The notes beneath the pieces are model-generated. The model ran no database searches, was not told the origin of the DNA, and saw only the letters and a program-made list of their open reading frames with translations. From Theristus sp. LFF4_11 (taxonomy: Eukaryota; Nematoda; Chromadorea; Monhysterida; Xyalidae): a stretch of DNA of 64,000 nt. This document shows positions 1 to 64,000 of the stretch, piece after piece. Numbering within the stretch: position 1 is the stretch's first letter; each line of letters starts with the position of its first letter. Both the position numbers and the translations under genes were made by a program. The stretch lies in NCBI GenBank assembly GCA_030248135.1, contig JASANC010003148.1, positions 1 through 64,000 on the forward strand. Direction: 5' to 3'.

Positions 1-239
1 ACGTCTGATTGTCGCGTGTCTATAGTTGCGTATACTGTAGTATCGCGCGTGTGCGAGTGCTTTTTTGTGTAACTTTTGAGTAACCTTTTCTCGTCTGCGC
101 GTGTCTTCAACCGCTTGTTGTGTGATTTCTTTTGGAACGGCGTGTGTGCGCAAAGGTTTTTGTGTGAATTTTACTGAACCGTTAGTTTCATCCAATTTTA
201 CTCAATTTTCCGGTTAGTTGCGGCGGCAATAGCCGACAG
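1..239 (+). other. Untranslated leader upstream of gag
   Basis: No open frame of note. The sequence is T/G rich and precedes the gag ATG at 240. It should include the end of the 5' LTR and/or the primer-binding region of the element, but neither a TG...CA LTR end nor a convincing tRNA-complementary stretch could be identified by eye. Confidence 0.4.
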
Positions 240-2624
240 ATGCGCGGCAGTATGGCCGACACGGACCAAGAAAAGCGACGCGAGTCCTCGGATACCTCAT
301 CCGAGGACACGAGCGCTAGTGCCAAAGATTCCGCCGCTTTCGCTCGGTCGTTTGGCCGTATTCGGACTAATGCCTTGAAGTATGCAAGGTACCGCCAACA
401 CATAAAACCAGTTCAAGAGTTTGACTCAAGTAGAGATTCTGCAAGCAAGTTTTTGGAAAATTTGAATAAAAGAATGATGAACGCTCACACTATTGCAGCG
501 ACCTTGAGTCAGTATCGCAAGAAATTGGAGAATCTCATCACAAAGTGGGATAATTACTTAGAGGGTCTCGAAAATATTGCCGCTGAAGAATTTCAGACAG
601 AAAGTGAAATTTATGAACGGTCCAGACAAGACCGAGACGGGCGACAACCTGGCTTTTCCACCACTTTAGACCAAATTTTTGAATTGCAAACACGGTGGGA
701 AGACCAGGTTGACGCCGTACAAAAAAGGCAAATGGAGGTCTACGAGACTATGAAAGATACGCCTTTCTCAGTAGAGGACAAAAGTAGTGAAGCGTCAGGT
801 GGCGCTTTTGCCGGTCCGTCGGCACGACCGACGGGACGGTCCTCGTTGTACCCGGCACGTACTGAATCTCCGTCAACCGAAAAATTCAATCTGCCAACAG
901 TGTCCTATCGAACGAACACTTCGTTTCTTCATCCTGTGTTGACGACTGCCACAACTATGACCACCAACACCACTACATATCTGCAACCCGCGCATTTAGC
1001 TCCAACAACCGTTTCCCTCACGCCTCAAATTTCGATGCCGCCTTCAGCGTCGATTCAGTCAGGACCCTTCTGGTCTACATCGTCTGAATCTGCACCGTTG
1101 GGCAGACAGACATTTCCAACAACCCCGTTTTGGAGTTCCGCCGCAGGGCAAAGCCAGAAAGTGGAACGCGGAGCTTTTTGGTCCGAATTCGAGACTCCAG
1201 TACTTCAATCGGACACTCAACCGTTTTGGGCCATCAACACGGCCCAAAATGTACAAACATCGACATCGATTAGACCAGAAGATCGACAGCCTCTCATTGA
1301 CATGTCGATTCCTCCTCCTCCTGTTTCGGCTTCTGCTTTCGGAACACCACTCGTTGCAGTGTCTTCTTCAAACATTCGACAACCATTTCCCGTTACCTTG
1401 TCTTCTGATTTTAATTCCAACTCACAAACGCATTTTCACCAGTCGGCAGGGCAAATGCCCAATTACGCTCCGCGCATAGACGCAAATGCTGGTCAGAGTC
1501 ATTGTACTGCTGCACAGCCACCGTTGTACCCGGGCATGTCAAACCTTTCTCAACCGAATACTCGTGTTACAACTAATCAGCGCTTCAACACGGCTATGCA
1601 GTCTCGCACGATTAACGAGAATTCATCCTTCTTAGTTGATCAACCAGAGTCTCGTTCGCAACCTGCAAGTAACCAGTTTTTCTCATCATCTCAAGGCATG
1701 AAGTATCATGTACCCACAGTAAAACCATGTACGTTTAATGGCAAAAATGAAATGGACTTCCCAGCTTTTTGGGACATCTATCTTGCGACAATCGAACGTA
1801 ACCCTGAGTTACCTGCCGTAGTCAAATTCACAATGTTACATGGCTTACTGGAAGGTGGACCTAAGCAGCTCATTATGGGGTTACCCATTACCGAAGCCAA
1901 TTATCCCATCGCATTGCAAATTCTTGTCAATCGCTACGGGAACAAATCTCGAATCAAAAATAAGATCCAGCATGAGCTGGCATCAATTCCTCCGGCCAGA
2001 CTTGATCTATCGTCTCTCAATGCCACTTATACGGCAATTCAGTCATGTGTCCTGAAATTACACACTAGCAACCAACAGGAAGACCACTTCTTGATTGTCA
2101 AGGCCATCTTAGAAAAATTTCCTTCTGAGGTTGTTGAACAAATATCAGCTGCCAAACCGGTAGACAAGGAGTGGCAAACGCACCCACTTCTTATCGCCAT
2201 TGGCCAAATCATAAGAAGACGAGAAGAACTAGTCGATTTGGCAATTGAAAGAGCAGCTGCTAATCGTCGATGGACCGGCTACCGTAACCGAGAGAAACGA
2301 CCAAATAAACAAAACACCCCAAAGAAGGACAAATCCAAGGCATCCGTCAGGAGGTCTGTTTCTTGGGGGAGGTCGTCTTCGTCGGAACCTTCGCGGTCAC
2401 GAACCCCCTCCAGCAGACGGGCTTCTTCTGGCGGCTTCCGCAGTTCACTCAGTGACGTTGCGTTGAAACTCCAGTTTTTACTGTTGAGTCAACGTCAACA
2501 GGCAAAAAGGACACTAAGGCACCTCCTAAAAATAAACAAGCTGCGTCGAAAAAGATCGTCTCTGCAAAATCAGCCGAAACCAAAACAGGTAAGACAGAAG
2601 ATCGTAAGAAATCTAAAGCTGTGA
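240..2624 (+). CDS. gag: Gag of BEL/Pao element (DUF1759 capsid region)
   Basis: This is a 794-codon structural protein. The N-terminal ~190 residues are charged and helical. Residues ~190-490 are a long Ser/Thr/Pro/Gln-rich linker with repeated FW motifs (GPFWS, TPFWS, GAFWSE, QPFWA). Residues ~495-660 match the DUF1759 Gag family of BEL/Pao elements (FPAFWDIYLATIERNPELP, then LVNRYGNKSRI). A basic, Arg/Ser-rich stretch follows. The last ~55 codons (from about nt 2456) look out of frame: the overlapping -1 frame reads a Lys-rich linker straight into the CCHC knuckles, so the natural Gag product probably continues there. The peptide PLYPGMSN (nt 1521-1544) lies just before the capsid region and recurs elsewhere in the element. 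The ATG at 240 is the first in frame; a second at 252 is possible. Confidence 0.88.
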   Translation: MRGSMADTDQEKRRESSDTSSEDTSASAKDSAAFARSFGRIRTNALKYARYRQHIKPVQEFDSSRDSASKFLENLNKRMMNAHTIAATLSQYRKKLENLITKWDNYLEGLENIAAEEFQTESEIYERSRQDRDGRQPGFSTTLDQIFELQTRWEDQVDAVQKRQMEVYETMKDTPFSVEDKSSEASGGAFAGPSARPTGRSSLYPARTESPSTEKFNLPTVSYRTNTSFLHPVLTTATTMTTNTTTYLQPAHLAPTTVSLTPQISMPPSASIQSGPFWSTSSESAPLGRQTFPTTPFWSSAAGQSQKVERGAFWSEFETPVLQSDTQPFWAINTAQNVQTSTSIRPEDRQPLIDMSIPPPPVSASAFGTPLVAVSSSNIRQPFPVTLSSDFNSNSQTHFHQSAGQMPNYAPRIDANAGQSHCTAAQPPLYPGMSNLSQPNTRVTTNQRFNTAMQSRTINENSSFLVDQPESRSQPASNQFFSSSQGMKYHVPTVKPCTFNGKNEMDFPAFWDIYLATIERNPELPAVVKFTMLHGLLEGGPKQLIMGLPITEANYPIALQILVNRYGNKSRIKNKIQHELASIPPARLDLSSLNATYTAIQSCVLKLHTSNQQEDHFLIVKAILEKFPSEVVEQISAAKPVDKEWQTHPLLIAIGQIIRRREELVDLAIERAAANRRWTGYRNREKRPNKQNTPKKDKSKASVRRSVSWGRSSSSEPSRSRTPSSRRASSGGFRSSLSDVALKLQFLLLSQRQQAKRTLRHLLKINKLRRKRSSLQNQPKPKQVRQKIVRNLKL

Positions 2625-5600
2625 GATCCACGAAACAACCACGTGCGTGTGCATATTGTGGTAACACGAAACACCGACATGTAGACTGCGATAAATTCAA
2701 AGATGTAAGGAGCAGACTGGACCGCCTAAGGGCCCTGGCCAAATGTATAATTTGTCTGGAAACAGGCCACAGTGCAACCAATTGCACCGTGCGCAATGTC
2801 AGAGTTTGCACCTTTTGCAAAGGAAAGAACCATAACATGAGTCTTTGTTACAAACATGAACGACAAAGACGCAACGAGTCTACAAATGATTCTAACGATC
2901 GTAAAAACAGTGCCGTTTTGGCACCATGTGTCACAGAGGAAGATTCTTCTGAAAATGAAGAAGAATACGAAGTACAATACGCGCGTTTCTGTGTTGATCA
3001 AGCAGCATTGTCAGATGCATCCTCTCAACATCAGTCTAACATAGTTAGTGAATCCAGCGATAATGATTCTCCCACGGGAGAAACGGTCACAGCAGTGGTT
3101 GGCCACGATGCTGTGGTAGACGACAGACTCATTACAGCTGGAGTCTCAGTGCTAGATAGTATACCACCGGGTAATAAAGCAAGTGTTACTGCGTTGCTCG
3201 ATAGCTGTTCTAGTAGAAATTGGGTGTCCCCTGGCTTGGCAAAATTTCTACAATTAGAGGTTAAGGAAATCGGGACAATAACTGTTCGCCCATTTCGAAC
3301 AGATAAAGATCAGGATGACGGTACGGAAGTACCTAACAAACAAGTCTCCTTCTACATACAGTTGAAGGATGGCACGGTATGCCCTATCACAGCAACCATT
3401 GCACCCTCCGATGTGATGGTTGGACGCGTGTTGACTAAACCATTGTCTAAAACAGACATGGAATTTATAAATGGCGCCAACCTTCAAACCCAAGTAGCAA
3501 TAGACCTCAACAACTCTTCTGTCTGGCGTTATCCAGATCTTATTTTCAGTGCACGATATTTTATTCAGTTTTTGTTCGGCTTCCACCGGTCTACTGAACC
3601 CACTAAGGGAATAGTACGACTACCCAGTGGGATGCTGTTGATTCCATCGGCTCTTGGGTATCTGATTGCGGACGGGATAGTTCGAGGAAACAAAAAACGG
3701 AGACCACCAAGAACTTTGGTGTTTCCGCCGCTGGAAGAAGATGCGGATCTGAATATGACCGAAAATCCAAAACGGACCCGCAAAAAATCATCGGCTGAAA
3801 AGAACCATCCGATGAATAATGCCGGCTCTTCATTGCAAGAAGCTAGCGTTCTCGTAGTACCCGGTATGTCTGAAAATCTCACAGAGAATGAACTCGACAA
3901 TAAAGAATTGAATCTTGCTTTCAGTAAATTCCAAGATCTCGAAGGTTTGGGCATCACAGACTTGAATTCAAAATCTGATGATCAAATAGCCACAGAATTC
4001 TTCCGGCAGAATGCCAAATTCGTCCGTGATTCTCAAACCGGAGAACAAAGAGTAGAAGTACCATTCCCACCAAAACCAGGAGCAACACCTATTCCTTCTA
4101 ACAGAGGATTGGCGTATGCCCGGTTTCAAAACATCCGAAGGAAACTCCTGGAAAATCCAACCTTGTACGAACAATATCACAAGGGTTTCTTGGACCTTAT
4201 AGAAAGAGGGATCATTGCAGAATCACCAGAAGACGCTTCAACGGATAAAGAAGGCGAAACGCACTATTTAGCCCATCATCCGGTTTATAGGGAAGACCAC
4301 GCAACAACGAAGCAGCGTGCTGTGTTCGACTTCTCGGCACGTACTGGACCGGACGAACCAGCACTCAACGATTTATTTTTGCGAGGCGATCCCTGTATCG
4401 CTGACCTCGGACAAACACTTATCAGAGCACGGACTTATCCCGTCCTGCTCTTAGCCGATATTCAGAAAGCGTTTTTGATGATCAGTATACCACCAGAAAA
4501 TCGACGTCTCACGCAATTTTTCTGGGTGGACTCGCTAGAAAATCAAGCGGTTAAAACTTACTATTTCAAAAGGTTACCCTTCGGGCTAACCTCGGCGCCT
4601 AGTATTTTAGCATTTGCCATACAGTTCTTGATTGACCACAATGGTCAAAAATGGACTCAATATTGTCGCACGCATTTCTACGTGGATAATTTGATCACGG
4701 GTGTTTCTTCGTTAAATGATGCACGTGCGTTATTTGATGAAATTACTGCGGTTTTTCGTGATGGAGCCTCATTTATATTGCGTGAATGGCAGAGTAATGT
4801 GTCCGAGTTTCGGGAATATGTACCTTCAGAACTTCGCATGAAGAGCACAGACACTAAAATATTAGGCTTGAAATGGACAGCTACGTCTGACATTCTCGGA
4901 CTATCTCCGATGTCCATTCCAGAGAATAATGGTGTTTGGACAAAGCGCCAAGTCCTTAGTGCAGTAAACTCGTGTTTTGATCCACTCGGATTTGCTGCAC
5001 CGGTAGTTTTGCCTGCTAAGCTTTTGTTACAATCATTGGTTCTTGAAGAACTGGAGTGGGACACGCCAATCCCGGAATCTATCAACCAAAAGTGGGAAGA
5101 GCTTATCCCGGACTTAAAAGAAATTCGCGAAATTCAGTTGCCTCGCTTTTACGGCGAGCCATTAAATGACTGCGACGCACAAATTCATGCTTTTGCTGAT
5201 GCAAGCGTACACTGTTACGCTGCTGCTATATATTTGCGATTACAAAATCGACAGACAGGAACAGTGGTGACTCGTTTGGTCATGGCGAAATCAAGACTCA
5301 ACCCCAACCCACGTTCCCCTCTGTCTATAGTGCGCATGGAACTTCTAGCTCTTTTAATTGCAACTAGACTCATTGCTTACGTGCGTCAGGCCTTGAAGCT
5401 GGAAGACTCTCCAGCGTATTCTTGGACCGACAACACATGCGTCCTACACTGGTTGTCTTCGACCAAAAATTTGGGCGTGTTTGTCGCTAACAGGATCCGA
5501 GAGATCCAAAAATGTGTTAATACCCAGTTCAATTTCCTGCGTACTCAACACAACATCAGCGACGTTTTAACGCGTCCCGGTGTCAAGGTAGTAGATCTGC

Positions 5601-8600
5601 TGGAAAGTGAATGGTTCTCGGGTCCTCAATGGCTTTCGAACAGTTCAGACTCCTGGCCAAGAGCAGCATTGCCAGAAATGTCTAGCACGCTGAAAACTGA
5701 AAATCAACGAGAGTATCGCAAGTTCGCACAAAGGGGTTCAGAAAAGGATGATGGATCAATTCGTCAATGCCAGATTGCCGTGAGTATACTGACGGCATCC
5801 GCGGCTGAAGATGAAACTGCATGGAATACCTTCGTGGAGCGTTTTTCTCAGCTCTTGCGTTTGTTACGAAGCACAGTGTACATTCTTAGATTCATCAATC
5901 TGAAAGTCTGGAACAAGTTGACGTTGGATTCCCGCTCCAAATTCTCGTTTTTGAAATCGCTTTTCAGTAAAATAAACACCAAAGGTCCTATTTCTGCTTC
6001 AGAAATGAGAACAGCACTCAATTTTCTCCTTCGACATTGCCAAAGACTAGCGGTTCCTGATATATTCCATGCTATCTTACAAAAGAAAAAACATGCTCTA
6101 GTTTCTCAAATGAATCTATACGAAGACAGTTTCGGCATTTTGAGGTGTCAAAGCAGAATCACCCAAAATTCTGAACTGCCGCTAAAAACCAAATACCCCA
6201 AATTTCTGCCCAAAAAATCAATGTTAACAACGTTGATTATTAAACACCTGCATGAAATGTCAATGCATTGTTCGACCCAATATGTAATGGCTCAGTTGAA
6301 TCAATCGTATTGGCTTCCAACAGCTCGTTCCGTTGTAAAGCAAGTGCTCAACAAATGCACACCATGCAGGCGAATGCGTGGACCACCTTATAAACTGCCT
6401 GTCATGTCCCCTCTACCATCTAACCGTACTACCAAATCCCCAATTGGGGCACACATTGGGTGCGATCTTTTTGGACCAATCCACATCACCGAAGATTGTA
6501 CATGCAACAAAACCATCAAAGTTTGGGTTGTACTGTACACATGTCTTGTGTCCAGGAGCGTATTCCTGGACATCGTACGCGACATTTCCGCCAAAGAATT
6601 TGTCCTGTCGTTGAAACGCCAAATCAGTCGTTTCGGTGCAATGTTGACAATATCATCAGACAATGCCCCGAACTTTGTGTTGACACAACGTTTATGGGAC
6701 TTACTTCATGAAGAACATGTGACACCTGAATCGTCGTCCTTGATGGCTGACTTTTGCTCAAACCATGGCATTAAGTGGTATTTTTCACTTCCAGGCCATC
6801 CCCGAGCGGGCGGGGTCTGGGAGAGATTAGTATCAATTGTAAAAAACGCCTTAAAGGCAGCGCAAGGACGTCGTATTGTATCGTATACTCAGTTTAGAAC
6901 GATTTTGTCTGAATGTGAAGCTGTAGTTAACGCACGTCCAATCACTTATGTCTCTAACTCCCCAGACGAAGTAACAGCACTTCGTCCGATCGATCTGTGG
7001 TTTCCAAACGCCCTAACCGGTAGTCCAAGAATCGATTCTGTCGAAGTAAAGGACGAATACCGTCCGGAATGGACTTCCAGAGATAGCCTATTGAAATTCT
7101 ACGCTCAGTCCCAACAAATTGTCGACAATTTTTGGAAGTTTTTTGTTGATCTGTATCTTCCTCATCTACGTGAGAGGAAAATCCAGGAACACAAACAAGG
7201 CAGATCGACAGCCAAAGACACCCCTTCAGTAGGCGATGTAGTGCTGATACAAGGCGAGAACCTACCAAGAGGCGTCTGGAAATACGGCCGCATTGTAAAG
7301 TTAATCGAAAGCAATGACGGGCATGTACGCGGAGCTGAGGTTCTTGGCTCCTCGGGTCGGACTGTGAAGAGACCCTTGCATTTACTGTACCCATTAGTGG
7401 AATGTACAGATGACAAAATTAGCGACGAAGACGCTGAAGGTTCATCGCAAACACCTACTGCCAACCGTGCAGATGAACCAGTTGCCATGAGAACCAGATC
7501 AAGGCGCAGAAAATCGTCCACCAACGTGGCTACCGTTTTTGTATCTAATAATGGAGCAAGACGTGCACGTTCTCTTCCACCCAACAGAGTGCGTTTTAAT
7601 CTCAGTCCAACTGTAATCGGCTGTTGCCTAGTCATACAATTGTTATTTCTGTCGTTTCCACTCATTAGTGCAAACAGTCATTGCTCAAATGAAAACATGA
7701 GAGCCAACTCAGTAGTCAAATCTGAATTTTGTCTTAAGAATGGCATTGTAATTCACAAACACGCGGACGAAACCTTGTGCTGGTCCACAGTCAACTGCAC
7801 GGGCCAAAAACGATTAGACACCCTCGGGATGTGTCGCACAAATCACTGTGGTTGTCCAAAATGGGCTCAAGACTGTGTTGTCCACCCAGCGTCCCAATTA
7901 GCGGCGCAGATTGAGGTTAGTGCAAAATCGAAAGAAGCGCTGGCTATGCTTGCTCCGTCAGTTTGTTCATTCTTACCAAATCAAAAATGTGCTCAAAATT
8001 CTCAGGTTGGTTTTTTCCCTCAAATTGAACTTTTCGACGGCTCGAAATATCTCGTTCGGCAGCTTAATGTCACGACATCCACAATCCAAAAAACTGAATT
8101 CGTATGTATCGGTCAGTCAGAGGGTAAAAAACCTGCAGGAACTCCGGATTTTTGCCTTCAACATGATTGTATTGACGAACCTGCAACTCAGTTATGTTTC
8201 TTCGAGAAAATTGATTTGGCTCAATTTCACTACCCCAATTCTATTAGTGGAGACCCCGCCTCACCTATTCCAATTAAGGCTTGGGGCAGAATCCGTATTC
8301 GGTACTATTCGTCAAAGAACGTAGATCCGGCGTTGAGGAAAGGTGATCCTTGTCTCGAGTGCGTCTTAGAATGCATCCGAGGAGGCATAAGTTTCATTAT
8401 TCCTGCACGTACAACTGTTTTAGAAATTTGTGTCTTGTCACACTGTTATCGCCAATCCTTTCCAGCTACGGAAGGAAAATTCCTGTTTTTACCAGAGATT
8501 TCTGTTCATGAATACGAAGTAGAAATGAAAATCTGGGATGGACCGCAAATGATAGAAAAGATTGGCAAAACATGTCCACCAGAACCATTCTGCGAACAAA

Positions 8601-10762
8601 TAGACTGCATTGTTTGCTGGCTTTTGTTGGCGAATCTTCACTGTGTACCAATTGTCGGTGTGCTAGTGTTTATCATTATAGCATATTTTAGTTTGATGAA
8701 TATATATGTAGTGTTGAAGATCGTTGCTCGTATCGGTTCCATCATTAGATGTTTGTGCCGTGCCATTAGTAACTGTGGCACGTGTATTCGTCAATCGAGT
8801 ACGGGAATGGCTTACAAAAAAGCCTATTTACCCTTGTACGCCCTGGTTAAAGAAACCACGGAATCTCATACCACCACACCGTTACAACAGCTAACAAATG
8901 AAAATGCAGAACCGCGGTCTTCAACAGGATTAGTTCGATTGGACCTTTCGCCGGCAGTAATAGGTTGCATTTTTATTCTAGGTCTTACTCAGATGAGCGA
9001 ATCTCGTTCCACTTGTCCATCTACTACTACCTCTTCAAACTATGTTGACAATGATATTATAATATTCGTCTACCTCTGGCCTTTAGTCATCTTAGTCGTC
9101 TTGAGTTTACTTTCCGTCATCTTTTTGTTTAGGCGTTCTTGTGCTGACACTATCCGAGATCAATGTGTAAAATTTCAGGTTTTATTCAATGATGCTAAAC
9201 TACCATATCAACTTGTGACTAAAGTAGAGAACCCTTATATTGTTTTACAAGGAAATATCTCAGTCGGCAAAAGCTCCATTTTGGCTGCATGGCAACGATC
9301 ATTCCAGAATGTCATCTGCTTGCCAGAGGACGTCTCTAGTTGGTCGTGCTATGGTAGTGAACGAATAAATTTGCTACAACAAATGTACGATCATCCTGAT
9401 CAGTATGCGTGGATGCTAAATCTCCTTGCCATGCAAACTGAATTCATGCAAACACAAGGGCCTCCCAACAGTATCATTGTTAGTGAAAGAGACTTGCATT
9501 CCTGCGGAATCTTTCTCGACCTACATCGACAACATTTACCTCAACCATCTTATGAACTCCTTAACAATCACCGAATTTTTTTAATAGCATTGCAACATCG
9601 AACGCCATCTCTGTACATCAGAATAAACGCTGCCCTAAATCGCTTACCTCAACGTATAAAAAAGAGAGGTAGAGAAGCGGAAAAGAACATTACACCTGAA
9701 TTTTTGATCCAACTGGAAGAAAAACACGACACCTTCATGGAGTCGTCTGGCATTCCCTTTTTAAATTTGCTGAACAATTGCGATAACTTCCCTTCAGATG
9801 ACTATTGGGCTGAAAAATTAGAAACAATCTGCAAGGAAATGAATTTTGCAGCCCCAGTTCGTCGTCAATTTTCTGAGCTGTCCGAGACCATAGCGTCGTC
9901 GGCCAGTCATCCGTTGTACCCTGGCATGTCAAACATTACAGCTAATTGTGAAGTCAATTGTGATACCTGTTCATCGCAATTTCTAGATACCGCTGACGAT
10001 CAAACTTCAGAGATCCTCAAAACTACTGAACAACCTCCTCAGGTCAGGCTCAGAAGAATCAGACGCCGCAGCAATCTCGCCCTTTATAGCATGATCCTTC
10101 TCACTCTAACCGCCATTGGCACTGCAGAACAACTGACAACAATGCACCCGTTGATGTGGAATGCAAGGAAGAACCTGGCAGGTAACATCAGAGAACCCGA
10201 AGTATCAAACTCTCGTTGCTCCAAAATCCATCCCCCACCACGAAATTTGGTTGAAATAGAAAGCCAAAAATGTGTGCCAAAAGGTATTGTAATTTATAAA
10301 ATCTCCTCAGGGGAGTCGCTTTGCTGGGATGAGGTAAACTGCAATCGGAACGGTACCGGAAACCATTTGGGGTTTCTTGACGGCACCGGTCACTGTTCTC
10401 TTTTCAAGCGCGATTGCAAATGTCCTGGTTGGGCGCAGAATTGTTCCTTCTATTCAGGCCCTCCCTTGGACAGCATCGGCAATCAAGCTGATATTCTATC
10501 AGCCATAAAACCAAATTTCTGCTCTTTGACACCTAGCGAATTATGCGACCCCACCTCCCAGCGTGGTCACCAATTGACGAAACAGCAACGTAGAAACGAT
10601 ATAAGGCACGCGCAGGATAAGGCTGAAGGGCTGCTGTTTAGACAAGGAACAGTTAAAGGGTGTAGATATGCCGAGTACTACGATAAACTGTGGCAGTGTC
10701 TATGCACTGTCCCAGTTGAGTTCAAAGCACAAACAATTCAACAAAAAATGAGCAAGATATAA
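2456..10762 (+). CDS. pol: Pol-Env-kinase-Env2 polyprotein of the BEL/Pao element
   Basis: The frame is open from 2456 to the TAA at 10760-10762 and lies -1 relative to gag. In codons counted from 2621: three CX2CX4HX4C knuckles (~10-77); an aspartic protease with ALLDSCSSRNW (~194), where DSC replaces the usual D-S/T-G; RT with ADIQKAF (~611) and FYVDNLITG (~688); RNase H (~855-995; AFADAS, MELLAL, TDN); integrase with an HHCC finger (~1205-1250) and catalytic D, D, E (~1280, 1347, 1401; GCDLFG, SSDNAPN, GGVWERL); and DUF5641 (~1536-1593). Then follow Env1, a membrane-tethered kinase-like domain and a truncated Env2. BEL/Pao elements usually have one gag-pol frame, so the shift is either programmed -1 frameshifting or a one-base lesion. 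The tail after ~2647 is unrelated low-complexity sequence, suggesting a rearranged 3' end. Confidence 0.85.
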   Translation, partial: RCVETPVFTVESTSTGKKDTKAPPKNKQAASKKIVSAKSAETKTGKTEDRKKSKAVRSTKQPRACAYCGNTKHRHVDCDKFKDVRSRLDRLRALAKCIICLETGHSATNCTVRNVRVCTFCKGKNHNMSLCYKHERQRRNESTNDSNDRKNSAVLAPCVTEEDSSENEEEYEVQYARFCVDQAALSDASSQHQSNIVSESSDNDSPTGETVTAVVGHDAVVDDRLITAGVSVLDSIPPGNKASVTALLDSCSSRNWVSPGLAKFLQLEVKEIGTITVRPFRTDKDQDDGTEVPNKQVSFYIQLKDGTVCPITATIAPSDVMVGRVLTKPLSKTDMEFINGANLQTQVAIDLNNSSVWRYPDLIFSARYFIQFLFGFHRSTEPTKGIVRLPSGMLLIPSALGYLIADGIVRGNKKRRPPRTLVFPPLEEDADLNMTENPKRTRKKSSAEKNHPMNNAGSSLQEASVLVVPGMSENLTENELDNKELNLAFSKFQDLEGLGITDLNSKSDDQIATEFFRQNAKFVRDSQTGEQRVEVPFPPKPGATPIPSNRGLAYARFQNIRRKLLENPTLYEQYHKGFLDLIERGIIAESPEDASTDKEGETHYLAHHPVYREDHATTKQRAVFDFSARTGPDEPALNDLFLRGDPCIADLGQTLIRARTYPVLLLADIQKAFLMISIPPENRRLTQFFWVDSLENQAVKTYYFKRLPFGLTSAPSILAFAIQFLIDHNGQKWTQYCRTHFYVDNLITGVSSLNDARALFDEITAVFRDGASFILREWQSNVSEFREYVPSELRMKSTDTKILGLKWTATSDILGLSPMSIPENNGVWTKRQVLSAVNSCFDPLGFAAPVVLPAKLLLQSLVLEELEWDTPIPESINQKWEELIPDLKEIREIQLPRFYGEPLNDCDAQIHAFADASVHCYAAAIYLRLQNRQTGTVVTRLVMAKSRLNPNPRSPLSIVRMELLALLIATRLIAYVRQALKLEDSPAYSWTDNTCVLHWLSSTKNLGVFVANRIREIQKCVNTQFNFLRTQHNISDVLTRPGVKVVDLLESEWFSGPQWLSNSSDSWPRAALPEMSSTLKTENQREYRKFAQRGSEKDDGSIRQCQIAVSILTASAAEDETAWNTFVERFSQLLRLLRSTVYILRFINLKVWNKLTLDSRSKFSFLKSLFSKINTKGPISASEMRTALNFLLRHCQRLAVPDIFHAILQKKKHALVSQMNLYEDSFGILRCQSRITQNSELPLKTKYPKFLPKKSMLTTLIIKHLHEMSMHCSTQYVMAQLNQSYWLPTARSVVKQVLNKCTPCRRMRGPPYKLPVMSPLPSNRTTKSPIGAHIGCDLFGPIHITEDCTCNKTIKVWVVLYTCLVSRSVFLDIVRDISAKEFVLSLKRQISRFGAMLTISSDNAPNFVLTQRLWDLLHEEHVTPESSSLMADFCSNHGIKWYFSLPGHPRAGGVWERLVSIVKNALKAAQGRRIVSYTQFRTILSECEAVVNARPITYVSNSPDEVTALRPIDLWFPNALTGSPRIDSVEVKDEYRPEWTSRDSLLKFYAQSQQIVDNFWKFFVDLYLPHLRERKIQEHKQGRSTAKDTPSVGDVVLIQGENLPRGVWKYGRIVKLIESNDGHVRGAEVLGSSGRTVKRPLHLLYPLVECTDDKISDEDAEGSSQTPTANRADEPVAMRTRSRRRKSSTNVATVFVSNNGARRARSLPPNRVRFNLSPTVIGCCLVIQLLFLSFPLISANSHCSNENMRANSVVKSEFCLKNGIVIHKHADETLCWSTVNCTGQKRLDTLGMCRTNHCGCPKWAQDCVVHPASQLAAQIEVSAKSKEALAMLAPSVCSFLPNQKCAQNSQVGFFPQIELFDGSKYLVRQLNVTTSTIQKTEFVCIGQSEGKKPAGTPDFCLQHDCIDEPATQLCFFEKIDLAQFHYPNSISGDPASPIPIKAWGRIRIRYYSSKNVDPALRKGDPCLECVLECIRGGISFIIPARTTVLEICVLSHCYRQSFPATEGKFLFLPEISVHEYEVEMKIWDGPQMIEKIGKTCPPEPFCEQIDCIVCWLLLANLHCVPIVGVLVFIIIAYFSLMNIYVVLKIVARIGSIIRCLCRAISNCGTCIRQSSTGMAYKKAYLPLYALVKETTESHTTTPLQQLTNENAEPRSSTGLVRLDLSPAVIGCIFILGLTQMSESRSTCPSTTTSSNYVDNDIIIFVYLWPLVILVVLSLLSVIFLFRRSCADTIRDQCVKFQVLFNDAKLPYQLVTKVENPYIVLQGNISVGKSSILAAWQRSFQNVICLPEDVSSWSCYGSERINLLQQMYDHPDQYAWMLNLLAMQTEFMQTQGPPNSIIVSERDLHSCGIFLDLHRQHLPQPSYELLNNHRIFLIALQHRTPSLYIRINAALNRLPQRIKKRGREAEKNITPEFLIQLEEKHDTFMESSGIPFLNLLNNCDNFPSDDYWAEKLETICKEMNFAAPVRRQFSELSETIASSASHPLYPGMSNITANCEVNCDTCSSQFLDTADDQTSEILKTTEQPPQVRLRRIRRRSNLALYSMILLTLTAIGTAEQLTTMHPLMWNARKNLAGNIREPEVSNSRCSKIHPPPRNLVEIESQKCVPKGIVIYKISSGESLCWDEVNCNRNGTGNHLGFLDGTGHCSLFKRDCKCPGWAQNCSFYSGPPLDSIGNQADILSAIKPNFCSLTPSELCDPTSQRGHQLTKQQRRNDIRHAQDKAEGLLFRQGTVKGCRYAEYYDKLWQCLCTVPVEFKAQTIQQKMSKI
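7590..8790 (+). other. Env1: envelope-like glycoprotein module
   Basis: This is a domain within the polyprotein. A hydrophobic leader (LSPTVIGCCLVIQLLFLSF) follows a basic stretch and starts a Cys-rich ectodomain. Its first subdomain contains KGIVI-type and CGCPKWAQDC motifs. Its second contains GDPCLECVLECIRGG and several further Cys pairs. Two adjacent hydrophobic segments (about nt 8600-8720) and a Cys-rich cytosolic patch end it. The CxxCxxxCxxGG pattern is reminiscent of the phlebovirus-like class II glycoproteins described in invertebrate BEL/Pao elements, but this placement is an inference. A structure or profile search would be needed to confirm it. Confidence 0.65.
8932..9860 (+). 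other. Deoxynucleoside-kinase-like domain with N-terminal membrane segment
   Basis: This is a domain within the polyprotein. It is preceded by a second copy of the leader motif (LSPAVIGCIFILG) and a transmembrane helix (about nt 9055-9135) ending in FLFRRSC, so the kinase would face the cytosol if the helix is type I. The kinase part (9229-9845) has a P-loop GNISVGKSS (9251-9277), a LPEDVSSW segment in the place of the LTEPxxxW substrate/catalytic-base segment, NLLQQMY, the SERDLHS element matching the family's ER-S motif, and an Arg-rich LID (RIKKRGREAEKN) followed by LIQLEEKHDTFM. Order and spacing match the dNK/dCK/dGK/TK2 family, which phosphorylates deoxynucleosides. No premature stop was seen and all key motifs are present. 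Confidence 0.8.
10020..10580 (+). other. Env2: truncated second copy of the envelope N-terminal module
   Basis: After an Arg-rich stretch (RLRRIRRRS) a new hydrophobic leader (LALYSMILLTLTAIGTA) opens a second ectodomain. It parallels the first part of Env1: KGIVIYK/KGIVIHK, SLCWDEVNC/TLCWSTVNC, CKCPGWAQNC/CGCPKWAQDC, KPNFCSLTP/APSVCSFLP. The similarity stops near nt 10,560. The remaining ~65 codons are Gln/Lys/Arg rich and unlike Env1, so the second subdomain and membrane anchor are missing. The two copies are clearly diverged, which suggests an old duplication rather than an assembly artefact. Confidence 0.75.
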
Positions 10763-10972
10763 TAAGCACAAACAATGAGCAAGACACAACGACACACAAG
10801 AAACAATGACAAGATGAGACAATATGCAAAGTATATCAACGAACACAGAAAACCACAATTAACAGATGAAAACACAAGAGAATGCAAGAACAGTGGTGAA
10901 CGAACTTTCAGTGGAAATTTTGAATCTGGTAGAATTTTTTTTAGAATGAAAAATGGAAAGACCGCTACACAT

Positions 10973-10995
10973 CAGACGACAAGGGTGGTCGTCTG
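10973..10995. repeat. Perfect 8-bp stem hairpin downstream of the polyprotein stop
   Basis: cagacgac and gtcgtctg flank a 7-nt loop (aagggtg). It lies ~210 nt after the stop codon, ahead of the tandem repeat. It could mark the start of a 3' terminal region; its function is unknown. Confidence 0.6.
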
Positions 10996-11013
10996 ACTAT
11001 TTTTTATGGAATT

Positions 11014-11131
11014 CAAACTTTCATGCCTCGAGCCGAGAGGCGCCCTTTCCCAGCCTCGGCGCCTACTCATTCCAAACTTTCACGCCTCGAGCCGAGAGGC
11101 GCCCTTTCCCAGCCTCGGCGCCTACTCATAA
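11014..11131. repeat. 59-bp direct tandem repeat, two copies
   Basis: Copies 11014-11072 and 11073-11131 are nearly identical. Each contains aggcgcc...ggcgcct inverted arms around a 13-nt spacer and a CTCGAG palindrome, so each can fold. The GC content is unlike its surroundings. It may be LTR or UTR structure of the BEL element. Confidence 0.75.
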
Positions 11132-11826
11132 ACACGTCGGAATACAATGAATTGGCCCATCCCAAAATACTTCACATTGCATTCCATTTCATCTAAAAAT
11201 ACATCCACAAAACATTCCATTCACTACGGTACTTTCTCTCCCAAATCCGCAACAGCTTTATTGATTGCTGTATTGTGTCGTCTGTCAATTATAAACGAAT
11301 ACATAAAATCCGCCAGAAGATCGTGTGGCTACAGTCAACTGATAAAATTGTTTGCTGGTACGGTACGGTGAATTTTGCTTTTCAGACCACCCGAAGAGCT
11401 TGCGAAGACGACGTTGAAAACGACGAGTTGTTCATTTTTGAAAATAACAAAATGACATACTGCTTTTGATTTTTTGCTTCTTTTATTAAAAGTTTCGGTT
11501 AGTAACCGTGGTTTCCCATTTTGCTGTGCTTCTAACTGTAATATAAAATTTGTTGCAGCAGTTTATGACTTTTTTCTCGTGATAATTTTTGGGTACTGTG
11601 CGTGACAAAATTGTAAAGCTTTCTCGGCAACTTTTAGAATTTCCGCAAACAAAATTCTGTATAGTATCCATTGTAATCAAAAAAACGTCAATTAAAAAAA
11701 AACGTTTCGATCTCGCGATTGTGGCAGGCAAACTTTTGTTTTGTTTTGTTTTGGTTGGAACGCGACAAATGAACACACCACCCCCACCCAGCGGTAATAA
11801 CTGTTTTATTGACTGATGGTTCGTTG

Positions 11827-11984
11827 TAGTCTCACTCAATAACATATCCAACTAGCTGATTGGATGGTGGTCATGATGCATGCTCTCTGTTGTGCAAACG
11901 AAACTCCACCTCTTTACAGCAACGCCTGCATCATGACATCACCAACCAATCAGCTAGTTGGATATGTTTTATTGAGTTTGACTG
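11827..11984. mobile_element. MITE, Tc1/mariner-like (TA target, CAGTC-type ends)
   Basis: Long imperfect inverted repeats: actcaataacatatccaact at the left is mirrored at the right end, each followed inward by agctgattgg / ccaatcagct. The centre is short and contains atgatgcatgc. It is non-coding and belongs to the same family as 12464-12620, 25921-26095 and 35317-35490. Confidence 0.7.
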
Positions 11985-12463
11985 CAGATAAGAAACAGTT
12001 TTATCCCCCAAAACTTGCATACCCATGGTACGGTACGTGCACGGATTTGGTCTCGCCACGATTTTGTTCAATCTTGCATTAATCTTAATCGGGAGGAAAA
12101 ATTATTGGAAAATATAGTGAACAATTAAAAAAAGTTATGAAATTGTTGCAATAGTTTCTTGACGATCAGCACGTTTCCATTGCAATCGTGTCGAGACCGG
12201 GTACGGTAGATACCGCACCGAGTGGGCCTAGAGTTTTGGCATTCGACTATGCATGCATAAAAATACAAAATGAGAAATGAAAACAGCACATGTATCATCA
12301 ACCAAATCCTAACTAAACAAACAACCAACAATTAGGAAAACCAATGAACAAATTGAAAAACGCTACAACCATACGCTGACCATAACAATCAAACATGTTT
12401 TTTTTCACAAAAGTGATGTGTTTGCGTGAAAAACAAGGTGTGTGATCCTCGGACTGGAATTTA

Positions 12464-12620
12464 CAGTCGAACTCTAAATTATAGGGAATAAAGCGTCGTC
12501 GGTGGTTCGTGCTTTCTGTGCAGAAATTGCTGTGGGGGGCGGAGTTTGGTTTGCACAGAACGCATACATCACGTGCTCATCAACCAATCAGCTGTCTCCC
12601 TATAATTTAGAGTTTGACTG
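12464..12620. mobile_element. MITE, Tc1/mariner-like, with intact TA duplication
   Basis: Terminal inverted repeats read CAGTCGAACTCTAAATTATA at the left and its near-complement at the right. TA dinucleotides flank both ends (12462-12463 and 12621-12622), as expected for Tc1/mariner transposition. No transposase is present. Confidence 0.8.
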
Positions 12621-12719
12621 TATAATTGAACACACATGGTGTGCGAAACATGATGTCACCTTTGTTGACAGCTGCTAATGGTGCTTCTGCTATCACACTT
12701 TTATGTCTTTTTTGTAGTT

Positions 12720-15700
12720 TCACAATTTAGCCGTATCTGCCAAAAAAATGTCCGAGCTACAGTCGCCGCCGGGGTAGCGCATTTCGTGCGCCATCAGTGC
12801 GCCCTTGGCATCGTTGAAATTGACGTTCAGACCCTGATTCAGGCTCATGCCGCCGTTGACCGTGTCGCAGTCGACCAGCACAAGACTGGCGCCATTTCTG
12901 CAGCATGTTGCGCAACTTTTGTTGGTTTTGTTTATAAGGTTCGAGGTTTTTTCAAGTTTTTTAATCTTTGATTTTCAGGTAGCGATAAACCTGAAGTCAA
13001 CATCGTTGCGTTGGTTAAATCGGTCATTCATCACCAACAGAATTTCAAATCAAGCTGTAAAATCAAATGCACTGTGGCACTGGCGTGTAGCTGGTTGGAC
13101 CAATCAGCGTGCGCCGCTCAAAAACGGCATAGCAGCTGGTTGCCCAGAACTTTAAAAAATTCGAAAGAAAACAAAATTTCAAAATGTGTGCTGGCGCACA
13201 TCCGTCAATAATTGCAGCAAACCAGCAACAACAATTTCATAAACTTTAAAAATCAAAAAAAAAACGAAAAACCACAAGAACGCCACAAACTTGACCAGAT
13301 CCGGGTAAAACTGTTGGTCCCAAACGGTGTAGAGCGAGTTCGTCACGTACATTCGTTTCCCATCTAGACTCAACTGCAGCATTTGCGTGCCCCCGTCGAC
13401 TTTGCGTCCTTTGACCACGGTTGGCTTCGGCTGGATTACCGAAAACTTCGTTTCAGTCAACGCAACTGGCTGTATTTTTGGAACGCAACGCAATTATAGA
13501 TCGTTTTGTAAACGCTTTTAATGCGAACCTGTTCGCCGTTCGGATACGTGACATTGCCTTGAATAGAGCCGCCAATTTTCACCTGAAAATTAAAACAAAT
13601 GTTTTTTTAAAAGGCTAAGCCTAAACTGAGCGAAAGCCTGTCCAACAGATCATAAATCATAATAATCAAAACTGTTTATCTTAAAGTGCACCGAAAATGT
13701 ATGGTCCTCCTTTTGCTGCGGAACCAGTGAAGTTACGGAATCAAAAACAGTTTTTTTGGGTGCCACACGACCACTCAACAAACGCTTTGTCGAGTAATCA
13801 GAGAGGTTGCTCAACAATCTGTTTGAACTTTATTTTTGCTCAGAAAATTTTATTTCAGTTCCCCGCCCTCCAAAAAAAAAACTCACGGTGCCCGTCAGTT
13901 TCGGGTGGAACGGATCGGAGATGTCGTACTGCAGCAGATCGCCGTGCAGCCACGTGCTGACGTACAGGAATCGATCGTCCATTGAGATCAGAATGTCCGT
14001 GATCAGCGCCGGCATCTCCGGCAACGCCCAGTTGCGCACGTTGCGCGTTGGAATCTCCACAACGCAGTCCGCCTGCCAGCGGCCGGTGTCCTGTGAGAAG
14101 CGTGGGAAAATTATCGGAGACCGTGGGAATTTTTGAAGACCGTGGGAACTTGTCCGCTGTGTGAGTTTGTAGATTATGAGAGTAATCTGTGGACCGTTGG
14201 ATCTTGCAGACCGTGGGAAACCGTAAACGTTTGTAGACCGTGGGAACTAGCAAAACGTGAGGACATTCAGTCCGTGAGATTTTGTGAACGGCGGAAAACT
14301 GCATACCACGGGAAGCTGTGGACCGTGGGAACTTGCAGTCCGCGTAAAAATTCGGTGATCATGTTAACTTGCACATGGTGGGAATTCGCAGACCGCGTTT
14401 TTCAAATCATCGTGGACTTTTTTTCATAATAATAAGCAATAATAATAATCTATACCTCATTCCGCCAAATATGATAGATGGTACTGCCAAGAGCGCAGCC
14501 AACAAAGCCGTGGATCGATTTTGGATTGTGTTGAAAACGCACCTGCAAATCTGTTTTTTTTCGTTCAACTTTTTAAAAAAATTCTTAACACTCTTCGAGA
14601 ATTTGTACCTCCAACGGCATGCATCCCTTGACCGGGTCGAGTTTTAGGGTGTCGACCAGCTTCTGCTGTTTCCAGTTCCACACGTACAGCTCGTGACCGT
14701 ACTTGCCTGGATTTCATGGAAGGAAAACATGCCGAATTTATTTATTTTATTAATTTTACTTGACAGAAACAACCTGTGGATGTGGAAGTCTTTCGATTCA
14801 AAATTGACCAAGCAAGAAAGACCACTCCCCTCTGAGCAATGGAAAAAATAACGCGAGTGAAATTGATTCAGATCACCCAGTGCCCAGTCTGCGTGTCTTG
14901 CTGATAGATAACCCAGCACAGCTACTAATGTTTCAACGCCGTTTCACTGGGTTTTTTATTTATTTTTCCTTTTCCAATCCCTACTATTTATTTTGCTTTT
15001 AATTGAAAACAGTCTGCTTTCATTGCAGTCAAAGCATACTGGTTTTCAACAAATTCTTATTTTGATATTCTGATTGCTGAAAAACATGGGAAAATATCCA
15101 ACCATTCTGGACGTCCTCCAAATTGAAGCCTTTTTTGATCAGATTCGGCGACCCCCATGACGTGCTGATCATGACATTGTGGAACGGCTGATACCAATAA
15201 TCATACCTGAAATGGCTGGCCTTCTAAAGCACAGCTTTGTGAAAAAAATGGTAAAAGTTCACACGGATCAGATTCTTGGTCGTTCTGGACCGATTTCAGA
15301 GGAGGATTTTGGGGGGCGGGGGTATTTCACAATTTCAATGGAGATATTCGGATACTAAAGAATACTAAAGATGTACGAATCGATACTATCCGGTACCCCG
15401 GTCATCTAAAAATTTAGGATACTTTAGTGTCCGGTGGAAATGGACGTATTTACCCTGTCATTCTCTCCTCAGCTGGTCCTCAACCTCAAAGTTGGAAGAA
15501 GAAAATTTCCAAAAACGCACCCGTATGAAACTGCGCGATCACCCCAGGTGCCTTTTACGTTGAACGTCTTCGAGTCGAGCTGCAGAAAACTGCCTGAAAG
15601 GTAGCTTTTTTTTAGTTTTTTTGCGTTTTTAACAGTTTTTGAGTTGAAGTCAAATATTTTGTCAAAACATGCTTTCACATAAACCAAGCAGGGAGGTGGA

Positions 15701-17275
15701 GAGTTTTGAAAACTTTCGAATTTGCCCGTTACAGCTGCAAATTTGACGTCTACGAACCCTTCGCGTTGCCGTGTTTGTCGCCAAGAGTGCTGATCATGAC
15801 GTTTCCATCCGCCAAACAATGCGACGTGTGACCGAAGCTGACGTCGCGCTCATGCACCTCCCACGGTTCGATGACCTGCCAGTTGGCGGAACGTTCATGG
15901 CTTCATGGTTTGAACGAACGTTTTTTAGGCGCTGTTCTCTTGGCTGGGCTTAACGCGTGAAAAATCGGCTTAGGTGTGGAATCGAGTTTTTTCCATGTAT
16001 CATATGCAATGTAGCTGATTGGATGGTGATCACGTGATGCGTGCATTCGGTGCAGGACCGACAGGACTCCGCCTCCACAGCAACGCCTGCACAAAGTGCA
16101 TGCATCACGTGGTAAACGTCCAACGCGTTACCACGCAGACCACGGCACTATATCTCAAATCAACGTTTCATTCACAACTTGATTACAATCACGGCACAAT
16201 CGCACGTTCACAAAACGCGCTCAACAACTATTATCGGTTCAAGAAGATCGGAGGCACAAAAGTTTCACGCCCTAAGGAAAACACCCACAACCGAACCAGA
16301 CCCGTAAAAACGTCAGCACACAGCGGAGTGTCTACCGTAACCTAATTTTGAATTCCGTGAAACATTTTTCTATCCCTGTGTATGCAAACGCATTGAGTCC
16401 CGGAACCAAAATACAAGATATTCTGCACGAACCCGCTGCCAGCGTGGCGCCTTCGGGTCGGTGACCACATCAGCAATGTAGATGCGCGACGTGTTCAGAC
16501 AGGGCAGCACGATGTGACTGCGGCAGACAGAGGAGTTGCCGAAGCAGCTGCTGCACGCGTTCCAGCCGCTGTGGTGGATCTCGTCGCCGGCGTGCGTCAG
16601 CTCGAGTTTGTGGATCACCTGCACAAACGAAAACGTACATAGCAGGCGTTTAGCATTCATGAATGCTCCACAGAGAAAAAGTATGACAGGCGTTCAGCAT
16701 TCATGAATGCTCCACAAAGAAAACAGTATAGCAGGCGTTAAGCATTCATGAATGCTCCACAAAGAGAAAGCATAGCAGGCGTTCAGCATTCATGAATCCT
16801 CCACAAAGAAAACAGTATAACAGGCGTTCAGCATTCATGAATGCTCCTATTCATAGTCACCAGTGCTACAGTGCATGTTCAAAAAAACATGACCATTGGT
16901 TGTTTGTTGCCAAATGAATGAATGAATGAATGAATGCCGCTTAAGGTTGATAGAGAAGCGGACGCCCCGGATTTCTAAACCCTGGTAATCAAGCTAAATT
17001 TTAATCGGCTTTTAGTGAATATGGACCGCACCCATTAGACCAACTCCAATCCGGATAAGCGCGGCTCCCAAAAAACATTCAAACGCCTATAAGTGCCCAA
17101 CGCGCACCGTTCCGTAAGTCTCCGAGGTCGGGTCGACATCGACCGTGGCGAGAACGTCCGGGTGCGCAGACGAATAGCGGGCACAGGTGACGTAGAGCAG
17201 CCGCTCCCGGGGACCTCCGACGGCCAGTGCGGGCGTGGCGTAGCCGGGACCGTTCGACGCGTTGCAGCAGGCCAT
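12720..17275 (-). CDS. SELENBP1: Selenium-binding protein 1 / methanethiol oxidase, 11 exons
   Basis: Exons (5' to 3'): 17275-17108, 16618-16433, 15875-15758, 15593-15521, 15206-15103, 14706-14609, 14542-14456, 14090-13887, 13582-13529, 13469-13291, 12897-12720. Phases agree at every junction and give 482 residues; vertebrate SELENBP1 is ~472. Family landmarks run in order: [28 protein letters not shown] (conserved CxxC), [117 protein letters not shown], and C-terminal [22 protein letters not shown]1 is a cytosolic copper-dependent oxidase of methanethiol that releases formaldehyde, H2S and H2O2. Several donors are non-consensus (GTGCGC, GTTCGT). The start ATG matches the family N-terminus. 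Confidence 0.95.
14100..14410. repeat. Degenerate minisatellite in selenium-binding protein intron 7
   Basis: About ten imperfect ~22-nt units around gaccgtgggaacttgcag. The array abuts the acceptor of exon 8 (first exon base 14090). On the coding strand the units carry a CCCACGGTCTGCAAG-like stretch that resembles the real acceptor CCCACGCTTCTCACAG. Confidence 0.7.
15995..16110. mobile_element. MITE remnant (CACGTG-core family)
   Basis: Contains tagctgattggatggtgatc, gatcacgtgatgc, a Pu-rich centre and tgcatcacgtgg. It lacks clear outer terminal repeats. It lies in intron 2 of the selenium-binding protein gene. Confidence 0.55.
16630..16860. repeat. ~49-bp minisatellite, about five copies, in selenium-binding protein intron 1
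   Basis: The unit contains the palindrome agcattcatgaatgct followed by ccacaaagaaaacagtata. The array ends against exon 2. On the coding strand each unit has TGCTATACTGTTTTCTTTG, closely resembling the natural acceptor region TGCTATGTACGTTTTCGTTTG before the real GCAG. Confidence 0.8.
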
Positions 17276-18649
17276 TTTTTGCTTTTGTTTTTTGAATTTT
17301 TTGCTATCCTTTTGTAATAGATTGACGGTTATGCAAAAGTTGTACCCTGAAATGATTTTCGACTTTTTTATAACGAATACCTATTATTATCCGGGAAATT
17401 TTAAATCCGTTTTTTTTATGTCATTGCATTGAAGCGTGTTGTATCTGGCTAAAACGTTGACCAGGATATATTTTGTTTCGTTTGTCATGGTATTCAAATG
17501 GTGTGGCAGCAATTCTATCTCAAAATAAACATGAAAAACAAATAAATAGTAGCACAGGTTGCATCACCCGGTATTTTTGATGGGTCTCTAAACATGTCTG
17601 TGGGGTTGAATTGTAAATAAAACAAAATTCCCCGGACCTTTGTGTCGTAAAGGTTTATTTTAAAACAAGAAACAATAAAGATAACATGGCAATCTGCATG
17701 GTATAATGGTTCAAACATCCGTTAAAAACTAATAAGATGAAAATGGAATTGTAAAACATTGGAGCCAAACAACTGACGTTGATAAACATCGCATAAAAAC
17801 GATTCAAACAAAAAGCAGTGAAACAAGCAGAAAAAAACGCAAATCTGGCTCAAAACTACTCAAAGAAACGTTATCTTTTCCTGTGTGTGGTGTTATGAAA
17901 AAGTGTGGAACTATTTGTTTATTTTACAACTTTTTGCCTCTTATCATGGTCTGGACAAAAAAACAGTAATACACGAACGAGAGAGCATATTTTTTTAGTT
18001 TTTCCGTGGCTGGCATTTTTGTTTTTACTTCCTTGAGCATTGTGAAAAAATACGCAATCTGAAAACACAGGCAGAGCACAAAGCGATGGGAAACAAAACT
18101 ACATGTTTTTATTGAGCTGATTGTGTGTTGCTGTGGATTTCAGATTGTATTTATGCCGGAATTGTTGTGCACAAACAGTGTGGCAAAAAAACACGTGACA
18201 GACTGTGTCTCCAAACACTGACGGAAAAAATCGCGATACACAGGCCGGGGAATGAAGACAAAGGCGATGTGTGAGGTTGTTCATTCTGTGCCATTGCCCA
18301 TTCTATTGCTAAATGAAGAACATGTCGGCAAAATCGACGACTTGTTTCGAACTTTTTCTTGCAAGCTGATTGGTCGGTTTTCTAATAGGTGACACCAGAC
18401 TTTTCAAAATCAACCAATCAATAGTTGTGCTCATAAAGTTCAATTTTTAGGCATTGCTGCCCAAAAATCAGACCACTTGTTTTATCGCACCGGTTCCGAA
18501 AACCCTGAGGTACCAAACGCTCCGCGGAAACTGGCAAATACCGGCACAGTCCCGAGCCCACCATACCCATGCCCTCGGGTCGGGTCAGGAGGGAGTGGAC
18601 CATTATTAGATATTCCACTTGTAGTTTCTCCACGTGTGTCTTGTCCACA

Positions 18650-18712
18650 ACCGAGGTTCGAACTTTCTTCCTACAAAACGGTAGACACTAGTCCTACGCC
18701 TGCGCTACAAAC
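18650..18712 (-). mobile_element. tRNA-derived SINE head, second family
   Basis: On the minus strand it reads TGTAGCGCAGGCGTAGGACT, then GTCTACCG, then a B-box-like GTTCGAACC, the layout of a tRNA-type Pol III promoter. A related copy lies at ~47,155-47,225 on the plus strand. Downstream body limits are unclear. Confidence 0.5.
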
Positions 18713-20884
18713 CGGACAATACATTTTCGCATCAAAAATAGGTCGTCTGCGACTAGAAATTCTTGCCACCAAAGTCTCTTAAGGCATACTGGTATTTTTT
18801 GATCTGGCTGTTCCAATCAGCAGAGCTGCACAGCGAGGTGGAAAGACTTTCAGATTTACGACATAAAGTTATCAGCTTTATGACTGGATTACAACAACCA
18901 AATTCCACAACGAATTTTGGACGAGTTACAATGTAGCAGCTTGTTTGCAAATAAAATTTTTTTCCTTTCCCCCAAAAGGGAAACCAAAAAGATGCAACGT
19001 AAAAAACCGACAAACAGGAGTTGAATACTGTTTGTGGTTTCGCCAGGTGGACGCATACCGCGGTGCCCCCTGGCTTGTCTCAGTGCGACGATAAAAAAAG
19101 GAATTTTTAAGAAAAAAACAGAAGAGCGAAAAGTATAATATAAAAAATGAAACAAATTACAGAAGCACATTTATCATGCGAGTGTAAACTTTTCGTGTGG
19201 TTGTTTAACAAATTTGCGAGCGTAAAAATGGAAAAACTGGATTCACAACATTCTGTTCTGTGCATGTTCAGTCAACAAACCATCAATCACACATAAATAT
19301 AATCGAAAAAACCAAAAAAAACATAAAAAGTGAGTTGAGCTTCTTAGAAAGTGTTGTTTTGTTTCCTTCACGATGAATAAAAACGTGGTTGAAGTGGTGT
19401 CCGGTCCGGTATCCTGTGCGCCGCATTTGTCCGAGTCACACTAAAAACAAAAATTTTGCAAACAATGCTGCATTTTGCTGTCAATACTCATGGAACACCA
19501 CAGGATGTTGTGCGGTTGGATCACAAAGTACATTTCGTTGAATAATTCATCGTGACCGGGGTGGCACGTCACAAAACTCACCGCAGCCCATTTTCAAAAC
19601 TTTCCCGTGCGAAACAAACGTCGTTCACAACTCGAGTCAAGTATTTCCAATTACAACCATTTTTCAATCAACGTATTGGACTCTTATGGATCACAGCGGT
19701 CACCGTTAGCAACACACACTGGGTGTCTCGTCTCAAAGACACGTGAAGCAAAAAAGCCGTCATTTGCGGGTTTCATATGGACTTGTTGCGACTGTGTTAC
19801 ATAAAACTGAATCCAATTTCGTGTTGTGTGTTATGATTGTCACTTATTTTGCTAATTTGCAACTCCTGTCGACGTCAAACAACAGCCGTGCACAGAGAAA
19901 ACGAGAAAACGGGGCTACTAATTTTGCTGCTCAGTCGACCACACGTGTCATGAGTATTAGACAAAAGACAGCGTACTGTAGTGGCCACTGAAGCGGCTAC
20001 TTTTAATTCGGGTCGCAAGTTTTAGTAGCCAAAAGGAAACAAAACACGATGTTGATGATCTCGTCTGTAATTGTGTTCTTTCGCTCCTGTCAAGAACGAA
20101 AAAGCTCAACAAAAAGGGTTCAATAAGTTACTGATGTTAATGTTACAGCCGTACCCGCACGACGGTGTGGGGTACCGCTGTGCGCAGCCCTCAGACCGGT
20201 GTGCAGCCCGCAAGAACAAACTTTGCGAGCTTCGCTTCATTGCACCGGTTGCCTTGCTATCTCAAAAGGGCGCAGCCCTCAAAATTAAAGTGAATCAATT
20301 AATTTTTTTGCGTTACAAGGTGCTTCGACTACATTTACGTTGTGAAAGATATTCAGATCTTTACAGATCCTCAGATTTTCGAGTACGTCTCGAATATCTG
20401 TATCTCTGTATCATAGAACCATGTTCATTATTTTCCTGTTTAGGAGCGGTCAGTATTGTGCTGCGTGAATAAAACTGCACCCACGTGCCAAACAAACACA
20501 CTGGCACACGCGCATGCATTGTATGTGTCACACTGTGGTGTTGCTTTTTTATTTTCCAAAAAAGAACACCTTTACATTTTTCAGTTTGGATTATTTTTCA
20601 ATTTCGTGCTTATTGTTTTCCATTGATTTCTTTTTCAAAATAATTGGCTAATGAAAAGGCTGTTGCTCCCCCCAAGACTCCTCAGTGTCAGCATGAAACT
20701 TTACTCTGAACAAACTCTAAATATCCGCACAAGCTATCTAAGATATAAATACCATACAAAATTCAATCACTAAACGACATACAGAATAACAAGCTCACAC
20801 TCAATTATTTTCTTCCATAGCTGTGACGTGTGCGCGCTAAGTCACACAGTCAGAGTGCATTGACGAGATGTGAATAAACACTTA

Positions 20885-21110
20885 AGGTCCGGCCCGTTCA
20901 TACTGACGTATGCTGACGTACGTCGACGTACGTCAAAGGCACGTCTCCATGGACGGTAATATGCAATAACGCAAGACCTAACGTGCCGTGCCGTGCCGTG
21001 CCGTGCCGTACGTGCATACCGTCTGTATGAACGACAGTATACAATAACACGGGACCCAACGTGGTGTGACGTGACGTGTCGTATACGCATACGTCAGTAT
21101 GAACGCGCCT
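20885..21110. mobile_element. MITE family H2 (AGGCCCGTTCATACTGACG ends), TTA duplication
   Basis: Inverted ends (CCCGTTCATACTGACGTATG and its complement) with internal runs of gccgt and acgt palindromes. Flanked by TTA at 20882-20884 and 21111-21113. A second intact copy is 32646-32846 and a decayed one is 43878-43985. The 3-bp TTA/TAA duplication suggests PIF/Harbinger mobilisation. Confidence 0.8.
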
Positions 21111-21510
21111 TTAAGTCCAAAAATTGTACATTTTGCCTCAAGCAACGGTTGGGTGGGAAAACTGAAAAACCAGAAATGAAAATCAAGGAAAACCACGATG
21201 AAATCAGCATGAGGAGACGCACATGCGCTGTGACAAACAATGAATAGTAGAGAGAGACACACCTTCGCTTGGCAACCCAATTAAAAATGCGGAATTTGAA
21301 GTTTCTTTAACTTGAATTGAGCATTAGCACGTTAGCTGCATCGACCAATCATTTGATTGCACATATTTTACAATTCAACACTAATAACAGGTCAGCACGT
21401 TAATCTTTAATTAACTAAAGGTCATTAAGAAACGACCACTCAGCGCGCGCGACGGATTTGAATACTTGATCGATCCAACAGAACAGAAATCGAAATCAAA
21501 ACGGGAAAAA

Positions 21511-28754
<7,244 letters not shown>

Positions 28755-29396
28755 ATCGGACGTGTGAGGCGCTGGATGTTGTTGCTGTTGTTGTGCGGGC
28801 CGCAAACATGCGCACAGAACGTCAGGGCGTTTATTTTGCACTGGAGATTTCCCGAGACACCGGAAACAACCAACTTTTTTCTCCGCTTATTTGTTCCTCT
28901 TTTTGACTTTTAATGATTATCCCCACCACTGAATCTCCCGTTCATGAGTTTTCTGCGTTCGAAAAATGCGGATGTTTTTGGATTTGATTTTTGTTATTTG
29001 TCTCCTGTGAACGCGATTGTTTTGAAAAAATTGTAAAATTTCGTTATGTTCGAAACTGATTTTCCACCGCTCTGTTATGTTTCTTGTGGCTTGCTTAATA
29101 GCGATATTTTATGCTTCCTGGATAAAATATCATCCTAAACCTACGGCATAGGTTCATGGCATAGCCGTTGATCGGTTGGACCACATTATTTAACCAACCA
29201 ATCAGCGAAAGCCTAATATTTCAAACACAGCCATCAGGCATACAGGATTGGAGCATTAGGCATCACTGGGCCAGCTGTGTGTCTGTTTGATTTCATTTTC
29301 GAACAATTTTGATGGTTACCTTGGCAACAACAAGACTCGCCAAAGATTCTGTCCGGGGAGTTGTTGTGAACAACCTGTCCCAAAAAACACAATTAC
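28755..29396. other. Intergenic spacer between the 7TM receptor and IFT139 genes
   Basis: AT-rich. It presumably contains the 3' UTR of the receptor. No further gene or repeat was recognised. Confidence 0.55.
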
Positions 29397-29656
29397 CGTA
29401 AAGTCTTGCATATAAGGTCTCCTTATATCAATTTGAAAACCAAAATTTTCTAAAAAAAGTGGAATTTCGTGTGACAACCTTATAAGTGGGAGGAGGTCTT
29501 ATAAAGCGAACATTAGGAATTTCGAGCCTTATAAACGGGGTAGGATTTTGACCAAGTCAAAATTTTGAATTTTTTGGTTTCCCGCCGTGTGACACTCCGC
29601 CCACTTTTGGGTGGGGGTCTTATAAGTGGGAGGAACCTTATATGCAAGACTTTACG
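29397..29656. mobile_element. MITE with 21-bp inverted ends at the IFT139 5' flank
   Basis: Exact inverted ends CGTAAAGTCTTGCATATAAG (continuing one base) at 29397 and 29636-29656, one base in from TA on each side. Internal ccttataagtggga / tcttataagtgggagg repeats. It ends ~60 nt upstream of the IFT139 start codon. Confidence 0.82.
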
Positions 29657-29716
29657 ATAGTTTAGGCTGTTTCTACAGCATAACCAGATGTGAAAGTGGT
29701 TTTTGCATTTTTCAAG

Positions 29717-32700
29717 ATGAGCGATTCCGATTATCGACTGCTGGTAAGTTGAAAAATTATCGTTTTCAAACAATCCTGATTGGTTGAATTTGAAGTTCAT
29801 CGAATTGATTGGCCAAAACAGTCACAAAACACGATGCAGTCAATCAGAATCAGACGAGAAAAATCTGTTCTCAATTTTCTGGCTGGCAAAACGTTGATCT
29901 GTTTGGAATTTGAGAAAGCACAGGATGAAAAATGTTCACACGCATAACAAACCCGAAGCATTTTGCTCACGTTGACACAGAGTGAGTTGCACTATTTCGC
30001 GCGCTACGGTCAGTATCAACGCGTTCAAAAGTTGTGCGACCAATCACTGAACAAATACGTTAACGACGCCTTGCTGAAACTGTTTCTCGGCTATTCGCAG
30101 TTGATGCTCGGTGAGAGAGCGGTTTGTCTGTTTGCTTTTAAGCGACGCGATTTTTGCTTTAACTTGACGCAACCGATGACATCATCGTATGAATAATAAA
30201 GGGTGCGTCATGCTTTCCAGCACTGATCATGCTGAGGGGTACCACCGGGCGGGGGGGGGGGGGCTGCCGGGTGGCTGAAGGGGTAAGGGGTATCCATGGA
30301 CGGGGAGAGGGGTGGGTGTCACTGTCCACGGGACCCCCTTTACTTTCACAAACGCAACCCCCGTGCAAACTTAGGCTAGGGGAACACATACAGCATACTA
30401 CCCCCACAGTCATCCTCGTGGCCTGGTGGTAGCGCGTTAGACTATTCCCTGTGCGTTCGGGGATCGAGCCCCGCCGAGGGATCTATAGGCACTTAATGAC
30501 AGAGAAAACTCGATGGGCGCCCTACTCGACGGCGTTCTGTACGCTGTTTTGAGTTAGCCCTGGCTAAAAACATCGCCTAAAATCACCAACAACAAAAACA
30601 ACAACAACCCCACGCCCTCATCTTAGCCACTCTTCCTGATTGATGGGTCAGAGATTGGGCAAAGAAATTTTGAAATTAGCTTTTTTAATCATTTGAGAGC
30701 GCAAAGTTTGAAAGTCAGCCAATTATGATGATCCAAAATACTGCCATCGTGAATTGCTGTCTTGGTTTGTTGATTTTACGTCTGTTTTAAAGCTGAAAAG
30801 CAAGCGTAAAACCCTCCGAAGAAACGCTGCTACAGGTGTAGCTTCGGAAAAAAAGCGCGGTTATTATGATTTGTTTTTTTTTCATGAACGCCCAGGTTCA
30901 ATACAAAACGCGCTTCGCTCATTCGATGAATGCACCTCGCATGGCGATCTGTCCTTGGCGGCTGTCGCTGCGAAACTGCACGCGCACAAGCAGACGACCG
31001 ATATTGGTTGGTTGGTTTTAAAAAGTTTTTTTAAGTTGTTTTTAAACTTTATTAATACATGTAAATCACTTGTTAGAAATCCAATATAAAACCAGATCGC
31101 GAAGCGGTCGCTGTGCTGGAGGATCATTTGCGAAATGAGCGAACGGTGGCCAAACCAGAGGTGAGCGTTTGCTGGTCTTCTTACTGCTGGTCAATTTTCG
31201 GGCGGAAATTTATGAACCACCTTAATTGTGATTGAGTTTCAATTGAACAACTTTTCTAATTCTGATGTCAAGTTTAGTCACAATTTCATAGTCAGGCTCA
31301 CTATCACGCCGCAACGTTTTTGTACTTCACGAAGCAGTTCGATCGCGCAAAAGAGGCGGTGGATAAAACGCTGAAATCGAACGCACAGCATTTCAAGGCG
31401 AGACACAGTTTTCAAACGTTTTCATGGCATTTTCTATTTATTTATTGTTGCAGATGTAGAAGTTTTTTGAAAAAGAAAATGGAACTTTTTCAAAATGTTA
31501 GGCCCTGAACCTCAAAGGTTGGATTGAACTGGAAACAGCGGATGCAGAGAATGCGAAAGTGGCCAAGTCGTTTTTTGACGATTCATTAAGGTGATAACCT
31601 GTATTTTTGTTTGTTTTTTAATTTGACGTGATGTTTTAGAACACACTTTCATTTTTATTTCTTATTCAAATCTGAGTTATTGTCATTTTAATCAGTACTG
31701 AAGCTGTCAGACATTTTTAGGAAGAGGGTACCTACTAGGGGACGGGGGTCCCTGAAGGGAATGGTGGGGAACCCACGGAGCGTGCCGGGTTTTGCGGGTG
31801 GGTGTCACGTCGAGATTCCACCCCACAAGAAGCAAACTTTGCCTTATGGTTCATACACCACTACACACAACCCCTCATATCGTCGGTGGTACTACTGTTT
31901 TCACCAATCCAAACCACTCGCAATCAAGTTTTCACGTTCAGTCACTCCGACACGAATCAGTTCATCGATCCCTGGCTTGGTCTCGCTCGATACCACGAGC
32001 TCCGCCAAAACGCCAGTGGCATGTCAGACGCACTGAACGAGGTATCATCGATCGCGTCCAATTTTCTGCCGCTTTTCATTGAACGCATGAAATGTCAACT
32101 GATGCAACGTGACTGGGAGCAGCTCGCAGAAACGGCAAATCGGTAACAGCGTTTTTTGATGTGGCGTTTTTTTCGTCGGAACCTGATTCATTTTATCTGT
32201 GCAAGAATGCGCCATGAATTTGCCACAGTTTCCATGTAAATTTTCTTCAATTTAAATTTTTTTAAATCTGATAGCAGAATAGCAATCAAAATAATCAAAT
32301 CAAAATTCGAAACAACACTGGTGCTTTTTTTCTGTCGCCAGATGCCAAGTGATCGATGCAAGCTCTGTGGACGCGCACACCAATCTGACGCTGCATGCGC
32401 TGTGCTACGATGGAAACGTACAGGATGTTAGTGGAGAGAATGCATTGCTGAAGGGGCATTCACGAAGCAGCTTTAGTACCAGCTATGTTTCCGCACAGCT
32501 ACGCGTCACTATACACTGCTTCATGAATGCGCCTTAAACTATACAAGTTTCGAAACTTCTCGATTGCATTTGATTAAACAATACACTTGTTGATTGAAGC
32601 AACCAATAATATCCAAGGGCAGCCAGTGATCAGGTTTTTCTGTAAAGGCCCGTTCATACTGACGTATGCTGACGTACGCCGACGTACGTCAAAGGCACGT

Positions 32701-35700
32701 CTCCATGGACGGTAATATGCAATAACGCAAGATCTAACGTGCCGCGCCGTGCATACGTCTGTATGAACGACAGTATACAACAACACGGGACCTAACGTGG
32801 TGTGACGTGCCGTGCCGAATACGCATACGTCAGTATGAACGCGCCTTAACAAAACGCCTCCCCGCACAACTCCAGGCCGAGTCATTCCTCAGTGAACTGC
32901 TGACCGCAATCGACACCACAGAATCCGGCAACCACGCGCTGAGATTGCGCATCGCACGATTGCTGTCTCGACTGAGCGGCAGAAAGCCGGAGATTCTGCG
33001 GCACACGAAAGCGCTCGTCGAAAAATCGCTGACGTTGAAGCCAACGGCCGATGCGCAGGTATTTAAAGGTGCAAAGATTGGCAAGAGCAACGTCAACACG
33101 TAAACACTAGGTATTGCCAGCTGTCTGAAAGCGGCTTTCAATTAACACTGTGTGTTGCCCAAAATCACTGAACACTCATTTTTTTGCTAGATCACTAATG
33201 GCGCATTAGTTTCGTTAGCAATCGAGTTGAGTCAGCCAAATAATGTCAATGTCGAATTTCAAGATCGAAACCTGTTCCAGGCGGAGTTGGGCCGCCAGCT
33301 GCGCATGCTGGGTCAAGCAAAGTTGGGAATCAAAGCGTACAAGCAAGCGTTAGAGATGGACAGCAATGTGGAGTCGGCTGATGTTTTATTAGGTGACGGT
33401 GTTCGATTTCAGTTGCAGGTTTCAAATTTCAAGCTTCAAATTTCAATTTCAATAAGCTCATTGATGAGCTTATTTATATTTATTTTTGTGAGTAGCTTAG
33501 TTTTGTTTCATATGGTTGCTATTTAACAGTTCATCAACTCACACCAGCGCAACAAACAGAAAAAAGAAAACAAAAACATGAACAAAACTGGTGGAGTCCC
33601 ATCTCAACATAAGCTAAACTCAGTGTTTGCTCAGGCATCGTTCATTGTTACTTGCTCGAGAATCAACTGGATGAGGCATCTGCTCAAGTGGACTTTGTGA
33701 AAGCAGCACACACCGACCTGGAAAACACTGTGGTTTGTTAGCTATGCGGTTTACTGAACTTATTGAAGGGGCATTCATGAATAAGCAATATTTAGTGACC
33801 GCTAGCTATACGTACATTTGTATGTTTTAGTTAACACAGCTACGCGTCACTAAAGACCGTTTCATGAATGCAGCTCGCTTAACAGTATCAATTATGCTTG
33901 TTGCATTTCAGAAAAAATTGGTTTTGGTTATTTTATTCTTCTCACTGCCTGACGCAGTCTGTGAGCAAGCGCTATTGCTATAGTGACTGCATTTCGTTCA
34001 TGAAAACCGTTCACACACAGATTCTGCAGTACTTGGAGGCGTTGATTGCAAAGAAAACTGGTCAGCCACGTTCCGACGTGATCAGGCAATTACTCGCGGT
34101 GGCCGACTTGCATTTCATAAAACTGCAGGTTTGTCTCGCGAAAAAAGGGACTTTCTTTTTTTGATAATTAATTTTCTTCGTGTTCAAGAAAACATGGCAA
34201 CCGACAACTGTAAAGGGGCATTCATGAAGCAGTATTTAGTGACCGCGCAGGTATGTTTTAACACAGTTACGCGTCACTAAATACTGTTTCATGAATGCGC
34301 CTTAATTCTTTGCACAATATAAAAACGGTTTAGGCCGTGCCGTATGGCGCCGAGTATTTTTTTCGACTGGATGCAGATTTTGTGCTGGATCTGGTTTCGC
34401 AGCTGTTCGATTACGTTCCATTGGAGGTGAGGTAGTCATTTTTTATTTAGGTGAGGTTTGTCCTATTTCAGGAGGTTTTCTCTTTTTTTAATGTCCACTG
34501 TACAGTGACAGGCTCAACCGAAAATTTTGCGTCAAATTCCACTCCGTGCAGTTCTCCACTGAAAAATCGTTGGCACCCATCTTCTGCTCCTTCATTGGAT
34601 GAACCCTATTATCCCTATCAATTTTTTAGGTTTTGCGACTGAATGCATATGCAGACGTAGAAAGGAAACTATCTTAATGTGGCAGTTTCAAAAATCGCCT
34701 CAAGTGACTCGGTCCAACTTCAGTGGGACTCGGATACTTTTGTCAATTGTCAATTTGTCATGCATGAAATTGTCTACCCATGCGCGCATTGAGTCCCCCG
34801 AACCAAAACAAAAGATCCTGCTTGCATTCGCTTTTCCAGCCAGCGCTGACCGTCCAGGCAGCCGACCCACTTCTGAAGGACATCCAACGAGTCCTGTCCG
34901 TCGTCACGGACGCGTTGCCCGGACTTGTTGACGCGTTGTTCCTGTTGGGGAAGGCGAAGTATTTGAGCGGCGAGTATGAAAGTGCGCAAATGACGCTGAC
35001 CAAGTGCTTGAACAAGGACCAGACGTTCGCGGAGGGGCATCTACTGATGGCGCAGGTGAGAATGCAGGTGGCTTTGTTGGTTTTTTCAGTTAGTTTGACT
35101 CACTAAATTAATTGCAGTTTTTGTTCAGGTTCAGAAATTATGTCCTGCCGGAAAACAGGCAGCACTGTTTACCGAAATGGCACTTGCTCTATTACCTTTG
35201 GAACAAAATTGCGGTCTCACGTAACGAGTTGTCTTTTTTAGCACCTTTTCGCTTGACTGCATCTGAAAAAAGTGTCGAAAATGTAATGACAACTTCGTTT
35301 GCAGTTATAGCCAACTAGAATGCACACAGTCTCTAACTCCATAACATATCCCACTAGCTGATTGGTTGATTCATGTATTCTGTGCATGGATTGCTGTGAA
35401 AGCGGAGTTTGGTTTGGCACATAAAATACATGCATCACGTGATCGCCAACCAATCAGCTAGTTGGATATGTTATAGAGTTCGACTGGCAATAGCCTCCGG
35501 TTAACATTTCCCTGGTTTCAGATCTACCTGCAAAAGAGCAACTTCAAGATGGCCTCACAATCGTTGGACGTTGGACTGAGCTACAATTTTCAAGTGCGCG
35601 ACCACCCGCTGTATCACTTGATAAAATCGCGCATCTTGAAACGATCCAATAATGTTGACGCAGCACTGCAGCAGTTGCACGCCGCTGTGAATTTGCCGTT

Positions 35701-38700
35701 GTTCAAAGGTGCCGGTGTGATTGATTGATTGATTGATTGATTGATGTTATTCGACACGTATAACATTTGATTTGATTTGATTTTTTGGGGGGATTTTGTT
35801 CCAGAGAGACATATAACAAGAAATGAAATTTAGAAACGAAATACGAAACAGGAAGAAAGGTCCCACTCCCACCTGTTCTCATCTCCGAATTACTTGACGA
35901 TACGATACACTGTGTAAATATAAATACTAGCTCAAGCAAATATTACCCAAAATGATTGTTTAATATAAAAAATTCTGCAGATGCACAGCAACCAAACGCA
36001 TCGCACGCCGCTTCCGATGGAGCGACGTCGGGACGAAAAAGCGCCCTGGGCGGGGCACAGAAACTGGAGTTGACTCAGTCCGATCGGGTTGCCATTTACT
36101 TAGAGCTGATCGACTGCTATCAGGCTCTCAACCGCACTGTGAGCGTTTTAGTTTGGTGTTACTAATGTTTGCTAATCACAACTCGCAAAAACGGCGAGGT
36201 GAACTTTTGAGAGCAGTAGTAGTAGTAGTTGTTGTTGTTATTAGGGATTTTAAGCAATGTTTCTAGCCAGAGTTAACCCCAGAAAAGCGTACAGAACGCT
36301 GTAGTCGAGTAGCAGTGCCCATCGAGTTTTCTGTCATTAAATGCCTATACACCCCGTCGGCGGGGCTCGATCCCCAAACGCACAGACAACACGAGTCTAA
36401 CGCGCTACCACCAGGCCACGAGGGCGACAATATTTTCCAGGATGAGGCGACGAAATGGATGAACGCGGCAATCGCGGAGTTCAGCGGCACGTCCGAAGAG
36501 GAGCGTCTGATGTTGTGCAACGCCGATTTGGCGCTGGCGCGAGGCGACGCCGACGCCGCGTTGACGCTCCTGAAGACGGTTGACGCCGCGCAACCCATTT
36601 ACGTCGCGGCGAGACAGAAAATCGCCGAGATTTACCTGCATCATAAGAAGGACAAACGGCAGTTTGCGATCTGCTACAAGTGATGCGTTTCATTTTCAAT
36701 GTTTTTTTAGTCCAACCATAAGGCGCATTCATGAAGCAGTACTTCGTGACGCGCAGCTATAGCTACGCGGTCACTAAATACTGCTTCATGAATGTACCTA
36801 TAGAATTTTTTGTGATACAGGTGGCTTTTTTGGAATTTAGAGAGCTGGTGGACAAGAACCCGACACCGCAGGCGTTTGTGTTGCTCGGCGACGCGTACAT
36901 GAGCATACAGGAGGTTTGAGTTGGGGTTGGGGTTGACTTTGAATTTGTTTTTTTTTTCGATATGTTATGGGATGGGCGTCTTCAAATCAAACAAAAACTT
37001 CTCTGCAATGATCAGTCAATTAATGCGTGTATGGCTTGATCACACCCATGATCAAAAACTGGAAATTTTTGTTGCCGTAATTGTGAAGCAGCATTCATGA
37101 AGCAGCATTTGATGACACGTAGCTGTGTGTTAAAACATAGCTACGCGGTCACTAAATACTGCTTCATGAATGGCCCTTTATCGTTTTCCAGCCTGAACGC
37201 GCCATCGAAGTGTACGAAGCTGCATTAAAGCGCAATCCACGTGACCACGCACTTTCGCGTAAGATCGGCTCCGCCTATGTGCAGGCACATTTGTACACGA
37301 AAGCGGTCGCATACTACGAGGCGGCACTCAAGACGGGACAGCAAAACTTTTTGCGGTCGGAAAATGTTTTGCAGATTAGTTCGGTGTCACGGTTAGGGTT
37401 TTCTTTTTCGATTTGGAAACCACGACCATACACTCAGGTATAAAACTAAGAGATAACATTTCTGTGCTTCATCTCGCGGATACTGTTACTGATGATACAT
37501 CTACACATCAACAACTGAATGTTTTTTTGGTTTTCACCGTATCTCAAGACTCAAATTATTCTTTTGATTTTAGCCAAGATCTCGCTGAACTGCTCTTCAA
37601 ATTGAAGAACTACGAGAAGTGTGAACGTGTGCTGAACCAGGGCTTGGACAGGCATGCCTCGGCTACTGGTAAAAACTTTTAAAATTATTCTTCAACGAAA
37701 AACTGCGCTTACCGCGCATTATTTTAGGGTTTAATTTGAAACAAAAGCAAAACCGAATTTCAGACGTCGCTTCGCTAATAGACGAAGTGAAATTCTTAGC
37801 GCTGTTGGCGAAGTTATACTTCGAAACGAACCAACCAGAGAAAGCAGCGAAAACACTACTACAAGCCAAGGATCAACAAGCACGAGTGCTGAAACGGTCC
37901 GCACAAGCGGATGTGCCGGATATGCCCGGCCAGAAAATGTTTGCAGCAAAGTGAGCAAAAATGCTCCGTTTTCGCTTTTAATCCATCTAACCTGTGCTTT
38001 TTAAACGATCGTGGATGGTCTGAACGCACAGACTTGCACATCAGGTAGAGCAATCTGATTTTGCCTTATCCGAATCTTCCTCTATTCGCTTTGACAGATT
38101 GTGCTGCGAACTTGGTGAAATGGCCGAAAATCAGCGCGATTTAGCAAAGGCGATTCAATACTACAAGGAAGCGTTGACGTATTGCGAAAACGACAGCAAG
38201 GTATAAGACTCAAAAAGTTATTTTGGGTTTCTTGCTATTCTGTCAGTCTTTTTTAATACTTTTCTTTAAATTTTCTTTTCGCAAAACTTCTATTGTTCAC
38301 CTTACCGTATATATTCTTCATTAAAAAATCCAAAGTTATTTTGTATTTTAGCTGTTCTTTCAAAGCCTGTTGAGACTTATTCATCGTTTATCGCAAAACT
38401 TCTACGTGTTCACCGTATTCTTCATAAAAAAAATCCAAAGTTATTTTGTAATTTAGCTGTTCTTTCAAAGCCTGAAACTTATTCATATGCCTTCTTTTCA
38501 ACCAGGTTATGCTTAACCTGGCGCACCTCTATTTGGCTACCGGCGACGTTGATGGGTGCAATCAACAGTGCCAAGTTCTGCTTCGAATCGATCAAGACAA
38601 CAACGCGGCAACGTTGGTGAGCTCACTGGTGATTCAATGTGTTTGAAGTTTGTCATCGCTCGTGGGTAGCCTGGGTGGTAGCGCGTTAGACTTTTGTTGG

Positions 38701-41700
38701 TGTATTCGGGGGATCGAGCCCCGCCGAGGGCTGTATTTTGGCACGTAATGACAGACGAAAACTCGATGGGCGCCCTACTCGACGGCATTCTGTACGCTTT
38801 TCTGGGTGTAGACCTGGGCTAAAACCATCGCCTAATTTCACCGTTCGTTCGTTCTTTTCGTGAATTTTGTGGGAAACATTAGAGCGATTTCAGCTGCTCG
38901 CTGATCTGATGTATCAGCGTAACGAAACCGACCAGGCGATGTACCGCTTCCAACAGTTGCTCGATCGGAATCCCAGTGGGTTTTTGCTTCATTAGCACCA
39001 AAGAAGTGTGCCAATTCAAACGACTGGTGTTGAAAAACAAAAATTTTGTTATGCTTTCTCAACACCCAGACCAATACCACGCGTTGGCGCGAATGGTGGA
39101 ATTGAGCTGGCGCACCGGTGAGCTCGATCAAAGTGAACGCTACTTGAAACTGGCGACCGAACGCAACAGTCGAGCGATGCTGGACGCCGGATACAATTTC
39201 TGCAAAGGGCTTTACGAATGGTATAGTATCTTTTATTTCGGTCCCGCGTCTCAATGCGTGCGCATAGGATGGGTAAGCAGTCTCATGCAGGACGCGGGAA
39301 TTCAAAATTGGCAAAGAGATCCGGGCTGGGTCACTTAGGCTGTTCTGAATCACCACATGAAGATTGAAATTAGTTTCCTTTCACGTCCACAACCGCATTG
39401 AGTTGCAGGTCTCAAAGAAAAGATAATACATTATTGTCATTTTGATTTTCAGCTTTATTAGAAGTGCGAAAATACAGCTGAGCAACATTTATGGGTTAAT
39501 AGACCAACCATCCCCCCCCCCTCCTCTGTTGTGCGACACGCTAATTGGATAAAAGATATTCACTACTGAGAAAAAAAACAATTCAGGTACACCGCCGATC
39601 CAAACGCGGCGCTGCAGCATTTCAATCGAGCGAGACGCGACCTGGAGTGGGGCGAACGAGCGATCTACAACATGATCGAAATCTGCTTGAATCCGGACAA
39701 TGAGATCATTGGCGGCGAAGTGTTCGAGCATGGCGAGGCCGTCGATAATACTGTGCCGTTAGTTGAATGGAAATTTGACCAGCCATTTCTGGTAATTTTT
39801 AGATCAGAGGTGCAACACTGGAACGAATTTTTAGGCGATCTTTTTAGCCAGCGCTAACCCAGAGAAGCGTACAGACAGAACGACACTGAGTTGGGCGCCC
39901 ATCGAGTTTGCTGCTCTGTCATTAAGTGCCTATACACCCCGTCGGCGGGGCTCGATCCCCCGAACGCACAGACAATGAGCCTGACGCGCTACCACCCAGG
40001 CCACGAGCGGTGACGGAATTGGAATGAAAACAATATTGGCGATAGTTAGCAAAACAGCGGATTGCATGCAACAAATGTTCTACTTGCAGAAACGACCGAC
40101 AAGACCAACGCGAAATGGGCATGCGCACGGCAGAACGATTCCTGAAGGTTTATTTTGAATTGTTAAATTTAAAAATTTTTGAAGCACCTTCAATCAACAT
40201 TGCCATTGTTACTCAGGAACTTCGCTTCAAGCCCGGTCTTGATTACAAGTATCGACTAATGGAGTCATTCATAAAGTTGGCAAGTGCCTCCAGAGCTGAC
40301 ATCGAGCAAGCGCTGCACGAATTTACGGAAATGGCTGGAGACGAGACTTCGGAGGTCCCTTCAGATCCGAACATTTGTTTTGCAGCTTCCTGATAGGCTG
40401 GGTGCATTTCAAACGAGCTTGATTCCACCAGTCAGTGCATTACCAATTTTTTTACGTTCTGCGGCTCAATCCGTTCTCGCCGCAGACCTGGAAAGAAAAC
40501 TAGATTCAATTTCAATCTTTACATAGCAAAAATCGCCTAAGTAACCCGGACCCGACCCTATTCATGGGACTCAAACCAATTCACCAATTTTGAATTACTA
40601 CGGCAGTGCATGAAACTGTCCACCTGTCTGTGCGCGCATTGAACGAGACGCTAATAAAAACAAAACAAAAAAATTCAAAACAGGTCACAAACGTCGGTGC
40701 GGTGCTCGGTTTAGCGCGAGCGCACAAAATCATGAAACAGGCGCCGAAGTCGAAAGCTCAGCTGAAGCGAATCGTGCAGCACACGTGGACACTGGAAAAC
40801 GCGGATTACATGGAGCAATGTGCGTGTTTCCTATCTATTTCGTGAATTGCCATAACCAATTCATGAACGCAACGTTTCATAATATTCACTAAATACAATG
40901 ATTAGCTTGCTTGCACGGTTGGACAAGAGAAAAGGTGCGGAACTAGAAAATTGTAATAGTCGAATCGATTTCGCATTGAAAAATTGATTTTCAATTCACC
41001 ATTTTTCAAGGTTGGCTTCTGCTGGCTGACATGTACATCAATCAGACTAAATATGACAACGCAGCGGACGTACTGAAACTCTGTCTGCAGCACAATGCGG
41101 TTCGGTTGACTGATGAAAGTTTTTTCCCGTTTTTTTGTTACCAAAAAAGCCAATTACACGTAAATAGTTTACGTATTTACTCACGTGTCGACTTAAGAGG
41201 CATTCATGAAGACGTATTCAGTGACGACTGACGCATAGCTATGCGTCACTGAATGCTGCTTCATGAATGCTGCTTTATGTGTATAATGTGCGAACTCAGT
41301 GTGATCAGTTCAAAATCAACTATCTATCGATAAACCAATTCGAATACTGATTTCGCGTCAATAAACCACACACCACCGTGTTCGCGCCTGTATTTTCCAG
41401 TCCTGCATCAAAGCGTTCGAGTATACTGGATTCATTCGAGAGAAGGAACAGAAATGGACGGACGCAGCGGCAAACTACGAGCAGGCGTGGAAGATTGGGA
41501 AACGGCGGAATCCGACGATCGGTCAGTTGGACGTTTTGTCACACTTTTGTGGTCGCCGATGGTTGCATTCGAATTCGGTTGGCCGCACTGATTGGCTGCG
41601 CGGCGAATTCCAAATGCGCCAATCCAACGCCACTCATTGTGCCACCTCACACCAATGAGCGTGTGACTACCGCATGTAATTACCATTTGTCGGTATTTAC

Positions 41701-42277
41701 CGCGAAAGAAACACACATTACAACTGAGATTCCTGAAAATTTACCAAGTCAACGCGCTTTGTTGTTGTTGTTGGGATTTTTAGGCGATGTTTTTAGCCAG
41801 GACTAACCCAGAGAAGCGTACAGAACGCCACTGAGTAGGGCGCCCATCGAGTTTTCTCTGTCATTAAGTGCCTATACACCCCTCGGCGGGGCTCGATCCC
41901 CCGAGTGCACAGACTGTAGTCTAACGCACTACCACCAGGCCACGAGGGTGACAATTGTTCATTGTTATCTAACGCTTATTGTTTGTCAGCTGTCTTCACT
42001 TCGCCAATCAGTGCAGCCGAAATTCAAAAGCAAACCAAATTTCCGCTGATTCGACGGCTCCAATCTGGCTATCCAGCCTTGTGCCACCAAAATCTGTCTC
42101 AACAGAAACTCGAGCAGCTTGAGCCTTGCAGGCTACAAACTCGCCTACAACCACCTGAAATCGAAACGCTACTTCGACGCGATCGACACGTGCCATCGAG
42201 TGCTCGAGTTGCATCCGAACTACCCGAAGATCCGACAAGACGTGCTGGCGAAGGCGAGAGGCTCGCTCAGAATGTAA
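29717..42277 (+). CDS. TTC21B: Intraflagellar transport protein 139 (TTC21), 32 exons
   Basis: Exons: 29717-29743, 29981-30110, 30896-31006, 31096-31160, 31296-31397, 31502-31590, 31942-32142, 32342-32426, 32876-33058, 33191-33392, 33635-33732, 34021-34128, 34334-34426, 34840-35055, 35522-35708, 35981-36138, 36441-36679, 36841-36913, 37192-37355, 37574-37668, 37764-37950, 38098-38200, 38506-38616, 38894-38975, 39070-39220, 39587-39757, 40090-40147, 40217-40354, 40684-40819, 41011-41099, 41401-41521, 42132-42277. Every junction keeps phase and the sum is 1,372 residues (vertebrate TTC21B ~1,316). TPR-rich sequence matches the family throughout: [105 protein letters not shown]139 is a peripheral IFT-A subunit for retrograde ciliary transport. 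Intron 5 appears to use a GC donor (AAG/GCGAGA). No frameshift was seen. Confidence 0.95.
30413..30606 (+). mobile_element. tRNA-derived SINE, copy 5
   Basis: Full-length with head, body and aacaacaaaaacaacaacaa tail, in IFT139 intron 2. Preceded by a G-rich stretch (30,246-30,262). Confidence 0.85.
32452..32534. mobile_element. Palindromic MITE family H1, IFT139 intron 8
   Basis: aaggggcattcacgaagcag at the left and its near-complement ending gcgcctt at the right, nearly a single hairpin. Starts ~25 nt after the exon 8 donor. Confidence 0.7.
32646..32846. mobile_element. MITE family H2, second copy, TAA duplication
   Basis: AGGCCCGTTCATACTGACGT end and complement, flanked by TAA at 32643-32645 and 32847-32849. 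It is very similar to 20885-21110. It ends 29 nt before IFT139 exon 9. Confidence 0.85.
33766..33880. mobile_element. Palindromic MITE family H1, diverged, IFT139 intron 11
   Basis: aaggggcattcatgaataag at the left; tttcatgaatgcagctcgctt at the right, with tttagtgacc / cgtcactaaa arms inside. Confidence 0.6.
34214..34302. mobile_element. Palindromic MITE family H1, IFT139 intron 12, TAA duplication
   Basis: aggggcattcatgaagcagt ... atactgtttcatgaatgcgc ct, flanked by TAA on both sides (34211-34213, 34303-34305). Ends ~31 nt before exon 13. Confidence 0.8.
35317..35490. mobile_element. MITE, Tc1/mariner-like, IFT139 intron 14
   Basis: cataacatatcccactagct at the left is mirrored by agctagttggatatgttata and a terminal gttcgactg at the right. 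The core carries gcatcacgtgatcg. Confidence 0.75.
36220..36427 (-). mobile_element. tRNA-derived SINE, copy 6
   Basis: Full-length but diverged; the promoter end stops ~13 nt before the acceptor of IFT139 exon 17 (36441). Confidence 0.82.
36721..36799. mobile_element. Palindromic MITE family H1, IFT139 intron 17, ATA duplication
   Basis: aggcgcattcatgaagcagt ... atactgcttcatgaatgtac ct, flanked by ATA on both sides. It fills half of a 161-nt intron. Confidence 0.8.
37086..37180. mobile_element. Palindromic MITE family H1, IFT139 intron 18
   Basis: gcagcattcatgaagcagca at the left mirrored by tactgcttcatgaatggccc at the right. Ends ~11 nt before exon 19. Confidence 0.75.
38660..38868 (+). 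mobile_element. tRNA-derived SINE, copy 7 (variant tail)
   Basis: Diverged body; the tail reads tttcaccgttcgttcgttct instead of CAA repeats. Ends ~25 nt before IFT139 exon 24. Confidence 0.75.
39823..40016 (-). mobile_element. tRNA-derived SINE, copy 8
   Basis: Full-length, in IFT139 intron 26, between exons ending 39757 and starting 40090. Confidence 0.85.
41196..41274. mobile_element. Palindromic MITE family H1, IFT139 intron 30, TTA duplication
   Basis: agaggcattcatgaagacgt ... tgctgcttcatgaatgctgc t, flanked by TTA (41193-41195 and 41275-41277). Confidence 0.8.
41761..41955 (-). mobile_element. tRNA-derived SINE, copy 9
   Basis: Full-length and close to consensus, with gttgttgttgttgg tail complement, in IFT139 intron 31. 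Confidence 0.88.
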
Positions 42278-43354
42278 TGTGATTCTTTTTTTCTCGTTTC
42301 GTTGGACAACTGGCAGGCAGCTGATTTTGTTGTTTTCTGTGGACTCTGACGTTGCTTAATTCTGATTTAGATTCGGATTTGGTAAAATGATTTTTTTAAA
42401 GTAAAATTTTTTGAGTACTGCGATTGCTTAGCGCAATTGTAGCCACCTTTTTTGCCGGGGCGTCATTTTGGTGCAACACAAAGCGAAAATCTACGCGAAT
42501 GTGAAAACCTACTCAAGATCACCCATTGTTGATTGTTCGAAATGCCACTGACTTTTGAAAAATCAGTTTCCACCACTGAAATGGAACCAAAAAACAAAGA
42601 CCGAAGTTCGATAGCCACTGCAATTGTATTTCCAGTTTCGAGCGTTGTTTATCCACTGCACAAGAATTTCACACAAACGACCACAATGTTGCTGTGTAAA
42701 ACACAAAAATTCACAAGATTCACAGCAAAGCAAACACGACGACATCCCCAGTTTTCCAAATAATGCAGCAACAAAACGGTCCACAGGCACCATCTCACCG
42801 ACAATGTTTGAACACAAACTGGTCGCTCAAAAACGCCGGTGAAAGCTTGGTAAAGCAAATAGTAGACTCAACAAAAACCGAGCTGAAATGAAAAACTTCG
42901 TTTCAGTGGGTCGCTTGAAGAAAATGAGCCCAAACAAATCAAGCGCAAAACAGAAAACAATGCAGTAAAAATACAACACACCGAGCTTGTGACCGATTAA
43001 TCCTTGTGACCAGAGACAATTTCACAGTAAGTAACAGAAGTATTAAAAGCGCTGCCATGAATCATACAAATACAGAAAAACGTGTGTTTTGAGGCAAGTA
43101 AAATCATCACAGAAAACTGGATCTTTCGGAAATTACAAAAAAGTATCATCACACCGTTTCACGAGTTTCATTCCAGCGGGGCACCGTAATCACCTCAGAT
43201 TGTTGTGCTCATGTGATGACGTGGTCGTGGAGGAGACTGCATTCGGGGCGGTTTCTGAGAAATACGGCCGTTTGTCTCTGAAAGTAAAACGAGCCGAAAG
43301 TTGTCATTTTTTGTAATTTCTGGTTTTTACCAATCGTACATCCAATCTGTGTTG
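42278..43354. other. Convergent 3' intergenic region (IFT139 / Rabaptin-like)
   Basis: No coding signal. It must hold the 3' UTRs of two converging genes. No obvious repeat was seen. Confidence 0.55.
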
Positions 43355-45049
43355 CTATTTTTGGTGAACATCAGCCCAATCACACCGGCAACTGTTTGCA
43401 TTCTGTGAAATGCTGTTTTCAATGGCATTCAACCGCATGCCTCTTTTTTCCATCTCAAACACCGAACCGAACTTGAAAAAAAAGAAAAGCAAACGCGCCG
43501 ACACAGCAGCGTATGGCAGATCTGGCAGACTCGGGCCGGCCGATGGTTCGGTCCCGCATCGACCGTTCTCGGCAGACATTCGTCGCAGAAGATGCGGGCG
43601 CAATGGCGACAGTGCAGCTTCTGCGAGGCGCGTGTGAACGATGTTTGACAGCCGTTGCACTCGTACACGTCCTCGTCAAACTGCCAGCGGACTTCCTGCG
43701 AGACGAGAGAGAGAGAAAAGTGTGTCACGCCGAAAAAGTTGCTGTTGTTGTTGATCGCCCACGGTGGGATAGGTGGTGACGCAATTTGGCCGATTGAGTG
43801 GGTTCGGTCGGGTGCGAACGCGGCGTGGGAGATGCGTCGTTGCGCGACAAAGTGAAGAGCAACGGCAACGGTCCGTTTATACCGGACGTAATGCGCATAC
43901 GGCACGGCACGGCACGTCATTTTAGGTCTCCGTGTTATTGCATATCTGACGTACGTCTGCATACGTCAGGTATGAACGGGCCTTACGGTCGCACTACGCA
44001 TCCTCCGTTATCTCATGCTGTCTTGAACAGTTTTATCGGAGCTTCTTGGACTGTTGCGACAGAAAATTAATGAATGCACTCTGGAAACAGTGCACTCGGT
44101 TATCGCACTGCAATGTGACAATGTTGCCCATGGCGCACAAACAAACAAACCATGATGTACAAAGTGGTATGCGCAGTAAGGATTTGAACCTCTATCTCTT
44201 GCTCATTGGTCCAACGACCGAGCAACAACCAATCAGCGCACGACACAAATCAAAAAAAACAACCAATAAAAAAACATTTGACAGCAAACAATCCGACCTG
44301 CTCAGCCTGTCGGATTTTCTCGAGTTCAATTTGCAGCGACTGTGAGAGTTTCACGAAATCACGCTGTACCGCCTCACCGGTGTCCAGTTCCCGTTGTAAC
44401 GTGCGCAACTTTCGTTGTGTTTCCTAAACGTTGAAGTGACAATAAATTTATGTTTCGTCAAGTTTCACAAGACACACTGTTTCACATTCCATTACAACAG
44501 TCTGTGGCGTGGGGCATCGCCGCATTTACAATAAATCGACTTTGGTAAATCACGATGTCTGCTGAGATGAGTTTTTGGGTAAGGTGTAGGTGGCTTCAGG
44601 GTTCTTTTCAGATTTTTTCGGCAAGGTGGTAATGTTTTCTCTCTTGCCTCCATTGGTTCACTTCCAACGTTTTATCCAACTCATCAGGTATTGATGCTAA
44701 CTAGCATCAGCGCCCCTGAACGCAGAAATCAACGCAAGTCAGGAATTAAAAGAAAACGGTTTTCGAAAACCGCAACATTTCCCGCACCTTCAGCTCAAAC
44801 TCCAGCTCTCCCTTGTCGCGCTGCAAGCTGCCGAGTTTCGTCTCGAGATCGTTGATGGTCGTTTGGAACTCCGCGATTCGCGTGTTCAATTCCTCCGTCT
44901 GTTGCGCGTCGCCGGCGTGCGAACGAGCGATCCCTGGAAAAGCAAGCGAATTTGCCGCGCTGTCTTTGGTGGACCATCTTTGGTGGCAAATGGCAGCGGA
45001 GATTTTTCGTCTTTTGTACACTTCCGACTGCACGAGACCCGATTGATTA

Positions 45050-45098
<49 letters not shown>

Positions 45099-48000
45099 CA
45101 TTGCCGCAGATATACCAGCGGATACGTCAGGCAACACCAGGTTGAGTTGTTCACCACCATGACCACATTCACTAATCATCTATGAACAACAACATAACTG
45201 GTTGTGGCTGCAAAACGAGCCAGCAACACTAGTCGACAAGTTTTATATGACTACTCAGATAAACTGGAGAAAAAACGTTGAAACGAAAAAAAAAATTCGT
45301 AAAAAAATGAATGCTATCAATACTAACCGAGCTCCGTGCGAAGTTGGTTGACCTCTTCGGCCAATGTTGTCTCAGCCTGTTCCCGTTGTGAACGCTCTTC
45401 TGCTACCTAAATGGGCAAAATATTATTTTTCTCATGCTCTTCAACATTCGTTAATTCAAACAAAACAGACTTCTTGTGAAAACAAACGAATTTTCCATTC
45501 ATCGATCAACCCAATTTACTGCAGCAGAATATTGTTGTGGAACCAGGTGCAGTATAAAAATGCACAGTCAAATCAACCAGTTCAACACAATGATTGGTTG
45601 CGATTTTCCTGTTATTATGTGGAGTAAAGCACTAGCTTAAACTGTGAACCTCATTCTCAACAAAAAGTTTAAGGTTTCGCTGTTCACACCGGAGAACTTG
45701 TCATTTTACGTCGTCAAATTCTTCCAGCTGAATGTCATATCGCCAATTCGAAACGGCAGTAAAATTCAAAACATTCGAAACACTTTCAATTCGAAACACT
45801 TTCAAAAATTCACCAGCAATTGATTTCGTCTTTAACATATCCTCCCTCCCCGCCCGTGTGCCCACCTGCTCCCGGAGCACGACAATCTCCGACTGCAACG
45901 CCTCCTGCAGGTGCTCCTTGGCGACCTTCGTCTCGATCAGCTCCTCGCGCACTTTCAAACAGTGCAACTGCAGTTCGTCCACCGTCTGCGGCAGATCGAT
46001 CGCCTCTTGCTGCATGGCGCTCGACGACTGCCGGTGAGCGCCGAGCAGACGCTGCAAGTTGGGCGAAAAATATACACTTGGGTAAAAAATGCATTCGGGT
46101 AAAAATTGTGTGAGCCGAGGAGACGCTGGAAATTAGGCGAAAAATATACCCTTGGGCAGAAAATGCATTTGGGCAAAAACTGTGTGAGCCGAGGAGACGC
46201 TGGAAATTGGGCGAAAATAAACGCTTGGGCAAAAAATGCATTGGGGCAAAAATTGCGCGAGCCGACCTGACACTGGAAATTGGGCGAAAATATACGCTTG
46301 GGTAAAAATTGTGTGAACAGGTCTTTCTTCCCATTCGTTCCTTGACACTTCAACTTGTTCAAGCAACCAGTTTGAGCACTGGCAATTGAACTGAATTGAC
46401 ATTGAACAACTACTAATAACTTCAACTAAAGCCCTAGTTTGGAGACCTAAAGTGCTTACTTTCAATCGTATGCACATCACACCAACAAGGACGTTCACTG
46501 GGCAAGTGGCAAGCAAAGCCAAAAACGAACTGCAAACCAACCAAGTAACGATGCTCAATATTCTGTGTCCTCTGCTCCGCCTGTCTTCGGCATTCGGTCA
46601 CCAGTTTCACGTCGCCTTCGGTTTGCTTCAGTTGACTAGAAAACTCACTTTCCGCGTGTTCCATTGCCTCTTCCAAAGTGCTGCACATTTCCGTTAATGC
46701 TTGGATCTGGATAAAAAACAGTTTTTTTTCGACCAATGTAAATTGAAGACAGTTCAACACAGTCTCTGTCAATTGAACCGAAGTTTGGTAACTGCAATTC
46801 AAATGGTCTGTGGAATTTGGCTGAATTGTCTATTTTTTGCAGAATGATTCTGCTCCTCACCTGCCAAGGGTTGCTACCAAAAAACCGCCAGAGCTTTGTA
46901 CATTCCGGAATTTCGCAATCTATGAGCGACAGGGTGCTTTCACATGAATGAACCTAAAAAAACCTGAACCCTTTTCTCCGTCGAGTCACACGCATCATTC
47001 ATCTTGCTCTCCAGCTCCGTTCGCGTCAGCCGTTCACTGGTCAGCTCCGTGTGATAGCGATCGGCCAAGTTTTGCGCCACGCTCAGCTGCTGCTTGATGG
47101 TGCGCTCGGATTCCTGCGCGGCAAAAGAAAGCGAAACTTGTTGTTGTTGGGGATTTCTGTCGCGTCTGTAGCGCAGGTGCAGGGCTTTCGTCTACCGTTC
47201 TGTCGGTGGAACGTTCGAACCCAGCTGCGGACAATGTTTTAATGTAAATGTAAATTTAAAAAAAAAATTCAGGCAATGTTTTCAGCCACGGCTAACCCAG
47301 CAAAGCGATACGCAACTGCATAAAAACGCTGTTGCCAACCTGCAACTGCTGCAGCTGCAGTTCATAGTTGGAGCACATTTCACAGCCGAGCATCGAGCTC
47401 GAGCCGACGATGTTCATCATGACGTTCTTGTGCTGTCCACTGTCGCCACTGGTCGCCGATGTCGTCACGTCAGCTGACATGATTGAACTCGACACTGACG
47501 ACAATTTACAATCATCATTGTCGTCGCTGCCGTACGTTGCCGCCGTTGTTGACATGTTGGACACGTCCGAAGTGGCACCGTCAAATAGCAGCACGGAGTT
47601 GGAGTCATCTGCAGAAGAAGAGCGCATGTTTTTTTTGGGGGGGGGGAGGGGCTAGACACGGATTTTTGTGGATGATGCTCAAGAGTGAACTTTTTTTATA
47701 TTTGAAGCACGCTCCCCACCGATTCCGGAAACCCGAGATTGCCAAACTCCGGTGGGTTTGCGGAACGGACGGCTCACCATCCCGTGGAACCAATACCCTC
47801 GCCACGAGAGGGGGACAGTCTCTAAGCCCCGCTCTGTCCTCGGACAACAGCGGAACAGCGGAACACACGACTGTGGATGCAAAAAAAAGTACGGACTATG
47901 GAATACGGATTCTGAGAAACGTCTCGCCAGCAGAGAACTGCGGTTTTCTGCATAACGCGTTTTTTTCAATAGTTATCAGGTTGCAGTTGCAGCGATCGTT

Positions 48001-51000
48001 TTCATCGAGACTGGAGACAGGGCAAAACTGGCCCACGAGACGAGACAAATGACGAGACGATACCAATCACACGGCACCCCTGTTGTTTCCGTCACTTTGT
48101 TTGTCAACGAAAACGCAGCGACACCACATGAATGCGCACAACTGCGTGCCAGCTAGCCAGTTTTTGTGACTGTGCAACATTACAACGATATTTTTGGCTT
48201 GCCTACGTCATGGTGTCTTACCACTTCTCTGGTATCATGCCGTGCACTGCAGGAATGAAAACTGACTGATTACAAAGACGACGACAGTGAACGAGACAAA
48301 CGTGTCCGGTCTTGAAACTGCGACTTTACCTTGAACATCAGGCGTGTCAAGTTGCATGACATCCGTGGCCGATCGTGCTCTCACATCGGAAGGCGCCGAC
48401 GCGTCAGCGGCTGCGTCGAGCGCGATTTCAGGCTGCAAAATGGGAGATTTCGTAACCTTTTTTTGAGATTTTTGAGAAAGATCGGTGCAATGGAGACACT
48501 TTGTAGTGCCATTCGCATGTACCCCTCGCCGAATCCGTGCAACAGTCTCCCTCAAACAGCACAACTGTTTGTCACCGCTCGTGGCCTGGTGGTAGTGCGT
48601 TAGACTGCAGTCTGTGCGCTCGGGGGATCGAGCACCGCCGAGGGGTGCATAGGCACTCAATGACAGAGAAAACTCGATGGGCGCCCTGCTCAATGGCGTT
48701 CTGTACGCTTCTCTGGGTTAGCCCTGGCTGAAAACATCGCCTATAAAAAACCCCACAAAAACAACAACAACACAACGTTGCGCTTGCGACTCTGTAGCAT
48801 TTTTACCGCTGCACATTGTGCAAGATAACTTATAGATGTGCCAGCAACGAAGTTCTGCAGCTGTTTGCTCACAAGCCTGCGTTGAAGACGATCGTGTATC
48901 CCTATGGGCTTGCAAACCGCTCCGGCAACAATCGCAAACTCACGGCCACGTTAGTAAACAGAACTCGGTTACATGAATAAGTCCGGTTACTGTGTCTAAT
49001 ACAAATGCAACACGTATACCATCCGAAAGACCGGTCAGATGGCTATTGGCAACCACTGCGCCAGAACACCGCAAATCAATCCAAAAAGAGCCCAAAACGT
49101 TTTTACGGTATTTTATTTTTTACCGCGTTATTTTCCGAAACCGAACGTCGCCGCTCCGCCGGTGCGTGACTTTCATTTTTTTCTTTTTCAGTATCCGACA
49201 TTCTTCGGCGTCGAATATCTGGATCGGTTTTTTTCTGAAAATCATCAAAAATCGAACTAGCTGACACAAACAGTGAAAAGTCGGAAGTATTGTATTTTTC
49301 TGGTTCTGTTATGACCAATTTTAAGAAAACTCGTTGAAAAAGCATCTCTGATCAGAACACTGAAAACTTTTATTTCACTTTTTTGCGAAAGTACGATCTG
49401 TCACGCTGCGAAAGTGCATAAATCGAAAAAACCCGAAAAAAAAACGCAAAGACACGGAACAAAACGAGCAAATATTGGTCAGGTAAGGTTCCACTAATAT
49501 ACGTGCACGTGAAATGAATGCAAAAACAAATGCTGGAAACCCAGACAGAATCATGCGCCAAAAAAACAAGAAAACGGAAGTGAAACCAGTGGACAAGATG
49601 TTTCAGGACAGCGGAATATTGAATTATGGCTGCTCGTAGAGCAACGGAACAACAGCGAATTTACGGACCTTGAAAAGCGAATTTACTTTTCAACAACACA
49701 TTTCCACAGCAGCTTTCCAGTGATTAGATCATGACGTAGAGATTATTGTGAGCATCGTCAACTCGTGAAACAAGCACATTTTCAGACAAAAACTGTGAAT
49801 TTAAAAATTCGTTATTCGAAATTCGAATATGGGGGACGCACAACACCAAAAAAAAGTCAAAGACCTGAAACAAAAATAATGCGTATCATCAACAGTAGTT
49901 AAGTGTGTATGTTGTCCATACATAGCGATTTTTGTGTTAGTAGAAAAACAATAAAGATTGAAACACTCGACAGCAAAAAAATAATAACTTTCTTGAAAAG
50001 CAACCGTGGCCTTATTCATTCATATTCATACTTTCAAAGATTGGTGCCTTAGTTTTGGCCACATAATTGTGGTGTTGCACAGAGCAGGGGGCAATACAAA
50101 CACACACGAGCGATATATGCTTACAAAATTCGTGTGCCACCATGCCAGTGAGTTTGTTTGTTGTGCAACGTCACAAACATAACATGTGAGTAGTTTACTT
50201 TCAGACAAAAACTTTAAGACAGAAAAGGTTACAAAAAACAGTTTTCCAATTTGAATTACAGTTGTGAGTAGGGTATTTGACAGTTAACTGAACCATCAAT
50301 CACAGTAAAATGTAAAAAATCAGACAAACAGAGATACAGCAGCCAACCAACGAGCAAGTGAATCGAAACCAAAGAACCGAAAAAGAAGATGGGATTTTTG
50401 AAATCAATAAAAACCAAGGTTAAGAACTTATAAAAACGTGCATATTTTGCATGAATCGATTCTGAAATACGCAAAAGTACATCTGAAATACAAAAAAAAA
50501 TCCAATGAACGATCTGAAATACAAAAAAAGATCCAGTGAGCGATATACAGCAAAAGCACCAGAAATCAGATTGAGTAACAGACAGTAGCTCTATCACAAG
50601 CATAGCTAGAGCAATAAATGTTACGAAATACAAATGACCTGGGAACCTTCAATGCGAAAGCGAAAAAGGCAAAACCACAAAAAGAGAAAAAAGATCAACA
50701 CAAAAGCAGGATTGAAAACTGCTTAAAAGGTGAGTTCGAAAGTTATAAAAAGACATTACAGGCCAGTGACAGTTTTTAATCTGAAAAAAGTGCAAGCAGC
50801 AAAGATCGTCTGAACTGAACGAACTGAACAAAGACAACCAACCGAAAGGAATACGAAAAAAGTAAACTGACCAGTAAACGGCAAAAAATAAGCAAACTAA
50901 CCAGCCAGCAATAGAACTAACCAGCCAGAGCCGAACGGAACCATTAAACGCAGTTCAAATGGAGATTGCAGACTCAAAACGATTGGTATTGGCTTGATAC

Positions 51001-53900
51001 AAGGCAAAAGCAAAGGACCAACCCGTAAATCAAAAAAGAGAAGAAAAAAACAACACGCAACCGAGAAAAGCACAAAAGAAACTGAATTTCCACAACAAAA
51101 ATCCGAATTCACACGGCCACATCACAATCATCTACTGAAACACACGACTCATTCCGCGGTTCGTCGCTGTCGTCTAGTCCCAGTTCACAATTCTTTTCTT
51201 CGAGTCTAAAAAAGACCGGACTTTTCTCAGTTTTTTTTCAATGAAATTTTCTAATCTCCCATTTTCTAATAAAGAACCCACAAAGCAAGCGCTTATTTAA
51301 CGCACTGATTCGCAGTCTTCAGTCTGTCCCACAGCCGATCCACTGCCCCCAAACGTCTGCAGTCTTTCGTTCGTGGCGCTGCGCACTGCGGCGTCGCCAG
51401 CCAATCAGCTTCGTTGGTACAACTACAGTTGTCGCTGATTGGTCCGCTTGGTTTCCTTGCACCACCACCACCACCCGCCCTTTTCGTCAATGCACGCCAG
51501 CATTGCACCGAAGCTCGCTCGCGAACGCGCACCAATTTGCGATCGTAGCGTTTCTGACGGGCTCTGCGAACGAACGAACGAATACACACAGTGTGTTCGA
51601 GAATTGGACAGCGCTGGACTGGGTTGTTGTCGTTGCTAGTTACTGCCGCTATCCGTCGAGGGGAGGGAGAGGGGGGGGGGGGGGTGAACACCCAGATTGG
51701 TTGCCCGGTGAGCTCCGAGCTCCGGGAATACCAAGCGGACGGTAGTCACCGCTCGTGTTCCGGCGTTAGCGTGCTGGACTTTTGTGTCTGTACGTTCGGG
51801 GGATCGAGCCCCGCCAAGGGGTATATAGTCACTTAATGACAGACGAAAACTCGATGGGCGCCCTACTCGACGGCGTTCTGTACGCTTCTCTGGGTTAGCC
51901 CTCGCTAAAAACATCGCCTAAAAATTCCAACAACAACAACAACAACAAAAGAGAACACGCAATGTTTTTTTCCAGAAACGAAACTCACAACTCTTTCACA
52001 TCGCACCGCTCCTGCTGCAGATCGCACGTCACTGGCTGGTCGGGCGAGCCAGCACAGCCGGCACTCAAATTGAACTGGCCGGACTCAGTCGGCGTGGGCG
52101 TTTGAGGCGTCGGCGCCAGGGGACGCCACTGACTGGAGTTGTTGTTCTCGTCAAGGTCCTGGCGAACACGAGTCAAGATTTCCAAACGAACGAACATGAA
52201 TTTCGGCTGTGTTGTTTATACCCGGGCTGTCAAGTTAGTAATCACTGTAGAGCCATCTAATTTCAGATTTTGCCAAAAGCAAGCAACTCAAATAAGACTG
52301 TGTGTGACACGGAGACCCTACCACGGCACATTTGTCGTGTGAACGCCTTGCGAAAGTTATGATCGCAAGGAGACTTTGGGACACGGACAACTGATGACGT
52401 TATGGGCATGTGTGACGTTTTTTCGTGACACGCTATTTTAGCGTGTTTTATATCGCCACAGCAAAATCGTGCAATCTTGAACAGCGGAGTCGCGGAACAT
52501 ATAAACGGTTCTTGAAACAGTATCATCAGTTATCAATCAGCGGTTGTCAATTTAGAACGCAACGGGATGTCCCTGTAATTTTCTGTATTTTCACGAAACG
52601 AAAACCAACCGAATCATTCGATCGTGTTCGATGTATTTCTTTGATCCACTCAAAAGAACGGCCAATAATTACATGGCACAAGGTGGAAGTTTGTGCCCGG
52701 TTTTACCTCATCGCAGCTGTTTCCAGCACCAACCAGCCCGGATTTCGTCCTGCGTTCGTTCTTCACGTAATCTATCAACAACGTCGCTTCATCTTCTGAA
52801 TCCGACTCGCAAGACGACGACGAATTGTCGAGGAAATTTGGCGGCATTTTCGGCATCTGACAAAAAAACGCGGAGGTTCAAATGCAGCAACCTGATTGGT
52901 TGCGAAATATCACGCGTTGGCATGACGGTTGCCTGAACACCTGTCTCTTTTTTTTGTCACACAATCACAAACCAAACACACCAGCGCACAAGCGTTTGTC
53001 GCATGCAAATGTGCCTGTGTGTTTGTTTGTGTGTGTGTGTGTGTGTGTGTTTGTTTGTGTGTGTGAGTCACGTCCACGTGTGCATGCGAGGGCACCACGG
53101 CACGGTGTTTCAGACTGTGAATTTTACAAAAGGGGGCAAAACAGAATGAAAAGGAACTGTCTCGATGAATTAGAAGGAAAATAATGGAAACTGAATTATT
53201 AACAAACAAAAACACCTAATAAAGTCTTGATTGCGAGAAGGTCACCAACCACAACATTCAAATGAGGTCTCTCTGCAATGTACTGCTCCCAATCAAACTC
53301 TTCATCCCAGTTTTCCTCGAACTTTTCATCATTTTCACGCAATGTTTCGCCGTTTTTACCCGATTTCGCGTGTTTACAGTTGCGGTTGGTTTTATAGCCG
53401 TTTTGCTTGTTTGTTGTTCTGAAACGTGAAAGAATCTATTTTTTAGAAACACAACCACTGCAAGTGTCTGCATTATAAATTCAGCAAGCAAGCAAGCGGT
53501 TGGTATCCACCTGCACTACCGGCACCCACGTTCTCACCTTACGATGGATGGTGCGGCGGAATTATCAATAATAAAGCGGCGTTCATGAAGCTGCACTCGA
53601 AAGTACAGGCAATCAGACAGCTGGTTGGTGATCACGTGATGCATGCTTTCTCCAACGATCACGTGATCGATCAATCACCAACCAATCAGCTGACTGCCCA
53701 CAATTCAGTTCGGTCGTACCTACGCACCATCAAATGACGCTCCATGAACGTCCCGATAGAAAGCAAGACAAAAAACACTGCGAAACAAAACGTCACCTAT
53801 TCTTGCGAGCATGTTTCCCGGCCGACTGTGTCAATGCGACCTCAATTTCATCATCAGAGGTCGCAGCAACAACGTTCGCTTTTCGCAGACGACGAGGCAT
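43355..53900 (-). CDS. Rabaptin-5-like Rab5 effector with C-terminal FYVE finger, ~14 exons
   Basis: Exons (5' to 3'): 53900-53797, 53418-53250, 52856-52707, 52158-52000, 48432-48330, 47608-47340, 47113-46970, 46706-46542, 46051-45866, 45406-45328, 44933-44788, 44423-44298, 43695-43495, 43402-43355; phases join, 682 residues. From 47608 onward the match to Rabaptin-5 is clear: CEMCSNYELQLQ, a continuous coiled coil, LPQTVDELQLHCLKVREEL, EAVQRDFVKLSQSLQIELEK. The 43695 exon is a FYVE finger: WQFDEDVYECNGCQTSF, LHCRHCARIFCDEC, ARVCQICHTLL, with eight Cys/His ligand positions and WxxD-like and RVC motifs. Rabaptin-5 binds Rab5 and Rabex-5 on early endosomes; a FYVE domain would add PI3P binding. 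The first five exons (acidic, low complexity) are less certain and could belong elsewhere; the alternative 52158-51989 donor breaks phase. Confidence 0.82.
43878..43985. mobile_element. MITE family H2, decayed copy
   Basis: ggtccgtttataccggacgt at the left; gcatacgtcaggtatgaacg ggcctta at the right, with ggcacggcacggcacg inside. It lies in the Rabaptin-like gene's intron before the FYVE exon. Confidence 0.65.
45050..45098. repeat. (TTG)n microsatellite
   Basis: About 16 TTG units in a Rabaptin-like intron; same triplet family as the SINE tails and as the coding CAA/AAC runs at 26993 and 28443. Confidence 0.9.
46047..46320. repeat. ~74-bp minisatellite spanning a Rabaptin-like 3' splice site
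   Basis: About 3.7 units starting near 46047, 46121, 46195 and 46268. On the coding strand the unit contains TTTTCGCCTAATTTCCAG and CGTCTCCTCGGCTCAC, against the genuine junction TTTTCGCCCAACTTGCAG / CGTCTGCTCGGCGCTCAC at 46051. Confidence 0.9.
47155..47225 (+). mobile_element. tRNA-derived SINE head, second family
   Basis: TGTAGCGCAGGTGCAGGGCT, then GTCTACCG, then CGTTCGAACCC: A- and B-box-like spacing, related to 18,650-18,712. A short fragment of the first SINE family (minus strand) follows at ~47,270-47,315. Confidence 0.5.
48577..48774 (+). mobile_element. tRNA-derived SINE, copy 10
   Basis: Full-length with aaaacaacaacaacacaac tail, in a Rabaptin-like intron. Confidence 0.87.
48775..51746. 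other. Large intron of the Rabaptin-like gene (between SINEs)
   Basis: A-rich on the plus strand with scattered low-complexity runs, and a G-rich tract at ~51,661-51,685. No convincing exon, RNA gene or element was recognised. A plus-strand GC-rich patch at 51,300-51,640 has open frames but no recognisable protein. Confidence 0.5.
51747..51948 (+). mobile_element. tRNA-derived SINE, copy 11
   Basis: Full-length with (CAA)n tail; ends ~52 nt from the donor-side edge of the 52158-52000 exon. Confidence 0.87.
53578..53755. mobile_element. Nested MITEs: Tc1-like core inside H1-like ends
   Basis: The outer arms gcggcgttcatgaagctgca and tgacgctccatgaacgtccc resemble H1 ends. Inside, cagctggttggtgatcacgt and aatcaccaaccaatcagctg form the core of the CACGTG MITE family (~53,612-53,720). 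Confidence 0.6.
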
Positions 53901-54795
53901 CCGTGCGAGTGCGTTCAGGGGTCAGCAGTCGAGAATGATCGGAAAAACAGTCTGAAAAGCAAAACTCTGCAGATATTTTATAATTCTGCGGCAGCGGCGA
54001 TTCAAAACTGCTGAATTTTGAATTACCAGATGAAAAAAAAATAAATTCTTTTCAATGCGACTTTCGATAGGACTAAATGCCTCTTTGACCAGACCTCCAC
54101 CCACCAAACCCACCGCCCCGCAACCAGAGAACACACAGCAGGTTAGTATAAACGTTTCAAAATCAATCGACCAAACGAACCTTCACTTTCCAAATGGCCA
54201 GTAAACATTAATTCCGTTGAATTTTGATAAAATCTGAAATTTTTGATAACAAAATCAGACAGCTGCAATTTTGAAAACCATTCCACTGTAGTCATCAAAA
54301 ATGGCAGAACAATCAAACTAAAGAAAAAATAATGAATGTGCGGAGCAAACACTGCAGTGTCCAGCCAATGAAGCATTGACCAAATTCGGTCTTTCATTTT
54401 TATGGCTTTCAAACACACGAAACCAAGCCCAAGAAAACTACCAAGGAAAAAGAAACAAAATCTTCAAAATAAAAAAAACATTGATGAATCAACGCTGCGA
54501 AACGCTGAAAGCAAACTGAAAAAACTACACATTTTGCAACAAATCGTAAAATCAAAATGTGCCAAATAACACACAAAGCAACAGCGACATCAAGTGAGAC
54601 AAAAAAGACGTGAAAAAATGTTGAAAGGCAAAAACAAAATTGAGAGTCGACTATGAACTCATGAAGCCGTGCTCAGCAACAAGTCGAATCCATCAAATAA
54701 CAATCACTCCACTGAATCACCCGAAATGTAAGCATGCAAATCCGGTACTTCACCATCACCAACTCGATCACAACAGGAACATTTCCAGCCTGTTG

Positions 54796-57700
54796 TCAGC
54801 CTTTCCAGTGCGGGAAACACCGTGCAAGCATTTCGTGTAGCTGTTGCTTGTGCTTTTCTCTGGTGCCCTCAGTGACCAGATGCCAACGCGCGTGACGAGC
54901 CTGCGGTCGTGAAGAATCGATTTCTTTTAAACTTTCATACTTCAATTCAACCTGCCGTTGCTTACAAGAAAATTTACCGTTTTATTTCCCAATTTTTCCC
55001 AGCACCCAGTTTCCAGAATTTGACTCTCGGAACCAATAAAAAATTTAGTGTCTTTTGGAATTCAGTTGTGAATGTCAATTGAAAATGGTGAAGTTGACGA
55101 GTTTGAGACCGTTAATTTGAGTTTGAGACCGAACGGAGTTTTTAGTTTTGCAAAATACAATTTTGAGATAATCATCGCATTCAACTGCCAAGCTTCTTGA
55201 AAATTTTCAAGGTGAAAAACAGGTTCCATAATTTTAACAAGAAAAAAACCGGAAATGAAGCCGGTTTTTCCAATGCCAACCCCAGACAGTGCCAACCACC
55301 ATGCACCCGCAAAACCGAACCAGTGCCCGCCAACCAGGCACTGTTTGTCCGTGGCAGATCGTCGGCAACACAGCGCACATTCCACGGTCACTGAGGCGCC
55401 ACGGGCAGACGCGCACGCAGAACGCGGCGTCTGGAGAAACAAGCAGTTTTATCACAAACAACGTTTTGTTTTTATTTGAGTTCGTGTTTTTTTTTTTGTT
55501 TGTCTGTATTGTATTCCTCGCGATTTAGTGATGCCGAGTGATGTGGCAGTGGATACAGAAACCATGGGGTTGAAATTGTATATTCACGTCACAGTCTCAA
55601 GTGAAGCGATGCTATGCTGTTGCTACACGATGCTACTCACGCCCATCAATTGAGTTTTTTTAGGTAATGGACCAGATGATGAGACCAACATTGCACGGCG
55701 ATTCATGCTTGGATCGAAACGCCACTGGTTTGTTGGGGTTGTTTTCTTTCGTTACGCTTGATTCGCTTCATCTACAGCTCAAGTTATTCGGCGTTTCCAG
55801 GCCTATGCTGAAACACGTTTGGACCCGAACGTATTTCAAGACATTCCTTCAAGAAGCGAACGCAGAAGAAGAAGAAAAACAGAATGTGATTCGTTAAACC
55901 AACAACCTGGCCGGTCGCCGGACCAACGTAGACCACTTCAATTTCACTGTCATGCTCGTCCGTCTGAAATGCAGCGCCTCGCACTTTTGATATTCTAGGG
56001 TTTTCATTGTCTTTGCGTTCACTCCAGAAACCACTCATTTTATTTTTTGCAGAAAATAAAAACTAGTGTGTAACCAGAAACCAGGTGCAGCGCAAAAAAA
56101 TCTGAATTTTTCAACGTTAACATAAAATCCAATTCCAAAACAACACAAAAAATCACCACCGGAAACCACCCCAAGGATTGCCAGCAGCCTGATGATGAAG
56201 AACATTTGTCAACGATCGTGGTCTGCTGGTAGCGCATTAGACTCGTTGTCTGTGCGTTCGGGGGATCGAGCCCCGCCGACGGGGGAATGACAGAGAAAAC
56301 TCGATGGGCGCCCAACTGGACGGCGTTCTGTACGAGTGTAGCCCTGGCTAAAAACTTTGCGAAAATCACCGTTCGTTGTTCGTTCGTTTCCTTTGCGGCT
56401 GCTTCTGGCCAGCGCGTGTTCGCCGTGCTGCACCACTCCGTCGTCTGTTGTCCTTTTTTATTGTCCGTCGTTTTTCGCGCGAACTGCCGCTCTTTCTTCG
56501 TCGTCTGTTTGGCCGCTGTCGCGTCACTGGTTTGCGGTTTGTTTCGCAAAAACTTGCTCAACAAATCGTCCGCATACAAATGATGCTCCGGCTCCCACGT
56601 GCTGCTGGAAAATGGAAACGCCGGTTTGATGGAGAAATAGGAATACGAAGCCCCGAACTGCACACGAGATTAGAAAACATGTGATGACGGGTGGTGAAAA
56701 CACTGGTGGACGGGTGGTGTGCCGATACCCCTGCCCTGCTTATCCTGAAAAAATCTGGACAGAAGCCTTCGATTTTGAAGGCATGAATTTGGTCATCACC
56801 AACAGCCCCCGCACACAGCCAACTGTGACCTGCATGCACCTGACTGGCCTCTCTTTGATCAGAGGTCAAAATTTGGAATTAGGTGGATAGATAGCAAAAA
56901 CGCTAAAAAGAGGCGAAAACAGCCAAATGTTGCTTAAAAATGCTCTAAAATTCAATATAAACGCACATTTTGGTTAAAATTAGCAAAATTTAGAGAATTT
57001 TGGTTGAAAATTGACTTTTTATGTCTTACTGGTTCAAAACTTTTGGATAGATGGCTGGCTAAAAAAATTTTTTTAGATAGATAATAGCCGAGCCGACAAA
57101 AACTTCTCAGATAGAGATAGGATTCGAAAATTCCGGGGTCAGTTTTATAAAAGTGAGGAGTTGAGGAGTGAGGGGAAAATTTTTGAGGACAGTAGTTCAG
57201 TGGGGTTTTATAAAAGTGAGGAGTTGAGGAGTGAATTGAGTAGAACACGTGTTAAAAATTCACTCCCCAAAACACTCCTCAATCCGAAACCACTCAGAGC
57301 GCGATTCTCGTTTTTTAGTGGTGAATTTTCCGTCTCACTGCCGCTGTTTCTGCTTGTAAACCAAGTCTGAATGGAAGAAAACCAAAACTTATTGTTTTTT
57401 TCATGAAACCGGCGACAATATCAAACCAAATCGCCAAAAAACATGCTATTCAGGTTTTTACAAAATTTGACGTGCAAGATTTTTTGAGTAGTTTCGGAAT
57501 TGAGGAGTCTTTTATAAAACCGAACAAAAACTGAGGAGTAAATTTACTCCTCAAAACTCCTCACTTTTATGAAACTGCACAGCCCCCCTCCCCCCTTAGA
57601 ACAACTATGCCTCTAAATCGCCAAAAATCGGGTTTCTTGACCCCTGCCTTTGACGGCTGACTGACGTGATCTGACTGAACCTCCCTCAAATGACCAAGTA

Positions 57701-57892
57701 ATCAACCTGTCCTGGTTCTGCAATTGACTGTCACAGTGAAGCAAATCAAAGCAATAAAGCAAACTTCACAAACCGTGAACGTGAACAGTCCTTCCATTTA
57801 ATTATATATTCACAGTGGCTGCGGCCCCTGGCATTTTTTACGACACGCTTGTCAAGGATCTTCTCAACTGCCCAGTGCCCGTTTGAATCCAT
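54796..57892 (-). CDS. Chromodomain protein (HP1/chromobox-like), 5 exons
   Basis: Exons (5' to 3'): 57892-57774, 56604-56370, 55963-55907, 55430-55392, 54951-54796; phases join, 201 residues. The chromodomain is split by intron 1: WAVEKILDKRVVKN and CEYIIKWKDCS in exon 1, then STWEPEHHLYADDLLSKFL in exon 2. The aromatic-cage positions seen are W8 of the N-terminal strand (where Tyr is usual in HP1), W in IIKWK and W in STWEP. Chromodomains read methylated histone H3 lysines. The rest is basic and Lys/Thr-rich, then an acidic hydrophobic patch DSEIEVVYV that could be a SUMO-interacting motif, then a charged helical tail. No chromoshadow domain was found, so a plain HP1 is unlikely. Exons 1-2 are solid; 3-5 are supported only by phase and composition. 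Confidence 0.7.
56213..56369 (+). mobile_element. tRNA-derived SINE, copy 12 (variant tail)
   Basis: The head and body are shortened. The tail aaaatcaccgttcgttgttc continues into the 3' end of chromodomain exon 2, whose donor (minus strand ACG/GTGATT) lies in tail-like sequence resembling copy 7's tail. Confidence 0.75.
57139..57578. mobile_element. ~440-bp inverted-repeat element with aaagtgaggagtt ends
   Basis: cagttttataaaagtgagga at the left, repeated 57203-57235, with aactcctcacttttatgaaa ctg at the right. The interior has more gaggag/ctcctc inverted units. A solo copy of the end sits at 57,898-57,942, just upstream of the chromodomain ATG. Confidence 0.65.
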
Positions 57893-57942
57893 GGCCAGTT
57901 TTATAAAAGTGAGGAGTTGAGGAATTGAGAAGTTTTGCACTC

Positions 57943-59014
57943 ACTTGTTACTCAAAAAAAACCTTTTACTGGCCACTGCGGCACTGCTAGGGTTCCAATT
58001 TTTTAACCTTTTTTAGTTCTTTTTCAAATCGGGAGTTTTTGATTGATTTAAAAAAACGAATTTTGACCATCAACACTGTACTTTCATCTGCAAATCCGTT
58101 CAGGACACTTACACACAGAAAGTGACATCACGCTTTTTTGCCCAGTTTTGTGTGGACTTCGTTTTTAGCAGAATTTTTTTGACAATTTCGATTTTCAGGT
58201 CAACGATCGACGAGTAAAGTCCAGATACCACCGATTAGAACTTCTGCAGTCGGTTTCATGAGCTCGTTAATGGACTAAAAAAAGAAGGAAAATCACACAC
58301 AATAAGCACAATTCGAGCAACTGGGTACAAGGCGACAGCAGTCGCGTCTTCAGGAATCGCTGCCCTCATTTTGCACGGAGGCCGAACAGCTCATTCGAGA
58401 TTGAAAATTCCAATTGTCAACATCAACGAAACATCCGTACTGTCAGTGACGAAACAAATAAACTTGAACAACTATGCCACGTGGTAACTAAATTACCGAT
58501 TTTGGTTCGGTTGCTCAATGTGAGAACTGCAGATTTCAGCACCCATTCAATGTCGAAAGTTCATCAATCGCCACTTTCTGGTGCAGTCAAGTGTCTGTGC
58601 CGTGCGTCAATTCACATTTTTCCCTTTTTCTTTGAAAACCTCAATGTCGGTGCAGTGCATTTATGTTGTTTCAGCTGTCTTCAACAGCAAATGGAAGTTG
58701 CACGTTCAACTTTGTGTTGCACGCTTTGCACTGCACAGCGTCCTTTTGGTCAAAAAGTGAAATTTTTCACCATTCGAAAAAAGTGTCAAACAAAAACAAC
58801 TGAATAAAAAAATTTAAAAAATGCGAATTTAAGACTCGCTTTTTGAGAATACCGTCCCACCCCTCCCACCTCTGGGCACTAGGATGCAAAGTTTCTCCAA
58901 TTTAAATGAATCATACACCATTCTGACCGCCTTGACGCGCTGATTCCGAAAATCACATTTGTTTTTTGATTCGAGGTCATTTAGGGCCCAAAAATGGCCA
59001 AAAACCGTTTTTTC
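57943..59014. other. Spacer upstream of the satellite block
   Basis: AT-rich. A Cys-rich plus-strand open frame at 58,481-58,807 lacks similarity or splice support. Nothing else was recognised. Confidence 0.5.
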
Positions 59015-60895
59015 GGGGCCCTTTCAAAAAATAGTGTTTTTAAGCTTTTTAATGAAGCTACGACAAAAATAAAAAAAACCATTCGATTCGTCTTGATCTG
59101 CTGAACATTTCTTACTGATATACTATGCCCTAAAAATGCGGTCTAAAGGGCTATTTTTTAAAAACTGGTTTTGGTCCCAGTATTTCACGTTTTTTGGTCC
59201 TTTAGAACCGTTTTCGGGGCATGGTGTAGGGGTGCACCAAAAAGCTTTCCGAAAGAGCTAGCTTTGTGCAAAGTTTCATTTAAAAAAAGGCGCCCCATGT
59301 AACTAAAAAATATTTTACTTTTGGTACCCGGATCGCGATTATGGTCAGCACGAAACCGACATGCCCCTGAACATGTACCTGCTGCTGTGACCAGGCGCAC
59401 TGCCAGACAGAACAAACTAGTGCACCTAAAAGCTCACCGCACAAGCTTATTATGTTCTAGGAATTAGCTGATGAAACAATTATTCAGTGCCACAACAGCA
59501 AAGCAATTGTTGCTTTCGATGTGTCAATCTTTTTCTAAAAAACTGATAGTACTGCTAGTTTTCGGTTTTTTCAGTGACTCAGAACCGTTTTCGGGGCCTA
59601 GTATAGGGGTGCACTGAAAAGCATTCCGCAAGAGCTAGCTCAGTGTGAAATTTCATTTAAAAAAAGCGTCCCCCATGTAACTAAAAAGTATTTTACTGTT
59701 GGTACCCGGATCGCGATTATGGTCAGCACGAAACCGACATGCCCCTGAACATGTACCTGCTGCTGTGACCAGGCGCACTGCCAGACAGAACAAACTAGTG
59801 CACCTAAAAGCTCACCGCACAAGCTTATTATGTTCTAGGAATTAGCTGATGAAACAATTATTCAGTGCCACAACAGCAAAGCAATTGTTGCTTTCGATGT
59901 GTCAATCTTTTTCTAAAAAACTGATAGTACTGCTAGTTTTCGGTTTTTTCAGTGACTCAGAACCGTTTTCGGGGCCTAGTATAGGGGTGCACTGAAAAGC
60001 ATTCCGCAAGAGCTAGCTCAGTGTGAAATTTCATTTAAAAAAAACGTCCCCCATGTAACTAAAAAGTATTTTACTGTTGGTACCCGGATCGCGATTATGG
60101 TCAGCACGAAACCGACATGCCCCTGAACATGTACCTGCTGCTGTGACCAGGCGCACTGCCAGACAGAACAAACTAGTGCACCTAAAAGCTCACCGCACAA
60201 GCTTATTATGTTCTAGGAATTAGCTGATGAAACAATTATTCAGTGGCAAAACAGCAAAGCAATTGTTGCTTTCGATGTGTCAATCTTTTTCTAAAAAACT
60301 GATAGTACTGCTAGTTTTCGGTTTTTTCAGTGACTCAGAACCGTTTTCGGGGCCTAGTTTAGGGGTGCACTGAAAAGCATTCCGCAAGAGCTAGCTCAGT
60401 GTGAAATTTCATTTTTTAAAAAAGCGTCCCCCATGTAACTAAAAAGTATTTTACTGTTGGTACCCGGATCGCGATTATGGTCAGCACGAAACCGACATGC
60501 CCCTGAACATGTACCTGCTGCTGTGACCAGGCGCACTGCCAGCCAGAACAAACTAGTGCACCAAAAAGCTCACCGCACAAGCTTATTATGTTCTAGGAAT
60601 TAGCTGATGAAACAATTATTCAGTGCCAAAACAGCAAAGCAATTGTTGCTTTCGATGTGTCAATCTTTTCAACCTTTCAAAAAATAGTGTTTTTTAGCTT
60701 TTTAATGAAGCTACGACAAAAATAAAAAACCATTCGATTCGTCTTGATCTGCTGAACATTTTCTATTAATATACTATGCCCTAAAGATGCGGTCTAAAGG
60801 GCTATTTTTTAAAAAAACTGGTTTTGGTCCCAGTATTTCACGTTTTTTGGTCCTTTAGAACCGTTTTCGGGGCATGGTATAGGGGTGCACCAAAG
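59015..60895. repeat. ~379-bp satellite, four copies, bounded by ~215-bp direct repeats
   Basis: The marker tggtacccggatcgcgatta recurs at ~59,321, 59,699, 60,078 and 60,458 (spacing 378-380). The segment 59,020-59,235 (aaaaaatagtgtttttaagc ... ggggcatggtgtaggggtgc) recurs at 60,670-60,895, bracketing the array. No unit encodes a credible protein. Confidence 0.92.
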
Positions 60896-61129
60896 GTATG
60901 GTATAGGTCTGTGTTGCTTTGAGTTCAGTGTGATGCTGTCTTTAGAACCAGCGTATTTTTTGTTTATCGTTTTTCGGGTTTGCAACGATTTGTTTTGTTT
61001 CGAACAAAAGTCGTTTCTCTTTGTGAAGCAAGTAAACATTATAGGATGATCCTGCATGGCTGTCGCCGCACGATGAACTTGCTGAGTCCTGGGTGGCCGA
61101 ACAAGAGCAAATTTCCACAGAAGTAGGTC

Positions 61130-61258
61130 ATTGGTCACAGCAGCAGGTACATGTTCAGGGGCATGTCGGTTTCGTGCTGACCATAATCGCGATCCGGGTA
61201 CCAAAAGTAAAATATTTTTTAGTTACATGGGGCGCCTTTTTTTAATGAAACTTTGCAC
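61130..61258. repeat. Inverted partial satellite unit fused to the LINE
   Basis: tcacagcagcaggtacatgt ... gaaactttgcac is the reverse complement of satellite positions ~59,275-59,397. The LINE reading frame starts immediately after it. Confidence 0.9.
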
Positions 61259-64000
61259 ACTGCAAACATCAACTCTCTCCGAGGCCGTTTTGATCTCACC
61301 AGTGCCCATCTGCAAACCTACAAGCCTGATGTTTTCTGCCTCCAAGAAACAAAGCTCGCGAACACATCGTTTGGCAACTTCAATGTGCCCGGGTATTCTC
61401 TCTTTCGCTCCGATCGAAATGAAAATGGAGGCGGCACGGCCGTGTACTGCAAATCCGACCTGCGACCCTCTTCACTACCCCTGCCAATCTCAAATCATGT
61501 CGTCGATGGCACGAGCATTGAAGCTACTGCAGTGCTGCTAAAACTGAGCAACGTCAAGGTCGCCATCATCAGCATGTATCGATCTCCCAGTCGATGCAAC
61601 CAAACCAGCTTCGCCGACGGAATGGATTCCATTCTAGCTTTGGTACGACCAGCGTGCGACCACGTCCTGCTGGCCGGTGACACAAACATCTGCACAAGCG
61701 ATACTGAGTACAAAAACAAAATAATTCACATCACAAACAACCACGAACTTTCACAATTGATAACTGAGCCAACTCACAACAACAGAACAATCGACCACAT
61801 CTACGTTGACAAGAGGCTATCTGTTGGAGCTGCTGTCACCATGATGGATCCACTTGAGAAAGTGCATCGTGCGGTTGGGGTCAAACTACTACTGCCCACA
61901 CACTCATCAGCTGCAAAATCGGGTTCCCGCACAAAGGTCTGGCGATACAGCCGCGCCGACTGGGAGTCCTTCCGCAACGACCTACTGTGCCGCAACTTGA
62001 CGGGTCTGGTGGTCTCCGCTGACTCCGTTGACGCGGCATGGTCATCCATCAAGACCGCTGTACTGACCGCAGCTGAGGCCGCTATCCCGTCCCGTCTTGC
62101 ATCTGCAGCGCAATGCAGGACCCCTTGGTTCACAAACAAACTGCGAAACCTCTGCCGCAAAAAGAAACAGCTGTACGACCTGCAAAAATTGACTGGATTG
62201 TTGTCGCACCGCTCTGCTTATCAGAATTGTGTAAAAAAGTTCAAAAAAGAGTTGTATCTGGCCAAGTTGCATTATTTCCGTGAGAACTTTTCTGACTGTG
62301 TAAACCTTGGTGCCTTCTGGAAAAAAGTGAAAAACATTTCCAAGGGTCAATCACACGCTATTGTCTCTGTGCGTTCTTCCAATGGTGTTGTTTCCACTGA
62401 ACCGTGTGAAATTGCAAATGCTCTCTCTGATCACTTTGCTCGTTCATTCAATACAACTGACACTGATTTCCGATTGCCTACGTGCCATGCTGGTATTGAC
62501 TATGAATTCTGTTGTGACGTTCAGTTTATTCGTGATATGATCACTGGTCTGTCATTACATAAGGCCCCGGGTGGCGATGGTATTTCTGCTCAAATGCTGA
62601 AATTTGGTTGTGACTCTATTGCTCCCGCAATTACTGTACTGATTAATCGTTGCATCCGTGAACTTTGCATTCCTACTGAGTGGAAACGTGCAGTTGTGTG
62701 TCCAATTCCAAAAACGTCTAATGCCGACAGTGTGAACGATTACAGACCGATATCACTGTTGCCGTTGTGTGAAAAAATGTTCGAGTGCCACTTGAAGTGT
62801 ATTCTAAACCGTTTTATTGAACCACGTCTCTCGCCTAATCAGTTCGCCTTCAGAAAAAACAGTAGTACTACCGATGCATTGTTGCGTTTGGATACAGTTG
62901 TATGCAATGGTCTTGATCAGTCGATTAATGTTGCTGGTGTGTTCTTCGATCTATCAAAAGCATTTGATTCTGTTCCACACCGTTCGCTGCTTAAATCACT
63001 GCACGAAACCTACCAACTGCCGGCCACTCTCATCAAACTCTTACACAACTACCTCTCGGGCCGCACGCAGTTGGTTCGAACTAATGGAGTGCTCTCTGCA
63101 GCTGTCGATTGTATCAGTGGTGTGCCACAAGGCAGTGTCATCGGTCCTGTGCTTTTCAATTCGTACATAAATTCGATCACCAACATTTCCCTATCTGCCA
63201 ATGCTTCTGTTCTGTGTTTCGCTGATGATCTTTGCTTGTTACGGCCATTTGGCGGAGAAACTGATTTGTCAAGCCTACAGGCAGACGTGAATCTAGTCGC
63301 TGATCACATCCACACCAAATCTCTCACCATAAATCCTTCTAAAACCAAACTCTTGGTGTTCGGTCGGTCAGCCTCTACCCGTCGCCCGCAGGTACACATT
63401 ACTGTTGACAACACCACCATAACCAATGTCAGTTCGGTAAAATATCTGGGAGTTGTGCTTGATGAACGTCTGGACTACAGTGCTCACTCAACAATTGTTG
63501 CATCATCTTGCAAGCGTGCCGTTGGATTTTTGAACCGCACATTCAGCAAAATTGTTCCAATCAATACAATGCGCTACTTGTTCACCGTCTTATTCAGATC
63601 TGTCTTGTTGTATGGATGCGTTTCGGCTTATCCCATTTACGACAAAGACCGTGGCAAACTAGAATCTACACAGAAGTTCGCATGCAGGCTGTTCTTGCGT
63701 GATTTTGATTACGAAACCGCGTACACTAGTTTACTCTCCAGATTGAATTTGTTGCCGTTGTTCCAGTCAGTGTTCGTGACTCGTATGGTCTACGCTCATA
63801 AATGTATGACTGGTATTATTCGCGACTCAGTTTTTGAGCCACTGGTGGCTCACCGGACGCGTCTCAGTGCACGTGCAAACCATTCACGTTCCATTTATAT
63901 TCCGGCGTGCCGTACGGCTCGTCGAATGTCATCCGCAATGTGCTCTATTGCCTATGCTTACAACCTGTTGGATCAATCAATTGTCAATCTGCCGATCTCG
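61259..64000 (+). CDS. Non-LTR retrotransposon ORF2 (EN-RT), 5'-truncated, runs off window
   Basis: The frame is open from ~61,262 to the window end, with no stop. The APE-type endonuclease begins abruptly at ANINSLRGRFD, then VFCLQETKL, GGTAVYC, YRSPSR, LLAGDTNI and TIDHIYVDKRL (~61,262-61,900). After a linker with FWKKVKNIS, RT runs ~62,530-63,480: HKAPGGDGIS, IPTEWKRAVVCPIPK, NDYRPISLLP, FRKNSSTTDALL, GVFFDLSKAFDSVPH, GVPQGSVIGPVLF, CFADDLCLL (catalytic FADD) and VKYLGVVLDERL. The type is close to the CR1/Jockey group; the clade is not certain. The first EN strand and any ORF1 are missing, as expected of 5' truncation, and the breakpoint is an inverted satellite fragment. The intact frame suggests recent insertion. 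Confidence 0.88.

What the first reader, a model, noticed from the sequence alone, without database searches (positions are those of the whole stretch)
8932..9860. Deoxynucleoside-kinase-like domain inside a BEL/Pao retroelement polyprotein
The element's frame encodes a complete-looking dNK-family motif set (P-loop GNISVGKSS, LPEDVSSW, SERDLHS, Arg-rich LID) between two envelope modules, with its own leader-like segment and transmembrane helix. Salvage kinases are known from large DNA viruses, but I know of none described in a reverse-transcribing element. The inference is that it raises local dNTP supply for reverse transcription in non-dividing cells, a counterpart to viral thymidine kinases. 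It lies in frame within a 2,700-codon open frame, so it is not a neighbouring host gene.
Basis: partly seen in the sequence, partly recalled or inferred. Interest (0 to 1): 0.93.

Follow-up and report, generated by a model that had tools for sequence, protein, structure and literature searches.

The report
Nucleoside kinase inside LTR retroelement polyproteins
A family of virus-like jumping elements in this unidentified genome carries, inside its own polyprotein and next to its envelope proteins, an enzyme of the kind that makes DNA building blocks, and a second, unrelated kind of jumping element in the same genome carries a related enzyme.

The parts
240..2624 (+). gag-like ORF1, DUF1759 at about 1752-2159; overlaps the pol frame, which lies in the -1 frame
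   Evidence: no slippery heptamer of the X XXY YYZ type found in 2441-2640
2456..10762 (+). pol-env polyprotein open frame (GTG 2621), 2713 codons; the part from about 10575 is inverted LTR sequence
4421..4711 (+). reverse transcriptase (RVT_1, partial profile)
4940..5434 (+). Peptidase_A17 domain, typical of Pao elements
6224..7393 (+). integrase: H2C2 zinc finger, rve core (under its cut-off), DUF5641
7610..8800 (+). extra Gn-like envelope module with its own hydrophobic leader (7610-7666) and membrane helix (8642-8698); no Gc
8930..9112 (+). short leader-like stretch (8930-8995) plus transmembrane helix (9056-9112) in front of the kinase
   Evidence: hydropathy scan; topology inferred
9230..9859 (+). 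deoxynucleoside kinase domain (Pfam core 9239-9760)
10070..10563 (+). start of the second envelope module (Gn-Gc): signal-like stretch about 10070-10123 (by eye; not flagged by the scan) and first part of Gn; rest missing in this copy
10575..11254 (-). family LTR (about 680 bp, TGTT...GTCA) in inverted orientation, abutting the broken Gn
   Evidence: same segment lies in element orientation downstream in C1046, C436, C374 and C68

Best explanation
The element is an envelope-bearing BEL/Pao retroelement (an endogenous virus-like element) whose pol-env polyprotein includes a genuine dNK-family enzyme. Shown: domain, predicted fold, position, presence on several contigs and in a second family, selection on the protein, and company of a dUTPase in family B. 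Inferred: the leader-plus-helix unit in front of the enzyme inserts it as a membrane-anchored cytoplasmic (inner-face) domain beside Gn-Gc, so that it stays at the assembly membrane and can enter the particle; there it phosphorylates deoxynucleosides (with dUTPase cleaning up dUTP in family B) and supports DNA synthesis by the element's reverse transcriptase where cellular dNTPs are scarce.
Against: No activity data. The base-binding Gln, present in the 19 other rows of the 20-row alignment A3, is Asn in the window; the aligned residue is His in family B. No family-A copy that I saw is whole: the window copy is rearranged, C1046 starts inside pol and has Gn and Gc in different frames, C436 is interrupted by satellite, C374 starts at the dNK and has a stop in it. 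Membrane topology and packaging rest on hydropathy and reading by eye. No expression data.
Confidence: 0.6

Rival explanations
1. The dNK fold has been repurposed: it no longer serves nucleoside salvage but acts as a structural, regulatory or other phosphotransfer domain of the envelope precursor.
For: Base-binding Gln replaced by Asn or His in the two BEL families, and an Arg kept in at least 90% of the rows of A3 is Glu71 in the window; long branch to all enzymes of known activity; NDUFA10, a complex I subunit, is a sequence relative of the C2275 dNK, so the fold has been reused elsewhere.
Against: P-loop, catalytic Glu, ER and LID arginines are kept in both BEL families; the dUTPase next to it in family B points to nucleotide metabolism.
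Confidence: 0.22
2. A passive, recent capture of a host gene without function for the element.
For: The C68 copy lacks it; the C374 copy has a stop in its dNK.
Against: Saturated synonymous divergence with 51% protein identity between two families; same place before Gn-Gc in both; no introns; holding all five retroelement dNKs with the animal-type dNK C2048 is rejected (p-AU 0.0295). C68 lost the envelope too.
Confidence: 0.06
3. Assembly or reading artefact: a host dNK exon joined to a retroelement.
For: Fragmented assembly: 3744 contigs; the window copy has an odd inverted-LTR junction.
Against: The dNK-to-Gn junction lies on four contigs at 99% identity or more and in an independent second family on C2646.
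Confidence: 0.01
4. The enzyme acts mainly on the host cell or against nucleoside-type inhibitors and competitors, shifting dNTP pools for other reasons than the element's own reverse transcription.
For: None direct; viral nucleotide enzymes often have more than one role (general knowledge).
Against: Membrane tethering in the env precursor argues for action at assembly or in the particle (inference).
Confidence: 0.11

Closest known systems
Cellular deoxynucleoside kinases (Dm-dNK, dCK, dGK; Pfam PF01712)
   Different: About 18-28% identity in structural alignments; base-binding Gln replaced; part of a retroelement polyprotein; retroelement dNKs fall on the other side of a branch from these (88/92, not firm, with 24 rows)
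dNK/TK genes of large DNA viruses (Kallithea and Heliothis zea nudiviruses, poxviruses, iridoviruses, giant viruses)
   Same: Nearest viral folds in BFVD; same idea of a virus bringing its own nucleotide enzyme
dUTPases of retroviruses and of fungal, rotifer and planarian LTR elements
   Same: A nucleotide-metabolism enzyme within a retroelement (PMC4531489, PMC6431247, PMC5408684: passages)
   Different: Other enzyme, other reaction; family B carries both
BEL/Pao elements with phlebovirus-like env (Tas, Cer7: recalled, no call)
   Same: A17-RT-IN core and PF07245 fusion protein downstream
   Different: In this genome the 13 other contigs with both A17 and PF07245 have no dNK match
Bdelloid LTR elements with shared DEDDy or GDSL ORF3s (Rodriguez et al. 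2017, PMC5408684)
   Same: One kind of accessory enzyme found in unrelated retroelement types of one genome (abstract and passages)
   Different: Different enzymes; the word 'kinase' does not occur in that paper's main text

Membership tests
Deoxynucleoside kinase family (PF01712) | Profile score above the curated cut-off | tested here: met
   81.3 bits against 27
Deoxynucleoside kinase family (PF01712) | dNK fold | tested here: met
Deoxynucleoside kinase family (PF01712) | P-loop, catalytic E-x4-W, (D/E)R motif, LID RxxRxRxxE | tested here: met
   third letter of the ERS motif is D in both BEL families
Deoxynucleoside kinase family (PF01712) | Base-recognising Gln (dCK Gln97, Dm-dNK Gln81: role and numbers recalled) | tested here: not met
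   Asn64 in the window, His in family B; Gln in the three gypsy-like dNKs. Not a criterion of the Pfam family, but of ordinary substrate binding
Deoxynucleoside kinase family (PF01712) | Phosphorylates deoxynucleosides | not testable with these tools
   needs an assay
BEL/Pao retroelements | Pao-type A17 protease, RT and integrase in one frame | tested here: met
   A17 164 bits, RVT_1 31.4 bits against 29.6, H2C2 37.3 against 25.5; rve core 26 against 32.6 (below cut-off)
BEL/Pao retroelements | Element bounded by two LTRs | tested here: inconclusive
   5' LTR would lie beyond the contig start; one 680-bp LTR (TG...CA) is seen, inverted here and in element orientation in four other copies
Envelope-bearing BEL/Pao lineage with phlebovirus-like Gn-Gc | PF07245 fusion protein downstream of the integrase | tested here: met
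   C1046, C436, C374 of the same family and C2646; absent from the window copy, which is truncated

The most novel reading that the evidence does not exclude
LTR retroelements of two superfamilies in one genome share a pool of replication-support genes (dNK, dUTPase, SF1 helicase) of one non-standard dNK lineage, passed between elements and possibly between elements and intron-bearing host or viral genes; in the BEL/Pao lineage the nucleotide enzymes became membrane-anchored parts of the envelope precursor and travel inside the particle, so that the element brings its own dNTP supply to the reverse-transcribing core.
Probability: 0.35. Interest if true: 0.92.

Novelty: new variant of a known kind. 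Interest (0 to 1): 0.82.

Why it matters
Reverse transcription is limited by dNTP supply in resting cells, and host defence exploits this (general knowledge). Retroviruses are known to carry dUTPase, but a nucleoside kinase would mean that a retroelement can make precursors and not only clean them. Its presence in two superfamilies, with dUTPase and helicase as companions, would show that retroelements can build up nucleotide-metabolism sets of the sort known from large DNA viruses. A single expressed domain is enough to test it.

Tried and rejected
Artefact, neighbouring host gene and recent functionless capture were considered and rejected as told under the rivals. dN/dS as a number could not be given: NG86 returned no dS and YN00 failed, as synonymous sites are saturated, so pS and pN are reported. 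The first AlphaFold2 job with 3 rows gave pLDDT 37 and was not used; the second with 20 rows was. Single-protein scans of viral contigs confirmed no relative of the C1424 dNK, the window dNK or P0005; the alignment A2 gave 4 viral-contig loci at 24-25% identity and 20 bacterial loci in genome contigs. No phage record matched the window dNK, while 51 matched the C1424 dNK, all under 60% identity, and 64 matched P0005. The protein database gave 2 hits to the window dNK, 31-32% identical; the alignment search was not made because the database is switched off. The search for related loci with A1 found no stretch conserved enough. NCBIfam gave no family for the two BEL dNKs and only dTMP-kinase-type hits far below cut-off for the gypsy-like ones. 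The organism was not identified: RF01960 searches did not complete. The family-B helicase search did not complete, so its spread is not known; the N-terminal half of the C1424 helicase matched only the three gypsy-like contigs. Paper searches: 14 calls, of which 11, 14 and 15 were answered; 10 was malformed; others failed; 109 met the cap. (deoxynucleoside kinase + retrotransposon + pao): 0 papers. A BEL/Pao survey paper could not be opened. So I do not claim that nothing is in print.
Full report
1. What is in the window. The window lies at bases 1-64000 of contig C2022 (91,849 bases) in an unnamed 159-Mb genome of 3744 contigs. From base 240 it holds a BEL/Pao element: ORF1 with DUF1759, then one long frame (2456-10762) with RT, Peptidase_A17 (E 3.1e-48), integrase zinc finger, a sub-threshold integrase core, and DUF5641. 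ORF1 and the pol frame overlap by 166 bases; no classical slippery heptamer was found there. After the integrase come a Gn-like module, a short leader and transmembrane helix, the kinase domain, and the start of a second Gn.

3. Copies. Genome-wide, the dNK profile gives 16 matches on 14 contigs (the tool calls such counts lower bounds). Five contigs are BEL/Pao copies (window, C1046, C436, C374, C2646), three are Ty3/gypsy-like (C1424, C2275, C2356), and six are neither or decayed (C1377, C64, C2048, C2486, C3513, C2452). C1046 matches the window over 7381 bases at 99.9%; C436 and C374 match the dNK part at 99.5% and 99.1%. In the dNK, C1046 differs by one silent codon and C436 by two silent and two replacement codons; C374 has 3 mismatches and a one-base gap there, and a stop. 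C68, same family by polymerase, has lost everything from early in the extra Gn to near the LTR, envelope and dNK alike, and holds an inverted SF1-helicase-like fragment instead. I read that as a later loss, not the state before capture. None of the family-A copies seen is whole: the window copy is rearranged at 10563, C1046 begins inside pol and has Gn and Gc in different frames, C436 is interrupted by satellite, C374 begins at the dNK.

4. The second family. C2646 has one frame of 3892 codons: DUF1759, RT, A17, integrase, dUTPase (E 1.3e-30), dNK, Gn, Gc (PF07245), followed by an ORF of 1118 codons with an SF1 helicase (RT below its cut-off there, and the integrase seen by its zinc finger and DUF5641). 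Its dNK is 51% identical to the window's, its Gc 60.5%, RT-A17 67% and Gn 36%. Synonymous differences are saturated (pS 0.815 in dNK; 9 of 31 fourfold third positions alike) while pN is 0.359. So the dNK protein was held by selection over the split. In a tree of A17 domains (19 rows of the 32 matches; left out: near-copies and fragments, C3164 too) the rows of families A and B form one group at 100/100 apart from the 16 others (the C68 row was put with the dNK group although that copy has lost its dNK). One capture before the split is the simplest reading.

5. Comparison with dNK-less kin. Sixteen contigs hold both A17 and the Gc profile. Three of these carry dNK (C1046, C436, C2646). Of the 13 others, 11 have complete starts of both and 3.78-3.91 kb between them; C3317 is broken and C418 has a partial A17. 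Some of the 13 are near-copies of each other (identical A17 rows; C521, C1197 and C3333 have equal scores). The spacing is 5.4 kb in C2646 and 6.5 kb in C1046: the extra length is dUTPase plus dNK in one and extra Gn plus dNK in the other.

6. Anchoring. In family A a leader-like stretch (8930-8995) and a helix (9056-9112, followed by FRRSC) precede the dNK, both flagged by the hydropathy scan. In family B the scan flags a helix (C2646 50085-50141, followed by basic residues) before dUTPase-dNK and a further stretch (51411-51467) at the start of Gn; the leader before the helix is by eye. By the positive-inside rule (recalled) the enzymes face the cytosol, that is the inside of a budded particle. 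In family A the signal-like stretch before Gn (10070-10123) is by eye and was not flagged. No signal-peptide predictor was available.

7. A second superfamily. C2275 holds an element of 18.8 kb between 728-base repeats with one difference (no TG...CA ends and no target-site duplication were seen). Its order is gag-pol (RT, RNase H, integrase with H2C2; Ty3/gypsy-like by my reading of the domains), dNK ORF, SF1-helicase ORF, small ORFs without Pfam match. C1424 and C2356 have the same order (C2356 is cut by the contig end inside RT), with dNKs 54.5-59.8% identical, pS 0.71-0.80 and pN 0.24-0.31. The gypsy-like dNKs are 22-27% identical to the window's. The family-B helicase and that of C2356 are alike at 25% over 573 columns (E 3e-38), which for SF1 helicases does not show exchange.

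8. Origin. In a 24-row tree the five retroelement dNKs with C3513 and C1377 lie on one side of a branch (88/92, not firm) from 12 bacterial or phage rows, 4 animal-type rows and P0005, a database protein of unstated origin; in a 13-row tree without bacteria the split is 100/99. Holding all five with C2048, an exon-split animal-type dNK that I take for the host's own, is rejected (p 0.0295); BEL with the animal-type rows and P0005 is not quite (p 0.057), nor BEL with C2048 (p 0.062), and the five retroelement rows alone are neither shown nor rejected as a clade (p 0.46). C1377 and C2048 are long branches, and large-DNA-virus dNKs are not in the tree. C3513 has GT...AG intron-like gaps, one inside the P-loop, by my reading, so an intron-bearing gene of this lineage exists or existed in the genome. 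The source is open: host gene, DNA virus, or exchange among elements.

9. Mechanism. Likeliest (0.6): membrane-held dNK, with dUTPase in family B, feeding the element's DNA synthesis. The review PMC4531489 says that dUTPases of non-primate lentiviruses are critical only in non-dividing cells (passages only). Next (0.22): the fold is repurposed.

10. Literature. Seen in passages: PMC5408684, PMC6338049, PMC6431247, PMC7264820, PMC4531489; 'kinase' occurs 0 times in each of their main texts as held. Only three searches were answered, so I make no claim that nothing is in print.

Noticed in passing
G000 C2275:845-19650, C1424:3418-12729, C2356:87639-95045: Ty3/gypsy-like elements with a dNK ORF, an SF1-helicase ORF and a further shared small ORF downstream of pol; the C2275 end repeats differ at 1 of 728 bases.
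   Followed up: partly
G000 C1377:14704-16205: Free-standing dNK ORF (220 aa) and dUTPase ORF (149 aa) side by side, near a Ulp1-like protease ORF on the other strand; perhaps a DNA-virus-like or Maverick-like insertion.
   Followed up: partly
G000 C64:11970-14865 and C3513:9824-10466: Decayed-looking dNK pieces of the retroelement-like lineage, with intron-like gaps; in C64 dUTPase pieces lie 0.4-2.4 kb away.
   Followed up: partly
L043 (C68:10725-11726): Inverted SF1-helicase-like fragment, by eye like the family-B helicase, within a deleted family-A copy.
   Followed up: partly
window 7610-8800: Extra Gn-like module without Gc in front of the dNK: a duplicated envelope half, 27% identical to Gn.
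   Followed up: partly
L013/L014 (C436:9943-19544): Arrays of an about 150-base satellite lie between the envelope and dNK halves of the C436 copy and again within its pol.
   Followed up: no
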